DNA from: an uncultured Bacteroidales bacterium
GTDB taxonomy: Bacteria; Bacteroidota; Bacteroidia; Bacteroidales; UBA932
NCBI GenBank assembly: GCA_944326355.1
Contig: CALVDO010000011.1
Coordinates: 1 to 64,000 of the forward strand
Reading direction: 5' to 3'
Length of the DNA: 64,000 bases
Below are positions 1 through 64,000 of the stretch, piece by piece. Within the stretch, counting starts at the first letter, position 1. The number at the start of each line of letters is the position of its first letter. The notes under the pieces were generated by a model that was not told the origin of the DNA, ran no database searches, and saw only the letters and a list, made by a program, of their open reading frames with translations. The translations under genes were made by a program, and so were the position numbers.

Positions 1-755
1 TATGATTGTCCAAAGTCACTGAAAGATAACAAAACATGCTGTGTTTCCTTGTCAATTAAAGTATCGCACATCGCCTGGATTAAGGATTCGTATTTCTCAA
101 TCAGCGCCTTCTGAACCTCTATTCGCTCATCAATTAAAGATAGAAAAATACCTATTTTCTTTTGTTCAGCATGCGTCGGCACACATGCTTTAATTTTTCG
201 AATTTCTGTTGCAGAAATTTCTAAAAAAGTAGAGCCGCATGCCTTTCTAATCATATCCTTTTTCTTTGTATGAATCAAATAGTAAAGGAAATCTATATCG
301 CATTTAGGAATTAAAGATTGAAAACCTTGATTAGTCGCACATTCTTGAATTGAAATAGAGCATTCTCCAAGCGTTGCCCGAGAACTTAAAAGAACAGTAA
401 ATGGAGGTAAAAGTTTCGCATTTGAATTATTTAAGCCTTCTTCTGTGATTGTTCGCAGACTTGAATTGACATATTTACTCTTTCCAATTTCAGAAGGTGT
501 AAACCATTGGATATTTCCATCCCAATACGATTTTATCGTAGTATCAGGAGTTCCCCCTCCGATGACAGTAGCCAATTCATTTATTGATTTTATTTCCCAC
601 TCCCCACTGAACTCCGGGAACCTCAGCTCCGGAACATTCCTTTTCCGCTGTCCTTCCACAATCTGGCCCTGCATCTCTACGGAACTCGCACGGGATTCGT
701 CCTTCGCTCCTTTTACCGGGGCATTAAGGATTTCCTTATTTTTATTATCTGCCAT
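1..755 (-). CDS. hsdS: Type I restriction-modification specificity subunit HsdS (3' part off the window)
   Basis: Partial gene; the reading frame is open to base 1, giving 251 residues of a family usually about 400-450 long. HsdS sets the DNA target of the HsdM methylase and the HsdR nuclease. The N-terminal half reads as a first target-recognition domain starting near VPELRFPEFSGEWE and containing GGGTPDT and WFTPSEIG. It ends in the conserved central helix (EQKKIGIFLSLIDERIEVQK). The start chosen is the ATG at 755 (MADNKNKEIL). The frame stays open for some way further upstream, so the start is not certain. The gene follows hsdM on the same strand after a gap of about 110 bases. It is clearly more AT-rich than most of the window, as is common for exchanged specificity genes. 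Confidence 0.9.
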   Translation of the reverse strand, partial: MADNKNKEILNAPVKGAKDESRASSVEMQGQIVEGQRKRNVPELRFPEFSGEWEIKSINELATVIGGGTPDTTIKSYWDGNIQWFTPSEIGKSKYVNSSLRTITEEGLNNSNAKLLPPFTVLLSSRATLGECSISIQECATNQGFQSLIPKCDIDFLYYLIHTKKKDMIRKACGSTFLEISATEIRKIKACVPTHAEQKKIGIFLSLIDERIEVQKALIEKYESLIQAMCDTLIDKETQHVLLSFSDFGQS

Positions 756-802
756 AATCTGATTTTCAATTTGTTGTTCTGCAGTTGCGATATTGAAGCC
801 AT

Positions 803-837
803 GCCATAGAGGCGGTAAAATTACACTTCTCTATGGC
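803..837. repeat. 9-bp inverted repeat between hsdM and hsdS
   Basis: Arms gccatagag (803-811) and ctctatggc (829-837) match perfectly around a 17-base loop. It lies in the hsdM-hsdS gap. It could be an mRNA hairpin tuning hsdS expression or a recombination half-site. No T-run follows on the minus strand, so it is not a classic terminator. Confidence 0.5.
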
Positions 838-866
838 GACTTCCTGTGTTATAATCCGGAATACGG

Positions 867-2420
867 TCACTCAAGGATTCCGAGCTCCTTCAGATATGCG
901 TCTATCTCCTTGTCAAGCTCCGCTCGCTTTGCCTCAAGCTCTTTGATTTCGGCCATTACTGCCTTGATGTCGATCGGTTCCTCTTCTTCAAAGGTGTCGA
1001 CATATCGAGGAATGTTCAGATTGTAGTCATTTTCAGCAATTTCCTGCATTGTTGCACGATGACTGTACTTCTCCAGCTCCTTCCGGTCGCGATAGGTCTC
1101 GACAATCTTCTGAATGTGCTGAGGACGAAGCTTGTTCTGCGTCTTCACCTTCTCGAACTCCTTGCTCGCGTCAATGAAGAGGATGTCATCATCTTCTCTC
1201 CGGCATTTCTTGAAGACGAGGATACAGGTCGGAATGCTGGTGCCGTAGAAAATATTGGCCGGCAGTCCGATGATTGCGTCAATATAATTTTTCTTTTCAA
1301 TGAGAAACCTGCGGATCACGCCCTCGGCATTTCCACGGAACAGGACGCCATGAGGCGCGACACAAGCCATCGTACCGCCTTCATTCAGATGATAAAGCAT
1401 GTGCAGAATGAATGCGTAGTCAGCGGTCTTTTTCGGAGCGAGCCTTCCGGCCTTGCTGAACCTGTCGTCGCTGTTGAATTTGTCTGCGGCACTCCACTCG
1501 GCCGAAAACGGGGGATTTGCCACCACTGCGTCAAACTGCGCATCGCCAAAGGCGTCCCACTCCAGAGTGTCTCCGTTCTCTATCTTGAAATTGCTGAATT
1601 TTATTCCATGCAGCAGCATGTTCATCCGCGCCAGATTATAAGTCGTCGGATTCTTCTCCTGCCCATAGATATAGACAGCGTGGCCGACTTTGGCCGCACG
1701 CAGAAGCAGAGAGCCGCTGCCGCAAGTCGGGTCATACACATTGCGGAGACGGGCATGGCCGATGGACACGATCTCCGCCAGTATCTGACTGACTTCCTGA
1801 GGAGTATAGAACTCCCCTGCCTTCTTGCCTGCCCCGGCGGCGAACTGCCCTATCATATATTCGTATGCGTCCCCGAGTATATCAATCTGCTCCGAAGCCT
1901 CCACTCCAAAACTTATGTCGTCCAGAGCAAGCAGGACATTGCTCACAAGAGCATTCTTATCCTCAGAAGTCTTGCCCAGCTTTGGAGACGCGAGGTCAAT
2001 GTCTGAAAAGAGCCCGCCGAAATCCTCCTCGCTGTCATGTCCGAGGGTGCTGTCCTCAATACGCTTGAGAGAGCGCTCGAGAATAGGCAGAATGTTCTCC
2101 TTCCTCTTAATCCTGTCAATTATCGAAGAAAACAGAAAGGTCGGCTCAATAAAATATCCAACGCCTTCAATGCACTGTTTTTTCAGTTCTTCCCGCAATT
2201 CATCGGCTTCAGGGGCATTCATCTCCCACAGGTTCTTGAACGACACCTCGTCATCCGCCAACGCTCCATTGGCGTATGCTTCAATCTTCTCCGAGAGATA
2301 CTTATAAAAGATGAATCCCAGAGTAAAATACATGAAATCACTTGCCGACATATTCCCGCGCAGCTTATTGGCCACTTCCCAAAGCTGGTCGCGGAGTTTC
2401 TGCTGTAATTCTTCGCTCAT
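867..2420 (-). CDS. hsdM: Type I restriction-modification DNA methyltransferase subunit HsdM
   Basis: The 517-residue, full-length HsdM is the N6-adenine methylase subunit that forms the M2S1 core with HsdS. Visible features are the N-terminal helical domain (about residues 5-160), the SAM-binding motif DPTCGSGSL at 230-238 and the catalytic NPPF at 302-305. The C-terminal tail contains a coiled coil that ends in KELEAKRAELDKEIDAYL and may contact HsdS. The ATG start at 2420 gives MSEELQQKLRDQLW, typical of the family. It is the second gene of an hsdR-hsdM-hsdS operon; the hsdR stop lies 39 bases upstream. Nothing looks broken. Confidence 0.97.
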   Translation of the reverse strand: MSEELQQKLRDQLWEVANKLRGNMSASDFMYFTLGFIFYKYLSEKIEAYANGALADDEVSFKNLWEMNAPEADELREELKKQCIEGVGYFIEPTFLFSSIIDRIKRKENILPILERSLKRIEDSTLGHDSEEDFGGLFSDIDLASPKLGKTSEDKNALVSNVLLALDDISFGVEASEQIDILGDAYEYMIGQFAAGAGKKAGEFYTPQEVSQILAEIVSIGHARLRNVYDPTCGSGSLLLRAAKVGHAVYIYGQEKNPTTYNLARMNMLLHGIKFSNFKIENGDTLEWDAFGDAQFDAVVANPPFSAEWSAADKFNSDDRFSKAGRLAPKKTADYAFILHMLYHLNEGGTMACVAPHGVLFRGNAEGVIRRFLIEKKNYIDAIIGLPANIFYGTSIPTCILVFKKCRREDDDILFIDASKEFEKVKTQNKLRPQHIQKIVETYRDRKELEKYSHRATMQEIAENDYNLNIPRYVDTFEEEEPIDIKAVMAEIKELEAKRAELDKEIDAYLKELGILE

Positions 2421-2459
2421 ATAGTCTTAACCGTTATCTGTTCGTCTTGTTCCCTATGC

Positions 2460-5288
2460 CTAATCCCAGTTGAAAGTATGAATGATCGCACGGAGGCGGT
2501 CCATTATCCTCGTCAGTGCCCTTCTCGTCTTTATCAGTCCGAGATGCTTTTCCTTGAGAGCATTTTGGATAATTTCAGGCTGCTCGGTCTGAAGATAGTC
2601 ATATTCCTTCAGATAATGCTCCAGGACTCCGGAAGGAATGTCCTCCTCTTCGGCAAGAGCAGTCACCGCCTTTTCCCGCTCCTCCGCAACATAGGCATTC
2701 AGCCTCTCCTCAAGATCACTCGTTCCGTCCGCATGCTGTCTTCTGGCCATGAAGTTGTCCTTGTCCTCATCCACATTTCTTCTGATGAAACCGTCTATAA
2801 GCTTTGCCTTGCTGCGCATCTCGGCATCCTTGATCATCGTATCGATGATATTCTGACGGCGTTTCTCGTAGTCATCTCCATACGGGTCGAGAGCGGCGAT
2901 GAGCTCGAGAATGTATGCGACATTGACGATGTCGCTGTGCAGAAGTTCAAGGCAGAAGTCCACATCACCCAACCCGGTATCGTCAGAGTCATCCGAGTCG
3001 CCATCGGAGCCAGATGAAGTTCCGGTAGAAGAAAAGGCAAAAGAGTCATGAATGTCAAGATACTTGCTTCTGAAGTCCATGAACTGCTGCTCGGTCATCC
3101 CTAGATCGGCCGAATCTTCGTCATATTCCTCATAAAGCTGTATTTCAGCATGTTTTCTGATCACATCACGAAACGCCAGCACAAAATCCCTCTTGTCCTT
3201 TTCGCTCTGCAGCAGGTCTATGCTGCCCGGAGACGGATATTTCTGAAGGAAGCTTTCCGCCAGCTGTCTGTACTCTTTCTTGACATCCTCAAACGGAGGG
3301 CGGACTATCTCTTCAGGATTGTCCGAATTGCTGAACAGCCTGATGGCCGTGTCGACATTTGACTTCAGATCCCTGAAACAGACGATTTTCCCGAAACGCT
3401 TTTTCTCATTCAGCACCCTGTTGGTGCGGCTGAAGGCCTGCAGCAGCCCGTGATACTCCAGATTCTTGTCCACATAAAGAGTATTGAGCTTCTTGCTGTC
3501 AAAGCCGGTGAGAAACATCCCAACGACGAGACAGAGATCAAGCGGCTTCATGCCCTCTTTCTTCTTTTTCATCCGCAGGTTGACATCGTCATAATATGCC
3601 CGGAAATTCTCCGTAGTGAAAGCCGTTCCGAATGTCGCATTGTAATCATCCATTATGGCCTGCAGCTCATCCGCCTCTCCTGCGCTGTCATTCACATACG
3701 ACCCCGTCCCCATGCCTGTGAGCGCGTCATCCTGACTGTCATTCGCGGCATAGGTAAAGACTGCACCTATGCTGATCTTAGGATTCAGCTCCTTGAATAT
3801 CTTGTAATACCTGATGAGCATCGGGACTGACTGCACGGCAAACAGAGCGTTGAACTCTCCGTCGAAAGTCGATTTGTTAAAATTGTTCAGGATGAATTTC
3901 GCGATTTCCGTCATCCGGTTCGCATTGCCGTTGCCCACATCTTCGCTGCCGTGATAATACTCCACGAGAAAGCCGAGCACATTCTCATCCGCAATTGCGT
4001 CCTTAATCAGATATTTATGCAGGCATTCGCCGAATATCTCTTTTGTCGTATGCCCATCAACCGCATTTTCAGTAAAGATCGGAGTCCCTGTAAAGCCGAA
4101 TATCTGAGCATTGTCAAAGAACTTCATGATCTTCTTGTGACTTTCCCCGAAATGGCTCCGGTGACACTCATCAAATATCATCACTATCCTCGAATGGCGT
4201 ATGGCATCTATCCTGCCGCTGTACCAGGTTCTGCTGACTGCGGCATTGAGCTTCTGGATGGTAGTGATGATTATCTTCGAATTGCTCTGCAGGCGTTTAA
4301 CGAGCTCGTCCGTATTGTCGGTGCCGTCCACTGCGCCCGGCTCAAATGCCTCATACTCCGACTGAGTCTGAGTGTCTAGGTCATGCCTGTCAACTACGAA
4401 CATCACCTTGTCCACATCGTCAAGCTCCGAGACGAGCTGAGCCGCCTTGAATGAAGTCAACGTCTTTCCTGCGCCCGTAGTATGCCATATATAACCGTTG
4501 TCATTGGAGTTCTTCACCTTATCCAGAATCTTCTCTACCGCATAGAACTGATAAGGACGGAGAACCATCAGGCATTTGTCGCCCTCGTGAAGCACGATAT
4601 ATTTCCCGATTATCCTCCCGAGCGTGCATTTTTCCAGAAAGAACGCGGCAAAAAGATTCAATTCATTCAACGGCACATTAGCTGCGTCTGTCCAGTTGAA
4701 AGTGAATTTGTACCCGCCGTTCGGATTGTTCGCAAAATACCTGGTGTTCACTCCATTGGAAATGACGAACAGCTGTATGTAGTCAAACAGTCCGTGAAAC
4801 GAAGTCTTGTGGTAACGCTGAATCTGGTTGTAGGCCTCCTTGAGTTCCACTCCGCGACGCTTCAGCTCAATCTGCACGAGAGGAAGGCCGTTGATGAGAA
4901 TCGTCACATCGTAACGGCATTTCTTGCGTCCCTCTACCGTAATCTGGTTTGATACCTGAAACTCGTTCTGACACCATTGCTGACGATTGAGAAATTCGAC
5001 CCATATCCGCTTTCCGTCTGCAGTATCGAGCGGATAGAGACTCCTGAGCTTCTTGGCCTTCTCAAAACGAGTTCCACCTTCCAGCCAGATGAGTATCTTG
5101 TCAAACTCCTCTGTCGTAAACTCTTCACGGCCAAGCTCCGCCAGACGCCTCCTGTTATGGATCTCCAGCTGCCGCTTGAAATTTGAATACAGATTGCTCT
5201 CTTCCGTTATTTTGACATATTCGTAGTCCATCTGCTGAAGCGTAGCAATAAGCCCCGCCTCAAGTGCTGCCTCACTTTGTGTCGACAT
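2460..5288 (-). CDS. hsdR: Type I restriction enzyme R subunit HsdR (EcoR124-like)
   Basis: The 942-residue subunit is the translocase and nuclease that cuts DNA lacking host methylation. The PD-(D/E)xK nuclease core is visible as D127 and E141-L-K143, followed by a superfamily 2 motor with Walker A TGAGKT (271-276), DECH (373-376), the motif III region FTGTPIF, and QAFSRTNRV near the end of the second RecA-like domain. The C-terminal third is helical with an acidic Ser/Asp-rich stretch (SSGSDGDSDDSDD). I start at ATG 5288 (MSTQSEAALE); an in-frame TTG five codons upstream is a poorer choice. A -7-like TAACTTTG at 5341-5348 lies about 50 bases upstream. First gene of the hsdRMS operon. Confidence 0.96.
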   Translation of the reverse strand: MSTQSEAALEAGLIATLQQMDYEYVKITEESNLYSNFKRQLEIHNRRRLAELGREEFTTEEFDKILIWLEGGTRFEKAKKLRSLYPLDTADGKRIWVEFLNRQQWCQNEFQVSNQITVEGRKKCRYDVTILINGLPLVQIELKRRGVELKEAYNQIQRYHKTSFHGLFDYIQLFVISNGVNTRYFANNPNGGYKFTFNWTDAANVPLNELNLFAAFFLEKCTLGRIIGKYIVLHEGDKCLMVLRPYQFYAVEKILDKVKNSNDNGYIWHTTGAGKTLTSFKAAQLVSELDDVDKVMFVVDRHDLDTQTQSEYEAFEPGAVDGTDNTDELVKRLQSNSKIIITTIQKLNAAVSRTWYSGRIDAIRHSRIVMIFDECHRSHFGESHKKIMKFFDNAQIFGFTGTPIFTENAVDGHTTKEIFGECLHKYLIKDAIADENVLGFLVEYYHGSEDVGNGNANRMTEIAKFILNNFNKSTFDGEFNALFAVQSVPMLIRYYKIFKELNPKISIGAVFTYAANDSQDDALTGMGTGSYVNDSAGEADELQAIMDDYNATFGTAFTTENFRAYYDDVNLRMKKKKEGMKPLDLCLVVGMFLTGFDSKKLNTLYVDKNLEYHGLLQAFSRTNRVLNEKKRFGKIVCFRDLKSNVDTAIRLFSNSDNPEEIVRPPFEDVKKEYRQLAESFLQKYPSPGSIDLLQSEKDKRDFVLAFRDVIRKHAEIQLYEEYDEDSADLGMTEQQFMDFRSKYLDIHDSFAFSSTGTSSGSDGDSDDSDDTGLGDVDFCLELLHSDIVNVAYILELIAALDPYGDDYEKRRQNIIDTMIKDAEMRSKAKLIDGFIRRNVDEDKDNFMARRQHADGTSDLEERLNAYVAEEREKAVTALAEEEDIPSGVLEHYLKEYDYLQTEQPEIIQNALKEKHLGLIKTRRALTRIMDRLRAIIHTFNWD

Positions 5289-5327
5289 ATTTCTCTCTAT
5301 CAAGAATGATCAACCTTACCTGCTCAT

Positions 5328-5364
5328 TTTTTTGAGCATCCAAAGTTAATATATATTTTTGAAT
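5328..5364 (-). promoter_or_regulatory. Promoter-like element upstream of hsdR, first copy of a 37-bp repeat
   Basis: On the minus strand it carries TAACTTTG (5341-5348), matching the Bacteroidota -7 box TAnnTTTG and pointing at hsdR. On the plus strand it carries TATTTTTG (5354-5361), another match. The same 37 bases recur at 9025-9061 with only two mismatches. No convincing -33 TTTG is seen at the usual spacing. Promoter activity is inferred. Confidence 0.6.
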
Positions 5365-5452
5365 GCGGCCTAGCGCTTCTGACTTATATTTTTAAGGCAG
5401 AAATTCAATGTATCACCCACTTCCGGCTCTTCCGCCACAATCGTGTCCGTCC

Positions 5453-7801
5453 TCAATCCAGTACAATGAATCCTGCCCAGTAGTAGGGATGGGAGTATTC
5501 GGGGATTTTTCTTATATGATCCTGTGCCGCGTACATTGCGCTATGGGCATCCATCCCGGACAGCAGATTGCAGTAGAATGCGGTCATGAGCCGGGATGTG
5601 GTCATGTCGTTCACTTTCCAGAGGCTCACGACAATGGTCTGTACTCCGGCTTGTTTGAAAGCTTGCTGCAGTCCGGAAACGCCGTCTGCTGATATATAGC
5701 CGAGTCCTGTCTCACATGCGGACAACACTGCAAGACGGCAGCAGTCCAAAGGCATTTCTGCTATATCCTTGGAGAACACAATGTTGTCTTCGCAATTTCC
5801 AGGAGCAGTCTTGCCGAGCTCCACTTTTTTCCCGCCTGACAAAAGCAGGCCTGACTGGAGAGGCGAAGGAATGGCATCATTGTCAAGGAAAAATGCGTGC
5901 GCCGCAATATGAAGGATGTCCGGACTTGCATTAACGCATTTTTTCAGGTTGTTTTCCGTGCATTTCTTACCGACAAATGTTTTTGTCTGTATGTCCTCAG
6001 ATGTCATAAGTGCTGTTATTTCATCTGCTTCATGCCTTGTGTGCGCCAAATCGTCAGTTCCTCCCAGAATTGCTGCTTGTGAGAATGAGCGGTTGGCCGG
6101 ATGTGGCAGGCAGAGCTGTTTCGTAGAAGTCAACCGGCGTATGTTCCATATATCGCTGGCCCTCCTTCCTGCCTTGTTCTGAGCAGCTTCAATGTTTATT
6201 ATATTGATCAGGCCGGACGGCGCGAATGAAAGTGTCGCCCCTTTTGGGATTTCCTTCTCAAGTTTTGACCAGATAAAACCGTAAAGCCCGGACTGATATA
6301 TTGATTGCCCGGTTGCATAGAGAAGAAGAAGATCGTTCCCGTCACAGATTCTGACCCTTGTCGGGCATGGGCTTCCCTTTGACAATATCAGTGCATCATA
6401 TTGTTCTTTGCCTGTTCTGTCATCATAGTAGTTTACAAATTCTACGGCATATTCGTTTTCTCTCAGACAAGACTGTATGTCGCAATATTGATAAAGTCTG
6501 CCGTATTCCCTGCTCAGCATATGCTTTAGGAACAGGGCTGCATTGTAGGCCTGTCCCGGGTCTGTGTTGCCGTATTGCAGCGTAATTGCAGGAGTCAGGA
6601 ATCTCAACTGGCTTTCCGCTCTTTCCGGGGATAAGGCGATTTTTGCGTGAATGAGTATCTGGGCAGCCGACAGGAAGGCTTCTGTCCTGTATTTGTCGGC
6701 ATCATCCTTTTCGAAACGTGACTTTATTTTGGCAAGGGTCGCGATATGTATGGGGTATGTTTCTATAAATTGATATAAGCGGCCATAGGAAGGTATTTTC
6801 CCGTAAATGTCCTCCTGAGAGTAAAAATCATTTTCGTCACAAATCATTTCCAGACTCTTCATTGCATTCATTGCGGCGGTATAGTCATCGCATGAAAGGG
6901 CGGAATTCACAGCCGGGTCTTGCGCATATTCATTTCTGTCGATAATTCGTGCAAGCCGCTTTATGCCATAGGGCATTGCAGATGTTTCCTCCAGGCTGGC
7001 AGCTTTGTTGAAATAGTAATCCGCATCCTCATCCTGTGCAAGCCGGCAATATCTGGCGCAGTCTCGGATTACATCTGCTTTATAGTCTGGAGTAAATCCG
7101 CTGATTCCAGTGACGAGGTCCGCGAGTTTTTTCTTGTATGGCAACACAGCCTTTATCTTCTCATCCGGGACCGGGTCTTTGTAGTCCGACAGATACCCTA
7201 TTATCCTTTCCAGAATACCGAACCTGTAATTGTTATTATCTGTCATCTCATAACATTCTTTGTAGAGCGGCATATTGTCGTAGCAGTAATATTCATCTCT
7301 GATTCTGATTTCAGCAAGACTGGATGCAGATACAGCCAATTCATCTGCCGAACCGGCAATTTCAAAGGCTACGGCATATAGTCTTTCTGCCAGGTCTATC
7401 AGAAGATCGAAAAGTTCTTTGCGACGGCTATCCGGCCAAATGCTTTGATCATAGCACTCTGCCCTCAGGAGATCGTACAGCGAAGCCGCATACAGTGTGT
7501 ACTGAAATCTTCCGGGCAATTTTTCCGTCAGTCTGTCCGCTTCGTCCAGCGTAGCTCTGTCAAACGGCACTAATAATGAATCTTCCCGCTCTATGACTGC
7601 ATAAATTTCCCGGATTCTGCGCTTGTTTTCCTGTATTTCAGAGTAGTGCTCCATTCCATGATCTCCGGCGAGTACAGGATATTCACTGACAAGTCTTTGC
7701 CTCATCTCATCAGCTGTCTGCCGAACTGTCTGTCCCGTGCAGATCTGCGGAATGGCGACAAGCAAAATATTGAGAGAAAAAGACAGAAGCAGAGTTCTCA
7801 T
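5453..7801 (-). CDS. Secreted CHAT-domain (caspase-like) protease
   Basis: The 782-residue protein starts with a signal peptide (MRTLLLSFSLNILLVAIP), so export to the periplasm or beyond is likely. Residues about 30-480 are helical and may hold degenerate TPR-like repeats. The C-terminal 200 residues form a CHAT domain with both catalytic residues: His635 in LHIAAHAFF and Cys696 in LSACETG, followed by the family's GVSGLQQAF and SLWKVND signatures. CHAT proteases are caspase relatives that cleave protein partners. The gene is monocistronic between hsdR and fic, all on the minus strand, with 164 bases between its start and the hsdR-side repeat on its far end. The substrate is unknown. The leader sets it apart from cytoplasmic CHAT effectors of immune systems. 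Confidence 0.85.
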   Translation of the reverse strand: MRTLLLSFSLNILLVAIPQICTGQTVRQTADEMRQRLVSEYPVLAGDHGMEHYSEIQENKRRIREIYAVIEREDSLLVPFDRATLDEADRLTEKLPGRFQYTLYAASLYDLLRAECYDQSIWPDSRRKELFDLLIDLAERLYAVAFEIAGSADELAVSASSLAEIRIRDEYYCYDNMPLYKECYEMTDNNNYRFGILERIIGYLSDYKDPVPDEKIKAVLPYKKKLADLVTGISGFTPDYKADVIRDCARYCRLAQDEDADYYFNKAASLEETSAMPYGIKRLARIIDRNEYAQDPAVNSALSCDDYTAAMNAMKSLEMICDENDFYSQEDIYGKIPSYGRLYQFIETYPIHIATLAKIKSRFEKDDADKYRTEAFLSAAQILIHAKIALSPERAESQLRFLTPAITLQYGNTDPGQAYNAALFLKHMLSREYGRLYQYCDIQSCLRENEYAVEFVNYYDDRTGKEQYDALILSKGSPCPTRVRICDGNDLLLLYATGQSIYQSGLYGFIWSKLEKEIPKGATLSFAPSGLINIINIEAAQNKAGRRASDIWNIRRLTSTKQLCLPHPANRSFSQAAILGGTDDLAHTRHEADEITALMTSEDIQTKTFVGKKCTENNLKKCVNASPDILHIAAHAFFLDNDAIPSPLQSGLLLSGGKKVELGKTAPGNCEDNIVFSKDIAEMPLDCCRLAVLSACETGLGYISADGVSGLQQAFKQAGVQTIVVSLWKVNDMTTSRLMTAFYCNLLSGMDAHSAMYAAQDHIRKIPEYSHPYYWAGFIVLD

Positions 7802-7957
7802 GGCTGCATATATTATGAAGCACTAAGGTAAGTAAAAGAATTCGTATTTATACTCACTTCCCTATAGATCTTAAGAAATGCTGTAATCCGAAATGCGTGT
7901 CCTCGGCATTTGCCTTGTTGGCGACAATGGTGTCATCGGGCCATTCCGCTCAAGTGT

Positions 7958-8062
7958 TTACAAGATACGACGCCTTTTGTTTTCGTCATCCCATACAGTC
8001 CTGACTTCACGGTCATAAATAAGCGTATTTGATTTCTTATGCTGTTTTCCTGTCTCTTCCAT
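7958..8062 (-). pseudogene. Short remnant resembling the N-terminus of a DNA-damage-inducible protein D/Bro-N type gene
   Basis: A 34-codon frame (MEETGKQHKKSNTLIYD, then EVRTVWDDENKRRR) ends in a stop. The phrase REVRTVWDDEN recalls the start of DinD-like proteins, where it would continue into a Bro-N-type fold. Downstream, another frame reads AEWPDDTIVANKANAEDTHF and on to a stop at about 7865, so the locus looks frameshifted and internally deleted. The assignment is from memory and weak. The stretch 7802-8080 holds no intact gene. Confidence 0.3.
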
Positions 8063-8080
8063 AAATAAGAATTTAGCGGC

Positions 8081-8221
8081 TCAAACTAAAGCTTTGACAA
8101 CCCATCTACCGTTTCTTTTTCCGTTTTTCCGTTCCAGCAGGCCACGCTCTATCAAAGAAGGAGTTATTCGCTTGACGGTTCTGGGAGATTTGCCGATATG
8201 TACGGCAATCTCAGCTTGAGT
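8081..8221 (-). pseudogene. Out-of-frame C-terminal winged helix of the Fic gene
   Basis: In a different minus frame from fic, codons from 8221 to the TGA at 8081 read TQAEIAVHIGKSPRTVKR, then ITPSLIERGLLERKNGKR and NGRWVVKALV. This is a typical winged helix-turn-helix, the usual C-terminal module of Fic proteins of this type. The fic frame passes through the same bases as LKLRLPYISANLPEPSSE and stops at 8164. A 1-2 base indel near 8218-8230 would join the two. Confidence 0.75.
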
Positions 8222-9018
8222 GCCCGATTATGCAGCTCGTTTTTCTCGCCAAACAACAAGTTTCTGAAAAACAGTTCCAAGAATGATGTTGTGGCGGAGA
8301 TTCCTTTTGCGTAGTTGTTGTAATTGGCTCTGACCAATGCATTCCTGAAGTACCATGAGTGCTCTTGAAATACACTGTTGTCAAATGTGAATCCAAATGT
8401 ATGAAGATATTTCATGGTGAACACTGCGGTGGTGCGTGTGTTTCCTTCTCCGAAAGGATGGATTTGCCAAATGTCCGAAACAAACTTACAGATATGCTTC
8501 AGTGCCTGGTTTGCATCAAGTGACGGATAATCCACGCTCTTTTCTTGCCCGAAATCATATTCAAGAGTCTGACGTATCAGTTCGTGGTTGGAGTACAGAA
8601 CCGTATCGCCGTCAAGCACCCGTTCTTTCTTGGTTATATCATAATCGCGCAATTTTCCCGCAAATCTGTATAAGCCTTCAAACAGCCGCCTGTGGATGAG
8701 TATCAGATAATCCGGCGTGAATGAAAAGGATTTCTCGGACAGTATCTCGGTGATTCTTACAGATACTTTATCGGCCTCTTCGGTTCGTTTATTCTCTATG
8801 TCTGTCCTGTTCGCCTTTGACTGATAATAACTGTCAATCAAATGCTTTACTTCGCCTATGGTAATGTCGCCTTCGATGTGTCTGCCTGCCGTCTGCAACA
8901 AATATTCCGATGGTTTGAGACCGTCAACATCCTGCAGACCGATTGCCGTTTGCCATGCTTGCGCCTTTTCTTTACTGCCCGGTTCTCCTTGTCTTATATA
9001 TTTGCCGAAATCACTCAT
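8164..9018 (-). CDS. Fic-domain protein, C-terminally frameshifted
   Basis: Fic proteins transfer AMP or related groups to target proteins. The core motif HPFGEGNTR (187-195) is intact, with the catalytic His187. The upstream hairpin region YRFAGKLRDYDITKKER fits the target-docking flap. The N-terminal residues 38-65 (with HIEGDITIGEVKHLI) resemble the VbhA-type antitoxin helix found fused to self-inhibited Fic proteins; this is inferred. As read, the protein ends after LHNRALKLRLPYISANLPEPSSE, and the expected winged helix continues in another frame to 8081. The catalytic domain would still be made, without its DNA-binding tail. It starts at ATG 9018, close to a promoter-like element at 9025-9061, and is divergent from the hydrolase gene. 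Confidence 0.85.
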   Translation of the reverse strand: MSDFGKYIRQGEPGSKEKAQAWQTAIGLQDVDGLKPSEYLLQTAGRHIEGDITIGEVKHLIDSYYQSKANRTDIENKRTEEADKVSVRITEILSEKSFSFTPDYLILIHRRLFEGLYRFAGKLRDYDITKKERVLDGDTVLYSNHELIRQTLEYDFGQEKSVDYPSLDANQALKHICKFVSDIWQIHPFGEGNTRTTAVFTMKYLHTFGFTFDNSVFQEHSWYFRNALVRANYNNYAKGISATTSFLELFFRNLLFGEKNELHNRALKLRLPYISANLPEPSSE

Positions 9019-9024
9019 TCAATC

Positions 9025-9061
9025 TTTTTTGACCATTCAAAGTTAATATATATTTTTGAAT
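9025..9061. promoter_or_regulatory. Divergent promoter-like element between fic and the hydrolase, second copy of a 37-bp repeat
   Basis: The minus strand carries TAACTTTG (9038-9045) ahead of fic. The plus strand carries TATTTTTG (9051-9058) ahead of the hydrolase at 9078. Both match TAnnTTTG. The element is 35/37 identical to 5328-5364 upstream of hsdR, and in the same orientation. Confidence 0.6.
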
Positions 9062-9077
9062 ACTAAAATGACGGGAA

Positions 9078-10070
9078 ATGGCGGCGAATTTCAGAAAAAT
9101 CGGCATGAAGTCGGCGGCTGACGGGCTTCAGATCGGGGTTATGACGTGCGAACCTGAGGAAGGGGCGCGGGGTGTCGTGCAGCTGGTGCACGGGATGTGC
9201 GAGCATAAGGAGAGGTATGCGGGATTCATGGAGTTTCTGGCGGGGAAAGGGTTCGCGAGCGTGATACATGACCACAGGGGGCACGGGGAGTCGGTCGGGA
9301 CAGCTGCGGACCTCGGACATTTCATGGAAGGCGGATGGAACGCGCTTGTGGAGGACGTGAAGGAGGTGACGCAGTTAGTGCGGCGGACATATCCGGGGCT
9401 GCCGGTCGTGCTTTTCGGGCACAGCATGGGCTCGCTTGCGGTGAGGGCTTGCGTCAGGCGCGGAGACGAGGGGTATGCCGCGCTGGTGGTGTGCGGAAGT
9501 CCGAGCCTTAATCCGGGAGTCGGGGTTGCAAAGGCGCTCGGGAAGGCGTTTGCGGCCGTCGCCGGGGACAGGCACAGGCCTGCGCTGCTTGAAAACCTTG
9601 TGTTCGGCTCGTTCAACAGGCGTTTCAGAGACGAAAATTCGGCGCACGCCTGGGTATGCTCAGATCCTGAGGTCGTCAGGCAATACGATGCGGATCCGCT
9701 GTGCAATTTCCGCTTCACTCTCAACGGGTTCATCGGGCTTTTCTCGCTGATGCAGAACGCATACGATGTGCGGGGATGGACGCCGGGGAATCCGCGGATG
9801 CCGGTGCTGTTCATCTCGGGCGAGGAAGATCCGTGCATGCTCAGCCGCAGGAAATTCCTGGAGGCGGCGGAGACGATGAGAAAGGCCGGCTACAGGGATG
9901 TGGAGACGGTGCTCTACCCCGGGATGAGGCATGAGATACTGAATGAAAGAGGAAAGGAGAAGGCCTGGAACGACGTTGCGGAATTTATTGAAAGATACAA
10001 CACAAATGGTCCAGGCCCGTGGGAAGGCGTGGTAATCAACGGCACGGCCTATGCGGACGGATATGAATAA
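9078..10070 (+). CDS. Alpha/beta hydrolase, monoacylglycerol-lipase/serine aminopeptidase S33 type
   Basis: The 330-residue soluble hydrolase has a full catalytic triad: nucleophile Ser116 in GHSMGS, Asp251 in SGEEDPC and His285 in GMRHEILNE. The oxyanion region is LVHGMCEHKERY (37-48) and the family-typical HDHRGHGES occurs at 64-72. Together these match lysophospholipase/monoglyceride lipase-like enzymes, which cleave ester bonds of small lipids. There is no signal peptide, so it is cytoplasmic. The ATG at 9078 is preferred to a close upstream ATG at 9068, which is out of frame. The GC content is clearly higher than in the preceding block, so the accessory-region boundary lies about here. 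A hairpin at 10121-10159 follows. Confidence 0.9.
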   Translation: MAANFRKIGMKSAADGLQIGVMTCEPEEGARGVVQLVHGMCEHKERYAGFMEFLAGKGFASVIHDHRGHGESVGTAADLGHFMEGGWNALVEDVKEVTQLVRRTYPGLPVVLFGHSMGSLAVRACVRRGDEGYAALVVCGSPSLNPGVGVAKALGKAFAAVAGDRHRPALLENLVFGSFNRRFRDENSAHAWVCSDPEVVRQYDADPLCNFRFTLNGFIGLFSLMQNAYDVRGWTPGNPRMPVLFISGEEDPCMLSRRKFLEAAETMRKAGYRDVETVLYPGMRHEILNERGKEKAWNDVAEFIERYNTNGPGPWEGVVINGTAYADGYE

Positions 10071-10120
10071 AATTACCCTCGTCTATAACATCCGCCGTAC
10101 GAACCGCCGCACCAACAATC

Positions 10121-10159
10121 CGCTTCCCTTGGCTATGCTTCGGGGAGCGTTTTCTTTTT
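10121..10159 (+). terminator. Probable intrinsic terminator after the hydrolase
   Basis: Arms cgcttccc (10121-10128) and ggggagcg (10142-10149) pair with one mismatch and are followed by ttttcttttt. It lies between convergent genes. Confidence 0.6.
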
Positions 10160-10182
10160 CCGGATGAGAACGGACATAAAAA

Positions 10183-10797
10183 TCAGATCGGAAACCAGAT
10201 GAAGACGGCGGCATCCCACACGGCGTGGGAAATGATTATGGCGGCGAAGCGCTCAGGGAAGAAGCGGTAGGCCGCTCCCCAGAAGAGTCCGGCCACGAGA
10301 GACGCCATCACGAGCATGAAATTGCAGGAGGCCGCATGGACCAGGGCATAGAGCAGGGTCGCGACGGCAAAGCCCGCGTTCTGTCCCCAGCGGGATGAAA
10401 GAGACTGCTGCACATAGCCGCGCCAGAAGATCTCCTCGGCAGGACCTATCAGAAAGAGCATCAGCACAGAGAGAAGCAACGGAGACTCCCCCGTCTTCAT
10501 GCCGTAGATCTCATTCACCTGCGGCCTCGCGAAGTCAAAAAGCCATGAGGACACCTTGTCTCCGGTCCAGAAAATCGCCCAGAGAGCGGATGCCATGACG
10601 ATGCCTAAAAGCACGTCGACTGCAGTAAGTCTTACCCGCCTGTACCATCCGGGACTGAAGACCGTCGACAGGATGGAGAGAGTCAGGGCCGACCCTGTCA
10701 TCATCCACCAGAACGGGATATGCGGGGCCGTAATCGGAGAGAACATCACCGCCCAGAGAAACGCGGCGAGAATCACCATAAAGACAAGCTTCTTCAT
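10183..10797 (-). CDS. CPBP-family intramembrane glutamic endopeptidase
   Basis: The 204-residue integral membrane protein has about six hydrophobic segments. The three CPBP signatures are in order: EEIFWRGYVQ (121-130, EExxxR motif), H154 in ALVHAASCNF and H191 in IISHAVWD. The family includes Rce1-like and Abi proteases and uncharacterised bacterial members. The start is ATG 10797 (MKKLVFMVIL); the frame is open further upstream, but that part overlaps menA and is not protein-like. It lies 11 bases downstream of menA on the same strand, so the two are probably co-transcribed. A functional link to prenyl lipids is possible but unproven. Confidence 0.88.
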   Translation of the reverse strand: MKKLVFMVILAAFLWAVMFSPITAPHIPFWWMMTGSALTLSILSTVFSPGWYRRVRLTAVDVLLGIVMASALWAIFWTGDKVSSWLFDFARPQVNEIYGMKTGESPLLLSVLMLFLIGPAEEIFWRGYVQQSLSSRWGQNAGFAVATLLYALVHAASCNFMLVMASLVAGLFWGAAYRFFPERFAAIIISHAVWDAAVFIWFPI

Positions 10798-10808
10798 GAT
10801 CCCTGAAG

Positions 10809-11702
10809 TTACGCCAAAAGACCTGCGAGAACAAATGCCACGGTAAGCACCACGCTGAACAGCAGCTGGAGCTGAGCCGTGGCCTGATCCAGACCGGCAA
10901 TGGCCGCAGAACCGCCCTTGAAATAGCTCAAGGCAGTCTTGACATTGCCCATCGCAGGGAACAGCGCCAGCCACACGAGCAGAGTCCACAGCGGAAACAC
11001 TCCGACGGCGGCGCAGACGGTGATCCACACGAACGGAATCAGAATCTCGGCACAATACAGATATATGGAGACCTTCCCGCCCACCTTCATCGCGAAAGTG
11101 CTTATCTCGGCGCGGGCGTCGGTTGCAATGTCCCTGATGTTGTTGCAGTGGAGAATCGCCACGGTGATCAGCCCCACAGGGACGGCCAGCCAGAGTATCT
11201 TCCAGTCCACCTGCAGGGTGGCCGCATAGACGGTGCCCATAGTCGGAAGCGCGGCATACGCGAGGAAGATCACCACGTCTCCCAGAGCATGGTATTTAAG
11301 CCCCGGATAGAGCACTGCGCAGAGCAGCCCCGCAAAGCCGATGTACAGCAGCGGCATTCCCGTGCGCAGCCAGAGACCGATGCCGGCAAGCAGCGCCACA
11401 AGCAGAAGAGTCAGCGAGAGCCTGTATATCTCCTTCGGCGTGAACATCCCCGAAGTCAGAGTCTTCACTCCGAAAGTGTCCTGAGCATCCACATGGCGGC
11501 GATAGTCGAAATAGTCGCTCCACGTGTTGCCTGCGGCATGAAAGATCACGATATTGAGCAGGGCCCACACCCCGTTGACCCAGTTGATGTCCTCATGGCG
11601 CGCAAAAAGGCAGCCGAGCGTCACCAGCACCGGCATCGCCGAAGCCGGAAAAGACCACGGCCTCACCGCGATCATCCACTCCCTGAAAGAATGTTTCCCC
11701 AT
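10809..11702 (-). CDS. menA: 1,4-dihydroxy-2-naphthoate polyprenyltransferase (UbiA family)
   Basis: The 297-residue multi-pass enzyme attaches the prenyl tail to dihydroxynaphthoate, giving demethylmenaquinone for the quinone pool used by respiratory enzymes such as the Complex I encoded later in this window. UbiA aspartate motif 1 is visible as AGNTWSDYFDYRRHVD (58-72) and motif 2 as HCNNIRDIATDARAEI near residue 185, the pattern expected of MenA. The N-terminal ending WMIAVRPWSFPASAMPV is also characteristic. It starts at ATG 11702. A -7 box lies at 11761-11768. Other UbiA relatives cannot be fully excluded. Confidence 0.88.
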   Translation of the reverse strand: MGKHSFREWMIAVRPWSFPASAMPVLVTLGCLFARHEDINWVNGVWALLNIVIFHAAGNTWSDYFDYRRHVDAQDTFGVKTLTSGMFTPKEIYRLSLTLLLVALLAGIGLWLRTGMPLLYIGFAGLLCAVLYPGLKYHALGDVVIFLAYAALPTMGTVYAATLQVDWKILWLAVPVGLITVAILHCNNIRDIATDARAEISTFAMKVGGKVSIYLYCAEILIPFVWITVCAAVGVFPLWTLLVWLALFPAMGNVKTALSYFKGGSAAIAGLDQATAQLQLLFSVVLTVAFVLAGLLA

Positions 11703-11760
11703 AATTTCCGCTTTTTCTTTAAATTTTCCTCCTTTTCAGAGGGTCGGCAAAAACAGGCGG

Positions 11761-11768
11761 CAAAGATA
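11761..11768 (-). promoter_or_regulatory. -7 promoter box for menA
   Basis: The minus strand reads TATCTTTG, a perfect TAnnTTTG match, about 58 bases upstream of the menA start. The -33 region is only TTTTC-like. Confidence 0.6.
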
Positions 11769-12019
11769 GCGAATATCGCCGAAATAGAAAATGGACATTC
11801 TGTCATCACAGGATGGACATTGTGACATGGGACGGTGACAAGATTTCCGTTTTCCGGCTCAGGCATGCGGTTTGCCTTATCTCATGGCGTCCGACGGAAG
11901 GATCCGAAGGACCCGGGAAAGGTTCCCGGAGCACAACAGCCCCAGAAACCGATACAGGTCCAGAAGCTCCAGACGCACGGACGGAAATGAAGTGAAATTT
12001 TTAAATGGAGGATAAGATT
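11769..12019. other. Divergent intergenic region menA/hsp20
   Basis: No gene is seen. Two direct copies of atggacatt followed by tgtcat or tgtgacat start near 11792 and 11814, 22 bases apart, and could be an operator. A ribosome-binding GGAGG at 12007-12011 serves hsp20. Confidence 0.35.
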
Positions 12020-12448
12020 ATGGTACCTGCAAGAAGAAACCGGACTTGGCTGCCGGATATTTTCAATGACTTTTTCGACACTGAATGGATGGACAGGATG
12101 AACGCCACGGCGCCTGCCATCAATGTCATCGAGAACGAGAATGACTATGAGCTCGAGGTCGCCGCGCCGGGACTCACAAAAGAGGATTTCAAGGTGCATA
12201 TCAACGATGAGGGCAATCTGGTCATCGAGATGGAGAAGAAAGCTGACGAAAAGAGCGAGAAAAGGCACGGACACTATCTCCGCCGCGAATTCTCATACTC
12301 AAAATTCCAGCAGACGATGCTTCTGCCGGATGACGCGGACAGGGAGCAGATAAGCGCTCAGGTCGAGCACGGTGTGCTCAATGTCGTCATCCCTAAGATC
12401 AGGAAAGAGGAGAAGGAACAGGCAAAGAAGGTCATTGAAGTGAAATAA
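12020..12448 (+). CDS. Small heat-shock protein, Hsp20/alpha-crystallin family
   Basis: The 142-residue ATP-independent holdase binds unfolding proteins in the cytoplasm. The alpha-crystallin domain spans about residues 28-130, with AINVIENENDYELEVAAPG and FKVHINDEGNLVIEMEKK. The conserved end A-x-x-x-GVLNVVIPK is seen as VEHGVLNVVIPKI. The I-x-I/V-like tail motif is not obvious. I start at ATG 12020 (MVPARRNRTW), because GGAGG at 12007-12011 sits eight bases before it. An ATG at 12005 overlaps that site and would add five residues. It is monocistronic. Confidence 0.93.
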   Translation: MVPARRNRTWLPDIFNDFFDTEWMDRMNATAPAINVIENENDYELEVAAPGLTKEDFKVHINDEGNLVIEMEKKADEKSEKRHGHYLRREFSYSKFQQTMLLPDDADREQISAQVEHGVLNVVIPKIRKEEKEQAKKVIEVK

Positions 12449-12833
12449 TGGTCATGAAAATGACTGACAGATGACTGACAACCGTGATTCTCACGGAACA
12501 TGTCTGAACAAGCTCTGACATGGAGGGTCGACTCCCGCAAGGGGGCCGGCCCTTTTCTGTTTCTGCCGGAGCGGATTCTCTGCAAGAAACCGCCACTATG
12601 CCTCCTGTCAGATGTCCGTAGACCCGACGACGGCAGCAGACCCGACGACGGCAGCAGACCCGACGACGGCAGCAGACCCGACGACGGCAGCAGATCGACG
12701 ATGGCAGATCCGATGATTCTCGAAAAGGCACGCAAACTCTGCAGAAGGCTTCGCCGCAGCGGAATTTTTCGTTATCTTTACAGGTTTGAAATTTCGGACA
12801 GACTCAGTGCGGAACGCAGAAACAGACGAAAAG
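12449..12833. other. Non-coding gap between hsp20 and the MutS-like gene
   Basis: It holds a small hairpin ccgtga-ttc-tcacgg (12482-12496), a weak GC hairpin with trailing T-run (12539-12556), the 18-bp tandem repeat at 12621-12692 and a -7-like TATCTTTA (12773-12780) ahead of the next gene. Frames that cross the repeat are not protein-like. Confidence 0.5.
12621..12692. repeat. Four perfect tandem copies of an 18-bp unit
   Basis: The unit gacccgacgacggcagca is repeated four times without mismatch, followed by a degraded partial copy (gatcgacgatggca). Perfect identity suggests recent slippage or copy-number variability. The period is a multiple of three, but no convincing gene covers it. Confidence 0.9.
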
Positions 12834-14780
12834 ATGGCAATGAAATCCACACCAGAACATACGGAATCGACAACGCCAGCCGGCCAGACCGCAGCCGAGA
12901 CCGCCGGCAAGACAGCGCCGGAGGCCGCCGGCAAGACAGCAATTGCCCAGTCGGCACACCTGACCGCTGACAAGACGGCACCGGAGGCATTCTATACGGA
13001 ACGGGCTGAAAGGCTGAAGGCGGAGGAAACCATGACAGGCCGCAAGAGCGGCATGATGATGTTCTGCAGACTGGCATTCTTCTGCCTGTGCGCGGTATTC
13101 ATCTGGCTGGCAGTTGACAATCACGGCAATGCGGCATACGTGGCGGCGGCCCTCATCTGCGCCGTCGCATTTTTCGTCATCCTCAAAATCGACGAAAGGT
13201 ACAGAAAGACGATTGAAAGGCTCAGAGCCATGACGCGGATATGCGAAAATGAGCTCGCCTGCCTCAAAGGTGACTTCTCACCGTTCCCTGAGGGAAGCGA
13301 ATATGTGGACATGAAACATGAATACTCATTCGACATGGACATATTCGGCCCTGACTCGCTATTCCAGCGCATGAACAGGACCGTGACGCGGAAAGGGAGC
13401 AAGAGACTCGCGGAAAGGCTGACTACTATAAGCCTCGACAGGAATGTGATCGAAAGAAACCGGGAGGCAGTCGCCGAACTTGCAGCCGATCCGGAGTGGA
13501 GACTGAAGTTCATGTCCTGCCCGCAGATCGGAGACAGGCTCGACTCCCTCGCAGAAAAGACGGCTGCAGGCGACGCCGACGCCCCGAAAGGCATCCTCAC
13601 AAGAGGTGTCGCTCCGTTCGTGCTCATCGCGCTGACTCTCGGCGCGCTGGTCTGCTGCATTTTCGGAGTGCTGCCGTGGATGGCTTTCGTGGTGATGGTC
13701 TTCATCCAGCTTCTGACCGCGACAATGACAGGCGGAATGACGGAAAAGACGGCGCAGAATGCGGACAGCCTCGACAGGGAAAGCGGGAAATACATGGCCC
13801 TGCTCAAGGTGATTGAAGAAAAGAAATTCTCCTCCGGACTTCTGCGCGGACTTGAAGAAGAGCTCTTCAACGAAGAAAAAGGCTGCCCGGCCGCATTCAG
13901 GGAACTCGCGAAGATACTGAGCCTCTTCGAGCTCAGGGGCAATTTCATCACATACCTGCTCTTCAACGGACTTTTCATGTACGATGTCCTGCTCAGGCGG
14001 AAATTCCGGAAATGGATGAAGACATACGCGGTTCATGTGCGGAAATGGACGGACTGCACGGCGGAATTTGACGCACTCGTGAGCCTGGGGACTCATGCAT
14101 TCAACAACCCGGACAATGTCTGCGCGGAGATCCTCGGCCCGGACTCAGAAACGGTAATCGCGGCGACGGACATCTCTCATCCGTTCCTGCCTGCACAGAC
14201 GGCTGTACCAAACAGCATCTCGCTGAAAAAGGGAGAGATAGCCATCATAACCGGAGCGAACATGGCAGGCAAGAGCACCTTCCTCCGGACGATAGGCACC
14301 TCGTATGTCCTTGCTGTCAACGGAGCTCCGGTCCGGGCGGCATCCTTCGCCTTCATGCCCGTGAGCCTGTTCTCGAGCATGCGCACCACAGACAATCTGT
14401 CCGCCGACATATCATATTTCCAGGCGGAACTGCTCAGACTCAAGCAGCTGCTTGACCATGTGCGACACAGCGGCTACAGCCTCATCATCCTCGACGAAAT
14501 CCTCAAAGGCACCAATTCCGCCGACAAGCTCAACGGCTCGATACTCGTGCTCAGAGAACTGATAAAGCACAGAGTGTCAGGACTTGTCGCTACTCATGAC
14601 CTGGAACTGGCCAAGCTCGGAGAGACTGAAAGCGGACATTTCACCTGCCGCTGCTTCGAGATAGAACTCGCTGATGAGATAAAATACACCTACAGGATGA
14701 AGGAGGGCATCGCAAGAAACATGAACGCCACTCACCTGCTGAAAAGAATCCTGAAAGAAGACGATGAAGAAAGGAATTGA
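12834..14780 (+). CDS. Membrane-anchored MutS-family ATPase
   Basis: The 648-residue protein has the MutS C-terminal ATPase but not the mismatch-recognition domain. The P-loop TGANMAGKST lies near residue 475, the Walker B region is LIILDEILKGTNSADK, and the switch is VATHDLELAKL. Four hydrophobic segments are visible: two N-terminal (FCRLAFFCLCAVFIWLAV and AAYVAAALICAVAFFVIL), one long central (FVLIALTLGALVCC onwards) and one weaker. This architecture is common and uncharacterised in Bacteroidota. The Ala/Thr-rich N-terminus has short AGKTAPEA repeats. The start is ATG 12834; an in-frame TTG at 12786 is less likely. It overlaps the next gene by 17 bases, so the two are translationally coupled. 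The function is unknown and it should not be called mismatch-repair MutS. Confidence 0.85.
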   Translation: MAMKSTPEHTESTTPAGQTAAETAGKTAPEAAGKTAIAQSAHLTADKTAPEAFYTERAERLKAEETMTGRKSGMMMFCRLAFFCLCAVFIWLAVDNHGNAAYVAAALICAVAFFVILKIDERYRKTIERLRAMTRICENELACLKGDFSPFPEGSEYVDMKHEYSFDMDIFGPDSLFQRMNRTVTRKGSKRLAERLTTISLDRNVIERNREAVAELAADPEWRLKFMSCPQIGDRLDSLAEKTAAGDADAPKGILTRGVAPFVLIALTLGALVCCIFGVLPWMAFVVMVFIQLLTATMTGGMTEKTAQNADSLDRESGKYMALLKVIEEKKFSSGLLRGLEEELFNEEKGCPAAFRELAKILSLFELRGNFITYLLFNGLFMYDVLLRRKFRKWMKTYAVHVRKWTDCTAEFDALVSLGTHAFNNPDNVCAEILGPDSETVIAATDISHPFLPAQTAVPNSISLKKGEIAIITGANMAGKSTFLRTIGTSYVLAVNGAPVRAASFAFMPVSLFSSMRTTDNLSADISYFQAELLRLKQLLDHVRHSGYSLIILDEILKGTNSADKLNGSILVLRELIKHRVSGLVATHDLELAKLGETESGHFTCRCFEIELADEIKYTYRMKEGIARNMNATHLLKRILKEDDEERN

Positions 14781-16257
14781 AATAGAGACAGAAAGGCTTA
14801 TTCTCAGGCCGTGGGCGCCGGAAGATGCCGAAGCTCTCTACAAATACGCGAGTGACCCGGAAATCGGAATCGCAGCCGGCTGGGAGCCGCACAAGTCCGT
14901 TGATGACAGCCTCGCGATAATACGCACAGTGTTCGCGGCGCCGGAGACATACGCAATGGTGCTGAAGTCTACCGGAGAACCGGTAGGAAGCATAGGAATC
15001 ATGTTCACCACGGGCCTCCACAGCGCCGGGATGGAAGAGGACGAAGCGGAGATCGGCTACTGGATAGGCAGGCCATACTGGGGACAGGGACTGACGCCGG
15101 AAGCCGTGCGCAGGCTGCTCAAGCGCTGTTTCCTGGAGCTGAGGCAGAACGCGGTCTGGTGCGGCCACTACGAAGGGAACGACAAGTCCCGGAGAGTCAT
15201 GGAGAAATGCGGATTCACCTTCCACCACTCCGAGCGGTGCAAGATCTCCCCTCTCGGAGATGTCCGCACCGAGCATTTCACCCGCATCTCCAGAGACGAA
15301 TGGTACAGGCAGAACGGGATGGCGTCATTCCGCACCATGAATCCGGCGGACTCCCATCTGCTGCGCGAACTTTTCCACGACACAGTGCTGACGGTCAATG
15401 CCGCGGACTACACTCCGGAGGAAACTCAGGACTGGGCGTCATGCGGAGACCGGGAGGGACACTGGGAGCGTCTGACCGGCACCATGCACTTCATCGCCGC
15501 GATGGACACTGATGGAGAGATGACCGGCTTCGCAGGCATCAGGGACGACGGCTATCTCCATTCGATGTTCATTCATAAAGACTGGCAGAGATACGGCATC
15601 GCCACCGTCCTGCTTGAAAAGATGGAGAAATATGCCGCAGATCACGGCGTCAGCGAAATCACGTGTGAAGTGAGCATAACGGCCAGAGGCTTCTTCGAAA
15701 GCCGGGGATATTCAGTCGTCACCGAGCAGAGACGCCGTGCCAACAGGCTCGAACTGACCAACTTCGTAATGAAGAAGCGACTTCCGGACGGTCTGAAGAA
15801 ACGCGTGTTTATCGACATGGACAATGTCCTTGTGGACTTTCAGTCGGGAATCGACCGGCAGACGGAGGAGATTCTTCGCGAATACGAGGGGCGGACGGAC
15901 GAGATCCCCGGGCTGTTCGCAGAAATGCTGCCTATGCCAGGAGCGATAGGTGCAGTACATGAGCTTCAGAAGCATTTTGACCTTTATATATTGTCCACAG
16001 CGCCATGGAAGAATCCGTCGGCATGGTCGGACAAGGTGAAGTGGGTGACGAGACATCTGGACGACGTCTTTCACAAGCGCATGGTAATCACCCACTGCAA
16101 GAACCTCTGCAAAGGGGATTACCTCATCGACGACAGGAGCAAGAACGGCACTTCCGAATTTGAAGGAGAATGGATACAGTTCGGCAGCGCAAGGTTTCCC
16201 GACTGGGACGCCGTCGTCTCCTATCTTCTCAAAGGGCTCAGCCCTGACCAAAAGTAA
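14764..16257 (+). CDS. Triple-domain protein: GNAT acetyltransferase - GNAT acetyltransferase - 5'(3')-deoxyribonucleotidase
   Basis: The 497-residue protein has three recognisable parts. Residues 1-180 are a RimJ/RimL-like N-acetyltransferase (TERLILRPWAPEDAEALY, IGYWIGRPYWGQGLTPEA, GNDKSRRVMEKCGF). Residues about 184-340 are a second, different GNAT (GMASFRTMNPADSHLL, LHSMFIHKDWQRYGIATVL with acetyl-CoA loop WQRYGIA, then ITARGFFESRGY). Residues 345-497 are a HAD-type nucleotidase: RVFIDMDNVLVDF carries the DxD nucleophile pair, LSTAPWKNPSAW motif II and YLIDDRSKNG motif III. No stop or frameshift separates them. It overlaps the MutS-like gene. Substrates are unknown. Separate-gene homologs are normal; the fusion is unusual. 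Confidence 0.85.
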   Translation: MKKGIEIETERLILRPWAPEDAEALYKYASDPEIGIAAGWEPHKSVDDSLAIIRTVFAAPETYAMVLKSTGEPVGSIGIMFTTGLHSAGMEEDEAEIGYWIGRPYWGQGLTPEAVRRLLKRCFLELRQNAVWCGHYEGNDKSRRVMEKCGFTFHHSERCKISPLGDVRTEHFTRISRDEWYRQNGMASFRTMNPADSHLLRELFHDTVLTVNAADYTPEETQDWASCGDREGHWERLTGTMHFIAAMDTDGEMTGFAGIRDDGYLHSMFIHKDWQRYGIATVLLEKMEKYAADHGVSEITCEVSITARGFFESRGYSVVTEQRRRANRLELTNFVMKKRLPDGLKKRVFIDMDNVLVDFQSGIDRQTEEILREYEGRTDEIPGLFAEMLPMPGAIGAVHELQKHFDLYILSTAPWKNPSAWSDKVKWVTRHLDDVFHKRMVITHCKNLCKGDYLIDDRSKNGTSEFEGEWIQFGSARFPDWDAVVSYLLKGLSPDQK

Positions 16258-16312
16258 TCAGCCGAGGGCTCGGTTTAAGTCCTGACCCAGTCATCCGGCT
16301 GAATACAAGACG

Positions 16313-16413
16313 TCAGCCGATGACAGAGCGGCGGTATTCGATTGGTGACATTCCGGTCATGCGGCGGAAAAATGAGCTCATATAGGTCTGGTCCGAGAAA
16401 TTGAGAAGAACAT
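16313..16413 (-). pseudogene. C-terminal remnant of an AraC-family regulator
   Basis: About 33 codons read LLNFSDQTYMSSFFRRMTGM, then SPIEYRRSVIG and stop at 16313. This is the last helix-turn-helix of an AraC/XylS activator, close to the intact tail LNFPDQSYLTRFFKR of the gene at 37953-38795. Nothing AraC-like precedes it. The sequence runs directly into the start of the MFS gene on the other strand, so a deletion or recombination joined the two. Confidence 0.75.
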
Positions 16414-17864
16414 TCATACTCATATTTCTCGGAATGCTGACGGCGTTCGGCCCGTTCGTGACGGACATGTATCTGCCTACGCTTCCGTCGATGGCAGAGC
16501 ATTTCACCACGTCGGCATCAATGGTTCAGCTCGGACTCACGGCAAGCATGATCGGCCTGGCAGTCGGGCAGCTCATCTTCGGACCTCTGAGCGACCGGTT
16601 CGGCAGAAAGAAGCCGCTGGTGATGGCAATGGCACTGTTTCTCGTGGCCACGGCCGGGTGCATTCTGAGCCATAATATAATGCAGTTCATCGCGTTCCGT
16701 CTCGTGCAGGGCATGGCCGGGGCCGGTGGCATAGTCATCGCGCGCTCAGTGGCCTCGGACATGTATTCAGGAAGGGAACTGGCGGTGATGCTTGCGGTGA
16801 CGGGAGCGATAAACGGAGTGGCGCCGGTTTGCGCTCCTGTGATAGGCGGAATGATGGCCGGAAGCGCAGGATGGCAGGGCATATTCTTATGCCTGCTTGT
16901 CCTGGGAGCCGTTCTGCTTGCGATGTCGCTGCATTTCAGAGAGACGTACACTGCCCTGCCGCAACAGGCATCCGGCAGGGTCTGCGGGAGGAAAAACAAT
17001 GTTCTGGCCGGATTCAAGGCTCTCGGCGGCAACAGACTCTACCTCTGCTGCGTCCTGCAGTACGCATTCGCCAACGGAGTGCTGTTCACCAACATATCGT
17101 CATCTCCATTCATCATGCAGCACCACTACGGCTTCTCTCCGCTGACGTTCAGCGTATGTTTCGGAATCAATGCGGTGGCAATCGGCCTTGCCGCGACTCT
17201 GTCGGTGAGATTCGGATCAATGCGCAAAGCGATGGTGACAGGCAGTACCGGAATGGCAGTCATCTCCGTCCTTCTCTGCGCGGCGATGTGCATGAACTGC
17301 AGCTTCTGGATTTATGAAGTCCTCCTTTTCGGGCTTCTGATGTCTCTCGGACTGACGTTCACGGCATCGAACACCATAGCGATGAACGCCGGTCGGGACA
17401 ACGCCGGCGCCGCCTCTGCCCTGCTCGGTGCGCTCGGCTTCGCGATGGGCGGCCTCGTCTCGCCGATAGCGGGCATGGGAGACATAATGAAATCAACGGG
17501 AGCGCTGTTCGTTGTATGTTCAGCGCTCTCGATGATGTTCGCGACTTTGACGTCAAAGATTATGGGACCGGACGGACAGAAAAGCCGTCACGGACTGAAT
17601 CAGCCTGCCATCTCAGCGTCATCATACTTGAAACAATCATGTATCTTCCTAAGTCTCAATGAAATAATAATAAACAGGAGACCGAAGAGCAGCAGCGCTA
17701 TGCCGGTGAGCGTCACTACTGTGGCAACACCCACTGTGAGAGGCATGACGAGCACGAGTATCGACATCACGAGCATCAGCACGCCTGCAGCTATAGTCCA
17801 TCCTGAGCCCTTGATCCTGAAGCTGTTGAGATCAGCTCCGAAGCCGATCACCATGAAGCTGTGA
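16401..17864 (+). CDS. Bcr/CflA-type MFS drug transporter with damaged ends
   Basis: A 12-TM major facilitator exporter, closely similar to the one at 40118-41326. The family loop is GPLSDRFGRKKPL, and the N-terminus reads FVTDMYLPTLPSMAEHF. Two oddities are seen. No ATG exists at the expected start: an in-frame TAG at 16383 limits the frame, leaving TTG 16401 or an internal ATG at 16434. At the 3' end, the paralog stops at the position matching about 17590, but here the frame reads on for some 90 codons antisense to the HdeD-like gene. These residues (after KSRHGLNQPAISAS) are not transporter-like, so the stop was probably lost or shifted. It may be a decaying copy. Confidence 0.75.
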   Translation: MRRTFILIFLGMLTAFGPFVTDMYLPTLPSMAEHFTTSASMVQLGLTASMIGLAVGQLIFGPLSDRFGRKKPLVMAMALFLVATAGCILSHNIMQFIAFRLVQGMAGAGGIVIARSVASDMYSGRELAVMLAVTGAINGVAPVCAPVIGGMMAGSAGWQGIFLCLLVLGAVLLAMSLHFRETYTALPQQASGRVCGRKNNVLAGFKALGGNRLYLCCVLQYAFANGVLFTNISSSPFIMQHHYGFSPLTFSVCFGINAVAIGLAATLSVRFGSMRKAMVTGSTGMAVISVLLCAAMCMNCSFWIYEVLLFGLLMSLGLTFTASNTIAMNAGRDNAGAASALLGALGFAMGGLVSPIAGMGDIMKSTGALFVVCSALSMMFATLTSKIMGPDGQKSRHGLNQPAISASSYLKQSCIFLSLNEIIINRRPKSSSAMPVSVTTVATPTVRGMTSTSIDITSISTPAAIVHPEPLILKLLRSAPKPITMKL

Positions 17865-18205
17865 TACAGCAGCCAGATGCCGAGAACTACCGGAAGCAGC
17901 ACCAGAGTGATGCGCGGGAAGCAGCTGAGGAAGATGCCGAGGGTAAGGTCAAGGATGCCTCCGATGACCACATATCCTCTCATCATGAAGTAGTTGCGGC
18001 TCGTCACCGCCGTCACGAGATCAATGATTCCGCTCACGATCATCATTATTCCGAAGAGAAGACCGAGAGCGAGATAGCTCTGCGCCGGATGACAGAACAC
18101 GACGATGCCCACTACGAAGGTCAATATTCCGGACAGCAGCAGAAGCCACCAGTATTTAATGGCCTTCGCTGCCCCTCTTACGATTTCATTCATTGGATTT
18201 TCCAT
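17600..18205 (-). CDS. HdeD/DUF308-family membrane protein
   Basis: The 201-residue protein has five to six TM segments, ordered as WWLLLLSGILTFVVGIVVF, the LALGLLFGIMMIVSGI pair, GYVVIGGILDLTLGIFL, LVLLPVVLGIWLLYHS and two C-terminal ones. The repeated short G-x-x-G helices and the FCHPAQS and SCFPRITL loops match the HdeD acid-resistance membrane family, whose biochemical role is not settled. It starts at ATG 18205 (MENPMNEIVRG). Its 3' end is overlapped for 265 bases by the read-through tail of the convergent MFS gene. No terminator is seen between the two. Confidence 0.85.
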   Translation of the reverse strand: MENPMNEIVRGAAKAIKYWWLLLLSGILTFVVGIVVFCHPAQSYLALGLLFGIMMIVSGIIDLVTAVTSRNYFMMRGYVVIGGILDLTLGIFLSCFPRITLVLLPVVLGIWLLYHSFMVIGFGADLNSFRIKGSGWTIAAGVLMLVMSILVLVMPLTVGVATVVTLTGIALLLFGLLFIIISLRLRKIHDCFKYDDAEMAG

Positions 18206-18398
18206 AGTCCATTATTTTAAAAGTCAAACATGAAGCGTGTCAGGTCAACATCCATGCCTCAAAATGCCATGCTGCCGTTTTCTCCGTCCTTTGAGCAAAG
18301 AGCTGCATCAAAACGACAATTATTCGAAAAATAAATCAGAGACTGACGCCAGATTACCGAATTTTCAGAAAAGAGCGCGACTAGTGCGTCAAATGCAG

Positions 18399-18406
18399 TA
18401 TCTTTG
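18399..18406 (+). promoter_or_regulatory. -7 promoter box for the cytosine methyltransferase
   Basis: TATCTTTG, a perfect TAnnTTTG match, 26 bases before the ATG at 18433. Confidence 0.6.
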
Positions 18407-18432
18407 TCACCCATTGTTTTTTCACGGACGGT

Positions 18433-19647
18433 ATGGCATACAGAGTTATTGATCTTTTTGCCGGTGTAGGCGGCTTGAGTTACGGCTTTGCGCACGATGA
18501 CGACTTCGAGATAATTGCAGCCAATGAGATACTTGAGCCGATGGCTCGCGCATACTGTGCCAATCATCCGACCGTGAAGATGTACGCAAAGGACATCCGG
18601 GAGTTCTCAATCGATGATCTGACCCGCGACTTCGGGCTGCGGAAAGGGGATGTCGACATCATTGTAGGAGGTCCGCCGTGTCAGGCCTACTCTACCGTAG
18701 GCAAGAGGAGGGAGGACGACCCCAGAGGGAGACTTTTCACTGAATACCACAGGATTCTGAAGGAGGTGAGGCCGAAACTCTTTGTCTTTGAGAATGTGAA
18801 GGGACTGCTTTCAATGCAGAGGGGCGAACTTATCAAGAGCATCGTGGCCCTGTTTGAGTCCATAGGCTATCATGTCAGCGTGAAGCTGCTCAACGCAGCA
18901 GACTACGGAGCGCCGCAGATCAGGGAAAGGGTCATCCTGGTGGGGACTCTCGACGGCAGGGAGTTCAGCTTCCCGAGACCTACGCACTACAATCCGGAAC
19001 TCGGCATTCCGGCAGAGAGAACCGCCCCGGCAGCCCTAAAGGAATCGGCTGAGGCATCCGATCCGGCATCGGCCATTGCCGGCCAAACGGATTCTACAGG
19101 CACTACAAGTCAGGCAGAGACGGCACTTAAGCCATACGTCACACTCGGCGAGGCACTCGGCGACCTTCCTTCGCTAAAGACCGGGGAATCGGCGACTCAT
19201 TACGCCACCGCCCCTCAAAACGACTACCAGAGGCTGATGCGGAGGAATGCCCCGGAGGAACTGGCTGAGCACGAGGTGCCAAAGAACAGCGACAGGCTAG
19301 TCGCAATCATGGAGGCGCTTCCGGACGGAGGCTCGCCGAAAGACCTGCCTGAGGAACTGAGACCGGCAAGCGGCTTCGCCAACTGCTACTGCAGGCTGTG
19401 GTGGAACAGACCGAGCACCACCATCACCCGCAACCTCGGCTGTCCGTCATCCTCGCGGTGCATCCATCCGAAAGACCCGCGGCCGCTCTCCACAAGGGAA
19501 GGCGCCAGACTTCAGGGCTTCCCGGACGACTACATATTCTGCGGCTCGCGCTCTGACAAGCATCTGCAGATAGGCAACGCCGTTCCCACCCTTCTGTCCG
19601 AAGCGCTCAAGGACGCCGTCAGGGCTCACCTGAAAGGCAGCCGCTGA
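18433..19647 (+). CDS. DNA (cytosine-5-)-methyltransferase, orphan
   Basis: The 404-residue C5 methylase has all main motifs in order: DLFAGVGGL (motif I, 7-15), GGPPCQAYS (motif IV, catalytic Cys83), FENVKGLL (motif VI, 119-126), QIRERVILVG (motif VIII) and IGNAVPTLL (motif X). The variable, target-setting region contains an Ala/Ser/Thr-rich insert (about 197-230) and the conserved RPSTTITRN near its end. No restriction endonuclease or very-short-patch repair gene is adjacent; the next gene is a nucleotidase on the other strand. It is therefore probably a solitary methylase used for epigenetic marking or protection. The target sequence cannot be read from the protein. Confidence 0.93.
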   Translation: MAYRVIDLFAGVGGLSYGFAHDDDFEIIAANEILEPMARAYCANHPTVKMYAKDIREFSIDDLTRDFGLRKGDVDIIVGGPPCQAYSTVGKRREDDPRGRLFTEYHRILKEVRPKLFVFENVKGLLSMQRGELIKSIVALFESIGYHVSVKLLNAADYGAPQIRERVILVGTLDGREFSFPRPTHYNPELGIPAERTAPAALKESAEASDPASAIAGQTDSTGTTSQAETALKPYVTLGEALGDLPSLKTGESATHYATAPQNDYQRLMRRNAPEELAEHEVPKNSDRLVAIMEALPDGGSPKDLPEELRPASGFANCYCRLWWNRPSTTITRNLGCPSSSRCIHPKDPRPLSTREGARLQGFPDDYIFCGSRSDKHLQIGNAVPTLLSEALKDAVRAHLKGSR

Positions 19648-19731
19648 TCCCCATGCCAAGACTGCCCCGGAGGCAGGTCGTCCTCTCCAATGGCAGTCCT
19701 AAGCCCCTGAAAGCGACCAGGACAAGATGCG

Positions 19732-20388
19732 TCATCTGGCGAGATGCCCCTTGTCGAGCTGCGGACGGATGAAGTTGTCGAGAGCATATTGCCACAGCGC
19801 CTCTGAGCCGTCCGGAGTCGCCGCGTTCCTGTGCAGCACCTCCTCAAGCCTGCGACCGGACTCCCTCCACGCCTTGCCGTCGGTGGCAGCCTGAAGCATA
19901 AGAGGCTGGAAATTGTCGAGCGTATGGGCAAACTTGGCCTCAGGAGTCTCTCCAGCCTCAAATTCGTCCCAGAGTCCGCGCAGCTTTGCCGCCAGATCGT
20001 CCGGCAACACAGGGAAAAGCCTGTCCGCTGCGGCAGTCTCCCTCTCCTTCTGAGTGGCAACTCCCTCAGCATCATACGCGAAAGTGTCCCCGGCATAAAT
20101 CTCCACAAGGTCGTGAATCAGCACCATGCTCATCACCCTGAGCAGGTCGACCTCCTCATTTGAATATTCCGACAGAAGCATGGCCATCACGGCAAGATGC
20201 CAGGCATGCTCCGCGTCGTTTTCAAGCCTCGTCCCGTCCGAAAGCCAAGTCCGCCTCTGAATCATCTTCTCCCTGTCGATCAGTCGGCAGAAATCCACTG
20301 TCCGCGCCAGCCTTCCGCCATCTGTGCCGGCCGGCTCCTTTTCCTTGTCATTCATCGCTTCGTCATCAGACGACATCTTTCCATTCAT
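19732..20388 (-). CDS. HD-domain hydrolase, YfbR-like 5'-deoxynucleotidase
   Basis: The 218-residue protein has an HD metal-binding core: H in RLENDAEHAWHLAVM, the HD pair in VLIHDLVEIYAGDTFAYD, and a downstream Asp in FAHTLDNFQP. The pattern ENDAEHAWH followed by HDLVEIYAGD is characteristic of the YfbR/HDDC2 group, which removes phosphate from deoxynucleoside 5'-monophosphates. The ATG at 20388 is used. Methionines at residues 5 and 12 are alternatives, because the first 25 residues are charged and not domain-like. The neighbours (methylase and a hypothetical gene) are on the other strand. Confidence 0.85.
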   Translation of the reverse strand: MNGKMSSDDEAMNDKEKEPAGTDGGRLARTVDFCRLIDREKMIQRRTWLSDGTRLENDAEHAWHLAVMAMLLSEYSNEEVDLLRVMSMVLIHDLVEIYAGDTFAYDAEGVATQKERETAAADRLFPVLPDDLAAKLRGLWDEFEAGETPEAKFAHTLDNFQPLMLQAATDGKAWRESGRRLEEVLHRNAATPDGSEALWQYALDNFIRPQLDKGHLAR

Positions 20389-20511
20389 CGCTTCATCAAA
20401 ATTTAAAAATTATCCTCACAAGATATGAAACATTCCCGAATTTTGGTCATTTTCCGTATTTTTACGGACACACAGTTCAGTCGACAGACTCGGACATCAT
20501 TCTGATACGCT

Positions 20512-21081
20512 ATGGATAAAACTACAAAAGCGACAAGACCCTGGGACGGGCTCAGCAGGGAGGAGAAGATAAGGCATCTGTTTGAATATCCGGCAGAAAT
20601 GCGGGACAGGCAGGCTAAGGAGCTGTGGGGACCGAAGGCAGGCGGATATAATGAGCACATCTACTTTCCGCCGGATGCTCCGTGGCATGAGGTTGTGGAA
20701 GTGATAAAACACAGTCATGGCAGTCAGATGGTATATATGCGGCTGAAAGAAAAGGACTTCATGACTTTTGACGCGGAGAGCCGCAAAAGAGAGCGGGAGA
20801 GAAGGAATATCGACCGCAAGAGACCGAATGCGGAATATCTCGCATATCTGGAGTGGCGCACAAAGGTGCTGCGCAGGTCGAAGCCAGAGATGCTGAGCCT
20901 TGAACTTTATCGCGACAAAAAGATAATCTGCCGGGTATGCACGGATGAAGGCGACTACGGCGACGAGGACGGCTTCGGAGTGGAACCGGACTGGTGGGCA
21001 AGCGCCATCTTCGACATGGACGGAAATACCATCCGCCCGTTCTCACCCGGATACATCACCTGCCCCCGCGATGAATATTGA
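20512..21081 (+). CDS. Hypothetical protein, unrecognised
   Basis: The 189-residue soluble protein is rich in charged residues, without signal peptide or membrane segment. The middle is strongly basic and acidic (RKRERERRNIDRKRPNAEY) and probably helical. The C-terminal part holds an acidic patch (CTDEGDYGDEDGFG) and the aromatic run EPDWWASAIFDMDG. I recognise no family. The frame is credible because of codon use like its neighbours, an ATG start (MDKTTKATRP) and a terminator hairpin right after the stop (21121-21155). It is a single-gene unit between the HD hydrolase and the outer-membrane gene. Confidence 0.7.
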   Translation: MDKTTKATRPWDGLSREEKIRHLFEYPAEMRDRQAKELWGPKAGGYNEHIYFPPDAPWHEVVEVIKHSHGSQMVYMRLKEKDFMTFDAESRKRERERRNIDRKRPNAEYLAYLEWRTKVLRRSKPEMLSLELYRDKKIICRVCTDEGDYGDEDGFGVEPDWWASAIFDMDGNTIRPFSPGYITCPRDEY

Positions 21082-21120
21082 CGGATGAGCTGCATACAGA
21101 GAACTCAATCAGGAATGAAT

Positions 21121-21155
21121 AAAATGGGGACGGGCAAATGACTCATCCCCATTTT
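21121..21155. terminator. Bidirectional intrinsic terminator
   Basis: Perfect 10-bp arms aaaatgggga (21121-21130) and tccccatttt (21146-21155) around a 15-base loop, with a T-run on the plus side and an A-run mirrored on the minus side. It separates two convergent genes. Confidence 0.85.
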
Positions 21156-21159
21156 TCCG

Positions 21160-21192
21160 TTTCCTGCGAGTTTCCTACGAGGTTCCTGCGAG
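21160..21192. repeat. Three tandem 11-bp repeats
   Basis: Copies tttcctgcgag, tttcctacgag and gttcctgcgag lie side by side just beyond the stop of the outer-membrane gene. Confidence 0.7.
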
Positions 21193-21197
21193 GTCAC

Positions 21198-21836
21198 TCA
21201 GAACGAGAATCCGACCTTGAAGTTGACTTCGAGAAGAGGGCTGATCATGCACTCGATGCCGGTGGTCATGCGGTACTTGCCGACATTGTAGCTCACTCCG
21301 AGCGAAGGGCTTATCATTGCTCCATAATACCCGTAGTCGAGCACAGAAAAATTGTATCCCACGTCGAGGGCAAAATAAGGGCTCACCTTGCGGTCGAGAA
21401 AGTCGCTTCTGAGATGGATATACATCGGCATGAAGAGTGCTCCTTCAAAAGCGCAGTATTTCAACCCGACTCCAAGACCCACCGCAAACTGCGGCACTAT
21501 CCTGTAGCCGTTGACCATCGTGAAGCCGAAATCGCTGCCCAACAGCAGAGAGGGCACCGTGACCTCTAAAAGTCCCATGTAGCCCTTCGGCTTGTTGAAG
21601 CGCGTACGCGGATTCTCCTGCAGTTCTCTGGTCATCTTCGCGATTTCGGCGTATTCGCACACGAAGAGACTGCCGTCAGGAGTCTGAATCTTCAGAGACT
21701 CATTCGGAATCAGCTCAGTGATGACGCCTCGGATGACCGATCCGTTCTTGAGATGAACGACATCGAGATACTGCTGTGCGCTCATTGTAAAGGACATGAG
21801 CACCAAGGCCAGGAAAAGTAGAAATAAACGTTTCAT
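21198..21836 (-). CDS. Small outer-membrane beta-barrel-like protein
   Basis: The 212-residue exported protein has signal peptide MKRLFLLFLALVLMSFTMSAQ. Residues 24-70 form a short beta domain seen in many Bacteroidota proteins (VVHLKNGSVIRGVITEL, LKIQTPDGSLF). The rest alternates in short amphipathic strands (PQFAVGLGVGLKYC, PYFALDVGYNFSV, SPSLGVSYNVG) and ends in NFKVGFSF, the aromatic C-terminus expected of a barrel inserted by BAM. The function is unknown. It lies 43 bases downstream of the AlbA_2/WYL gene on the same strand, so it may share that transcript, but its own codon style and start are normal. Confidence 0.75.
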   Translation of the reverse strand: MKRLFLLFLALVLMSFTMSAQQYLDVVHLKNGSVIRGVITELIPNESLKIQTPDGSLFVCEYAEIAKMTRELQENPRTRFNKPKGYMGLLEVTVPSLLLGSDFGFTMVNGYRIVPQFAVGLGVGLKYCAFEGALFMPMYIHLRSDFLDRKVSPYFALDVGYNFSVLDYGYYGAMISPSLGVSYNVGKYRMTTGIECMISPLLEVNFKVGFSF

Positions 21837-21879
21837 AGATATAGAAGTTTGAATTGAAAGTCCCTTTATCTAAACGAGT

Positions 21880-24774
21880 TCACACCAGGAGAGTGGTCAG
21901 ATGCTTCGCGACATAGTCTCTGACGTATGCCACGAGCTCAGGAGCATCAATGATCTCGATGCAGGACGCGAGTCCGAGATAGAAGCGGCCGACACCTTTC
22001 ATCGAATATACCTCCGTGTCGAGAAGCCAGCGGTCCGGATCTTCCGTCGGAACGAGAACCTTCCTGGAGTCCGGATATTCCTCAGAAAGTATGTTCTTCG
22101 CCCGGAGATTCAGCCCCAGCACGATGTGAACCGGCTTCTCGCCGCTCATCCTGAATATGTCCATGACACCCTCCCTGTGGCTGGACCTGTATGTCCAGTG
22201 CCTGTCGAGAATCTCAACATTGCGTATGCGGGAAGTGGAGAATACGGCGTTTCTCTGCTTGTCAACATCGTAGCACCACACCTGCGCATATCCGGGACAG
22301 AAGCTGAACGGCTCCACATTGCGGTCGCCCACGGTCCCGCTGCTCGATGAGCTGTAGCCGTGCAGGACCACCTTCCTCTCGTCTGCGATAGCCTCTTTCA
22401 AAGCCATGATGACCTGCTCCTTGTCTCTGTCCGTCATCAGTTTGCGCGAGAGATGCGAACGCGTGGAAAAATCAGTCATCTTTACCGACTCGCTGTTGAT
22501 ACGGATGTAGGCGGAGCCGTCGACCCTGACTATGTCATATTCATACGGAGGTACGGAAATGGCGACCACCCTGCCGCCGTACATCGGCCTCACCGATATG
22601 AGAGACACTATGTTGAGAGAGAAAATCTTTCTCATGTAGTCGGTTATGTAGCGGACGAAGCCGTCTATCCCGTAGTAGTTGCCGTTGATCTTCGTCTCCA
22701 GATGCCTGAGATCCTCAGCTATGCCGCAGACATAGCCCATGTCATTCACCCCGATATACAGAGTGCCGCCCTCCTGCGAATTGAGAAAGGCACAGATGCC
22801 TTTCATTATGTTGAGGGGCTGGCGCTGCTCGCGGGCATTCTGAGGCGCCGTGAAAAACGAGGTCTTGAACTCCTGGCGGGCATTCTCCATGCCGAGATAT
22901 TCTCCGTTGTCCTCCTCGAGATTGGCAGACTCTTCCGTCGCCAATGACAGTGAGCTGACGATCTCTCTCTTGATCACATTGCGCACGGACTTGCTGACCA
23001 CATCCTGAATCCTATTGGCCGCCTGCACGAGGACCGCAACCCTTCTGAGCAGCTGGTCATCCTCATTTTCAAGGATTTCCTCAAGCAGATCGCCGCCCGA
23101 CTCATCTCCGTATGCCGCAAGAATCGAGGCCAGCTTCACCCTTGTCTCGACAAATCCGGTGCTCTCGATGCCATCTGGCTTCTCAAGCCGCGTGACAAGT
23201 CTTTGCTCGCCTCTGGCAAAATGCACGAGATCGGCCAGATAGTCGGAAAGGAAGCCGAGATATGCAGAATCCTTCTCATCACCCGTCACTTCCGACATAA
23301 TCCGCATGAAACAGAGTACGGCGTATTTCTCCGACGGGGCGGACAATTCTCTGTGGCAGATCAGAAGCATTCGGCTCAAGTCCTTCAGCAGGCCGCGCAT
23401 CAGCTCCTCCGACGCCCCGTCCGGGCACTTTTCGGGAGGGAGAACGAACCACTGTATGCAGTCTGCCTTAGTGCGAGCCTCATCAAGCTTAGCAAGGGTC
23501 TCGTCATCAGCATCTTCCTCACTGGCGACAAAGTCCGTGACATTGACATTGATGATGCCGTAGTACTGCCCTTCTCCATAGCCTGTTATGTCGACATGGA
23601 CGATGTCGCCGTCTGTCAGCGGAAGGTCGTCTCTCTCATTGGCATACACCGGAAAACCGTATTCCGTCCAGAGCCTGACCTTGTTTTTTCCGGCCCTGTC
23701 CTTCTTAATCTCTTTGACCGCCGCGAGCATCGTCCCCATCTCTTCGCTGCCTTCGATCACCGCGTCGACAAACCTCTGGTTAAGCCTGAAACGCATCGGA
23801 TTTTCGTTCATGAAGGTAGCCTCGATGACCTGCCCGTCCTTGAGATTGGCGACGAAATCCGCCTCTGTATAGTAAAGGACGCCCTGCGAGAAATGCAGTT
23901 CACCCTCAATCGTCTCGTATTCAGGGCTGACGCTCCTGACTTTCAGATGTCCTCCGCTCCGTCCGACGACCATGACGTCGAGCTGGTCTTCGACCGAATA
24001 GGTCTTCAGCCTGCGTGACTTGATTGCATTGGTCCTTATCTCCCGGAGATAGTCGGAGGTGAAGGATTCGAGACGGTCCAGGTTGCGGCTTTCGGCTTGC
24101 CCGAGCTTGTCTGACTTCGGGGCAAGAATCTGCAGCCTGCTGTCCAGCACATGAAACGACGGAACGAGAGACGCCCGTGCGAAATCGCCTCTTCCGGAGT
24201 ATGCCACCTTCAGCCCCTCGGCGCATATCTCCGCCGAACCGCGCCCTTCATACCATAAAGTGACTGGAGACGAGGAGTTTGACGCTGCTGCAGCACCTAC
24301 GAGCTTCACTGCCAGGACCTGAGGCTGAAGCGAGGTCAGATCTGTCCAGTCGAGACGCAGTTCAGCCCTTCCCGTCAGCATGTCGAGGACCAGGTCCAGA
24401 AGCTCCCGCCTGTGCGACTCCGGGATCAGCGACATCAGCGCCGTAAGGAAGGCGACGCTCACTCTCAAGCGCATGGCAGCATCGGCCTTTATCCCGCTGA
24501 GCAGGAATGCCCCGTAGAGTCTGACGGAAAATTCGGCGTCGGACAAGCCCTCAGTCTCCGGCCCGTCGCGATAGATGGGCACGGAATCACGCCGCTCAAG
24601 CATCTCCCGTACCCTTCGTTCGAGCAGGGAGAGAGTCATGGAATAGAAGCTGTCCTGCCTGTCGGGACTGAAGCTCCCCCTGTGAAGATACTCTATCACC
24701 TTCACAATGTTTCCGTCAATATATTCCGTCTTTATGTCAAGCCACAGGGGCGTCACTGTCTTCTCTTTCGTCAT
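21880..24774 (-). CDS. Large AlbA_2 (Schlafen-like) and WYL domain protein
   Basis: 964 residues. Residues about 1-625 match no family I know. They are partly helical, with beta-rich stretches (about 270-420, e.g. DGDIVHVDITGYGEGQYYG) that could be OB-like. Residues about 628-770 form an AlbA_2/Schlafen-type domain: ENARQEFKTS, then FLNSQEGGTLYIGVNDMGYV. Residues about 797-940 read as a WYL-like domain, with ERKVVLHGYSSSSSG and a beta-rich core. WYL modules bind nucleic acid or nucleotide ligands and often control defence genes; AlbA_2 proteins bind nucleic acids and some are nucleases. It lies 22 bases after the RyR-RCK channel gene, so it is co-transcribed. Likely a cytoplasmic sensor, regulator or nucleic-acid effector of that operon (inference). 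It starts at ATG 24774. Confidence 0.8.
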   Translation of the reverse strand: MTKEKTVTPLWLDIKTEYIDGNIVKVIEYLHRGSFSPDRQDSFYSMTLSLLERRVREMLERRDSVPIYRDGPETEGLSDAEFSVRLYGAFLLSGIKADAAMRLRVSVAFLTALMSLIPESHRRELLDLVLDMLTGRAELRLDWTDLTSLQPQVLAVKLVGAAAASNSSSPVTLWYEGRGSAEICAEGLKVAYSGRGDFARASLVPSFHVLDSRLQILAPKSDKLGQAESRNLDRLESFTSDYLREIRTNAIKSRRLKTYSVEDQLDVMVVGRSGGHLKVRSVSPEYETIEGELHFSQGVLYYTEADFVANLKDGQVIEATFMNENPMRFRLNQRFVDAVIEGSEEMGTMLAAVKEIKKDRAGKNKVRLWTEYGFPVYANERDDLPLTDGDIVHVDITGYGEGQYYGIINVNVTDFVASEEDADDETLAKLDEARTKADCIQWFVLPPEKCPDGASEELMRGLLKDLSRMLLICHRELSAPSEKYAVLCFMRIMSEVTGDEKDSAYLGFLSDYLADLVHFARGEQRLVTRLEKPDGIESTGFVETRVKLASILAAYGDESGGDLLEEILENEDDQLLRRVAVLVQAANRIQDVVSKSVRNVIKREIVSSLSLATEESANLEEDNGEYLGMENARQEFKTSFFTAPQNAREQRQPLNIMKGICAFLNSQEGGTLYIGVNDMGYVCGIAEDLRHLETKINGNYYGIDGFVRYITDYMRKIFSLNIVSLISVRPMYGGRVVAISVPPYEYDIVRVDGSAYIRINSESVKMTDFSTRSHLSRKLMTDRDKEQVIMALKEAIADERKVVLHGYSSSSSGTVGDRNVEPFSFCPGYAQVWCYDVDKQRNAVFSTSRIRNVEILDRHWTYRSSHREGVMDIFRMSGEKPVHIVLGLNLRAKNILSEEYPDSRKVLVPTEDPDRWLLDTEVYSMKGVGRFYLGLASCIEIIDAPELVAYVRDYVAKHLTTLLV

Positions 24775-24796
24775 AAGATTCGATTCAATTGTCCGT

Positions 24797-26971
24797 CTAC
24801 CGGTCGTCTGACTTCCTCTCGCCCGGCTTCAGGTTTCGGCAGATGCGGAATCCGCCGATTCTGAGCATATATGGAAGTCCGTCAATGACATTTCTGTCCT
24901 TCATGCTCTCCTCCGGGCGGAGCCGTATCATCTCGGAATACGGGATTATGAGCGGATGGACGCCGAACACGCCGTCTCTCTTCGGTCCATATCGGAGGCC
25001 GGCGATCGTGCGCTCGGCATTCCAGCGGTGCTTCTCCATCCTCATCATGGCTGAAAGCTCCGCTTCGGAGAGACGTTCTGCAAATTCCGCAGGTGTCACC
25101 TCTTCCTCATCCTCAGGCACTGCGTCCTCAGGGAAGAGGCTGTAGCCCAGAGCCCTGCAATATCCGGAATAAATATCTATCTGGTAGCGGTTTGCCCAGC
25201 GCAGGATCTCGCTCAGCTCAAGCCAGGAGCGATGCGCGAGCCCCTTCATGGCCGCCATCACGGCTTCCGCGGCTGTCCGCATCTGCGCCGCTTCGCACTT
25301 CATCACCTGCGCATAGAGCAGAGACATGAAACTGGCATTATCCGGAGCGCCCTGAGCAAAGAGGCATCCCTCGCGCGCATAAAGCGGGCATTTCACAGCC
25401 TCTCCCCCAGCAGCCGCAAGATTCTCCCTGCACTGGCTGCAGCAGTAGATCTGATTGGCGAACGATGCGAGCTCATCCTGAAGCATGTCCGACTGCATTC
25501 CCTGGTCGAGCATACCGAAAATCTTGACATTGCGGTATTTTCCCGAATCAGAGTCTATCAGTTCCCCCAGATCCGTCTGTATCTCCTGTCTTATCAGCAC
25601 TCTGGAGTCGCTTTCATATACGGCGGAAGGAAGGTTCAGTCCGAGCGAAAGGCTCATGTCGGGCTCGCTTACGCAGACGGCCACCGTCAGCATGCACTCC
25701 GGATCCCGGCTCCAATCCTCCAGCGATGTCCTCATCTGCGGCGAGCACACGTCCGCAGCCACATACTCTATCCTCACGTCGTCAATCTGCCCGTCAAGAT
25801 ACGGGAACTGTGCCCGGAAATAGTCTTTCATCCCGTCCATATCCTTGTCCACCAGCGTGATGACGGTGCGGATACGCTCATCGGACGGAGCTGAATCATC
25901 GTAATTCGCGTAATGACAGATGCGCAGAGCCTCCAGCAGCAGGGCGCGTCCCATCCTCGTAAACCCCACTATCACAAGCCTCACATGGTCACGGGACGGG
26001 GCCGACGCCAGAATCGGCCGGAAGTCCAGCGGGTCATACTTGCCCGCAAATGAGGCGGAATACACGCTCCACAGAAGCCTCGCCCAGTTTTCGAAATAGT
26101 TGAACGGGCGGAAATATATGTTCGGCACATCGTTGCAGCAGTACCATTCCCTCTTGAGAGCCAGCTTCTGGATATTGGAATACGACGGTATGCCGTCAAA
26201 CTGCACAAACACGTTCATCGGCGGCACATCCGGCCGCGAGCCCCGGAGTCCGCTCACGAAGTGAACCAGCTTGATGTTCTTCGAATCGTGGCCGTAAGAA
26301 TTGCCGTCGCCGAGAATATACACCTCGCGTGCTTTGGAGATGTTGAGCCTCTGCAGCTCCTCCTCCGACTCTATGTTTCCGAAATATACCGTAACCGCAT
26401 TCTCCGCGTCTCTTTCGAGCCTCGACCTTATGTTGAGCCGGACCGAAGGTGCGTCAACTCCGCTCATCAGCACGATTTCCGCCCCCGGGGCCTTGGAGTG
26501 CATATCCTTTATGAGGCTTATCGCAATGTCGCTGAAACCTATGATGACATAGTGGTTCCGCTTGTCCTTATATGTGACGCTTCCTGAGCGGACCGCATCC
26601 ACCCGCCTCTCAATGATGTTAGAGATAGTGGAAATGAGCACGCCTCCGAGCAGAATCGAGCCCGCGAGACTCACGATGACAGCAAACAGGCGGCTTCCCC
26701 AGCCCTCCACCGAAGCGATGGCGCCGGGATCTATGAAACTGTTGTAGAGAGCCCAGAAGTTTTCGCCGATGGACATGCCGTTGCCCATCCCTATACGGAA
26801 AATGAGCGCCAGAATGAAAAATATCGCCAGCAGCGACACTATGGAGAGACACAGAAGCGTCAGCTGAGGGCCTATGCCTCCGGATATGGTGCGGTCGACA
26901 TTCTCCTGCGAGAACCACCTGCCGAAAAAGCGGCGCAGTCCTCTGCCGCTCTCATTGTGCCTCGGTCTCAT
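24797..26971 (-). CDS. Two-TM ion-channel-like protein with tandem RCK/TrkA-N modules and C-terminal RyR domain
   Basis: 724 residues. TM1 (about 37-60, LTLLCLSIVSLLAIFFILAL) and TM2 (about 95-118) enclose a pore-loop-like region (ENFWALYNSFIDPGA). Two Rossmann modules follow, with nucleotide-loop-like HYVIIGFSDIA (140-150) and RLVIVGFTRMGRA (331-343), as in Castor/Pollux-type channels. A Cys cluster (CCSQC, CPLYAREGC; about 528-560) may bind metal. The last 80 residues form a RyR domain: MEKHRWNAERTIAGLRYG then HPLIIPYSEM. RyR domains are thought to sense small ligands, possibly nucleotide derivatives. The start overlaps the stop of the small RyR gene by four bases (ATGA). The reading is a ligand-gated channel that could depolarise the inner membrane; this is inference. 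Confidence 0.85.
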   Translation of the reverse strand: MRPRHNESGRGLRRFFGRWFSQENVDRTISGGIGPQLTLLCLSIVSLLAIFFILALIFRIGMGNGMSIGENFWALYNSFIDPGAIASVEGWGSRLFAVIVSLAGSILLGGVLISTISNIIERRVDAVRSGSVTYKDKRNHYVIIGFSDIAISLIKDMHSKAPGAEIVLMSGVDAPSVRLNIRSRLERDAENAVTVYFGNIESEEELQRLNISKAREVYILGDGNSYGHDSKNIKLVHFVSGLRGSRPDVPPMNVFVQFDGIPSYSNIQKLALKREWYCCNDVPNIYFRPFNYFENWARLLWSVYSASFAGKYDPLDFRPILASAPSRDHVRLVIVGFTRMGRALLLEALRICHYANYDDSAPSDERIRTVITLVDKDMDGMKDYFRAQFPYLDGQIDDVRIEYVAADVCSPQMRTSLEDWSRDPECMLTVAVCVSEPDMSLSLGLNLPSAVYESDSRVLIRQEIQTDLGELIDSDSGKYRNVKIFGMLDQGMQSDMLQDELASFANQIYCCSQCRENLAAAGGEAVKCPLYAREGCLFAQGAPDNASFMSLLYAQVMKCEAAQMRTAAEAVMAAMKGLAHRSWLELSEILRWANRYQIDIYSGYCRALGYSLFPEDAVPEDEEEVTPAEFAERLSEAELSAMMRMEKHRWNAERTIAGLRYGPKRDGVFGVHPLIIPYSEMIRLRPEESMKDRNVIDGLPYMLRIGGFRICRNLKPGERKSDDR

Positions 26972-27264
26972 TTCCTGCTGATTGTGAATCCGTAACTGCA
27001 GATCAGCTTAAGAGTCTCCATCGCCGTATTCCTGTCGTATGCCTTCTCCTCCTCCGGCAGCTCGGCGTATGGCACCAGACACGGGTGCTTCCGCTCGCGG
27101 TCATTCCTCTCCGGCCCCCAGGTCCATCCCTCTCTGACCCTTGCGGCGGCCCACACCTCATGCACATTCTCCGCTATCAGCTCCGTAAGCTCCTCCAGCC
27201 CCCCGGGAAGCTCCACACCCGAGAGATCAGCCGGAGACGGGACATATCCGTCATTTGCGTTCAT
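26968..27264 (-). CDS. Stand-alone RyR-domain protein
   Basis: About 98 residues, nearly all one RyR domain: NVHEVWAAARVREGWTWG, then KHPCLVPYAELPEEEKAYD and RNTAMETLKLICSYGF. The W-x-x-x-R, W-x-WG, HPxLVPY and YDR motifs are the prokaryotic RyR pattern. It is the first gene of the operon and overlaps the channel gene by ATGA, so the two are coupled. The start MNANDGYVPSP at 27264 is preferred because the -7-like TAACTTTA at 27304-27311 would leave almost no leader for the upstream ATG at 27294. That longer form would add ten residues. It probably binds the same ligand as the channel's RyR domain, as a sensor, buffer or regulator (inference). Confidence 0.88.
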   Translation of the reverse strand: MNANDGYVPSPADLSGVELPGGLEELTELIAENVHEVWAAARVREGWTWGPERNDRERKHPCLVPYAELPEEEKAYDRNTAMETLKLICSYGFTISRK

Positions 27265-27303
27265 AAGTTTGAATTTAATTCTCAGACGAGACATTTCAAC
27301 TTG

Positions 27304-27311
27304 TAAAGTTA
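27304..27311 (-). promoter_or_regulatory. -7-like box for the RyR/channel/AlbA-WYL operon
   Basis: The minus strand reads TAACTTTA, one base off TAnnTTTG and sharing TTAACTTT with the boxes before hsdR and fic. It lies 40 bases before the preferred RyR start. Confidence 0.45.
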
Positions 27312-27379
27312 ATCAAAATCCGCATAGAAAGCAATACCTCCGACAACGGCGCAGTTCCTGCCGCATCGCCTCTATTGCG

Positions 27380-28094
27380 GTGTTCGGTGACGAGAACAAC
27401 ACCGACGTGATCATTGATTTTTTGAATGTGGTGCTGCCTGAGGAGCGGCGTGTCCGGAGTCTGACATTCTCGCGGACGGAGATTCCGGGGTTCACGGCGA
27501 CGAACAAGGCGGTGCGTGCAATACGCGGCGAAGGTGTACGACTCCAACTCGCGGTCGGGGGACAGGCACTACGACCTTCCTCCGGTGTATCTGATCGGCA
27601 TCCTCGCCCGCGACCCGGGCTTCTCCCGGTCCGGCTCGGTGTGGGACGGGCGCTACATCTCCGAGTATACTTTCCGGGAAAAGGAGACGCATGAGGTTGC
27701 GGATGAGACGATAAGTATTATCTTTGTGGAGCTGTACCGCTTCGGGAAAGGCGCGGGAAAGTGCAGAAGCGACCGGGATCGCTGGTGGTACTCGATGAAG
27801 CACCTGAAGGAACTGGAGTCGGTGCCTGCGGCGTTCGGGACCGGATCACTGGACCGCCTTTTCCGGGCGAGCGAGATAGCACAGTTCGACAGCGAGAAAC
27901 GACTGAAATACGAGGAGGACATGATAAGCGAAAGGGACTACATCAACATCCTTGACACTGCCGAGGAGCGGGGTCGCGCCGAGGGCATCTCGAAAGTTGC
28001 CCGCGCTATGCTCAAATCGGGCATGGACATCAAATCGATCTCGTCGCTGACGGGAATGACCGAGGAGCAAATCAAGGCTCTCAGACCGGAGTAG
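27380..28094 (+). pseudogene. Rpn/PD-(D/E)XK family transposase-nuclease, internally deleted
   Basis: The first frame reads VFGDENNTDVIIDFLNVVLP and IPGFTATNKAV. A second frame, open from about 27516, continues YAAKVYDSNSRSGDRHYDL, PVYLIGIL and a tail with RGRAEGISKVARAMLKSG and LTGMTEEQIKAL, the typical C-terminus of these recombination-promoting nucleases. In intact relatives the part between NKAV and YYA.K contains the catalytic D and E-x-K/Q residues; here it is gone, with a frame change at about 27510-27518. The N-terminal start is also missing. It is an inactive relic beside the RyR operon. Confidence 0.8.
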
Positions 28095-28111
28095 CATCTG
28101 CTGAATACGAT

Positions 28112-28132
28112 TTGACCTGCGGCGCAGGTCAA
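28112..28132. terminator. Perfect 9-bp hairpin between convergent genes
   Basis: Arms ttgacctgc and gcaggtcaa flank ggc. No strong T-run follows on either side, so it may be a weak terminator or transcript-stabilising structure. Confidence 0.5.
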
Positions 28133-28157
28133 CACTTCTTCCAGCTGGAAGCCATAG

Positions 28158-28694
28158 TCAAGCCGCCAGCAGAAGAAGGAAAAATGTAATGAAAAATACC
28201 GACAGCCACAGCACAGGTACAACGGCCACGATAAGCCAGTTTTTCCATGTCACCTTTCTCGTTTCCTCCGGAATCAGATCTTTGACCTTGTCCGAAAAGG
28301 AAAAGTAGCAGAAATAGACGATGGACCAGCCGATTGAGATGACCCTGTTGATGGGCGAGCCGACTCCGGACTCGGCGAAATATCCTGTAAAGAGCGTCAT
28401 GATGTTACTAATCAGAAACAACACAGCTATCGACTTGGCCATGAAAACAGCGTCCGGCTTCCTTCTGATGAAGGCCACAAGCGTATATACGCCGAGAACC
28501 TCGAAGAACACATAGACAAGAAGGTCAATATAATAAGCCCATTCAAAGTCGCCATATTCACTCACATCCACCGCCGTGAGATGATACAGCAGCGAGAGGA
28601 CCGGGCTGAACATGAACAAGAAGAGAAAAAACGCGAGCCATCCGGACACTTTTTCTTGCGTAGCCGGATTTTCTGTTAAATCCATAGCTGTCAT
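28158..28694 (-). CDS. Four-TM membrane protein, DUF2569-like
   Basis: The 178-residue protein has four to five hydrophobic segments: GWLAFFLFLFMFSPVLSLLY, the YIDLLVYVFFEVLGVYTLV pair, SIAVLFLISNIMTLFTG and a C-terminal IVAVVPVLWLSVFFITFFLLL. The arrangement and the VTWKNW stretch before the last helix resemble DUF2569 proteins; this is a tentative match. The role is unknown. It starts at ATG 28694, or three codons later at MDLTEN. Its ATG overlaps the stop of the upstream lipoprotein gene (ATGA), so the pair is co-translated. Confidence 0.65.
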   Translation of the reverse strand: MTAMDLTENPATQEKVSGWLAFFLFLFMFSPVLSLLYHLTAVDVSEYGDFEWAYYIDLLVYVFFEVLGVYTLVAFIRRKPDAVFMAKSIAVLFLISNIMTLFTGYFAESGVGSPINRVISIGWSIVYFCYFSFSDKVKDLIPEETRKVTWKNWLIVAVVPVLWLSVFFITFFLLLLAA

Positions 28695-29158
28695 AAATTT
28701 AACTCATCCACAACAACGACATGGACAACCCCCTTGTCGCCACTACCCTGCCATTCAATCTCATCATCAGTGAGCACGCCGCAGCAGGTCAAGTCATACT
28801 CCCCAGACGCAATTCCACCGACTGTATAATCCATCGAATACGGACTCTGCAATTCGAATGTCTCACCGAAGACATCGTATGTGACCGTCCAGGAATAATT
28901 GGTAAAGTCTGTCGGCAAATATGTAAGCCTCAGTACATCTCCCTGATGCACTGCAAGCCGCTCTATCTCTCCGACAGAGATGATTAGCCCCTTGTTAGAC
29001 ATTTCCTCGCCCGTAGTGAGATTCTTGACAGTAAACTTCGCCCCATTGCTATCGTATTCAACATGTATCGTAGTCTGAAACTCAGACTTCACACACGACA
29101 CCAAAAGAGGACATAGACACACAACAAGGGAGATTGCATGGATTAATTTGGTTTTCAT
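28691..29158 (-). CDS. Small lipoprotein of unknown function
   Basis: About 155 residues. The leader MKTKLIHAISLVVCLCP ends at lipobox LLVSC, so it is probably lipid-anchored. The mature part is beta-rich (TTIHVEYDSNGAKFTVKN, YSWTVTYDVFGETFEL) and may be an immunoglobulin-like or beta-sandwich fold. It starts at ATG 29158, where the leader begins; ATG 29185 would add nine residues in front of it. It is first in a two-gene unit with the DUF2569-like protein. No family is recognised. Confidence 0.7.
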   Translation of the reverse strand: MKTKLIHAISLVVCLCPLLVSCVKSEFQTTIHVEYDSNGAKFTVKNLTTGEEMSNKGLIISVGEIERLAVHQGDVLRLTYLPTDFTNYSWTVTYDVFGETFELQSPYSMDYTVGGIASGEYDLTCCGVLTDDEIEWQGSGDKGVVHVVVVDELNL

Positions 29159-29315
29159 AAGTTTATCAAGAATATTTATATCCATAGTTTAAAATCAAAA
29201 TGCATTGCCGTCTCAAACCAGTTTCTGACAAAGAAACCGCAGAGGTATTTTAAAGAGGCATTCAAGACGGCAATGTCGGTTACTGCAAACGAACAGGTAC
29301 TCCAAGTCGGGAATA

Positions 29316-29330
29316 TCTCCCACGGGGAGA
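29316..29330. repeat. 15-bp hairpin, first of an inverted pair
   Basis: tctccc-acg-gggaga is self-complementary. It matches the reverse complement of 29481-29495 with one mismatch. Confidence 0.6.
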
Positions 29331-29480
29331 ACCACAAATCAGAGCAAATGTAGATAAATTTCTCGAAACAATGGGATTATATCTCCATTTCTTTTTTGTG
29401 AATTTTTAAAAATCTGCCCTTGCTCCTTTAAATATCTAAAGGGAAACACGCTTCTACGCTAATAGAATGCGTTTTTATCC

Positions 29481-29495
29481 TCTCCCCGCGGGAGA
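29481..29495. repeat. 15-bp hairpin, second of an inverted pair
   Basis: tctccc-cgc-gggaga is the near-perfect partner of 29316-29330. A short T-run (attttt) follows, so it could act as a terminator. Confidence 0.55.
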
Positions 29496-29632
29496 TTGAC
29501 ATTTTTCCACATCGACTTACGGCATTACCTGCTATTTTTTTCTCGCATTGCCGATTTCCCTTTTTTCATTTTCTCGCATTACCGGCTTTACTTTTCACGG
29601 CGGCCTCATCGGCGTTTCTGGCGGTCGGTACA

Positions 29633-29682
29633 GGATGCCGCATCACAGCATTCCTCTGGGGTGGATGCCGCATCACAGCATT
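29633..29682. repeat. Direct repeat of a 20-bp unit, 30 bp apart
   Basis: ggatgccgcatcacagcatt occurs at 29633-29652 and 29663-29682 without mismatch. The second copy overlaps the stop of the recombinase remnant. Confidence 0.85.
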
Positions 29683-29835
29683 TCAAGTATCATGCGGTTG
29701 GCGTCGTCGACTTCACCACGGTCGATGGAGGCGAGGTAGATCAGGGTGGTCTTGTCGGAATCGTGGCCGAGGCCTTCGCTGATGACGGGGATGGGCACGT
29801 GACGGTCGCGGGCGATGGTGGCCCAGGGAGTGATT
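29673..29835 (-). pseudogene. C-terminal fragment of a tyrosine recombinase
   Basis: About 50 codons read TPWATIARDRHVPIPVISEG, then LGHDSDKTTLIYLASIDRG and a stop at 29673. This is the last part of a phage-integrase/XerC-type enzyme: the H-x-x-R region is lost, the LGH is kept, and the nucleophile Tyr is the Y of IYLAS. Bacteroides transposon integrases have very similar tails. Upstream the homology stops and MATE sequence begins on the other strand, so it is a truncated relic. Confidence 0.75.
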
Positions 29836-29845
29836 GCCTCAGCAT

Positions 29846-30420
29846 CCGTCGGAGTGGTTGAGAAGATTATAGTCTTCGCCATGCTTCCTCCTGCCGCCAT
29901 ATCCTCGGCAGTCGCCGCAATGACTGCCCAGAACTACGGTGCAGGACTCACGGACAGGATGAGCAGCTGCCTGCGATCAGGAATCGGCATGGCGCTGGTG
30001 TTCGGCGTCGGCATATGTCTGTATTCGCAGTTCCTCCCGGAGACCCTCACCGGCCTGTTCACAAGAGACGGAGAAGTCATCACAATGGCCGCGGACTATC
30101 TCAGAGGCTACAGCATCGACTGCATAATGGTCAGCTTCGTGTTCTGCATCAACTCCTGGTTCAGCGGTCAGGGCAACTCGATCTTCCCTATGATTCACAG
30201 CCTCATAGCGACATTCTTATTCAGAATTCCGCTTTCATGGCTGTGCAGCCGCCTCGACCCTTACGGACTCCATCTGATGGGCTATGCGCCGCCATTCTCC
30301 ACGATGGTCTCCCTGATCATCTGCATCTTCTACATCAGATACTGGCGCCGCCGCAGGAGGCCGGCCCCCGGGCAAGACGACGCAGTAGAGGCCGTCGCCG
30401 CGACGACGGCACAGAACTAA
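29846..30420 (+). pseudogene. MATE multidrug efflux transporter, 5' half missing
   Basis: From about 29846 the frame reads SVGVVEKIIVFAMLPPAAIS, then SAVAAMTAQNYGAGLTDRM, FSGQGNSIFPMIHSL and RIPLSWLC, matching the C-terminal half of MATE family exporters. About 190 residues remain of some 450. Upstream of the junction the same strand is only antisense to the recombinase remnant, so the N-terminal six helices are gone. The frame start at 29815 is an accident. Six-helix halves are unlikely to transport. Confidence 0.8.
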
Positions 30421-30436
30421 GATGTCGCAGTAGGCG

Positions 30437-31477
30437 TCAGAGATCAGGAGTGACGGCGACCTTGACGACGCCGTCGAGCCGGTTCGCAAAGATACGGTAA
30501 GCCTCTCCGATGCGGTTCAGAGGAAACCTGTGCGTGATCAGAGGAGTCGTGTCGAGCTGCCCTGCGGCGATCATGTGCAGAATCTCGGCACAGTCGCATC
30601 CGTCCACGCCTCCGGTCTTGAAAGTCAGATTCTTGCCATACATCTGAGGAAGCGGCAGCACTTGCGGGCCGTCATACAGAGCCACGACGGTGACCACGGC
30701 GTTCGGACGGGCGCATTCCCACGCCAGACGGAAAGTGTCATCCGACCCGGCTACCTCCAGCACCACATCCGCACCTCCATGAAAACTGTGGCCGCGCACG
30801 AAATCGACGCACTCCTCCGGCCCGGTCACGAGAACCGACGGATAGTGCCGCCTCACGAAATCCGCCCGCTGCGAGTCCTTCTCACAGACGATTATCCTCG
30901 CCGGACGCCTGAGCATCACGCTCAGCAGGGTGCATATTCCCGTAGGCCCTGCACCGATTATCAGCACGGCGTCCTCCTCGGTAATCTCAGAAATGCGGGC
31001 CGCCCACCAGCCCGTCGCGAGGATGTCCCCCACGAAGAGAGCCTGCTCGTCGCTGACCCCGTCCGGAATCACGGTAAGGCCCTGATCCGCATGAGGCACC
31101 CTCACATATTCAGCCTGTCCTCCGTCAATGCGGCATCCCAGAGCCCATCCTCCGTCCGGATCGGTGCAGTTGTTCACATAGCCGTGACGACAGAAGAAGC
31201 ATTCCCCGCAGAAAGTCTCCACATTGACCGCCACCCTGTCTCCGGGCTTCACTCCCCGCACAGCCTCACCCGTCCGTTCAACTACTCCCACCATCTCATG
31301 TCCGAGGGTTACCCCCGGTACGGCTCTCGGCACGCTTCCGCGGAGGATGTGCAGATCGCTTGTGCAGATGCACCCGAGAGTCACGCGCACAATGGCGTCC
31401 TTCGGACCCAAGATTTGAGGCATCGGCTTGTCAATCAGCGCCGAACGGCCTTCTCCGAGATAAGTGTAGGCAAGCAT
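30437..31477 (-). CDS. Zinc-dependent medium-chain alcohol dehydrogenase
   Basis: The 346-residue NAD(P)-dependent oxidoreductase acts on an unknown alcohol or polyol. The catalytic zinc ligands are visible as Cys in GCICTSDLH and His-Glu in TLGHEMVGVV. The structural zinc Cys lobe is CGECFFCRHGYVNNC. The GHE motif, GDRVAV and the Rossmann VLIIGAGPTGICTL (the usual GxGxxG slightly altered to GAGPTG) follow. The start is ATG 31477 (MLAYTYLGEG), placed by the -7 box at 31501-31508; ATG 31567 would lie upstream of the promoter and inside the neighbouring gene. It is divergent from the STAND gene. Confidence 0.9.
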   Translation of the reverse strand: MLAYTYLGEGRSALIDKPMPQILGPKDAIVRVTLGCICTSDLHILRGSVPRAVPGVTLGHEMVGVVERTGEAVRGVKPGDRVAVNVETFCGECFFCRHGYVNNCTDPDGGWALGCRIDGGQAEYVRVPHADQGLTVIPDGVSDEQALFVGDILATGWWAARISEITEEDAVLIIGAGPTGICTLLSVMLRRPARIIVCEKDSQRADFVRRHYPSVLVTGPEECVDFVRGHSFHGGADVVLEVAGSDDTFRLAWECARPNAVVTVVALYDGPQVLPLPQMYGKNLTFKTGGVDGCDCAEILHMIAAGQLDTTPLITHRFPLNRIGEAYRIFANRLDGVVKVAVTPDL

Positions 31478-31500
31478 GTCGTCAAAATTTGAAATCGCGG

Positions 31501-31508
31501 CAAATGTA
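31501..31508 (-). promoter_or_regulatory. -7 promoter box for the alcohol dehydrogenase
   Basis: The minus strand reads TACATTTG, a perfect TAnnTTTG match 24 bases before the start at 31477, with a TTTC-like -33 about 21 bases further up. Confidence 0.55.
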
Positions 31509-31554
31509 ACGATTTTTTTCACTATTTTCGAAAGTTGAATTAAACCATGAAAAA

Positions 31555-34500
31555 ATGGCCTCCACATCAGCCTCCAGAGAAATCAGGATCTTCCTGTCAT
31601 CCACATTCTCCGACATGCAGGAGACTCGCAACTACCTCACCAAGAAGATATTTCCGAAGATAGAGAAAGAATGCTCCGACAGGGGCGTGCGATTCACCGT
31701 GCTCGACCTCAGATGGGGCATCACCGAAAGCGAGTCAAAGACCGGCAAAGTCATTGAGATCTGCATCGACGAGATTAACCGCACCAGGCCGTTCTTCATA
31801 GGGCTCGTGGGCGACAGATACGGATGGATACCGGACGAGGAGGAGATGAGGCGCAACCGCCATCTGGAGGAAAAATACCCTTGGGTACGGGAATACATGA
31901 AGAGAGGGGTCAGCATCACGGAAATGGAGATGCAGTATGGAGTGCTGGACAGCGACATCCCCGTGGAGGCATTCTTCTTCCTGAAGGACGGCAATTCAGA
32001 GACGGGAAGTCAGGAGGAGGCGGCCAAGCTCGCCGCCCTGAAGGCGAAAATCCGAGAAAAGGCGGCGGAGGGAGTCTGCAGCGCGGAGACATATCACTCA
32101 ATCGAGCAGCTTGGACGACTCGTGCACGAAAGACTCATGGCAATGATCGACACAAAGTTTCCTGCCGACATGAAGCTGAGCCCCTTCGACAGGTTCATGC
32201 TCAGGCAGGAGAGCGAGCTTGAAGAATACAGAAACGGCTATATCGACCTCTGCGGCAGGACGGATCACATCGACAGCCTGCTTGGAGACTGCCGCATATT
32301 CCTTGCCGACGAGAGCGGCAGCGGAAAGAGCGCCCTGCTCGCAAACTGCGGCAGAAATGCTGAAATCAGAATCATCAGGACAAACATAAACGACTCCATT
32401 AATTCAGTCGGACAGCTGATGAACATATTGCTCCGCTGTCTCGGACTGACCGACTCCGATCCGTGTGATGCGCGCCGGACGGAGGATACTGCCCCGGACA
32501 TCGCAGCAGTATTCAACGAAAAAGGCTTCTCGGAAGATGTGGTATGGATAATCGACGGTCTCGAAAAGCTGCCTGCTGCAAATATGACCGCTCTGCTGCC
32601 GCTCTTCAAACTGCCCGACCAGGTAAAGACCGTAATCTCGGCCGATGACAAGACTTTCGAGTCACTTCGCGACTATGCCGGAGATTTCACCTGCATCGGC
32701 GTCTCCAGTCTGAACAAGGCTGAGATGGTTCATCTCATCCGCCATACGCTTCAGAGACACGCCAAGAAGCTCACCGCAGAAATGGAGCTGCACATCATGA
32801 GATGCGACTTCCTTTCAAAGCCGTCAATGCTCAAAGTCTTCATCCACGCCCTGGTACAATTCGGTATATTTGAAGAGCTGGACTCATTCATCCACAGGCT
32901 GACGGGAGCAGGCTCGGAGACAGAATTCATGGGCAAGATTCTCGAAATAGCGGAAGACGACTTCGGCAGGGAGGACATTGAGCATCTTCTGGGCACTCTG
33001 GCCTGTGCCTCATGCGGCCTCAACGAAAAGCAGATTATGGAAAAATGGAATTACACTCCCCTCGCCTGGTCTGCCCTGTACAGTGCCGTAGAAGTGTTCA
33101 TATACAGGCAGAACGGCTGCATAATTCTCCGCAGCGGTTTCCGGAGCTTCGTAAAAGACCGCTACCTTGCCGACCCTTCCGCGGCCTCCTCGGCCCGGAA
33201 CACCACCGTCAGTCTGCTGCGGGAAGAGATGTGCACTGCCCGTAGAGAGCTCTTCAGCCGCCGCAGCGGAATGTCCTTAACGGACAGGATGATTATGAAA
33301 ATCTGGGGTATCTGGCTGACGGACAAGGACATCAGCAGAAGCTGCAACATATTTCGAGAGATTGTGCTGCTACTCATTGATTCAGGGCAATGGAAGCTTG
33401 CCGCCGATGTGCTCGTTTCCGAGAATCTGGTCTTCAGCATGGACTGCTTCCGAGGTTACGAATACTTCTCAGTGCTGCACGGCTTACTCTCGCACGGCTT
33501 CAATCCCTGCCGTCTGTTTACATTCAGAGACATGCTGCTGTTCTCCATGATCGGTAAAGACGAATCTGCGCAGATGCTGTGGAGCATGTTTACAAATCTG
33601 TCCAGAGCCTCGGCTGACATCCTCCCGAAACTTCGGAGACACTTCTCGAGGATGCCTCTGGGAAAAGATTTCAAGCGAAGAATCCTGAGTGTGCTGGACG
33701 AATGCTTCACAGGCTCCGGCACTGATGTAGACACCACAGACTTCGAGGATAGCTGGATTCCGGGAAAAGACGATACAGACCTGTCGAGACTGGCTGTTTT
33801 CTTCGACAGAATTGTAGTAATGGAAAACCTTGAGCATGTGAAGAAGATACTTCAGAAGTCGGAGGAAATGACCAAGTCGCTTCCGGACAACGCCATGACG
33901 AAGACTTTTTTCATGATGTTCATCCCGATATGTCTTCTACGGCTCGGCAAGACGGATGAAGCCAGGGAACAATACGGCAGGCTGCTGGACAACTGCGAGT
34001 CGGATCCGGCCATATTCGCCATGCTGAGATTTGAGTTTGCATTCACTGAGAAAGACTGGAAGTTGTGCCGTGAAACAGCCGAAGAGGTCCGGCATATGGC
34101 GGGAATCTTAACCGGAGAGATGAAAAACGGAGGTCGGATGAGATATCTGCGGATGCTTACGGCCATCGGCGAGTCCTGGTCTTACGACGGCTACGACAGA
34201 GACAGGCTGATACAGGAATATCGTGATGCATGCGCAGACAATGCCGGTTTCCTGTCCTACTTTGCCGACTGGCTGTCCGTCAAAAACCTGTATATCGCAG
34301 CGGCACAAGTCTACGGAATCGCCTCTGAAGTATCGGAGACTGAGATACTCAAAGGATATTACCAATATAAAAAAGGGAAAATTCTGCAAAGAGAAGCCAG
34401 GACACGATACAACATAGCTTGGACACAATCACAATACGACAGAGATATGAGACGGACGCTCATGCAGTCGGCCGGCACGGCGATGGAAGAGGCGGTAGGT

Positions 34501-36864
34501 CACTTTCAGACTGCAGGAGAAGAGGGTCGGGAATGGGTTGGCGACTCTCTTGATCAGGCCGGAATATGCTTCACTGAAGCCGGAGAGACGGACAAGGCCA
34601 TAGAAATCATCCGCCGCAGGCTACAGGTCTCAAAACAGATGGAAAACAAGGCAAACGGCGGAGAAATTGCCGCCTCATATAATTACGCGGCAATCCTGTG
34701 CCATAGTCTCTGTACAGCAAAAGACATAGCAGAAACTGCTGAACTGAAGGAGATTGCCGCAATAGGATGCGACACGATGATCAAGGTCCTACAGAACGCT
34801 CCCGACGAAATCACCTACCTGAAGAATCTCGTGACCATCATGGTTGACGTCAAAGCCAACGGACTCCTCTCGACAGACAGGCTAGGCGATGTCACAGGCC
34901 GACTGGAGACCATGCTCATCAGTAAGGACGGCACTTCGGCAGCAGGCAGGCACAAAGAGAGCGGCGGCTCACCAGAAGCCGGTGTCCTGGACTCGCTTCC
35001 GGCTGAAACAGCAGACAGGCTGTTCAGTCTTGCCTGTGTGACACGCCGCGGAATCCTCGCCGGCAGACTTATGAAGAATGCAGTCGCCACCGGACATAAA
35101 ATCAATGGCAGGGAAGACGAATGGAACATCGGGCTCGTCGACATCTGCTCTGATGACCCGGGAAAAGTCCGGCAAGGCGCATCTGCGGTCACAGATACTC
35201 TGCTGAGCATCTATGAAAAGAACCCGCTGCAGCAGTGGTGGGACGAAGTCCCGCCCGAGACAGGCCGTCCTATGGTAAAAAGCCTCTGCCGGGAAAGAGG
35301 AACAGATGGTCTTCTCCTGCTCTGGTGCATAGCCAGATGCGAAAAGAACGATGCTGAAGCTGACGCCATCCGGGATAAGATAAGGGACATCGTCACTTCA
35401 CCAGCCCGCATAAAAAATACAATGTCGTCACTTCCTTCCGGTGACTCGGATATCGATGTCGAAAAGACGGATGACGAGGAGATGGATCTCCTCGACCGCT
35501 TCCTCATCCTCCATATTCATTATCAAGCATTCACAATGGAAGAATTCATTGTGTTTCAAACCCGTACCTGTCGTGACTGGCGCCCGGACCTCTTTCCCGA
35601 GACTGAGATATGCTCCTCCTGTCTTCGGCTCTGCATAGAGGAAACCGACTGGGATCACGGACATCCTTTCCTATATAAATTCATAGCAGAGACCATAAAG
35701 GGAAGCGTGAATCCGGCAGAGACGCTGCTCACATTCATAGAAAACATCTCAAGCCCACAGGAAGAGACATTCAGAATCCTGATGCAGCAGAAATTCAATG
35801 CGCGGACGCAATGGGTCATAGAGACAGTCATGATTCCGGCAGGACTTCTTGACACGGGAGAGATGACACTCGACGATGTGCAGATGCAGCGTCTGAGAAC
35901 AGGCATAGGAGCTTGTCTGAAGATGCTGACAGATGATCCGGAGGCGGATTCATACGATCTCAGGCGGCTGCATGAAGTGTGCATGAGGTACGGACTTACA
36001 CCGGACACGAAGATTCTCTCCGCCCTGCTTGAGGATGCTCATGGAGAGGAATTCATCGCATTGGTCAGGAAAATGGAGACAGACGGCTACGAGCCGGACG
36101 CGGATATACTCGGGCGCATCGTCAGTGAAGACCTCCGCAATGGTGACATCGCCGGAGCCGCCGAGGATTTCGAGCGGTTCCGCCTGAAGGCAGCCGACGA
36201 CGAAAGCTATAGTACCGCCGTCGCATTTCTCCGGGGACTGCTTGAGACAGCCAGGGGAGAATACGAAAAGGGCTACGTCTCATTCACAGAGGTTGACAGA
36301 GCCTCCGAAGATGATGACAGGCCGGAACACTGCATCAGGATATGGGGGAACATAGATGACTTCGACATCTGCCTATACTTCCACCTTTTCGTCTGCGCAG
36401 CCTATTCGGGACGTCATACCGAAGCACTTGAACTGGCTCCAAAAGTCTTCAGATACAGAACTTGCGATTATTCTTGGGATATAGACAGTCTGCCGACTTG
36501 CCTTCTCCTGCTCAAGAACGGACTTTACGATGATGCTGCCATCCTATATGCAAGCAAGATAAACAATAACATTGAGAACGGGATAGATGTCGTCAAAGAG
36601 ATGATGTCGGAAGATGCCGATCCGGACAAGGATGACATCTCGTACACATTCTTTGAAACGACATACATCAGAGCAATCCTCATGCTGATACACATTGAGA
36701 AGGCCGTCCATGCCGCCTCAGCCGGAGAGCCTCAGGCAAAGCTTGTGCTGTCAATTGCAAAAGGACTCATGCGCGGATGGCTGCCTCCGATGTGCGCCTT
36801 TGAGTACGACAAGGCCAAGACTCTCATTTATGGGACTGACCTCGGGAATCCGGAGCATGAATGA
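31555..36864 (+). CDS. Giant DUF4062-STAND NTPase with repeat-rich C-terminus
   Basis: 1769 residues. The N-terminal 100 residues are a DUF4062 domain as in TEP1/NPHP3-like proteins: REIRIFLSSTFSDMQETRNY, LDLRWGITESES, FFIGLVGDRYGWIPD. An AAA/STAND ATPase follows: P-loop ESGSGKSALL (about 253-262), Walker B-like VVWIIDGLEKL (about 330) and a helical lid. The remaining roughly 1200 residues are helical, TPR/PPR-like repeats, e.g. KKILQKSEEMTKSL and EYEKGYVSF. STAND proteins act as switches that oligomerise after the repeat region meets a trigger; many are antiphage sensors. It is a single-gene unit, divergent from the dehydrogenase. No toxin-like effector other than DUF4062 is seen. The ATG at 31555 gives MASTSASREIRIF. 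A defence role is inference. Confidence 0.85.
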   Translation: MASTSASREIRIFLSSTFSDMQETRNYLTKKIFPKIEKECSDRGVRFTVLDLRWGITESESKTGKVIEICIDEINRTRPFFIGLVGDRYGWIPDEEEMRRNRHLEEKYPWVREYMKRGVSITEMEMQYGVLDSDIPVEAFFFLKDGNSETGSQEEAAKLAALKAKIREKAAEGVCSAETYHSIEQLGRLVHERLMAMIDTKFPADMKLSPFDRFMLRQESELEEYRNGYIDLCGRTDHIDSLLGDCRIFLADESGSGKSALLANCGRNAEIRIIRTNINDSINSVGQLMNILLRCLGLTDSDPCDARRTEDTAPDIAAVFNEKGFSEDVVWIIDGLEKLPAANMTALLPLFKLPDQVKTVISADDKTFESLRDYAGDFTCIGVSSLNKAEMVHLIRHTLQRHAKKLTAEMELHIMRCDFLSKPSMLKVFIHALVQFGIFEELDSFIHRLTGAGSETEFMGKILEIAEDDFGREDIEHLLGTLACASCGLNEKQIMEKWNYTPLAWSALYSAVEVFIYRQNGCIILRSGFRSFVKDRYLADPSAASSARNTTVSLLREEMCTARRELFSRRSGMSLTDRMIMKIWGIWLTDKDISRSCNIFREIVLLLIDSGQWKLAADVLVSENLVFSMDCFRGYEYFSVLHGLLSHGFNPCRLFTFRDMLLFSMIGKDESAQMLWSMFTNLSRASADILPKLRRHFSRMPLGKDFKRRILSVLDECFTGSGTDVDTTDFEDSWIPGKDDTDLSRLAVFFDRIVVMENLEHVKKILQKSEEMTKSLPDNAMTKTFFMMFIPICLLRLGKTDEAREQYGRLLDNCESDPAIFAMLRFEFAFTEKDWKLCRETAEEVRHMAGILTGEMKNGGRMRYLRMLTAIGESWSYDGYDRDRLIQEYRDACADNAGFLSYFADWLSVKNLYIAAAQVYGIASEVSETEILKGYYQYKKGKILQREARTRYNIAWTQSQYDRDMRRTLMQSAGTAMEEAVGHFQTAGEEGREWVGDSLDQAGICFTEAGETDKAIEIIRRRLQVSKQMENKANGGEIAASYNYAAILCHSLCTAKDIAETAELKEIAAIGCDTMIKVLQNAPDEITYLKNLVTIMVDVKANGLLSTDRLGDVTGRLETMLISKDGTSAAGRHKESGGSPEAGVLDSLPAETADRLFSLACVTRRGILAGRLMKNAVATGHKINGREDEWNIGLVDICSDDPGKVRQGASAVTDTLLSIYEKNPLQQWWDEVPPETGRPMVKSLCRERGTDGLLLLWCIARCEKNDAEADAIRDKIRDIVTSPARIKNTMSSLPSGDSDIDVEKTDDEEMDLLDRFLILHIHYQAFTMEEFIVFQTRTCRDWRPDLFPETEICSSCLRLCIEETDWDHGHPFLYKFIAETIKGSVNPAETLLTFIENISSPQEETFRILMQQKFNARTQWVIETVMIPAGLLDTGEMTLDDVQMQRLRTGIGACLKMLTDDPEADSYDLRRLHEVCMRYGLTPDTKILSALLEDAHGEEFIALVRKMETDGYEPDADILGRIVSEDLRNGDIAGAAEDFERFRLKAADDESYSTAVAFLRGLLETARGEYEKGYVSFTEVDRASEDDDRPEHCIRIWGNIDDFDICLYFHLFVCAAYSGRHTEALELAPKVFRYRTCDYSWDIDSLPTCLLLLKNGLYDDAAILYASKINNNIENGIDVVKEMMSEDADPDKDDISYTFFETTYIRAILMLIHIEKAVHAASAGEPQAKLVLSIAKGLMRGWLPPMCAFEYDKAKTLIYGTDLGNPEHE

Positions 36865-37952
36865 CGGACATGACAGAATCTTAATTTTCACAATACAAGA
36901 AATTTTTAACTATATGGACACGAAAACATTTGTAAATCAATTCAGGGAAGCGTTCGGCGAGGCTGCCCGGCTTCCGCTTATATTCGGATGGAGCGACACT
37001 CCGGCGGCTGACACCGCAAAAGAGCCCGGATGCCTCTTCAAATATCTCAGACACGCCTTTGACGGCATCCCCGTCAGCATCAGCGCTGACAACCTCACCT
37101 GCGGAGGAGGCAGATTCTATACGGGCTTCTCCCCGATGCCCGAACATGTGCCGACTTTCGTCTCGGAAAAGGAGAAATACAAGGAGTCGCCGGAAAAGGT
37201 GCTGGAATGCATCGGACTGATGGACGTCAGGAAGGCCCCGGGGAAATGGCTCAACTTCATCAGAGCGGACCTCGCGGAGACCTTCGAAGGAATGACGGGG
37301 CTCCTGTTCATCGACATGCCGGACGTGATCTCCGGCCTCTGCGCCTGGGCATTCTACGACAGCAATGATCCTGAGACAGTATGCCTCAGATTCGGCTCCG
37401 GATGTGCATCGGCTGTGTCATACGCGCTGAAAGAGAACGAGGACAACGGCTTCAGGACATTCGTAGGACTCACCGACCCGTCCGCAAGAATATGGTTCGG
37501 GGCGGACGACCTCAGCTTCGCGATTCCGGCAAGCCGCTTCAGGACGATGGCCGGGACGCTCTCCCGCAGCTGCCTCTTCGACACGAACGGATGGAACAGG
37601 ATCAGGGCAAGGCTCAACTCAGTGCGCCGCGCCATTCCGTCATGGGCTGAAGAGATGAACTGCGCCATCACCGTCTGCGACACCGAAGGCGTCATCCTCT
37701 ACATGAACGCCGCATCGCGGAAAGTCTACGAAAAGCACGGCAATCTAATAGGCAAGAACCTGATGGACTGCCACAGCGAGCGCTCCAGGGCCATCATCCG
37801 CAGCCTCCTCGAGACGGGCGGACAGAACGCATACACCATTGAAAAGGGACAGGTCCGCAAATTCATCTACCAGAGCGCATGGAAGGAAGACGGCAGGGTG
37901 ATGGGCCTGTGCGAGATCTCGATGGTCATCCCGGCGGCTCTCCCCCACTATG

Positions 37953-40045
<2,093 letters not shown>

Positions 40046-40076
40046 TTAAGAAACGGAAGCATCGGAAGGCTCATGA

Positions 40077-40084
40077 TAATTTTG
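40077..40084 (+). promoter_or_regulatory. -7 promoter box for the second MFS gene
   Basis: TAATTTTG matches TAnnTTTG 33 bases before the ATG at 40118. A GGAGGAGA ribosome-binding site follows. Confidence 0.5.
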
Positions 40085-40117
40085 CGCCCGGAAAAAAATC
40101 AGACGGAGGAGACGGAA

Positions 40118-41326
40118 ATGAAACTGAGACGCACTGATTCGAGAATATTCGTCCTGATATTTCTGGGAGCGCTGAGCGCTTTCGGGCCGTTCGTCATGGA
40201 CATGTATCTGCCTACACTTCCGGAAATGACGGAATATTTCGGCACAAGCCCGTCGATGGTGCAGCTCGGGCTCACGACGAGCATGATCGGCCTTGCCATC
40301 GGACAGCTCATTTTCGGGCCTCTGAGCGACCGCTACGGAAGGCGCAGACCGCTCATTGCCGCGATGTCGCTGTTTCTGGCCGCCACGGCGGGCTGCATCT
40401 TCGCCAGCACGATATCACAGTTCGTGGCGATGAGGCTCGTACAGGGCATAGCCGGCTCTGGCGGAGTAGTGCTCTCAAGGTCAATCGCCTCCGACAAATA
40501 TTCCGCCAGAGAGCTGGCGACCGTGCTCGGACTCATAGGCGCGATCAACGGCATCGCCACAGTGGCCGCCCCAATCGCGGGAGGCGTGGCCGCCCTGCTC
40601 GGCGGATGGAAGGGCATCTTCTGGTGCCTGATGATCATAGGCGCGACGCTTCTCGCGGGAAGCATAAGGATGCGAGAGTCCCTGTCAGGCTCAAAAATGA
40701 AGAAGAACGGCAGAGAGGCCTTCTTCGGAGGGTTCAGAGAGGTGCTCGGCAACAGGATGTTCATCCTGCGCGTCCTCCAGTACGGCTTCACGCTGGCGGT
40801 GATCTTCGTCAACGTGTCCTCAGCCCCGTTCATCATGCAGGAACATTTCGGCATCTCCCAGATGAGCTTCAGCCTCGTCTTCGGAGTCAATGCCGTGGCT
40901 ATGGCGGTAACGACCGCTCTCGCGACGAGATTCAGGACTATGGAGAAGGCCCTGCAGGTCTCGGCCGACGGAATGCTCGCCGTAGGCATCGTCCTCTGCG
41001 CCGCCCTCATGCTCGGCTGCGGCTTCTGGATATATGAGACCCTGCTCTTCCTCCTCCTGTCAATGGCGGGAATGGCATTCACGGCGTCAAACGCCCTCGC
41101 GATGCAGAGCGAGAAGGACAACGCCGGCATAGCCTCAGCCCTGCTCGGCACTGCCGGCTATGCTCTCGGCGGCATCGTCTCCCCTCTTGCGAGCATCGGC
41201 GACATGAGGATCACGGCCGGTGTCCTGTTCCTCATATTCTCAGCCCTCACCTTTCTCTGCACGCGTCTCGCGGATTCCGGCAGACTCGTCCGTAAGGAGG
41301 GTTATCTTCTCAGTAAAAATGGTTGA
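40118..41326 (+). CDS. Bcr/CflA-type MFS drug transporter
   Basis: The 402-residue inner-membrane protein has 12 TM segments and exports drugs or small metabolites with protons. The first helix pair FLGALSAFGPFVMDMYLPTLP, loop GPLSDRYGRRRPL and TM4-5 VQGIAGSGGVVLSRSIASD are diagnostic. It is intact, unlike its paralog at 16401-17864, with which it shares long stretches. ATG 40118 (MKLRRTDSRIF) follows GGAGGAGA at seven bases; upstream in-frame codons are disregarded. Its stop overlaps the -33 box of the next gene. The neighbouring AraC genes may control it. Confidence 0.93.
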   Translation: MKLRRTDSRIFVLIFLGALSAFGPFVMDMYLPTLPEMTEYFGTSPSMVQLGLTTSMIGLAIGQLIFGPLSDRYGRRRPLIAAMSLFLAATAGCIFASTISQFVAMRLVQGIAGSGGVVLSRSIASDKYSARELATVLGLIGAINGIATVAAPIAGGVAALLGGWKGIFWCLMIIGATLLAGSIRMRESLSGSKMKKNGREAFFGGFREVLGNRMFILRVLQYGFTLAVIFVNVSSAPFIMQEHFGISQMSFSLVFGVNAVAMAVTTALATRFRTMEKALQVSADGMLAVGIVLCAALMLGCGFWIYETLLFLLLSMAGMAFTASNALAMQSEKDNAGIASALLGTAGYALGGIVSPLASIGDMRITAGVLFLIFSALTFLCTRLADSGRLVRKEGYLLSKNG

Positions 41327-41354
41327 CGAATTAGTGTGCATTTCATTACCTTTG
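41323..41354 (+). promoter_or_regulatory. Promoter for the tandem araC genes
   Basis: TTG (41323-41325), 21 bases, TACCTTTG (41347-41354): -33 and -7 boxes at the expected spacing. The start codon follows at 41374. Confidence 0.75.
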
Positions 41355-41373
41355 CCGATGAAAATCAAAGGAA

Positions 41374-42303
41374 ATGGACAACAGCATTTATGTCATTGAC
41401 AGCATAGACAGATACAACAGCCTCTACGGATTCGAGACTCTGCATCCTATGGTGGGCGTCGTGGACTTCAATCACGCCCTGCGCGCGCCTGAGAAGATCC
41501 GCTTCCTGTACGGAGTCTACGCAGTATTCCTCAAAATGGTGAAAGGCTGCGAAATACGCTACGGCAGGCAGACCTACGACTATCAGGAGGGCACGATTGT
41601 GTGCTTCGCTCCCGGACAGTCGGTGGAGGTGACGATGAACTCGGCCGAACCGCAGACCGACGTGCTCGGTCTTCTCTTCCATCCCGATCTGATAAAGGGC
41701 ACGTCCCTGGGCAGAAACATCAGGAGATACGGCTTTTTCTCATACAGCTCCAACGAGGCCCTGCACGTGTCTGAGCAGGAGAAGACGCTTTTCATGGACA
41801 GCCTGAGGACCATCCGCACCGAGCTTGAGCACTCTGTCGACAAGCACAGCCGCACTCTGCTCTCGATGCACATTGAGCTTCTTCTCGAATACTGCCTGAG
41901 ATTCTACGACAGGCAGTTCATCACCCGCGACAAGGTGTGCCGCGACGCCATCGTCAGGTTCGAGAGCCTCCTCGACGAATATTTCGACGGGAACAACGCC
42001 GAGGAATCGGGTCTGCCCACCGTCAAGTACTTCGCCGACAAGCTGTGCCTCTCGGCCAACTATTTCGGGGACATGGTCAAGAAGGAGACTGGCATGACGC
42101 CTCAGGAACACATCCAGTCCAAGATTATAGACTTGGCCAAGGAGCGCATCATGGAGTCCGACAGGACGGTCAGCGAAGTGGCCTACAGCCTCGGCTTCCA
42201 GTATCCCCAGCATCTCTGCAGGCTCTTCAAGAAACGCGTGGGATGCACACCTAACAGTTACAGGTCTCAAGGCCCCGCAAGGCATGACGGAGGAAATTCT
42301 TGA
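41374..42303 (+). CDS. AraC-family transcriptional regulator (tandem copy 1)
   Basis: The 309-residue protein has a cupin-like N-terminal half (EIRYGRQTYDYQEGTIVCF) and a C-terminal DNA-binding pair: LPTVKYFADKLCLSANYF and RTVSEVAYSLGFQYPQHL, then CRLFKKRVGCTPNSYRS, all well preserved. It is driven by its own promoter at 41323-41354. Its end overlaps the next araC by 20 bases. The middle parts of the two proteins match strongly (e.g. VDKHSRTLLSMHIELLLEY against IDTHSRTLVSRLIELLLDY), so they arose by duplication. Confidence 0.92.
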   Translation: MDNSIYVIDSIDRYNSLYGFETLHPMVGVVDFNHALRAPEKIRFLYGVYAVFLKMVKGCEIRYGRQTYDYQEGTIVCFAPGQSVEVTMNSAEPQTDVLGLLFHPDLIKGTSLGRNIRRYGFFSYSSNEALHVSEQEKTLFMDSLRTIRTELEHSVDKHSRTLLSMHIELLLEYCLRFYDRQFITRDKVCRDAIVRFESLLDEYFDGNNAEESGLPTVKYFADKLCLSANYFGDMVKKETGMTPQEHIQSKIIDLAKERIMESDRTVSEVAYSLGFQYPQHLCRLFKKRVGCTPNSYRSQGPARHDGGNS

Positions 42304-43186
42304 CATAAAGACGGTCAACGAGTGCAACAGATGCCTCGGAGGCAGCCCGGTACACCCTCAGGCCGCAATGATCCGCCTCGACAATCCGGAGCTCTCAGTT
42401 GAGAGTTCCGTCAAATTCGAATTCTACGCGATCATGCTCATTGAGGACAGCAAGTGCGACTGCAGGTGCTGCGGAAGGAGACACTACGACTTCTCTGACG
42501 CCACGATGGTGTTCCTCAAGCCAGGAGAGATATTCAGGATGGATACCGAGAACACCCTCCCGAGACGCGGACGGCTGCTCGCGTTCCATCCGGACCTGCT
42601 CTGCACGACGGCGCTGGACCGGCACATGAGCGACTACACTTTCTTCTCCTACCGCAAGGAGGAAGCCCTTCACCTGTCCACGAAAGAAAAGGAAATCGCG
42701 ATGAAATATCTCGAGGACATAGACGAGGAGCTGCACCACGACATCGACACCCACAGCCGCACCCTCGTGTCAAGACTCATCGAGCTCCTGCTGGACTACT
42801 GCTCTCGCTTCTACGAAAGGCAGTTCATCACGCGTGAGGACAAGAACAGGGTGATAATCGGGAAAGTGGACGAGATCATCGGCAGGAGCATCAGTTCCGG
42901 ACGTCTTGCCGAAACGGGCTTTCCTCCTGAAGAGGCCTGTGCCGCAAGCGTCAATCTGTCGCCGGCATATTTCAGCGACCTTCTAAGATTCGAGACCGGC
43001 AAGACCTACCGGGAATACTGCGCCCTGAAGCAGCTTTCCGCCGCCAAGAAGCTTCTGACCGAAGGTGAGATGACCCCGACAGAAATCGCCTTCCGGCTCG
43101 GCTACGAAAGCGTCAGACAGTTCTCCTTCATCTTCAGGAAACTCACCGGCCGCCTCCCGTCCGAATACCGCTGCTCCCGCAACTGA
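42284..43186 (+). CDS. AraC-family transcriptional regulator (tandem copy 2)
   Basis: The 300-residue paralog of the preceding gene is translated from ATG 42284 inside its 3' end. The N-terminal ligand domain is more divergent and Cys-rich (CDCRCCGRRHYDF), which could bind metal or sense thiol stress; this is a guess. The first helix-turn-helix (FPPEEACAASVNLSPAYF) has drifted, with a sequence less like its sister, while the second (MTPTEIAFRLGYESVRQF) is canonical. The tail is RKLTGRLPSEYRCSRN. The two may heterodimerise or act in a cascade. Confidence 0.9.
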   Translation: MTEEILDIKTVNECNRCLGGSPVHPQAAMIRLDNPELSVESSVKFEFYAIMLIEDSKCDCRCCGRRHYDFSDATMVFLKPGEIFRMDTENTLPRRGRLLAFHPDLLCTTALDRHMSDYTFFSYRKEEALHLSTKEKEIAMKYLEDIDEELHHDIDTHSRTLVSRLIELLLDYCSRFYERQFITREDKNRVIIGKVDEIIGRSISSGRLAETGFPPEEACAASVNLSPAYFSDLLRFETGKTYREYCALKQLSAAKKLLTEGEMTPTEIAFRLGYESVRQFSFIFRKLTGRLPSEYRCSRN

Positions 43187-43207
43187 CCCTGCCGCCGGGC
43201 CGACAGG

Positions 43208-44116
43208 CTATGGCAAGAGTCCAGAGGCAGAGACTGCGGCAGCATACACTGCGGCGGCGACATCGGCGATGAGAGCCTCGCACCGGGCCATATCGCAGGC
43301 GGCATCTGACACGAAAACGGCAAGGAAGAGACACCTTCCGTCAGGGAGCACCACAGCCCCCGTATCATTCACGGCGATGATCCTCCCGTCCGGAAGGGCG
43401 TCGCCTGTGCCTGTCTTATGCGCAATGGCCGCAGCTCTGCCCATGATATGGGCCGGAATGCGTCCACGGCCGGTATCACACTGCGTCATAGTGTCCCAGA
43501 TGAAGCGCGTGTACTCGTCATCATCCCTCATTTGCCAGAACTTCTCCATCAGACGCGCCGCAGACATAGGCGTGGAGACATTATGGTAGCAGTTCATCAG
43601 ATCCTCGTGCATCATGGCCTCGTTGCACTCGATGGTGAAGCCTCCGATGCCGAGAGACTCCACATATTGCTGCACCGGCCCTACGCCGAGAGTTTTTCTG
43701 AAGAGGATGTCGCAGGCGTTGTTGTCGCTGCTGACGAGAGTATAGGTCATAAGCTCTGCGTAAGAGAAGCTCCCGCCCTCAGGGTGGGCATCCCGCAGCG
43801 GGCTCCAAGTATTCTCCTCCAGATCTCCGGGAGCCACCTCGACCTTCTCCGTAAGCGGAATTCCCCTATGTCTCAGCCAGTCGCACACTGCCAGAGCCTG
43901 ATGGAACTTGAATACGCTCATCAGGGGAAAATCCCGGTCTCCATTGAGAGTCAGCGTGTCTCCGTCAGGAAATATCACCGCCACCCCGACTCCGGCATCA
44001 ACCCCGCCCGCAAGAGCCGCGATCTCAGCCCGCAGCCCCGTGCGGTCTGCCGCCGTCAGGACGACCGGCGTCAGGACAAGTGCCATGACGGCACAAAGCG
44101 ATTTCATTTTCTTCAT
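43208..44116 (-). CDS. Class A beta-lactamase, subclass A2-like
   Basis: The 302-residue exported serine enzyme hydrolyses beta-lactams in the periplasm. Leader MKKMKSLCAVMALVLTPVVL. Motifs: S67-V-F-K70 (active-site SxxK), S130-D-N, E166 in IECNEAMMHED and K234-T-G. Position 170 is His, as in PER-type enzymes, rather than Asn. SVFKFHQALAV and VSSDNNACDILF resemble the CfxA/CblA/PER group typical of Bacteroidota. It starts at ATG 44116. It has a good promoter at 44142-44172. No mobile-element sign is adjacent, so it is probably chromosomal. The spectrum cannot be read from sequence alone. Confidence 0.93.
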   Translation of the reverse strand: MKKMKSLCAVMALVLTPVVLTAADRTGLRAEIAALAGGVDAGVGVAVIFPDGDTLTLNGDRDFPLMSVFKFHQALAVCDWLRHRGIPLTEKVEVAPGDLEENTWSPLRDAHPEGGSFSYAELMTYTLVSSDNNACDILFRKTLGVGPVQQYVESLGIGGFTIECNEAMMHEDLMNCYHNVSTPMSAARLMEKFWQMRDDDEYTRFIWDTMTQCDTGRGRIPAHIMGRAAAIAHKTGTGDALPDGRIIAVNDTGAVVLPDGRCLFLAVFVSDAACDMARCEALIADVAAAVYAAAVSASGLLP

Positions 44117-44141
44117 AAATGTTGAGACGATTTCTGCCGCA

Positions 44142-44172
44142 CAAAGATACGCATGATGCGGAGAGGTTTCAA
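44142..44172 (-). promoter_or_regulatory. Promoter for the beta-lactamase gene
   Basis: On the minus strand, TTG (44172-44170), 20 bases, TATCTTTG (44149-44142). Confidence 0.7.
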
Positions 44173-44288
44173 TTATAAATGTTATTTTTGTTCCGGTGAC
44201 TCCAAAGGGAATGCAGCCGCATCCGCAGGAACCGGCCCGAATGTCTCACCATTAAAATGTAATAACTTGTAAATTAAATTAAGGAAAA

Positions 44289-44951
44289 ATGAAGCTCAGG
44301 ACAACGGCAAAAATCAGCGCGGCCATCATCGCGGCGGGCATCTTGCTCCCGGGATGCGGAGGAAACGGCGCCGCACAGAAACTGAAAGAAACGGAAACCG
44401 TGCAGCCGGCATCAGAGGCCGTCATCAGCAACATCATGAGCCGCAGGAGCATCCGCAGGTACAAGCCCCAGCCGGTCGGCAGAGATACGATGCAGACCAT
44501 CCTCAGCTGCGGAATCAACGCTCCGAACGGGCAGAATCTCCAGTCGTGGGCGGTCCGCGCCGTAGACAGCCAGGACTTCATCAGCGGCATCACCGAGATC
44601 TATCTCAAGGAAAACCCGAAGGCGGCAGACGACCCGTCGTTCAGAAACATGTTCAGAAATGCGCCTACCGTGGTATTTGTCGCCTGCGACCCGGGCTATG
44701 ACTTCTCTCAGGTCGACTGCGGCCTGCTCGGAGAGAACATGATGCTTGCGGCATGGTCGATGGGCATAGGCTCATGCTGCCTCGGAGGCCCGGCGAGATT
44801 CATGACCGGCAGCCCTGCGGCGGCTGAATACCTCGAAAGGCTCGACTTCCCGGAGGGCTACAGACTGCTATACTGCATCGCGTTCGGCTATCCAGACGAG
44901 ACGCCTGCAGCCAAGCCTCGCGACCCGTCGAAAGTCAGATTCATAGACTGA
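44289..44951 (+). CDS. Nitroreductase-family lipoprotein
   Basis: The 220-residue FMN-dependent oxidoreductase has an export signal. Leader KLRTTAKISAAIIAAGI ends at lipobox LLPGC, so it is probably lipid-anchored outside the cytoplasm. The nitroreductase fold is seen in MSRRSIRRYKPQPV (FMN phosphate site), NAPNGQNLQSWAV and GLLGENMMLAAWSMGIGSCCLG, ending YRLLYCIAFGYPDE. An exported flavoprotein of this family is a Bacteroidota habit. The electron donor is unknown. The ATG at 44289 has AGGAAAA in front. A long hairpin follows at 45036-45065. Confidence 0.9.
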   Translation: MKLRTTAKISAAIIAAGILLPGCGGNGAAQKLKETETVQPASEAVISNIMSRRSIRRYKPQPVGRDTMQTILSCGINAPNGQNLQSWAVRAVDSQDFISGITEIYLKENPKAADDPSFRNMFRNAPTVVFVACDPGYDFSQVDCGLLGENMMLAAWSMGIGSCCLGGPARFMTGSPAAAEYLERLDFPEGYRLLYCIAFGYPDETPAAKPRDPSKVRFID

Positions 44952-45035
44952 CATCTTGCAAAGGCCGACTCTGACGATGCCCGGCCACTACGGCAGGGCA
45001 TTGCCACATCATATGCAGCCGATGCGCCGCTCTCC

Positions 45036-45065
45036 GATGGAGTCTGTCGGGCGACAGATTCCATC
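45036..45065. terminator. 14-bp hairpin between convergent genes
   Basis: Arms gatggagtctgtcg (45036-45049) and cgacagattccatc (45052-45065) pair with one mismatch and a 2-base loop. It overlaps the TRIC-type gene stop. No T-run is seen. Confidence 0.6.
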
Positions 45066-45693
45066 AGGCATCGTTCCGGCCGTCCTGCTCAATACTTTTC
45101 AATGACGGGAGACTTATCCCGAAGCGGACGGAGAGAACCCTGATCAGGAAGACGGAGAGGGCGGCGACAATCTCAGTAGCGACGGTCGGCAGACCTGTCC
45201 ACAGACACAGATAGTACACTGCTCCCCCGGCAAGGCAGGCCATCGCGTAGATGTCCTTGCGGAAGATGAGCGGGACCTCGTTTATGAAGATGTCGCGGAA
45301 CATTCCTCCGGCGGCTCCGGTGATGGTGCCCATTATTATGTTGACCCATACAGGGAAGCCTGCCGAAATGCTCTTTTCCACCCCGACGACGGTGAAGAGC
45401 GCGATGCCGACGGCGTCAAATATGAAGAAGGTGTTGTCCAGCCGGACCACATGCCTTCTGAAGATGATGACGAAGACCAGGGCCAGAGCCGTGATGACGA
45501 CATAGGACACATGCTCCATCCAGAACGGCGTCATGTCAAGCATCACGTCACGGAGAGTACCGCCTCCCACAGCGGTGACAAAGCCCACGACATAGGCTCC
45601 GAACCAGTCGAAGTTCTTTGCCGCTGCGAGCCTGATGCCGCTTATCGCGAAGGCGAAAGTGCCTATAAAGTCTATAATGTCAATAAATTCCAT
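45064..45693 (-). CDS. TRIC-type cation channel (UPF0126 family) membrane protein
   Basis: The 209-residue protein has seven TM segments in two repeats. Each repeat carries the family signature: FVTAVGGGTLRDVMLD in the first, GTITGAAGGMFRDIFINEVPL in the second. UPF0126 proteins are prokaryotic TRIC channels passing K+ or similar ions, or possibly glycine. ATG 45693 (MEFIDIIDFIG) is taken as the start; ATG 45705 would add four residues. It is convergent with the nitroreductase gene and separated from the nuo region by about 220 bases. Confidence 0.9.
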   Translation of the reverse strand: MEFIDIIDFIGTFAFAISGIRLAAAKNFDWFGAYVVGFVTAVGGGTLRDVMLDMTPFWMEHVSYVVITALALVFVIIFRRHVVRLDNTFFIFDAVGIALFTVVGVEKSISAGFPVWVNIIMGTITGAAGGMFRDIFINEVPLIFRKDIYAMACLAGGAVYYLCLWTGLPTVATEIVAALSVFLIRVLSVRFGISLPSLKSIEQDGRNDA

Positions 45694-45884
45694 ACTCAAG
45701 ACCATTTACCCGGACCTGTCAGGATCATTTTCCGGACCTGTCATTACCATTTTCCCGGAGCAGCCGGATTCATAGCCCCGGGCCGGAGTCGGGAGGGCTG
45801 CAGAATCAGGGGCGCAAAAGTAAAAATAAATTGCGCTCAGTGAAATAAAAAAACCGAGAATGGCTTTGTTTTTCATTTTTTGTT

Positions 45885-45892
45885 TAAATTTG
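45885..45892 (+). promoter_or_regulatory. -7 box upstream of the nuo region
   Basis: TAAATTTG matches TAnnTTTG. A TTTG about 16 bases before it is a slightly short -33. It could drive the 131-residue gene and the nuo operon. Confidence 0.55.
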
Positions 45893-45919
45893 CGGCCGTT
45901 TTTCAGGGATAAATGATGT

Positions 45920-46315
45920 ATGCATAGGGCTTCGCGTCATATCTATTGTCTGTTCATCTCCGTGATTCTGAGCGGGATGGCCGCGTGCCTCATACATAGG
46001 GAGGAAGTCCGCCCGAATGATTTCGCCGACATTTCCCGCAATTTCTCCGCGGTATCCATACATGTGCTTCTGCCGCACAATGACGACAGTCTCGAGCTCA
46101 CTTCGGCAAGCGGCTCCGTTCCTGCCGCCACACAGGGCCAGTGGTCATCGGCACAGGGCCAGAAGACCGCCGGACCGGCACACGGAAGCGACGCCTGCGA
46201 GGTAGACGCCTCCAGAGCCATCATTTCATCTGAGGCGCATGAGCCGGACGTCTCCGGACTGCTTCCGAGACAGGCCGACTACTATGTGTTCACTTTAGGC
46301 CGGATTCTCGTCTGA
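45920..46315 (+). CDS. Small secreted or membrane-anchored hypothetical protein
   Basis: 131 residues. The N-terminus IYCLFISVILSGMAAC looks like a signal peptide with a lipobox-like end, followed by a hydrophilic Ser/Ala-rich middle without recognisable fold (GSVPAATQGQWSSAQGQK) and a C-terminal DYYVFTLGRILV. It starts at ATG 45920, 27 bases after a -7 box; two ATGs just upstream hit stops at once. No family is recognised. A spurious frame cannot be excluded, but position, promoter and leader argue for a real gene. Confidence 0.45.
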   Translation: MHRASRHIYCLFISVILSGMAACLIHREEVRPNDFADISRNFSAVSIHVLLPHNDDSLELTSASGSVPAATQGQWSSAQGQKTAGPAHGSDACEVDASRAIISSEAHEPDVSGLLPRQADYYVFTLGRILV

Positions 46316-46491
46316 CCTGACGGCCGGGAAAGACCGGCTCAGGCGTGAAGTATGCGGCGACACGGACAGTTTCACAACGGTTTGCATCCACGCCTCTTCC
46401 TGCGGTCCGGACTTACGTTCACGCCGGGCGCATGCTGCGAGACCGCAGTCTACTCCAGATTCAAAGGCAAACGACTCTAATCCTTACAGTC

Positions 46492-46842
46492 ATGAATTTC
46501 ATATTATTGATAGTTGTGATTCTCATCGCCATAATCATGGTGGCGGCTGCGGTCGGCATAGCCAAGGCCGTGGCTCCGAGATCCTACAATCCGCAGAAGA
46601 GCGAGCCGTACGAGTGCGGCATCCCGACCAGGGGAAAGTCATGGATGCAGTTCAAGGTGGGCTACTACCTGTTCGCCATTCTCTTCCTGATGTTCGATGT
46701 GGAGACCGTGTTCCTGTTCGCCTGGGCCGTCGTGGTACAGGAGCTTGGCATCTACGGACTTTTGAGCGTGCTGCTTTTCCTGCTCATTCTCGTGCTCGGC
46801 CTCGCATACGCCTGGAGGAAGGGCGCTCTCGAGTGGAAATAG
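46492..46842 (+). CDS. nuoA: NADH-quinone oxidoreductase subunit A
   Basis: The 116-residue, three-TM subunit of the Complex I membrane arm helps link the quinone-binding module to the pump. Recognisable by KSEPYECGIPTRGKSWMQF and YLFAILFLMFDVETVFLF, which carries the conserved Asp/Glu pair. Starts at ATG 46492 (MNFILLIVV), a codon choice that matches the usual N-terminal helix; the open frame before it is not protein-like. First gene of the nuo cluster (A, B, CD, H-N). Confidence 0.95.
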   Translation: MNFILLIVVILIAIIMVAAAVGIAKAVAPRSYNPQKSEPYECGIPTRGKSWMQFKVGYYLFAILFLMFDVETVFLFAWAVVVQELGIYGLLSVLLFLLILVLGLAYAWRKGALEWK

Positions 46843-46864
46843 CAAACTTACGCACATGAGAAGA

Positions 46865-46901
46865 TGCGTTAACTTTAAAAATGGTGCGTTAACCTTAAAA
46901 T
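46865..46901 (+). repeat. Two direct copies of an AT-rich leader motif before nuoB
   Basis: tgcgttaactttaaaa (46865-46880) and tgcgttaaccttaaaa (46885-46900) lie 20 bases apart. Each holds a TAACtTTA-like -7 box, so they could be overlapping internal promoters or a protein-binding pair. Confidence 0.6.
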
Positions 46902-46910
46902 CTGAGGAGA

Positions 46911-47561
46911 ATGAAGAGAAACGTCAACATAAAGTCGATGAAATATGAGGATTTCAACGACAACGAGTACATCGAGGCAATGCTCAAGGAGCTGAGGGAC
47001 AACGGCACGAACGTCATAGTCGGCTGTCTTGACGACGTGATCGAATGGGGACGGAGCAACAGCCTCTGGCCTCTTACCTTCGCGACGAGCTGCTGCGGAA
47101 TCGAGTTCATGGCCATCGGAGCCGCAAGATACGACTTCGCGCGATTCGGCTTCGAGGTGGCGAGATCATCACCGCGTCAGGCTGACTTCATCATGGTGGC
47201 CGGAACCATCACGCACAAGATGGCGCCGGTGCTCAAACGTCTGTACGACCAGATGGCAGACCCGAAATATGTGGTTGCCACGGGTGGCTGCGCCATCAGC
47301 GGAGGACCGTTCAAGAAATCCTACCATGTGGTCGACGGAGTGGACAAGATCATCCCTGTGGACGTATACATCCCCGGATGTCCTCCGAGACCGGAAGCAA
47401 TGCTCTACGGACTGATGCAGCTCCAGCGCAAGGTGAAGGCGCAGAGATTTCTCGGCGGGCTGAACAAGGGCATAAGCGAGAAGGAGTACGAGAGGCGCAT
47501 GCGCGAGGACACGAACAAGACCGAGGACTACAATGAATACGACGAGTCCGGACTGGCATAA
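46911..47561 (+). CDS. nuoB: NADH-quinone oxidoreductase subunit B
   Basis: The 216-residue subunit carries the N2 [4Fe-4S] cluster, which passes electrons to quinone. Cluster ligands are visible in [38 protein letters not shown] and [17 protein letters not shown] 46911 follows TGAGGAGA. The C-terminal tail ([20 protein letters not shown]) is longer than the core needs. Spaced 12 bases from nuoCD. Confidence 0.96.
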
Positions 47562-47573
47562 AGACTGATCGAT

Positions 47574-49202
47574 ATGGAGAACAGAACCGACATAAAAGAG
47601 AGAATCGCCGCAATCGAGCCGTCCGCCGTATGGTCGGACGCAGGTGACGGCATGTTCAAGGTGCCCGTAACGTCATTCCGGGGCCTTGCCGAAAGACTCA
47701 GAAATGAGGAGGGATTCGACTTCCTGCGCAGCCTGACCGGAATGGACTGGGGCGAGGAGGGGCTCGGATGCGTCTATCACCTCGAGAACACGGCCACTGG
47801 AGAAAACGTGGTGCTGGCGGTCGCCGACCCTGACAGGGAAAATGCCGGAATGCCGTCAGTACATGACCTCTGGAAGGGGGCAGACTTCAATGAGCGTGAG
47901 GCATACGACTTCTTCGGCATCAAGTTCGTAGGACATCCGGACCTCCGCAGGCTCTTCCTCAGGGACGACTGGAAAGGCCATCCGCTGCGCAAGGACTACG
48001 ATGAGTCGCTCAACCCTCTGAACATGGAGAATGAGGACACCTCAGACGAAGCCCCGAGCTATGAGCTCACGAGGGACGGAAGCTACATCCTCAGGAGACA
48101 TCCGCTCTTCGAAGACCAGGAATATGTGATCAACATAGGTCCTCAGCATCCGGCGACGCACGGAGTGCTCAGATTCCGCGTCTCCCTCGAAGGAGAGACC
48201 ATCAAGAAGATAGACGTCCACAGCGGCTACATCCACAGAGGCATCGAAAAGCTGTGCGAGTCGCTGACATATCCCCAGACTCTCGGCCTGACCGACAGGC
48301 TCGACTATCTCGGCGCGATGCAGAACCGCCACGCACTTTGCGCCTGCATCGAGAAGGCGATGGGCCTTGAGGTGTCGGACAGGATCAAGTGCATCAGGAC
48401 CATAATGGACGAGCTGCAGAGAATCGACTCCCACCTCCTGTTCATTGCCTGCCTGTGTCAGGACATGGGCGCCCTTACCGTATTCTTCTTCGGATTCAGA
48501 GACAGGGAGAAGGTGCTCGACATCCTCGAGGAGACCACCGGAGGACGGCTCATCCAGACCTACAACACGATAGGAGGAGTGCAGGCCGACATCCATCCGG
48601 ACTTCGTAAGGAAAGTCAAGGAATTCATAAAGTACATGCGTCCCAAGCTCAATGAGTACCATGAGATCTTCACCGGCAATGTCATAGCCAGGCAGAGACT
48701 CATCGGCACGGGAGTGCTCTCGCGGGAGGACGCCATATCGTTCGGAGCCACGGGAGGCACGGGAAGAGCCTCAGGATGGGCCTGCGACGTGCGCAAGAGG
48801 CATCCGTACGCGATGTACGACAAGGTCGACTTCAAGGAGATCGTCCTCGGCAACGGCGACTGCTTCGACCGCTACATGGTCAGAGTGCTGGAGATAGAGC
48901 AGAGTCTCAATATCATCGAGCAGCTCATCGACAGCATTCCCGAGGGAGAGTGGCAGATGAAGGTGAAGCCTGTGATCAAGCTGCCCGAAGGAAGCTGGTA
49001 CACCGCAGTGGAGGGCAGCCGAGGGGAGTTCGGCGTCTACATCGAGAGCCGGGGTGACAAGTCCCCGTACAGGATGAAGTTCCGCTCGACCGGGCTTCCG
49101 CTCGTGTCCTGCATCGACGCCATCTCGAGAGAAGCCAAGATCGCCGACCTGATTGCGATAGGAGGAACCCTCGACTATGTTGTCCCGGACATCGACCGCT
49201 GA
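47574..49202 (+). CDS. nuoCD: NADH-quinone oxidoreductase, fused subunits C and D
   Basis: 542 residues. Residues 1-165 are NuoC (30-kDa, LTGMDWGEEGLGCVYHLENT, FNEREAYDFFGIKFVGHPDL, RKDYDESL). Residues about 180-542 are NuoD (49-kDa, NIGPQHPATHGVLRFRVSLE, DYLGAMQNRHALC, ATGGTGRASGWACDVR). NuoD forms the quinone site with NuoB. The C-D fusion is common in Bacteroidota and in E. coli. One frame, no break. A 78-base gap precedes nuoH. Confidence 0.96.
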   Translation: MENRTDIKERIAAIEPSAVWSDAGDGMFKVPVTSFRGLAERLRNEEGFDFLRSLTGMDWGEEGLGCVYHLENTATGENVVLAVADPDRENAGMPSVHDLWKGADFNEREAYDFFGIKFVGHPDLRRLFLRDDWKGHPLRKDYDESLNPLNMENEDTSDEAPSYELTRDGSYILRRHPLFEDQEYVINIGPQHPATHGVLRFRVSLEGETIKKIDVHSGYIHRGIEKLCESLTYPQTLGLTDRLDYLGAMQNRHALCACIEKAMGLEVSDRIKCIRTIMDELQRIDSHLLFIACLCQDMGALTVFFFGFRDREKVLDILEETTGGRLIQTYNTIGGVQADIHPDFVRKVKEFIKYMRPKLNEYHEIFTGNVIARQRLIGTGVLSREDAISFGATGGTGRASGWACDVRKRHPYAMYDKVDFKEIVLGNGDCFDRYMVRVLEIEQSLNIIEQLIDSIPEGEWQMKVKPVIKLPEGSWYTAVEGSRGEFGVYIESRGDKSPYRMKFRSTGLPLVSCIDAISREAKIADLIAIGGTLDYVVPDIDR

Positions 49203-49280
49203 GACACGGGACACCGGCCGGCGGACAGCCGGCTTCAACAGACAGGAAACATTGACAGACATTAACATAAGACTGTAGAT

Positions 49281-50357
49281 ATGTTTGATTTCGGTACAAT
49301 CACAAACTGGATCCACACGCAGCTGACTTCAGTGATGTCGGACGGTCTCGCGATCTTTCTCGAATGCGTCATCATCGGCATCTGCCTCCTGCTGCTGTAC
49401 GTGGTGATAGCGATCATCATGATCTATATGGAGCGCAAGGTCTGCGCGGCATTCCAGTGCCGTCTCGGCCCGACGAGAGTCGGCCCGTGGGGAAGCGTCC
49501 AGGTCATCTGCGACGTGTTCAAGATGCTCACGAAGGAGATCATCACCATAAGGCACTCGGACAAGTTCCTTTACAACCTCGCCCCATACATCGTCATCCT
49601 GGCCTCGGTGCTGGCATTCGCCTGCATCCCGATAAGCAGAGGCCTCGAGATTCTTGACTTCAATGTCGGCGTGCTGTTCTTCATGGCCGCCTCATCGATA
49701 GGCATCGTGGGCATCCTTCTCGCCGGATGGAGCTCCAACAGCAAGTTCTCCCTCATCGGCGCCATGCGAAGCGGTGCGCAGATGGTCAGCTATGAGCTTT
49801 CCGTGGGACTCTCCATCCTCACCATCGTGGTCCTGACCGACACGATGCAGTTCTCGGAGATAGTGATGCGCCAGCAGGACGGATGGTTCATCTTCAAGGG
49901 CCACATACCGGCCCTGATAGCCTTCGTGATATACCTGATAGCGGGCAACGCCGAGGTCAACAGGGGTCCTTTCGACCTGCCTGAGGCAGAGTCTGAGCTG
50001 ACGGCCGGCTACCACACGGAATATTCCGGCATGCACTTCGGACTCTTCTATGTGGCCGAGTTCGTCAACCTCTTCATCATATCGAGCATAGCCGCCACCA
50101 TCTTCCTCGGAGGATGGATGCCGCTCCATATCCCGGGATGGGAGGGCTTCAACGCCGTCATGGACTGGATTCCGGGATTCATCTGGTTCTTCGCCAAGGC
50201 TTTCTTCGTGGTATGGCTGCTGATGTGGATCAAATGGACGTTCCCGAGGCTAAGAATCGACCAGATTCTCACTCTCGAATGGAAGTATCTCGTCCCTATC
50301 GGCCTGCTCAACCTCCTGCTGATGGTAATTGTCGTCGTATTCAAATTGCATTTTTAA
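49281..50357 (+). CDS. nuoH: NADH-quinone oxidoreductase subunit H
   Basis: The 358-residue, eight-TM subunit of the quinone entry chamber. Signatures: YMERKVCAAFQCRLGPTRVG, FDLPEAESELTAGYHTEYSG with its acidic loop, and RLRIDQILTLEWKYLVP near the end. Full-length. Starts at ATG 49281 (MFDFGTITNWIH). Overlaps nothing; nuoI starts three bases after the stop. Confidence 0.96.
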   Translation: MFDFGTITNWIHTQLTSVMSDGLAIFLECVIIGICLLLLYVVIAIIMIYMERKVCAAFQCRLGPTRVGPWGSVQVICDVFKMLTKEIITIRHSDKFLYNLAPYIVILASVLAFACIPISRGLEILDFNVGVLFFMAASSIGIVGILLAGWSSNSKFSLIGAMRSGAQMVSYELSVGLSILTIVVLTDTMQFSEIVMRQQDGWFIFKGHIPALIAFVIYLIAGNAEVNRGPFDLPEAESELTAGYHTEYSGMHFGLFYVAEFVNLFIISSIAATIFLGGWMPLHIPGWEGFNAVMDWIPGFIWFFAKAFFVVWLLMWIKWTFPRLRIDQILTLEWKYLVPIGLLNLLLMVIVVVFKLHF

Positions 50358-50360
50358 GCC

Positions 50361-50801
50361 ATGATCAGATATTTGAAAGGCCTGTTCCGCGGCCTGTGGA
50401 GTCTTCTCACCGGAATGAAGGTGACTTTCAGGGAATATTTCACCCCCAAGATCACCGAGCAGTATCCCGAGAACAGGGACGTCCTCAAGATGCACGACAG
50501 ATTCTGCGGGGAACTCGTCATGCCGCATGATGAACATGGGAACAACAGGTGCATAGCCTGCGGGCTCTGCCAGATGGCCTGCCCGAACGGCGCGATAAGG
50601 ATAACCTCGGAAATGACGGAGGATCCCGAGACCGGAAAGAAGAAGAAACGTCTCGTGAAATATGAATACGACCTGGGGGCCTGCATGTTCTGCCACCTGT
50701 GCGTGAACGCCTGTCCTCATGACGCGATCAGATTCTCGACCGCTTTCGAGCATGCCGTGTTCACAAGAAGCAAACTCGTCAAAACCCTGAACAAGCAATA
50801 G
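50361..50801 (+). CDS. nuoI: NADH-quinone oxidoreductase subunit I
   Basis: The 146-residue ferredoxin-like subunit has two [4Fe-4S] clusters (N6a/N6b): CIACGLCQMACPNG and CMFCHLCVNACPHD, both complete. An N-terminal amphipathic helix (RYLKGLFRGLWSLLTG) docks it to the membrane arm. In complexes without NuoE/F/G this subunit is the likely entry point for reduced ferredoxin or flavodoxin (known for 11-subunit types; inferred here). Confidence 0.96.
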   Translation: MIRYLKGLFRGLWSLLTGMKVTFREYFTPKITEQYPENRDVLKMHDRFCGELVMPHDEHGNNRCIACGLCQMACPNGAIRITSEMTEDPETGKKKKRLVKYEYDLGACMFCHLCVNACPHDAIRFSTAFEHAVFTRSKLVKTLNKQ

Positions 50802-50803
50802 TC

Positions 50804-51313
50804 ATGAACATAACACTGGATCTCATAGTATTCATCGTGCTCGCCCTGTTCATCGTGGTGAGCGCCATACTGGCCGTGACCACGAAGCGCATCCTGAGGG
50901 CGGCCACCTATCTGCTGTTCGTGCTCTTCGGCACGGCGGGCATATATTTCCAGCTCAACTACTCATTTCTCGGAGCCGTGCAGCTGCTGATCTATGCCGG
51001 AGGCATCACGGTGCTCTACGTGTTCTCAATCCTGCTCACCTCCAGCGAGGGAGATCAGGCGGAGAAGCTGAAGAAGAGCAAGTTCATCGCGGGCCTCACC
51101 GCCACTCTTGCCGCTCTCGGCATCTGCCTCTTCGTGATGCTCAAGCACAAGTTCGTGGGTCAGGTGTTCACGCACGGAGAGCTGCCGGTCAAGGAGATCG
51201 GCTTCGCACTGATGAGCCCCGAGAAATACGGATACGTGCTTCCTTTCGAGGTGATAAGCGTTCTGCTTCTCGCCTGCATAATAGGAGGCATAATGATAGC
51301 CAGAAAACGATAA
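50804..51313 (+). CDS. nuoJ: NADH-quinone oxidoreductase subunit J
   Basis: The 169-residue, five-TM membrane subunit shapes part of the proton path. Recognisable by the first helix IVFIVLALFIVVSAILAVT, the LRAATYLLFVLFGTAGIYFQLNYSFLGAVQLLIYAGGITVLYVFSILL block given here in shortened form as LNYSFLGAVQLLIYAGGI, and VISVLLLACIIGGIMIARKR. Starts two bases after nuoI. Confidence 0.94.
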   Translation: MNITLDLIVFIVLALFIVVSAILAVTTKRILRAATYLLFVLFGTAGIYFQLNYSFLGAVQLLIYAGGITVLYVFSILLTSSEGDQAEKLKKSKFIAGLTATLAALGICLFVMLKHKFVGQVFTHGELPVKEIGFALMSPEKYGYVLPFEVISVLLLACIIGGIMIARKR

Positions 51314-51325
51314 AAAGGATTCGCC

Positions 51326-51634
51326 ATGATACGGATGGAATATTACCTCATCGTCTCCACGATAATGATGTTCGTGGGAATCTACGGGTTTCTGACCCGC
51401 CGCAACCTCCTCGCGATGCTGATCTCGGTCGAGCTGATACTCAACTCTGTCGACATCAACTTCGTGGTGTTCAACCGGTTTCTCTTTCCGGAGCAGCTTG
51501 AGGGCTTCTTCTTCTCTCTCTTCGCGATAGGGATAAGCGCGGCGGAGACGGCTGTCGCCATAGCCATCATCATCAACATATACCGCAACATGCGCAACAT
51601 CCAGGTCAAGAACCTCGACAAGATGAAATGGTAG
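51326..51634 (+). CDS. nuoK: NADH-quinone oxidoreductase subunit K
   Basis: The 102-residue, three-TM MrpC-like subunit. Conserved glutamates lie in NLLAMLISVELILNSVDINF and AAETAVAIAIIINIYR. Starts at ATG 51326 (MIRMEYYLIVSTIM); a start at the internal Met4 is also possible. Confidence 0.94.
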   Translation: MIRMEYYLIVSTIMMFVGIYGFLTRRNLLAMLISVELILNSVDINFVVFNRFLFPEQLEGFFFSLFAIGISAAETAVAIAIIINIYRNMRNIQVKNLDKMKW

Positions 51635-51686
51635 CCGATACGCCAGGCAAGTCAAACTCTTTAAAAAATTCGTCGGACTGACAGTT

Positions 51687-53579
51687 ATGGAACATACGAT
51701 ACTCATACTTCTGCTCCCGTTCCTGAGCTTCATCCTCATCGGACTGCTCGGGACAAGGCTCAAGCCGACCGCCGCGGGAGCCATCGGCACCGTCGTGACG
51801 GCGATCGTCGCGGTGCTGAGCTACTGGACGGCCTTCGCATATTTCGGCGCGGGCAGAGACGCCGGGACGGGACTCTTCCCTACCCTCATGCCGTGGAACG
51901 CCGTATGGCTTCCTTTCGGCGGAGATCTGCACATCGACATGGGCATCCTTCTCGACCCGATTTCCGTAATGATGCTCATAGTGATCTCCACGGTGTCCCT
52001 CATGGTACACATATACTCATTCGGATACATGAAGGGAGAGAGAGGCTTCCAGAGATACTACGCCTTCCTTTCGCTTTTCACGATGAGCATGCTCGGCCTC
52101 GTCGTGGCCACAAACATCTTCCAGATGTACGTGTTCTGGGAGCTCGTGGGAGTCAGCTCATACCTGCTGATCGGCTTCTACTACACGAAGAAAGAAGCCA
52201 TTGCAGCCTCGAAAAAGGCATTCATCGTCACGAGGTTCGCCGACCTCGGATTTCTCATCGGCATCCTGATCTACGGATTTTACACCGGCACGTTCTCATT
52301 CACTCCTGACGCGCCGGCTCTCGGAGCGGCAAAGGCCATGCTTCCGCTCGCCCTCGGGCTGATGTTCGTCGGAGGCGCCGGAAAGAGCGCGATGTTCCCT
52401 CTCCACATCTGGCTGCCTGACGCGATGGAGGGACCTACACCAGTGTCCGCCCTCATCCATGCGGCCACGATGGTCGTCGCCGGAGTCTATCTCGTCGCGA
52501 GAATGTTCCCTCTGTTCATCGGCTTCGCCCCGGAGGTGCTTCACGTCACGGCGTATGTCGGAGCATTCACAGCCCTCTACGCGGCAATTGTCGCCTGCGT
52601 TCAGAGCGACATCAAGAGAGTACTGGCATTCAGCACGATTTCCCAGATAGGCTTCATGATTGTGGCTCTCGGCGTCTGCACTTCGGCAGACCCTCATCAG
52701 GGAGGACTCGGCTACATGGCGTCCATGTTCCACCTCTTCACCCACGCCATGTTCAAGGCTCTTCTCTTCCTCGGTGCGGGCTGCATCATCCATGCGGTCC
52801 ACTCCAACGAGATGTCGGCGATGGGCGGACTCAGGAAATACATGCCTCTCACCCACGTCACCTTCCTCGTGGCCTGCCTCGCCATCGCGGGCATCTGGCC
52901 TCTGAGCGGATTTTTCTCGAAGGACGAGATTCTGGCCGCCTGCTTCAGCTTCAGTCCCGTCATGGGCTGGGTGATGACATTCATCGCCGGTCTCACGGCA
53001 TTCTACATGTTCAGGCTCTACTTCAACATATTCTGGGGCAATGAGAACAAGGAGCTCCATGCCGAGCACAGGCCGCATGAGGCTCCGCTCACGATGACGG
53101 TCCCTCTTGTCTTCCTCGCGGCCGTGACCCTTTTCGCAGGCTGGATTCCTTTCGGAGAGTTCATCAGCAGCGACGGACAGGCATATCACATCCACATCGA
53201 CTGGAAGGTCGCAACGATAAGCCTCTGCGTGGCGGCAGCCGGAATCGCCCTCGCCACATGGATGTACATGCGCGAGGACAGGAAGGTCGCCGACGGTCTC
53301 GCCGCGAGGTTCAGCGGACTTCACAAGGCTGCCTACCACCGTTTCTATATCGACGAGATCTACCAGTTCATCACGCACAGGATCATATTCGCCTGCATCT
53401 CCGCCCCTGTCGCCTGGTTTGACAGGCACGTAGTGGACGGGTTCTTCAATATGCTGGCCTCCGTCACTCAGAAGGTCTCATGGGGCATCAGAAACATGCA
53501 GAGCGGCTATGTGCAGAGATACGGGATATGGTTTCTCGGAGGAGCTCTCGGGCTCACCGTCATACTCCTGCTGATCTGA
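51687..53579 (+). CDS. nuoL: NADH-quinone oxidoreductase subunit L
   Basis: The 630-residue antiporter-like pump subunit, the largest of the membrane arm. Signatures: FQMYVFWELVGVSSYLLIGF with its key Glu, IWLPDAMEGPTPVSALIHAA (Lys in GGAGKSAMFPLHIW), FSTISQIGFMIVALG, and the C-terminal lateral helix plus a final TM. Full-length for the family. Starts at ATG 51687 (MEHTILILLLPFL). Confidence 0.96.
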   Translation: MEHTILILLLPFLSFILIGLLGTRLKPTAAGAIGTVVTAIVAVLSYWTAFAYFGAGRDAGTGLFPTLMPWNAVWLPFGGDLHIDMGILLDPISVMMLIVISTVSLMVHIYSFGYMKGERGFQRYYAFLSLFTMSMLGLVVATNIFQMYVFWELVGVSSYLLIGFYYTKKEAIAASKKAFIVTRFADLGFLIGILIYGFYTGTFSFTPDAPALGAAKAMLPLALGLMFVGGAGKSAMFPLHIWLPDAMEGPTPVSALIHAATMVVAGVYLVARMFPLFIGFAPEVLHVTAYVGAFTALYAAIVACVQSDIKRVLAFSTISQIGFMIVALGVCTSADPHQGGLGYMASMFHLFTHAMFKALLFLGAGCIIHAVHSNEMSAMGGLRKYMPLTHVTFLVACLAIAGIWPLSGFFSKDEILAACFSFSPVMGWVMTFIAGLTAFYMFRLYFNIFWGNENKELHAEHRPHEAPLTMTVPLVFLAAVTLFAGWIPFGEFISSDGQAYHIHIDWKVATISLCVAAAGIALATWMYMREDRKVADGLAARFSGLHKAAYHRFYIDEIYQFITHRIIFACISAPVAWFDRHVVDGFFNMLASVTQKVSWGIRNMQSGYVQRYGIWFLGGALGLTVILLLI

Positions 53580-53610
53580 TATTCATTTAAAAAAGACAAA
53601 AGGCAAGATT

Positions 53611-55095
53611 ATGAACATATTGTCACTTTTTCCGGCCATACCGGCAGTCATGATGCTCGGGCTCTGGATCTCCAGAAACATACGGCAGATACATGCCGTC
53701 ATGGTCTCCGGCTCATCGCTGCTGCTGGCCCTCGCGATATACCTGGTATTCTCATACCTCGGCATGAGAGCCGACGGACAGACCGCAGCCATGCTGTTTA
53801 CGGACAGTCACGTGTGGTATGCGCCTCTCAACATACATTATGCTGTCGGAGTGGACGGCATCTCCGTGGCCATGCTTCTGCTTTCGGCCATAATCGTGTT
53901 CACGGGCACCTTCGCCTCATGGAAGATGACGGAGGGAGTCAAGGAATACTTCCTGTGGTTCTGCCTCCTGAGCGTCGGAGTATTCGGCTTCTTCGTTTCA
54001 GTCGACCTCTTCACGATGTTCATGTTCTATGAGGTGGCGCTCATACCGATGTATCTGCTGATAGGCGTATGGGGGACCGGACGCAAGGAATATTCTGCCA
54101 TGAAGCTGACCCTCATGCTGATGGGGGGCTCGGCGCTTATCCTCATAGGCATTCTCGGCATCTATTTCGGCTCCGGAGCGACCACGATGAACGTCATGGA
54201 GATTGCCGCCCTGCACAACATTCCGATTCAGATGCAGCGCATCTGGTTTCCGATAGTCTTTGTCGGCTTCGGCGTGCTCGGCGCCCTCTTCCCGTTCCAC
54301 ACCTGGAGTCCGGACGGACACGCATCGGCCCCTACCGCAGTATCCATGCTGCACGCCGGAGTGCTGATGAAGCTCGGCGGCTACGGATGTTTCCGCATAG
54401 CCATGTTCCTGCTTCCTGACGCCGCCCAGGAGCTCAGCTGGATATTCATCATCCTGACGACCATCTCCGTAGTGTACGGCGCGTTCTCAGCATGCGTGCA
54501 GACCGACCTCAAGTACATCAACGCCTACTCGTCAGTCTCGCACTGCGGACTGGTTCTCTTCGCCATCCTCATGATGAACACGACGGCCACAACCGGAGCA
54601 GTGCTTCAGATGCTCAGCCACGGTCTGATGACGGCCCTCTTCTTCGCCCTTATCGGAATGATATACGGCAGAACGCACACGAGGGACATCCGCGAACTCA
54701 GCGGACTCATGAAGGTGATGCCTTTCCTCTCCGTGTGCTATGTGATCGCCGGACTCGCCAACCTCGGACTTCCGGGCCTGAGCGGCTTCGTCGCCGAGAT
54801 GACGATTTTCAACGGCGCATTCATGGAAAACGACACTTTCCACAGGACCGTCACAGTGATTGCATGCACCTCGATCGTCATCACGGCGGTATATATACTC
54901 CGACTGATCGGCAAGATCCTCTACGGCACCTGCACCAACCCGGAGCATCTGAAGCTCACTGACGCCACCTGGGACGAACGTCTGGCCGTAGTCGTGCTCA
55001 TAGTGGCCATCGGAGGTCTGGGACTCTCCCCTCTCTGGATGAGCGACATGATCACAGAAAGCGTTATACCAATGATTTCTCACATTTTGAACTGA
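53611..55095 (+). CDS. nuoM: NADH-quinone oxidoreductase subunit M
   Basis: The 494-residue, 14-TM antiporter-like pump subunit. Seen in MFMFYEVALIPMYLLIGVWG (critical Glu), FPFHTWSPDGHASAPTAVSM, YINAYSSVSHCGLVLFA and LGLPGLSGFVAEM. The start codon is ATG 53611. Six bases before nuoN. Confidence 0.96.
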   Translation: MNILSLFPAIPAVMMLGLWISRNIRQIHAVMVSGSSLLLALAIYLVFSYLGMRADGQTAAMLFTDSHVWYAPLNIHYAVGVDGISVAMLLLSAIIVFTGTFASWKMTEGVKEYFLWFCLLSVGVFGFFVSVDLFTMFMFYEVALIPMYLLIGVWGTGRKEYSAMKLTLMLMGGSALILIGILGIYFGSGATTMNVMEIAALHNIPIQMQRIWFPIVFVGFGVLGALFPFHTWSPDGHASAPTAVSMLHAGVLMKLGGYGCFRIAMFLLPDAAQELSWIFIILTTISVVYGAFSACVQTDLKYINAYSSVSHCGLVLFAILMMNTTATTGAVLQMLSHGLMTALFFALIGMIYGRTHTRDIRELSGLMKVMPFLSVCYVIAGLANLGLPGLSGFVAEMTIFNGAFMENDTFHRTVTVIACTSIVITAVYILRLIGKILYGTCTNPEHLKLTDATWDERLAVVVLIVAIGGLGLSPLWMSDMITESVIPMISHILN

Positions 55096-55101
55096 CGGGA
55101 C

Positions 55102-56535
55102 ATGGACTATTCATCAATATTCTCATACATGTACACGGAAATCGCCCTGATCGGAGTGATCGTGGCGACACTTATCTTCGACCTCATCGCGGGCAGGCGC
55201 GGAAGGCGCTTCTTCCAGCCGGTGGCCTGCGTGCTCATGCTGCTCTTCGTGGCGGGTACGATCGTCCCGTACCACAGGGAGACGACAGAGATATTCGGAG
55301 GGATGTATGTCTATGATCCTGCCTACGGAATCGTCAAGAGCATACTCGCCATAGGCACGCTCATAGTGTTCCTGCAGGCGGACTCATGGCTCAGAAGGGA
55401 GGATACCTCCTTCAAGAGAGGCGAATTCTATGTGCTCACGCTCTCGACTCTGCTCGGAATGGACTTCATGATAAGCGCGGGACACTTCATAATGTTCTTC
55501 ATCGGACTTGAGCTCGCCTCCGTGCCGATGGCCTGTCTGGTAGCCTTCGACAAATACCGCCAGAATTCTGCCGAGGCCGGCGCGAAGTACATTCTCAGCG
55601 CCCTGTTCTCAAGCGGACTGATGCTCTACGGCATCTCATTCCTCTACGGTACAGCCGGGACGCTCTACTTCGACGACATGACGGCCAGAATAGACGGCAG
55701 CGCTCTCCAGATAATGGCGATGACGTTCTTCTTCGCCGGACTCGGCTTCAAGCTCTCGCTCGTGCCGTTCCACCTCTGGACGGCGGACACCTATCAGGGA
55801 GCGCCGACGGCCGTCACTTCATATCTCTCGGTGATTTCCAAAGGCGCGGCTGCGTTCACGCTCATGGTCATCCTCGTCAAGGTGTTCGCCCCGATGACGC
55901 AATACTGGCAGCTGATGCTCCAGATAGTCATCATCCTGAGCATCACCGTCGCCAACGTCTTCGCCATCAGGCAGAAGAATCTCAAGAGATTCCTCGCCTT
56001 CTCCTCCATATCGCAGGCAGGCTACATCATGCTCGCGGTGATCAGCGGCACTCCGTACGGAATGACCTCCCTGATCTTCTACGTGCTCGTGTACATGGCG
56101 GCCAATCTCGCCGCATTCGGAGTCATCGCCACCGTGGAGCAGAACAGCGGCGGGAAAGTGGAGATGGACGACTACAACGGGCTGTACGGCACCAATCCGA
56201 AGCTGGCGCTCACGATGACCCTGGCGCTCTTCTCGCTTGCCGGAATCCCTCCGTTCGCGGGATTCTTCTCCAAATTCTTTATATTTGCTGCGGCCTTTGA
56301 GAAGGGATTTCACGTGCTCGTGTTCATCGCCCTCATCAATACGGTGATCTCGCTCTACTATTACCTGCTCGTAGTCAAGGCGATGTTCATCAGCAAGAGC
56401 GATTCGCCGATAGCGGCCTTCCGCAGCGACAGCGGCACGCGCATCAGCCTCGCGCTCTGCCTTGCGGGAGTCCTCGCCCTTGGCATCGCAAGCTCCGTCT
56501 TCGACGGCATCGGAATGTTCACATTCGGCCTGTAG
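55102..56535 (+). CDS. nuoN: NADH-quinone oxidoreductase subunit N
   Basis: The 477-residue, 14-TM third antiporter-like subunit. Seen in [20 protein letters not shown] (Glu), [20 protein letters not shown] with the key Lys, and [15 protein letters not shown]. It ends the operon; no NuoE, F or G gene is found before it or around it, so this is an 11-subunit-type Complex I. gdhA starts 30 bases downstream on the same strand and may be read through. Confidence 0.96.
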
Positions 56536-56565
56536 ATAAGTCAAACACATAAAACGAACGGAACA

Positions 56566-57921
56566 ATGGACACATTCACCCTGAATTACATTGACGGATT
56601 CATGGCGGAACTTACCGCGAAGAATCCGGGAGAGAAGGAATTTCATCAGGCGGTGCGGGAAGTGCTTGAGAGCGTAGCTCAATATATCGTTGAGCATCCG
56701 TACCTCATGGATCAGAAGATCCTCGAGCGCATCGCAGAGCCTGAGCGCGTGATAATGTTCCGTGTTCCGTGGCTTGACGACGAAGGCGAGATACACATCA
56801 ACAGAGGCTTCAGAGTGCAGATGAACAGCGCGATAGGCCCGTACAAAGGCGGAATCCGCTTCCATCCGAGCGTCAACCTCAGCATCATGAAGTTTCTCGC
56901 ATTCGAGCAGACCTTCAAGAACAGCCTCACCACCCTGCCGATGGGCGGAGCGAAGGGAGGCTCGGACTTCAATCCGAAAGGAAAGTCGGACAATGAGGTG
57001 ATGAGATTCTGTCAGAGCTTCATGACAGAGCTTCAGAGACATGTGGGACAGGACACCGACGTCCCGGCCGGTGACATAGGCGTCGGAAGCCGCGAAATAG
57101 GCTATATGTTCGGCCAGTACAAGAGACTCCGCAACGAGTTTTCCGGAGTGCTCACAGGCAAGGGACTCAACTGGGGAGGAAGTCCTCTGCGGCCCGAGGC
57201 TACAGGCTACGGCACCTGCTACTTCGCCGAGGCCATGCTTGCCACAAGGGGCGACGGCTTCAAAGGGAAGGAAGTGGTGATCTCCGGCTCGGGCAACGTG
57301 GCCCAGTATGCCGCCCAGAAGGCTATCATGCTCGGGGCGAAGGTGCTCACCCTCTCCGACTCCAACGGCTTCATCCATGACACTGACGGCATAGACGAGG
57401 AAAAGCTCGCATATGTGATGGAGCTGAAGAACGTGTACCGAGGACGCATCCGCGAGTATCTCGAAAAATACCCTCACGCGAAATACTACGAGAACGAGAG
57501 ACCGTGGGGCATCAAGTGCGACATAGCCATGCCTTGCGCCACGCAGAACGAGATCAACGCAGCACAGGCCAAGGCTCTTGTTGACAACGGCTGCATCTGC
57601 GTCGCCGAAGGGGCCAACATGCCGTCAGAGCCTGAGGCAATCGAGATATTCCATAACGCCCGCCTCCTCTACTCGCCGGGAAAGGCGTCCAACGCCGGCG
57701 GAGTGGCAGTGTCGGGACTCGAGATGACCCAGAACTCCATCCGTCTCAAATGGACGGCGGAAGAGGTGGACGCCCGTCTCCACGACATCATGAGCGACAT
57801 CCACGAGACCTGCCTCAGATACGGCACTGAGCCTGACGGCTATGTCAACTATGTAAAGGGGGCGAACATCGCCGGCTTCATCAAGGTGGCCGATGCGATG
57901 ATGGCCCAGGGCCTCGTCTGA
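56566..57921 (+). CDS. gdhA: Glutamate dehydrogenase (NADP-type, hexameric)
   Basis: The 451-residue enzyme interconverts 2-oxoglutarate plus ammonia and glutamate. The catalytic Lys region is [17 protein letters not shown], the substrate segment [21 protein letters not shown] is seen as [16 protein letters not shown], and the nucleotide fold is [37 protein letters not shown] and [16 protein letters not shown] are also diagnostic. Length fits the NADP-dependent bacterial group. Starts at ATG 56566, behind nuoN. Confidence 0.96.
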   Translation: [451 protein letters not shown]

Positions 57922-57958
57922 GATCCGCAATAGCACACTCGCCTAAAGACCCGCAATA

Positions 57959-58570
57959 ATGCACATAGGAATAGCAGGAAACATAGGAAGCGGCAAGACA
58001 ACGCTGACAAGAATGCTCTCGGAGCACTACGGATGGACGCCGAAATATGAGGCGGTGACATACAACCCCTACATCGAGGACTACTACAGGGACATCCACC
58101 GGTGGTCCTTCAACATGGAGGTATATTTCCTCACGCAGAGGTTCAGGGACATCCTGGAGATCTCAAGGTCGGAAGAGACCATAATCCAGGACCGCACGAT
58201 TCTCGAGGGAGTCTACATCTTTGCGTCCAACAACATGGACATGGGAAACATCTCCGAACGGGATTTCCGCACCTACATGGACCTCTTCGAGCTTATGATG
58301 TCGCTTGTCAAGCTGCCCGACCTGCTCATCTACCTCAAGTCGTCAATCCCCCGCCTCGTCGAGAAGATACAGAAGCGCGGACGCGACTATGAGAAGAGCA
58401 TGAGCATCGAATATCTCACCGGGCTCAACGACAAGTACGAGAAATGGATTGCGGAATATCCGGGCGAAATCCTGACGGTCAACGCCGACAGCCTCGATTT
58501 CGAGAACCGTCCGGAGGATTTCTCCTCAATCACGGACATGATCGACGCACGGCTTTACGGTCTTTTCTGA
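57959..58570 (+). CDS. Deoxynucleoside kinase
   Basis: The 203-residue dNK/dGK-family enzyme phosphorylates deoxynucleosides for salvage. P-loop GIAGNIGSGKTTL (4-16), substrate Glu in YEAVTYNPYIEDYY, DRT motif in IIQDRTILEGVYIFA and lid IQKRGRDYEKSM. It starts at ATG 57959, 37 bases after gdhA, probably in the same transcript, and is closed by the strong terminator at 58602-58652. Base specificity cannot be told. Confidence 0.93.
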   Translation: MHIGIAGNIGSGKTTLTRMLSEHYGWTPKYEAVTYNPYIEDYYRDIHRWSFNMEVYFLTQRFRDILEISRSEETIIQDRTILEGVYIFASNNMDMGNISERDFRTYMDLFELMMSLVKLPDLLIYLKSSIPRLVEKIQKRGRDYEKSMSIEYLTGLNDKYEKWIAEYPGEILTVNADSLDFENRPEDFSSITDMIDARLYGLF

Positions 58571-58601
58571 TTGGAGCATTCCAGTCAGAAAAGAATAAAA
58601 T

Positions 58602-58652
58602 AATCCCTCCTGTCAGAAAAATGGCTGTATTGCCATCCGGACAGGAGGGATT
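58602..58652. terminator. Strong bidirectional intrinsic terminator
   Basis: Perfect 13-bp arms aatccctcctgtc (58602-58614) and gacaggagggatt (58640-58652), with T-rich flank on the plus side and A-rich on the minus. It separates the kinase from the endonuclease. Confidence 0.9.
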
Positions 58653-58698
58653 TTATTTTCAGGCCTTAAGAGACCGCCGCAGTGAGACAGACTGGGAA

Positions 58699-60297
58699 TC
58701 AGAGGCCCCAGTCTGAAGGGTTGAAGGAGTCCTTTGGGGCAGTCGGGACATTGGTGAAATAGGTAAAGCCCGTTATTTTCTCGAGGTCGCTGACTGACAT
58801 CAGGTCTCTTCTGTCCACCTGTGTACCCTTAGGCGTGTTGTGGCTGCGGACGAAGGCGGCGCACATGAGCTCGTCTTCCGTACACTCGGACAGAGCCTTG
58901 CCGGTGTTGCCCTTCTTCGTTCTGAGCAGGATATAGTAGAACATCGTCGGCTTGGACACGTCGCTGCGGCCGCAGAAAGAGATCTTGGTCGGAGTTGCGC
59001 TATATCCCCTGTTGTCTCTGAACTCATCGAAATATGCGCCTATCACGACATATAGAGTATCTGAGCACACCTTCCTGTCGACCCAGTCCTCAAGGGTGTT
59101 CCATCCGCCACCGCCTGTATTGAAAGAGTTTGTCAGCTGAGGGGCGATATTGCTGTAATAGAAGACCTGCCTGTTTGTAGCGCTTGATGAAGTCCTTTCT
59201 GCAGACCCGAGCATGTGGCCTTTGTTGCAGCCTCCTCCGGTTTTTGTGCTGTTGTACTGTATTGAAGCCGGTATATCCGGATCTTTAGAATAGCCGGATC
59301 TGCCGGAAGAGCCCTCGTACATGGAGTGTCTCGGAGCGGCCACCCATACAGGGCAATGATGCTCGGCGCTGAAGCATACCGTATAGTTGCGTGCCTTCTT
59401 GCCGCCCGGTCCCTTCTCGTTTCCGTCACACAGATGGTAGGCATAATAGAGATCCGGGGCAGTGGCCTCGGTAAGATAGCCGGACGACTCCTTGAGCTTC
59501 ATGACCGGAAGCTCATACCAGGCGTATTTCCCGCTGCCCGGGTTTGGATCTGGATCCGGGTCCGGATTTTCCGGCTCCTCGGGCTCCTCCGGCTCTTCCG
59601 GATCAGGCGGCACCGTACCGCTTCCAGAAGCGTCACTTCTATAGAGGATAATGTCTTCCTGAGAGCCCGAATATGCGGAGAAGCGCGGATGCGAGGCATT
59701 CCACTGGAGAATCCTCGTATCGTCCGCCACTGAAGTCATCCTCATGCGGCCGTTCCAAGACAGATCCCAGAGCCATGTGCCGTCGCTCCCGTCCGGAGCT
59801 GTAGAGGTCACCGTAAGAGTATTGCCTTCATCGCTGTGACCGATGTAGCCCACATTGCTCACATACACTGAATAATGGTCTCCTACCGCAGTCACGACAC
59901 TCTTGTACGGGTCGCCATCCTCTGCCGGAATGCCGTCCTCAGTCACGAAAACGCTGAGATCAACCATATTTCCGGCATCGTCGCCGGCAGGCTGGCCGTA
60001 TGTCTCGTCTGACCAGTCGGCGAACACGATCAGCGCGTCAGAGTAATCTGCGCATATCAGATAGTCACCCGACCAGTCGGCCAGAGAAGCCGTCACCTCC
60101 TGATAGAAATGCGGCTCAGGAACATCCGGCTCCTCCCCGCCGCCACCTGTTCCAGGAGTCTGGCCTTGATTGTCGCCGCCCGGCACTTCTGTCCCGAGAG
60201 AGCCATCGCAGGCGACAAACGGCGCCGCAGCTGCGAGAATTGCGGCAAATGACCTGAGAATCATCAGTGAAAAGCGACCTTTCATACTTTTTTTCAT
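58699..60297 (-). CDS. Lipoprotein DNA/RNA non-specific endonuclease (NUC1 type)
   Basis: About 532 residues. Leader with lipobox-like AAPFVAC, then a Gly/Pro-rich linker. Residues about 85-230 form a beta-rich region (VTASLADWSGDYLICADY) that may bind a surface partner or ligand. A Pro/Glu/Asp linker (PPDPEEPEEPEEPENPDP) precedes the C-terminal ββα-metal nuclease, about 270-530. The usual DRGH is NKGH here (GCNKGHMLGSAERTSSSATN), keeping the general-base His; YYSNIAPQ and the following Asn supply the metal region. Probably a surface nuclease for scavenging nucleic acids. Starts at ATG 60297; downstream ATG 60285 is an alternative. Divergent from the vWA operon. Confidence 0.85.
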   Translation of the reverse strand: MKKSMKGRFSLMILRSFAAILAAAAPFVACDGSLGTEVPGGDNQGQTPGTGGGGEEPDVPEPHFYQEVTASLADWSGDYLICADYSDALIVFADWSDETYGQPAGDDAGNMVDLSVFVTEDGIPAEDGDPYKSVVTAVGDHYSVYVSNVGYIGHSDEGNTLTVTSTAPDGSDGTWLWDLSWNGRMRMTSVADDTRILQWNASHPRFSAYSGSQEDIILYRSDASGSGTVPPDPEEPEEPEEPENPDPDPDPNPGSGKYAWYELPVMKLKESSGYLTEATAPDLYYAYHLCDGNEKGPGGKKARNYTVCFSAEHHCPVWVAAPRHSMYEGSSGRSGYSKDPDIPASIQYNSTKTGGGCNKGHMLGSAERTSSSATNRQVFYYSNIAPQLTNSFNTGGGGWNTLEDWVDRKVCSDTLYVVIGAYFDEFRDNRGYSATPTKISFCGRSDVSKPTMFYYILLRTKKGNTGKALSECTEDELMCAAFVRSHNTPKGTQVDRRDLMSVSDLEKITGFTYFTNVPTAPKDSFNPSDWGL

Positions 60298-60327
60298 TTT
60301 AAGGGACGCCAAATATCGCAATTGTCA

Positions 60328-60356
60328 TTGAAATAACAAAAGATTTCATAAATTTG
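60328..60356 (+). promoter_or_regulatory. Promoter for the vWA/adaptor/FtsZ-like operon
   Basis: TTG (60328-60330), 18 bases, TAAATTTG (60349-60356). The ATG follows at 60391. Confidence 0.6.
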
Positions 60357-60390
60357 TAAGGATGGACTGTCAGAACAAACTGCCTGCTTT

Positions 60391-61422
60391 ATGAAAAAAA
60401 CTTCTTTTGTACTTACGCTGCTCCTCTCGGCCTTCCTGAGCGCACTTCCTGCGGGATGGAACTGCGCCGCTCAGAGCCGAAGCGTAAAAGACGTCAGGAT
60501 CACATATCTCTGGGACGTCACCCTCTCGATGAAAGGCTACAACGGAGCTCCCGACATCTATGACGACGTGGTCAAGGCTCTCGTGAAGGACATCAGCGCC
60601 ATCTCGGACGAGCGGACTGAAATCGTGGTCATTCCCTTCCAGGACAGCGAATACTGCGACGTGTGGAGAGTCCGCGCCACGGAAGAGGGCAAGAGGCAGA
60701 TCACTTCCAGAATCACCTCCTACGACAACGGGAACGTCACGAACACAAGCATATCCAGGCCGCTCAGATATGCCATAGACAATGTGTTCAGCCCGGACAA
60801 GGTTGACATCATGAAGCTGCTGACCGACGGCAGGGACAACGTCGCCCCGAAAGAGGTCGGACGGCTGCTCGACAACTGGTGCTCAATAGCGGAGCAAAAG
60901 GATGTCTACGGCTATTACGTGATGCTCACTCCGGCGGCGAAGGACGACGAAATAGTGCTTAAGCTGGAGAAGGTGTGCAGATTCGAGGCGGTGGAAGGGA
61001 TGGGATTCCAGGACATCGTCTCCGTGTTCCCGCCTGAAAAGCTGAGCGTCAATGTCAGGGATGACTACGGCAAGCCGCTGCAGATCAGCTTCACCACCGG
61101 CAACAGCATGAGGATTCCGGAAGGATTCAGAGTGAGGGTGAGATCCGTCGGCGGCGGAGCGGACGGCTACCCATATATAACGGTGGACGAGACGGCTACG
61201 GTGACGGACAATGCGGTGACAGTCACGCCGGAATTTCTCAAGAGCATGGAGGAGATGAAGGAACTGCTGCCTAAGGAGGGCTTCGAGACTCTTCTGCTCG
61301 AGATCACCCCGGCGGAAGGAATGGAAGCCGGCGAATACGCTCTCACTCGAATACCGGACAAGACATGCCGGGTAGAACTTGTGAATAAACCTGAAAAATC
61401 ATTGCGCATCCATGTCAGATAA
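60391..61422 (+). CDS. Secreted vWA-domain protein
   Basis: The 343-residue protein has signal peptide MKKTSFVLTLLLSAFLSALP. Residues about 35-220 form a von Willebrand A domain. The metal-binding MIDAS motif is DVTLS at 42-46, a D-x-T-x-S variant of DxSxS, with later ligands in NTSISRPLRY (Thr) and LLTDGRDN (Asp). The rest is beta-rich (ISFTTGNSMRIPEGFRVRVRS in part: RIPEGFRVRVRS). vWA domains mediate metal-dependent protein contacts. It is the first gene of a three-gene unit. The stop overlaps the next gene by 11 bases. The fully exported position is unusual for partners of cytoplasmic GTPases, so the middle protein presumably bridges the membrane. Confidence 0.85.
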   Translation: MKKTSFVLTLLLSAFLSALPAGWNCAAQSRSVKDVRITYLWDVTLSMKGYNGAPDIYDDVVKALVKDISAISDERTEIVVIPFQDSEYCDVWRVRATEEGKRQITSRITSYDNGNVTNTSISRPLRYAIDNVFSPDKVDIMKLLTDGRDNVAPKEVGRLLDNWCSIAEQKDVYGYYVMLTPAAKDDEIVLKLEKVCRFEAVEGMGFQDIVSVFPPEKLSVNVRDDYGKPLQISFTTGNSMRIPEGFRVRVRSVGGGADGYPYITVDETATVTDNAVTVTPEFLKSMEEMKELLPKEGFETLLLEITPAEGMEAGEYALTRIPDKTCRVELVNKPEKSLRIHVR

Positions 61423-62353
61423 AAAGATACACTTTTACGCCGCTCCGCTGATGGCGGTACTGATGGCGCTTATCACCGTCTCCTGCAGCCAGGACAAAGA
61501 CATCGACACCATGTCATGGGGCAAATGCACCTCTTACGGCGACTTCCTCTGGAAAAAGCATATTCCGGACACTCTGACGCGGGAAATCGTCCTCGAATTC
61601 AACTCCGACGCGGAGCGCTACATGACTTCGCCGGTCGTGTTCGGCATCTTCAGAAAGACTGAGGACGGCAGCCTCGTCCCTGTGGACAATAACGACCTTG
61701 AGGTGTATGTCGACGGAGACAGGAGCGAAGACAACACCATCAGCGTCATGCCTCCGGACGAATCGGTGAAAGTCGGGCTCGTCCTCGGGGACGGGCTTGA
61801 CGCAGGCTCCTTCCACTGGTATCTCAAGACGGTCAGCGACGGGGGTCTCGACCGCATCAACGGCCTGACTGCCGAAGAGTTCGGCAGCAGCGACTCCGCA
61901 CTGATGGAGATTGTGCTCAAGAAGCGCAAGACAATGAATCCGCTTGCAGGCACGCTGCTGGGCATCCTGTCCGCCATAGTGCTGGTACTCGTACTATGGC
62001 TTCTGATTGCCAGACCGATTTTCTATCCTGGATTCAGAGTGAAATCCATATCGCTGAGCGGCCCTGAGCCATATTTCGCCACCCACAGGCTCAAAGGAGC
62101 CAGAAAGCTGGTGCTCACGGCAAAGCCTGAAAGGCAGGGGCTCATGTCGAGACTCTTCTCCGGAAGGATAGTCTACGGAATCAATCCGCTCTGGACCACG
62201 CGGATCGAAATCATCCCGCGAGACGGCCGCAGCATCAGGATCAAGACGCTCGGACCGGAATTCTTCATAATGAGCAAAGTGCTCAAGGTACGCGAAGAAT
62301 ACGAGCTCGAAAACACACGGACCAGAGGCAAGACCCGCATAACGGTATCATGA
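61412..62353 (+). CDS. Lipoprotein-like protein with central TM helix, putative adaptor
   Basis: 313 residues. An N-terminal hydrophobic leader ends at a lipobox-like ALITVSC. About 145 residues of beta-rich, extracytoplasmic sequence follow, then one strong TM (LAGTLLGILSAIVLVLVLWL, about 173-195) and about 110 residues of basic cytoplasmic sequence (KLVLTAKPERQGLMSRLFSG, IEIIPRDGRSIRIKTLG). No family is recognised. Between a secreted vWA protein and an FtsZ-like GTPase, it fits a transmembrane coupler (inference). Whether the Cys is lipidated, or the leader is a first TM, is not clear. A 96-base gap to the next gene holds GC-rich inverted repeats. Confidence 0.75.
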   Translation: MSDKKIHFYAAPLMAVLMALITVSCSQDKDIDTMSWGKCTSYGDFLWKKHIPDTLTREIVLEFNSDAERYMTSPVVFGIFRKTEDGSLVPVDNNDLEVYVDGDRSEDNTISVMPPDESVKVGLVLGDGLDAGSFHWYLKTVSDGGLDRINGLTAEEFGSSDSALMEIVLKKRKTMNPLAGTLLGILSAIVLVLVLWLLIARPIFYPGFRVKSISLSGPEPYFATHRLKGARKLVLTAKPERQGLMSRLFSGRIVYGINPLWTTRIEIIPRDGRSIRIKTLGPEFFIMSKVLKVREEYELENTRTRGKTRITVS

Positions 62354-62449
62354 GCTGCCTTCAGATTGTCCGGCCGGCCCATCGGCAGCAGCCGACAGGC
62401 CGGCTGCCCATAGACATTTAGAAAATAAACACATAAAAAGACACTTACT

Positions 62450-64000
62450 ATGGCCACAAGAATCAAAAGAAGCCTCTTCATAGGCCTTGGTGGAACAGGA
62501 ATGACCTCCCTGCTCCACACCAAAAAGATGTTCATCGACACATACGGAGACGTGCCTCCTATGATCGGATTTCTCGGAATAGACACCGACGGAGGAGCCT
62601 ACAACAAGGGCGTCACCGGCAAATCCGGCGAGAAGATCACCCTCTCTCCGAACGAGCAGCTGCCTATCACCGTCAAAGACGCCAGACCTATCTATGACAT
62701 CAACCGCAGCAGGCTCACATGGCTTCCGGAAAAGAACCTCTACGCCCTCACCGGCATGACCCTCGGAGCGGGAATGGTGCGCTCCAACGGCCGCTTCGCC
62801 TTCACGGTGAACCACGAGAAGGTGGCGAGGAAGGTGCGCGAGATGCTGACTTCCATTTCCAACGCATCCATCTCGTCGGACGACAGATACGAGCTCATCA
62901 GCAACACCACCAACATCTATCTTATCTTCTCCATCGGAGGCGGCACCGGATGCGGAACATTCATCAACATGGCCTATCTTCTTAGAAAGGAGGCGCCGGA
63001 ATGCAAGCTCACGGCATACGCAGTGCTTCCTGACGTGTTCAAGGCGATGGCGCAGCAGTCAATGCCGAGAGTGCGGCCAAACGCCTACGGTGCGATCGTC
63101 GACCTGGACTATCTGATGTCCATGTCCTTCAGCGATGAGCCTTTCACTCTCGAATACCTCGGCAACGACAGCTATGACATCAGGGAAAGGCCATTCAACT
63201 CCGTAATCCTCGTGGACAACCGGAACGAGAACGGCGATGCCTACACCCATGTCGACCAGCTTGCCGAGATGATAAGCCTCGGCCTCGTGACTTCGGCCGG
63301 AGAACTGTCGGACGCAGCCAACAGCATGAGCGACAACCTTGAGAAGGACATCAGCAACGGTGAGATGGACATCCGTGGCAAGAAGGCCTGGGCTGCCGGA
63401 ATGGGAGTTTGCGAGATAATCTACCGCAGTTCCGACCTTAGCCGCTACTATTCAATGAAGGCGGCAAAGCATGTCATCGAGCAGATGCTGAACAGCTGCG
63501 AAGACGCTGACGCCATCGCCAACAATTGGATAGACTCCGTCAACATCCGCGAAAACGAGGGCTGCGACAACGTCATCGACTTCATCTGCGGCAAGGAGCC
63601 GAGATACACCGACTTCAGCATCAACGCACCGGACAATCCCAAGCCGGAGGCCGAGCAGTTCATAGCCAGCAACAGATACCGCGACGAGGAACTGGCGGGG
63701 AAAGTGACGGATCTCAAGACCCGCTCGTCTGAGGCGCTTCAGAAGCTCATGTTCGAGCTCGTCAACAAGGAGTGCGGCATTTCGTCCGCAGCCAATGTGC
63801 TCGCCAGCATCAGATCCCAGATTTCAATCTTCATAGATGAGATCAAGAAGGAGAAGGAGGAGTTTCAGGACATGGAGCCTAAGGCAGTCTCCGCCCTCGA
63901 CATCGCATGTACCGATCTCTCTGACTATGACAGAAAATTCTTCAAGAAGTCGAGCCGCACGGCCGAATATGCTGATGACGTGGTCGAGAAGGCCAAGCAG
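62450..64000 (+). CDS. FtsZ/tubulin-like GTPase (FtsZl family), 3' end off the window
   Basis: 517 codons are visible. The start is ATG 62450 (MATRIKRSLFIGLGGTG). The first loop FIGLGGTGMTSL (10-21) and the tubulin signature SIGGGTGCGTFINMAY (about 161-176) identify the tubulin/FtsZ superfamily, the divergent tubulin_2/FtsZl branch rather than true FtsZ. GTP-binding and the T4 loop are thus present. Residues about 250 onward are helical (KEKEEFQDMEPK, DVVEKAKQ). Known FtsZl genes sit with vWA and other partners and are proposed to act in membrane remodelling. The neighbours here fit: secreted vWA and a TM adaptor. Cell division FtsZ is not expected at this site. The C-terminus and any further operon genes are not seen. 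Confidence 0.85.
   Translation, partial: MATRIKRSLFIGLGGTGMTSLLHTKKMFIDTYGDVPPMIGFLGIDTDGGAYNKGVTGKSGEKITLSPNEQLPITVKDARPIYDINRSRLTWLPEKNLYALTGMTLGAGMVRSNGRFAFTVNHEKVARKVREMLTSISNASISSDDRYELISNTTNIYLIFSIGGGTGCGTFINMAYLLRKEAPECKLTAYAVLPDVFKAMAQQSMPRVRPNAYGAIVDLDYLMSMSFSDEPFTLEYLGNDSYDIRERPFNSVILVDNRNENGDAYTHVDQLAEMISLGLVTSAGELSDAANSMSDNLEKDISNGEMDIRGKKAWAAGMGVCEIIYRSSDLSRYYSMKAAKHVIEQMLNSCEDADAIANNWIDSVNIRENEGCDNVIDFICGKEPRYTDFSINAPDNPKPEAEQFIASNRYRDEELAGKVTDLKTRSSEALQKLMFELVNKECGISSAANVLASIRSQISIFIDEIKKEKEEFQDMEPKAVSALDIACTDLSDYDRKFFKKSSRTAEYADDVVEKAKQ

What the first reader, a model, noticed from the sequence alone, without database searches (positions are those of the whole stretch)
21880..27294. 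Operon coupling a RyR sensor, an RCK-RyR membrane channel and an AlbA_2/WYL protein
Seen: three minus-strand genes with a 4-base overlap and a 22-base gap. Two carry RyR domains (one stand-alone, one at the end of a two-TM, double-Rossmann channel) and one carries AlbA_2 and WYL domains. Known: RyR modules in bacteria occur in nucleotide-signalling conflict systems, RCK/TrkA-N modules gate ion channels by nucleotides, WYL domains control defence operons. Inference: a ligand made or sensed after phage attack opens the channel, while the AlbA_2/WYL protein senses nucleic acid or regulates the operon. I know of no described system with this exact trio.
Basis: partly seen in the sequence, partly recalled or inferred. 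Interest (0 to 1): 0.88.

Follow-up and report, generated by a model that had tools for sequence, protein, structure and literature searches.

The report
RyR-tailed bacterial channel near NADases

Summary
In detail: P0001 (26968-27294) is a RyR domain, P0002 (24797-26971) a 2TM/RCK1/RCK2/RyR channel, P0003 (21880-24774) an AlbA_2/WYL protein. The trio is not a conserved system: no P0003 relative was found in the 94 other channel neighbourhoods searched, and its own full-length relatives lack the channel.

The RyR + RyR-channel PAIR is conserved. Among 95 non-redundant channel loci a separate RyR gene is directly adjacent in 43 (same strand in all 43) and within three genes in 50. A TIR-superfamily gene (TIR, SIR2-TIR, DUF4062, TIR-like) lies within three genes in 42. 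Pfam TIR_2/DUF4062 lies within 5 kb of the channel in 8 of 30 genomes (0.31 expected). The window's own DUF4062-NTPase-TPR gene is 4.6 kb away on the other strand.

Phage RyR domains bind, and in one case cleave, 2'/3'cADPR (2026 preprint). P0001 keeps all four ligand residues; the channel tail keeps three. The channel folds like GsuK and DMI1/CASTOR, with an Asp at the filter and no TVGYG.

Best reading: a receptor/effector pair gated by an NAD-derived nucleotide from TIR-type enzymes. Ligand, ion and anti-phage role are inferred; nothing was tested at the bench.

The parts
26968..27294 (-). P0001, stand-alone RyR domain protein (108 aa; start may be Met11 at 27264); ligand-site residues H45, W48, H70, D87
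   Evidence: PF02026 7.5e-35; 3nrt 5.1e-37; the four residues invariant in 18 of 18 aligned stand-alone RyRs, P0001 included
24797..26971 (-). P0002, 2TM-pore / RCK1 / RCK2 / RyR channel subunit (724 aa)
   Evidence: model pLDDT 89.4; folds like GsuK Z 17.5 and MtDMI1 Z 17.4
26585..26875 (-). pore region of P0002 (residues 33-129): TM1 33-57, pore helix 68-80, filter D81-P-G-A, TM2 91-129
   Evidence: model; D81 is D in 49 and N in 9 of 61
25472..26560 (-). tandem RCK domains of P0002 (about residues 138-500); RCK2 with G336, G341, D375
24833..25060 (-). RyR tail of P0002 (residues 638-713): W650, H672, D692; K647 in place of the catalytic His of RyDEP
31555..36864 (+). candidate signal-making partner: DUF4062 (TIR-like NADase family) - NTPase - TPR protein (1769 aa); link to the pair inferred
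   Evidence: DUF4062 1.2e-11; 30% over 567 aa to the DUF4062 protein beside the channel in L112
21880..24774 (-). P0003, AlbA_2 (residues 630-767) / WYL (about 780-956) protein; 22 bases behind the channel, judged not part of the conserved unit

Best explanation
The functional unit is the gene pair stand-alone RyR + RyR-tailed channel, not the trio. When a TIR-superfamily enzyme (in this window perhaps the DUF4062-NTPase-TPR protein) is switched on, for instance by a phage, it turns NAD+ into an adenine-containing product (ADP-ribose or a cyclic ADP-ribose isomer). The RyR domains, perhaps with RCK2, read that product and open a tetrameric 2TM channel, letting ions (perhaps Ca2+ or other cations) cross the membrane and arresting the cell. 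The stand-alone RyR most likely joins the channel's RyR tail as co-receptor, or else removes the signal as a brake. SHOWN (computed): domains, conservation of the pair, linkage to TIR-type genes, ligand-site residues, channel fold. INFERRED: ligand, direction of gating, ion, partnership of the two RyR proteins, tetramer, anti-phage role. P0003 is read as a separate cassette that lies next to the pair in this genome.
For: Pair: separate RyR gene adjacent in 43 of 95 non-redundant channel loci, 43 of 43 on the same strand, median gap 4 bases; in 199 family genomes PF02026 occurs in 14 of 17 with the channel and 10 of 182 without. NAD-type neighbours: TIR-superfamily gene within three genes in 42 of 95, 44 of 47 such genes on the channel's strand, rate per gene falling from 9.7-11.1% at one or two genes to 0-2.3% at five to eight; Pfam TIR_2/DUF4062 within 5 kb in 8 of 30 genomes against 0.31 expected, 7 of 29 without the window genome. 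Ligand site: H/W/H/D of the cADPR-binding phage RyR proteins invariant in 18 of 18 stand-alone RyRs; W, H and D invariant in 61 of 61 channel tails. Channel: GsuK, opened by NAD+ and ADP, is the top fold match. DUF4062 proteins are NADases in a phage defence.
Against: 23 of 95 loci have neither a RyR gene nor a TIR-type gene within three genes, and two of nine non-redundant loci of the window's own subfamily lack an adjacent RyR gene, one of them at a contig end. In the window the DUF4062 gene is 4.6 kb away on the other strand with unrelated genes between. The window's channel tail has Lys where RyDEP has its catalytic His. KpSwz, a DUF4062 protein, kills by NAD+ depletion without any channel. 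Defence genes cluster, so linkage need not mean a shared pathway. No ligand, current or defence was measured.
Confidence: 0.5

Rival explanations
1. Ordinary nucleotide-regulated ion channel: the pair tunes K+ or other cation flux to the NAD+/ADP state, as GsuK does, with no role in immunity; TIR-type genes are near only because both ride in variable regions.
For: Fold and RCK2 resemble GsuK; 23 of 95 loci have no such partner within three genes.
Against: Patchy occurrence (23 of 295 and 17 of 199 genomes); tight same-strand linkage to TIR-type genes; in the small control of RyR-less relatives none of 6 neighbourhoods and none of 8 genomes showed it.
Confidence: 0.2
2. NAD+-depletion sensor: the channel responds to the fall of NAD+ caused by neighbouring NADases through RCK2, and the RyR domains only modulate.
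For: RCK2 keeps G336 (61 of 61), G341 (43 of 61) and an acidic residue 375 (59 of 61), like GsuK's nucleotide-binding RCK2; the neighbours belong to NADase families.
Against: In GsuK NAD+ opens the channel, so depletion would close it; Ser or Thr replaces the middle Gly of the GxGxxG loop in 52 of 61.
Confidence: 0.15
3. The stand-alone RyR is a signal-clearing enzyme or sponge (an off-switch or immunity factor), not a co-receptor.
For: It keeps the H/D pair that is catalytic in RyDEP in 18 of 18, while the window's subfamily of channel tails has Lys there; most tested phage homologues act as binders (six of eight bound, only one cleaved).
Against: Most channel tails (51 of 61) keep that His as well; tight pairing with the channel also fits a subunit.
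Confidence: 0.3
4. One reading: the AlbA_2/WYL protein is the sensor or regulator of a three-gene defence system.
For: Same strand and 22-base gap in the window.
Against: No relative of P0003 in 94 other channel neighbourhoods; full-length relatives stand in differing settings, one on a viral contig.
Confidence: 0.08

Closest known systems
GsuK, dual-RCK K+ channel of Geobacter sulfurreducens (PMC3510474; abstract and passages seen)
   Same: 2TM + RCK1 + RCK2 fold (Z 17.5, 355 residues, rmsd 4.8); nucleotide motif in RCK2
   Different: GsuK is a K+ channel; P0002 has no TVGYG and ends in a RyR domain
CASTOR / DMI1 plant nuclear channels (PMC6697748; passages seen)
   Same: gating-ring fold (Z 17.4 and 16.6); Asp at the filter instead of TVGYG (D-x-G-N in 22 of 61 relatives)
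   Different: no RyR tail in the solved gating rings as matched here; the window's filter reads D-P-G-A; selectivity of P0002 unknown
RyDEP, phage RyR-domain proteins (PMC13232231; parts 1-2 of 6 and passages seen)
   Same: PF02026; H/W/H/D ligand residues at the same spacing in P0001
   Different: RyDEP is a free viral evasion protein that binds or cleaves cADPR isomers; here the domain is bacterial and also ends a channel
Thoeris
   Same: idea of a TIR enzyme making an ADPR-type signal for a separate effector
   Different: known effectors are SIR2-SLOG or Macro-type (listing); no RyR channel is described; no TIR gene is adjacent in the window
Swarozyc, DUF4062 NADase (PMC13174449; part 1 of 6 and passages seen)
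   Same: DUF4062 domain in the candidate partner gene
   Different: acts by NAD+ depletion through a portal-binding auxiliary domain, without a channel
Bacterial RyR domains in nucleotide-centred conflict systems (a 2015 Nucleic Acids Research paper, not held; recalled only)
   Same: as I recall, RyR domains were predicted there as ligand-sensing parts of conflict systems
   Different: I could not check whether it describes this channel; part of the idea is probably already predicted

Membership tests
RyR domain (PF02026) | Match over the curated cut-off | tested here: met
   P0001 119.5 bits against 27.4; the P0002 tail alone has no Pfam hit but matches RyR structures
RyR domain (PF02026) | Ligand residues H, W, H, D of RyDEP | tested here: met
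   P0001 H45/W48/H70/D87; the P0002 tail keeps W650/H672/D692 but has K647 for the first His, so met for P0001 only
GsuK-like dual-RCK channel | 2TM pore plus two RCK domains | tested here: met
   model and fold match
K+-selective RCK channel | TVGYG-type filter | tested here: not met
   window filter region reads F-I-D-P-G-A
CASTOR/DMI1 channel | D-[SA]-G-N filter | tested here: inconclusive
   D81 present, D-P-G-A in the window; D-x-G-N in 22 of 61 relatives
Thoeris | TIR gene together with an ADPR-signal effector | tested here: not met
   no TIR-type gene within three genes in the window; nearest TIR-like domain is DUF4062 4.6 kb away. Met in some relatives only
Thoeris | Signal molecule activates the effector; anti-phage activity | not testable with these tools
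   needs biochemistry and plating
Swarozyc (DUF4062 NADase) | DUF4062 domain | tested here: met
   1.2e-11, 45.1 bits against 24.7, for 31555-36864
Swarozyc (DUF4062 NADase) | NADase activity, portal-binding auxiliary domain | not tested
   the window protein continues into NTPase and TPR repeats
   0 of 94 other non-redundant channel loci

The most novel reading that the evidence does not exclude
Bacteroidota carry a family of RyR-domain-gated, CASTOR-like cation (perhaps Ca2+) channels opened by cyclic or linear ADP-ribose made by neighbouring TIR, SIR2-TIR, TIR-STING or DUF4062 enzymes: a bacterial immune counterpart of the cADPR-ryanodine-receptor pathway of animals, with a second RyR protein as co-receptor or brake.
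Probability: 0.25. Interest if true: 0.93.

Novelty: new variant of a known kind. Interest (0 to 1): 0.7.

Why it matters
Whether RyR domains are receptors for cADPR-type signals is an open question in animals (raised again in PMC13232231). A small bacterial pair with an intact ligand site, a channel and TIR-type neighbours makes it directly testable. If right, it adds an ion-channel effector to TIR-based immunity and gives bacterial RyR domains a function.

Tried and rejected
Trio as a unit: rejected. Viral origin: scans of viral contigs with the channel alignment A3 and with P0001 found no relative by their patterns; this reaches close relatives only. A genome-contig scan with P0002 alone found none; the six-sequence alignment A3 found 140 relatives, of which the best 80 were kept. 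P0003 against the WYL regulator next to a relative in L088: no meaningful alignment. PADLOC has no hit for P0001 or P0002; NCBIfam gives P0002 only a sub-cut-off potassium-channel match. Literature: nine searches listed no paper that describes this RyR-channel pair; I judged by titles, abstracts and term counts, the library is open-access only, and the 2015 paper that I recall is not held.

Limits of the counts: genes were called by a greedy ORF script and many loci are cut by contig ends. TIR-type genes were found with profiles that I built from seeds in these same loci and iterated; they miss some (the TIR-STING gene of L107), so the Pfam-only test is the independent one. Of 108 channel proteins 13 were dropped as near-duplicates. 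RyR-less relatives L043-L048 fell below the channel threshold and served as a small control; some of the 8 control contigs are short. L188 (G332) was fetched later, counts among the 30 genomes but not among the 95 loci. The search patterns included a RyR-tail motif, so conservation of E646, R649 and W650 is partly by selection; H672 and D692 lie outside it. The 'tail' label (87 of 95) is a crude pattern that misses at least L112 and L114. The 8 of 30 counts distance to the domain; measured to the nearest end of the gene, G302 and G211 would be added. The expectation treats hits as scattered although defence genes cluster, so its P value is not to be taken at face value.
Full report
WHAT IS THERE. 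The window lies in a 2.40 Mb genome of 37 contigs (G000, contig 11). It is unnamed; a same-family genome (G366) shares a contig of the same length and gene layout with a named Coprenecus record (L125), which is Bacteroidales, so the order is inferred. The three minus-strand genes are as described: 26968-27294, 24797-26971 and 21880-24774, with a 4-base overlap and a 22-base gap. P0001 is a RyR domain (PF02026, 7.5e-35) close to the solved bacterial protein 3nrt (5.1e-37). P0002 has weak TrkA_N/RCK hits, a C-terminal match to RyR structures, and an AlphaFold model with mean pLDDT 89.4 and pTM 0.84 from 61 sequences: TM1 33-57, pore helix 68-80, TM2 91-129, two Rossmann domains, RyR tail. P0003 is AlbA_2 (5.2e-13) with a C-terminal WYL region that is weak in P0003 itself.

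THE TRIO IS NOT CONSERVED. Of 199 family genomes, 48 (the window's included) match P0003 at 1e-10, most of them only in the C-terminal WYL region; besides the window, full-length relatives occur in G318, G468, G399 and G488, and longer partial ones in G409, G456 and G332. None of the four has a channel hit in the same set; G332 and G395 have a channel and a partial P0003 match on different contigs. Around the full-length relatives the neighbours differ: an AAA_14/DUF4143 gene in L087 and L089, a WYL regulator in L088. A 42% full-length relative lies on a viral contig without channel or RyR gene in the 12.8 kb seen. No channel neighbourhood held, other than the window, has a P0003 relative.

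THE PAIR IS CONSERVED. P0002 relatives occur in 23 of 295 order genomes (8 of these 23 lack a RyR tail or were not examined for it) and 17 of 199 family genomes. A named survey kept 80 loci of 140, by their titles Bacteroidota. After gene calling and removal of near-duplicates 95 of 108 channel loci remained. A separate RyR gene is directly adjacent in 43, all 43 on the same strand (25 upstream, 18 downstream, median gap 4 bases, 37 of 43 within 30 bases), and within three genes in 50. In the family genomes PF02026 occurs in 14 of 17 with the channel and in 10 of 182 without it. In the window's own subfamily (44% identity or more, 9 non-redundant loci with the window) 7 have the adjacent RyR gene.

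NEIGHBOURS ARE OF NADASE-TYPE FAMILIES. With profiles built here, a TIR, SIR2-TIR, DUF4062 or TIR-like gene lies within three genes in 42 of 95 loci; 44 of 47 such genes are on the channel's strand; the rate per gene is 9.7% and 11.1% at one and two genes, 6.2% and 4.5% at three and four, and 0 to 2.3% at five to eight. Independently, Pfam TIR_2 or DUF4062 lies within 5 kb of the channel in 8 of 30 genomes with RyR-tailed channels, against 0.31 expected from hit density; without the window genome 7 of 29 against 0.30. RyR-less relatives show none in 6 neighbourhoods and none on the channel contig in 8 genomes, a small control. Examples: channel / SIR2-TIR / STAND-WD40 with overlaps of 20 and 4 bases (L104); RyR then TIR (L035, L095); TIR-TPR then channel (L030); DUF4062-WD40 then RyR and channel (L106). 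In the window's own subfamily: a TIR-STING gene (PF10137 1.9e-19, prok_STING 2e-10) 30 bases before RyR and channel in a Phocaeicola MAG (L107); a gene with a sub-cut-off DUF4062 match (0.0054) after the channel (L111); a convergent DUF4062-NACHT-TPR gene about 0.8 kb away with one small gene between (L112; L114 by my profile). The window's DUF4062-NTPase-TPR gene (31555-36864) aligns to that of L112 at 30% over 567 residues, but is 4.6 kb away with other genes between. Against this, 23 of 95 loci have neither partner within three genes, and in L034 and L040 the neighbours are a MutS-like and a PPDK_N protein.

LIGAND SITES. A 2026 preprint shows phage PF02026 proteins binding cADPR isomers (six of eight homologues bound; DyoEdafos RyDEP cleaves) through H75, W78, H100 and D117 (PMC13232231, parts 1-2 of 6 and passages read). 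P0001 has H45, W48, H70 and D87, the same spacing, invariant in 18 of 18 aligned stand-alone RyRs. In channel tails W650, H672 and D692 are invariant in 61 of 61; the first position is His in 51 and Lys in 10, these 10 being the window and the nine relatives L107-L115. RyR3 R12 binds AMP-PCP and ADP with a Trp on the adenine (PMC12627627, outline with abstract and one section). RCK2 keeps G336 (61 of 61), G341 (43 of 61) and an acidic residue 375 (59 of 61), but Ser/Thr replaces the middle glycine in 52 of 61.

CHANNEL TYPE. The best fold matches are GsuK (Z 17.5, 355 residues, rmsd 4.8), MtDMI1 (17.4, 306, 3.5) and CASTOR (16.6, 297, 3.9), which are tied within 1. GsuK is activated by NAD+ and ADP and inhibited by Ca2+ (PMC3510474, abstract and passages). 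CASTOR lacks TVGYG, has the filter AD265S(A)GNHA and is reported Ca2+-selective; D265N gave no current (PMC6697748, passages). Here position 81 is D in 49 and N in 9 of 61; D-x-G-N occurs in 22 of 61, and the window reads D-P-G-A. Ca2+ permeation is thus possible, not shown.

MECHANISM. I propose that a TIR-superfamily enzyme makes an NAD-derived nucleotide, the RyR domains (perhaps with RCK2) read it, and the pore opens to arrest the cell. DUF4062 is an NADase in a phage defence (PMC13174449, part 1 of 6 and passages), which fits, but also shows that such enzymes can act without a channel. Which RyR binds what, and whether P0001 is co-receptor or brake, is open.

NOVELTY. Nine searches of the open-access library listed no description of this pair. 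From memory, a 2015 paper (not held) already placed bacterial RyR domains in nucleotide-signalling conflict systems, so I rate this a new variant of a known kind.

Noticed in passing
L188 and L189 (G332 contig 16, 10000-45000): A long same-strand cluster with the channel, two RyR-fused proteins and several TIR genes (six TIR_2 matches on the contig).
   Followed up: partly
L191 4840-10875 (G303): An 811-aa protein ending in RyR is followed by a TIR/FGE-sulfatase protein, a small gene and a caspase (Peptidase_C14) protein.
   Followed up: partly
L038 8519-9349; L189 7823-8875; L176 12053-12784; L186 12131-12874: PrsW-type intramembrane protease (PF13367 2.5e-32 in L038) next to the channel; similar-looking genes by eye in L176 and L186, and one fused to RyR in L189.
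   Followed up: partly
L107 1485-4924 (Phocaeicola MAG): A TIR-STING gene, RyR and channel in a row (gaps 30 and 2); the contig starts 1.5 kb upstream, so a CBASS cyclase could not be looked for.
   Followed up: partly
L098 5424-6215: The stand-alone RyR gene here continues into a C-terminal hydrophobic segment and a charged tail, so this RyR may be membrane-bound (by eye).
   Followed up: no
window 27516-30420: Between the pair and the DUF4062 gene: a PD-(D/E)XK transposase-family ORF that aligns only from profile position 88 and ORFs that look by eye like a truncated MATE transporter.
   Followed up: no
window 18433-19647: A C5 cytosine DNA methyltransferase gene (PF00145 5.2e-74); no restriction partner was looked for.
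   Followed up: no
L187 5001-7844: P0003 relative (42%) on an IMG/VR contig among genes that look by eye like phage recombination genes.
   Followed up: partly

Follow-up and report, generated by a model that had tools for sequence, protein, structure and literature searches.

Four genes lying in the same order in many Bacteroidales genomes encode here, in a gut-type bacterium, a vWA protein, an adaptor, a tubulin-like GTPase and a papain-type protease protein, all on the + strand. Their products may form a four-component inner-membrane machine, running from the vWA protein through the adaptor and the GTPase to the protease, as a Bacteroidales elaboration of FtsZl1-vWA systems. We give this tentative reading somewhat less than an even chance of being correct.

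A conserved four-gene locus

The window, that is the whole stretch of 64,000 nucleotides that was analysed, ends inside the operon. The extension of the contig was therefore checked. The same contig continues to 72466, so that the GTPase gene is complete (910 aa), and the fourth gene begins 2 bp past it (Table 1). A preliminary description of this DNA had listed three reading frames, the first two sharing 11 bases. When the coordinates were rechecked, all three proved to be real, and the overlap covers exactly 11 bases (61412-61422). The three-gene operon proposed there was correct as regards the vWA, adaptor and GTPase genes and missed the fourth, protease-bearing gene past the window.

Table 1. 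Positions of the genes and motifs of the locus.
Feature	Position	Strand	Characteristics and basis
vWA protein, 343 aa	60391..61422	+	Signal peptide, vWA domain, conserved C-terminal motif NKPEK; Pfam, alignment, motif
MIDAS metal-site motif DVTLS (DxTxS)	60514..60528	+	Sequence; further MIDAS positions T119 and D146, downstream, both invariant in alignment
Adaptor, 313 aa	61412..62353	+	Signal peptide with conserved Cys25, Ig-like 35-173, TM 177-204, FHA-like 210-313
Adaptor TM helix (residues 177-204)	61940..62023	+	Predicted structure, HMM
Adaptor cytoplasmic FHA-like beta-sandwich (residues 210-313)	62039..62350	+	Structural matches
Tubulin-like GTPase (FtsZl1 / Tubulin_2), 910 aa	62450..64000 in the window; full gene to contig 65182	+	PF13809
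GTPase T1 loop GLGGTG	62483..62500	+	Sequence, pattern among relatives
GTPase T4 GTP-binding loop GGGTGCGT (residues 163-170)	62936..62959	+	Sequence, pattern among relatives
Protease partner (fourth gene), 1156 aa	contig 65185-68655, beyond the window	+
DUF6565 lipoprotein, 162 aa	contig 68826-69314, beyond the window

A search for the same trio elsewhere, as suggested in the preliminary description, found it in 46 named Bacteroidales loci from other genomes. The vWA-adaptor-GTPase-protease order is constant in these loci wherever the contig is complete. With 46 loci keeping the order, the gene set is far from chance. Carriage is patchy: the operon was found in 7/150 genomes of the family, and it is missing from the same-genus genome G073, which keeps the flanking genes.

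FtsZl1 (Tubulin_2)-vWA gene sets were described by Makarova and Koonin in 2010, with membrane remodelling as the proposed function (PMC2875224). The present locus shares with them a PF13809 GTPase, a linked MIDAS vWA gene, membrane-associated partners and a sparse distribution. It differs in that the vWA part and the TM/cytoplasmic half are often two genes, in that the core yielded no gene for OmpA, a kinase or a P-loop GTPase, and in that a papain-protease partner is always the fourth gene in the Bacteroidales clade; a protease does not come up in the main text of the 2010 paper (PMC2875224). A plasmid trio of Thermus oshimai and Allomeiothermus silvanus has the same vWA-tubulin-like-third gene order. 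At the end of its vWA protein stand a TM helix and a cytoplasmic tail, and a third gene of 677-686 aa follows directly. This third gene, however, encodes no protease, and its product showed no similarity to the third protein of the Bacteroidales, the Thermales proteins giving no match to the partner profile.

The vWA protein, the adaptor and the GTPase

The vWA protein indeed carries the signal peptide and the DxTxS motif first noticed in it. Its match to the Pfam VWA family is below threshold (E=0.008, 16.8 bits, cut-off 23.8), so that it was classed as a divergent vWA protein, assigned by motif and gene position. In a pattern scan of the relatives, only one vWA-bearing ORF among those checked lacked DxTxS or DxSxS. 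The protein had been described as secreted. A more fitting reading is a periplasmic protein tethered to the membrane, since in many relatives it forms a fusion with the TM adaptor.

The AlphaFold model of the adaptor (pLDDT 91) predicts a single TM helix between two beta domains, one periplasmic and Ig-like, the other cytoplasmic and FHA-like. The tail is basic, with 22 K+R as compared to 9 D+E. This agrees with the external beta-rich part, single TM segment and basic cytoplasmic tail read from the sequence at the outset. The top three structural matches of the tail are all FHA domains (Z 7.1-7.6, 83-87 residues aligned, rmsd 2.5-2.8), though these scores lie under Z 8, in a range that common beta-sandwiches also reach. 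Pfam gave no match for an FHA domain in the adaptor.

Linkage of the adaptor to a GTPase gene was observed in every adaptor-bearing genome found: the two genes adjoin in 7/7 such genomes of the family, and in the Bacteroidota locus G240 as well. Moreover, the vWA protein and the adaptor form one ORF in 12 of the 46 named loci, where HMMs recognised both domains, and in two genomes beyond these. The fusion junction falls at the signal peptide of the adaptor, and the tree requires at least five changes between the fused and split states. The invariant gene order, the fusions and these repeated changes make it well supported that the adaptor bridges the periplasmic vWA protein to the cytoplasmic GTPase, as had been proposed; the single TM helix with folded domains on both sides is in keeping with such a bridge. 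The middle protein had also been taken for an unrecognised, stand-alone one. This view was incomplete: vWA-TM proteins encoded next to FtsZl1 genes have been described before, and the split adaptor resembles, and probably is, their C-terminal half in detached form.

The third gene product, initially picked out as a divergent tubulin-like GTPase by its motif GGGTGCGT, gave a full match to Pfam Tubulin_2 (PF13809, residues 9-343, E=9.6e-50, 170 bits versus a cut-off of 27). A neighbouring vWA gene, another mark of the family, is present as well. By pattern search, T1 (GxGGTG) was found in 41/42 and T4 (GGGTGxG) in 40/42 full-length relatives; the exceptions are a contig-truncated ORF (L069) and a GGMGGG variant (L089). 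In the present copy, Cys replaces Ser/Thr. The protein is a predicted GTPase, a cytoplasmic tubulin-like protein with intact T1 and T4 loops. Its middle part yielded weak coiled-coil-type matches only in profile searches, and a PDB sequence search with the GTPase profile returned nothing beyond coiled-coil chance matches.

The papain-type partner

The fourth protein combines a transmembrane hairpin with an intact protease domain of the papain (C1A) type. The family assignment relies on a sequence match with an E-value of 2.5e-49 and on a fold match to xylellain (3ois; Z 30.3 over 244 residues). As in xylellain and other C1A peptidases, the Cys, His, Asn and oxyanion Gln are kept, and they are intact in 41 of 42 aligned fourth proteins; the exception, L091, has Ser where the catalytic Cys stands in the others. 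In contrast to these peptidases, the protease is embedded here in a protein of about 1150 aa with a TM hairpin. According to the predicted topology, this hairpin places the protease and both ends of the protein in the cytoplasm.

The regions flanking the protease are weakly but colinearly similar to the GTPase. This similarity was judged by shuffle controls, with 60 shuffles each, because hhalign P-values hold for single comparisons. The N region scored 24.4 against the GTPase (1/60 shuffles as high) and the C region 24.2 (0/60), and several partner-to-partner comparisons were negative in the same controls. The T1 and T4 GTP-binding loops were absent from 43/43 protease partners by pattern search, so that the fourth protein was not filed as a GTPase. 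In a viral fold library, the first non-papain match was a phage FtsZ GTPase (E 6.5e-3, prob 1.00) spanning part of the target only (TMt 0.28, rmsd 10.6). A PDB search with the model of all 1147 aa returned lists taken up by papain-domain matches. Judging from these weak scores, the fourth protein is likely a pseudo-tubulin, that is a GTPase-dead relative of the GTPase.

Two further Bacteroidota loci, G042 and G240, share a fused vWA-adaptor protein, a Tubulin_2 protein and a third gene resembling one end of the partner, but this third gene has no papain domain. Each product matches the partner clearly at one end only: that of G042 (698 aa) at the C end and that of G240 (770 aa) at the N end, with 0/60 shuffles as high in both cases. 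A search with the G042 third protein through 295 order-wide genomes, run without a positive control, found nothing. Both the GTPase-like flanks lacking GTP-binding loops and the protease-free versions are new here.

Possible mechanism and alternatives

Starting from these parts and their genetic linkage, we infer contacts, a direction of signalling, a substrate, an outcome and a biological role. The arrangement is most likely a transmembrane switch, in which an event at the periplasmic vWA protein is relayed through the adaptor to the GTPase, gating the protease. Outside, the vWA protein would be engaged in a ligand- or metal-dependent way and would move the adaptor, which would recruit or order the GTPase at the membrane. 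Co-assembly of the GTPase with its pseudo-tubulin partner would follow, and the assembly or its GTP state would gate the protease, which would cleave a cytoplasmic or membrane target. A more specific version, which we hold to be rather doubtful, posits a mixed tubulin-like assembly of GTPase and GTPase-dead subunits at the inner membrane, whose nucleotide state, under the control of a periplasmic vWA receptor, switches on a papain protease built into the pseudo-tubulin by insertion. Should the fourth protein indeed be such a pseudo-tubulin, into which a protease has been inserted, it would represent an unusual design for a GTP-gated protease.

FtsZl1 proteins have been on record since 2010, to our knowledge with no function assigned to them, and no experimental study of them was found in the literature searched. 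The operon gives the family a defined topology, with the vWA protein outside, one TM bridge and the GTPase inside, and ties it to an enzyme type with measurable activity. The question of what these tubulin relatives do becomes testable as switching of the protease with GTP, adaptor and vWA protein.

A defence role is possible, though we consider it rather doubtful. In such an anti-phage or inter-bacterial conflict system, the vWA/adaptor pair would sense envelope damage or phage entry, the GTPase would activate the protease, and exported nucleases or other effectors encoded downstream would attack incoming DNA or kill the cell. The patchy carriage and the absence from G073 with flanking genes kept are consistent with this, as are the accessory genes that vary beside the fixed core (NS nuclease in 9 loci, HxS in 4, lipoproteins in 7 and in G000) and the Thermus/Allomeiothermus plasmid trio which, differing here too from the present locus, adjoins brxL, helicases, and a WYL protein or exonuclease. 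However, none of the four core genes matched a PADLOC model at E<=1, and phage and plasmid records held no close relatives of the GTPase, only distant Tubulin_2 proteins. The 129 neighbours scanned in 35 loci were mostly housekeeping genes, and defence families were few, each occurring in one or two members; this is a plain tally made with no background set, not a measured absence of defence enrichment. Viral contigs gave papain-domain matches only and no GTPase relative.

Membrane remodelling, in which a GTPase polymer under the inner membrane would bend the envelope or make vesicles via the adaptor and the vWA protein while the protease only regulated polymer turnover, appears unlikely. It has in its favour the published proposal for FtsZl1 (PMC2875224), the membership of this family and the TM-anchored partners on both sides. 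Against it, no component with known membrane-bending activity was found, the retention of an intact protease in nearly all relatives suggests that proteolysis is an output, and the low carriage within the family argues against a core envelope function.

Integrins have a vWA-type domain outside, an Ig-like domain, one TM helix and a cytoskeletal protein inside. Inside-out action of this kind, the cytoplasmic GTPase pulling or clustering the adaptor to alter what the vWA protein binds and the protease cutting the link as a reset, is quite improbable, although it uses the same parts, topology and evidence as the switch, with nothing that fixes the direction; the likeness is one of logic only, with no homology claimed, the bacterial inner-membrane system being tubulin-like and not actin-linked.

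As for the surroundings of the present locus, two candidates were rejected. The divergent NS nuclease gene at 58699-60321 is resident and not an operon member, since the operon-free G073 also has it, likewise next to these gdh and kinase genes. An association between the downstream DHH-CorA gene and a type III-B CRISPR system was dismissed, as no Cmr2 match was found in this genome (assembly 97% complete). In some lineages, an exported NS nuclease, an HxS peptide-modification cassette, lipoproteins and a TM protein recur as neighbours; these accessory genes probably serve at the envelope, as outputs or partners.

The operon and its linkage

When the sequence was re-read, the vWA, adaptor and GTPase genes were found at the positions claimed in the preliminary description. 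The sequence confirmed that the first two genes overlap by 11 bases, that the vWA protein has a DxTxS motif, that the adaptor has one TM helix and a basic tail, and that the GTPase, encoded by the operon's third gene, contains GGGTGCGT. The contig has 72466 bases, of which the window is the first 64000, and its numbering is that of the window. Extension past position 64000 completed the GTPase gene and gave further genes downstream, beginning with a fourth gene that starts 2 bp after the GTPase. Residues 9-343 of the GTPase match Pfam Tubulin_2 (E 9.6e-50). The most distal gene fuses a DHH-family phosphodiesterase to a CorA-like channel (PADLOC DHH_CorA E 2e-57; CorA E 9e-114). Fusions of this type are known from type III CRISPR loci; however, no Cmr2 was found in a search of this genome.

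Features of the operon region on contig CALVDO010000011.1
Feature	Position	Remark
Exported NS-type nuclease	58699-60321	divergent from operon
vWA protein	60391-61422	
Adaptor	61412-62353	
Tubulin-like GTPase	62450-65182	910 aa
Fourth gene, protease partner, 1156 aa	65185-68655	Peptidase_C1 match E 3e-19
Small lipoprotein, DUF6565	68826-69314	downstream of fourth gene
DHH-CorA fusion	69826-72132 (= L002:11827-14133)	beyond window, downstream of DUF6565 lipoprotein

The same gene set was sought in other genomes. Using the fourth protein as query against GTDB contigs, 75 loci were obtained; 46 of them (L047-L092) resemble it outside the protease domain too, the others in the protease domain alone. 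An HMM scan of these 46 loci found the vWA-adaptor-GTPase-protease order in all sufficiently long contigs. Among 150 genomes of the same family, 9 carry the GTPase and 7 the adaptor. Order-wide, the adaptor profile matches 2 of 295 genomes, the second being G240, where a fused vWA-adaptor gene is followed by the GTPase and a third gene. The expected association of adaptor homologues with FtsZl genes is borne out, since the GTPase adjoins the adaptor in all seven family carriers and also in G240. Judged from gene order, linkage of the four core genes is strict.

Host families are mixed on the GTPase tree about as much as with shuffled labels. This is compatible with transfer but does not prove it, because many loci are metagenome bins. 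A genome of the same genus, G073, lacks the operon and retains the flanking genes.

Some individual loci deserve mention. One of the nine GTPase genomes (G137) carries a distant Tubulin_2 protein in a different gene setting; this locus, L019 (G137:C237), has a 1039-aa ORF and neither adaptor nor protease partner. In G012, gene copies of 157 and 371 aa with the same N-terminus lie either side of the operon (L013:3147-3620 and 12516-13631), perhaps a remnant of its insertion. A contig labelled Planctomycetaceae (L084, bin Gsp477_bin66) encodes a Bacteroidales-type fourth protein and is probably mis-binned.

The adaptor and the vWA protein

In 12 of the 46 loci, as well as in G042 and G240, vWA and adaptor form a single ORF, with both HMMs matching each of the 12. 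Fused versus split states require at least 5 changes on the tree. In a typical fusion (L062), the vWA match extends to residue 302 and the adaptor match starts at 306; the junction corresponds to the point directly past the split adaptor's signal peptide. By this Rosetta-stone evidence, the two proteins would act as one unit. Plasmids of Thermus oshimai (pTHEOS01, L155) and Allomeiothermus silvanus (pMESIL01, L156) carry a trio of vWA, tubulin-like and 677/686 aa genes. Their vWA proteins also contain a vWA domain and, read by eye, the Thermus protein continues as a single chain through a TM stretch to a tail in the cytoplasm. Given both the fusions and these plasmid proteins, the simplest reading of the adaptor, previously described as unrecognised, is that it represents the second half of the vWA proteins already known to neighbour FtsZl1 genes, split off as a separate protein.

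In the adaptor model (mean pLDDT 91), a TM helix (177-204) separates two beta-sandwiches, an outer one (35-173) and an inner one (210-313). The best three structural matches of the inner domain are all FHA (Z 7.1-7.6, most of the domain covered), and a predicted FHA-like fold is only suggestive because Z values below 8 can arise from a common arrangement. The outer domain gave unspecific matches to Ig-like pilin, chaperone and integrin domains (Z 5-6.6).

The fourth protein

The protease domain is of the canonical papain family (Z 30.3 to xylellain; E 2.5e-49 by sequence). The catalytic triad, here C535, H680 and N698, and the oxyanion Gln are retained in 41 of 42 aligned relatives. In the exception, L091:9782-13039 (bin named Alistipes timonensis), Ser replaces the catalytic Cys. 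Hydrophobic helices at about 835-857 and 872-895 follow the protease and are succeeded by RKRRRKD, so that, by the positive-inside rule, the protease and both protein ends would be cytoplasmic. The number of TM segments differs among homologues in a simple hydropathy scan.

In the full model (mean pLDDT 88), the N-terminal region shows an alpha/beta order resembling the GTPase domain. Profile comparison with the GTPase gave two weak colinear similarities, scoring 24.4 for the N region (1 of 60 block-shuffled controls equally high) and 24.2 for the C region (0 of 60). In a viral structure library, the first match past papains and one endolysin was a phage FtsZ GTPase (E 6.5e-3, prob 1.00), which superposes poorly across the full alignment. 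The T1 and T4 GTP loops occur in none of 43 fourth proteins checked. In G042 and G240, the same slot is filled by a protein without papain domain. Similarity is to the partner's C end for G042 (0 of 60 shuffles equally high; N support weak) and to its N end for G240 (score 31.2, 0 of 60), with no C-end match for the latter in the same comparison. We consider it reasonably probable that the third slot of such systems is occupied by a GTPase-dead relative of tubulin, and that in the Bacteroidales clade this protein gained its protease and TM hairpin by insertion.

Accessory genes and possible roles

Four kinds of accessory gene recur beside the core operon: an NS nuclease, either exported or anchored in the membrane (downstream in 9 loci; 4 changes on the tree), an HxS radical-SAM peptide cassette with all of HxsA, B, C and D (4 loci, 3 changes), DUF6565-type lipoproteins (7 loci and this genome; 6 changes) and an unnamed one-TM protein (10 loci; 4 changes). 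HxsB exceeds the cut-off in only 2 of 150 family genomes, both having the operon with HxS downstream. The HxS systems lie at L053:8715-12222 and downstream of the protease gene in L055, L057 and L063; HxsA of these operon-adjacent systems has a peptidoglycan-binding domain. The unnamed family (about 320-410 aa, N-terminal TM segment; downstream in L070, L072, L075, L077, L078, L079, L082, L084, L087 and L089) gave no Pfam match for the one member tested. The NS-type nuclease next to the present operon was rejected as a partner: in G073 the same nuclease adjoins the same gdh and kinase genes, so it is resident in the genus, and it was left out of the count.

From sequence and models, the predicted parts are an exported vWA protein, a TM bridge with a folded domain at either side, a GTPase in the cytoplasm that has the GTP loops, and a protease partner anchored in the membrane. 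The vWA protein would bind something outside and the adaptor would relay this event to the GTPase; GTPase and pseudo-tubulin partner may co-assemble, and the protease would be switched. Alternatively, the machinery could serve membrane remodelling, as proposed for FtsZl1 (PMC2875224). A conflict or defence role would fit the patchy carriage, the changeable partner genes and the Thermales plasmid trios, which adjoin brxL and large helicases and are a possible FtsZl1-containing defence neighbourhood; however, there is no PADLOC match for the four core genes and the operon's neighbours are mainly housekeeping genes. Control could also run inside-out, towards the vWA protein.

Both the GTPase, as FtsZl1, and its link to vWA had been described before. 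Neither protease nor papain is mentioned in the main text of the 2010 paper (PMC2875224), a 2023 survey handled the group merely as divergent FtsZ-like outgroups, and no experimental study was found in the openly licensed papers searched. What is new is that four genes form a fixed set, that vWA and adaptor have repeatedly been split and fused, and that one member, a probable pseudo-tubulin, bears a papain domain. In four loci a second tubulin-like gene lies downstream of the operon, full-length in L089:14104-16950 and shorter in L090:13337-15571, L077:16170-17369 and L078:16200-17417.
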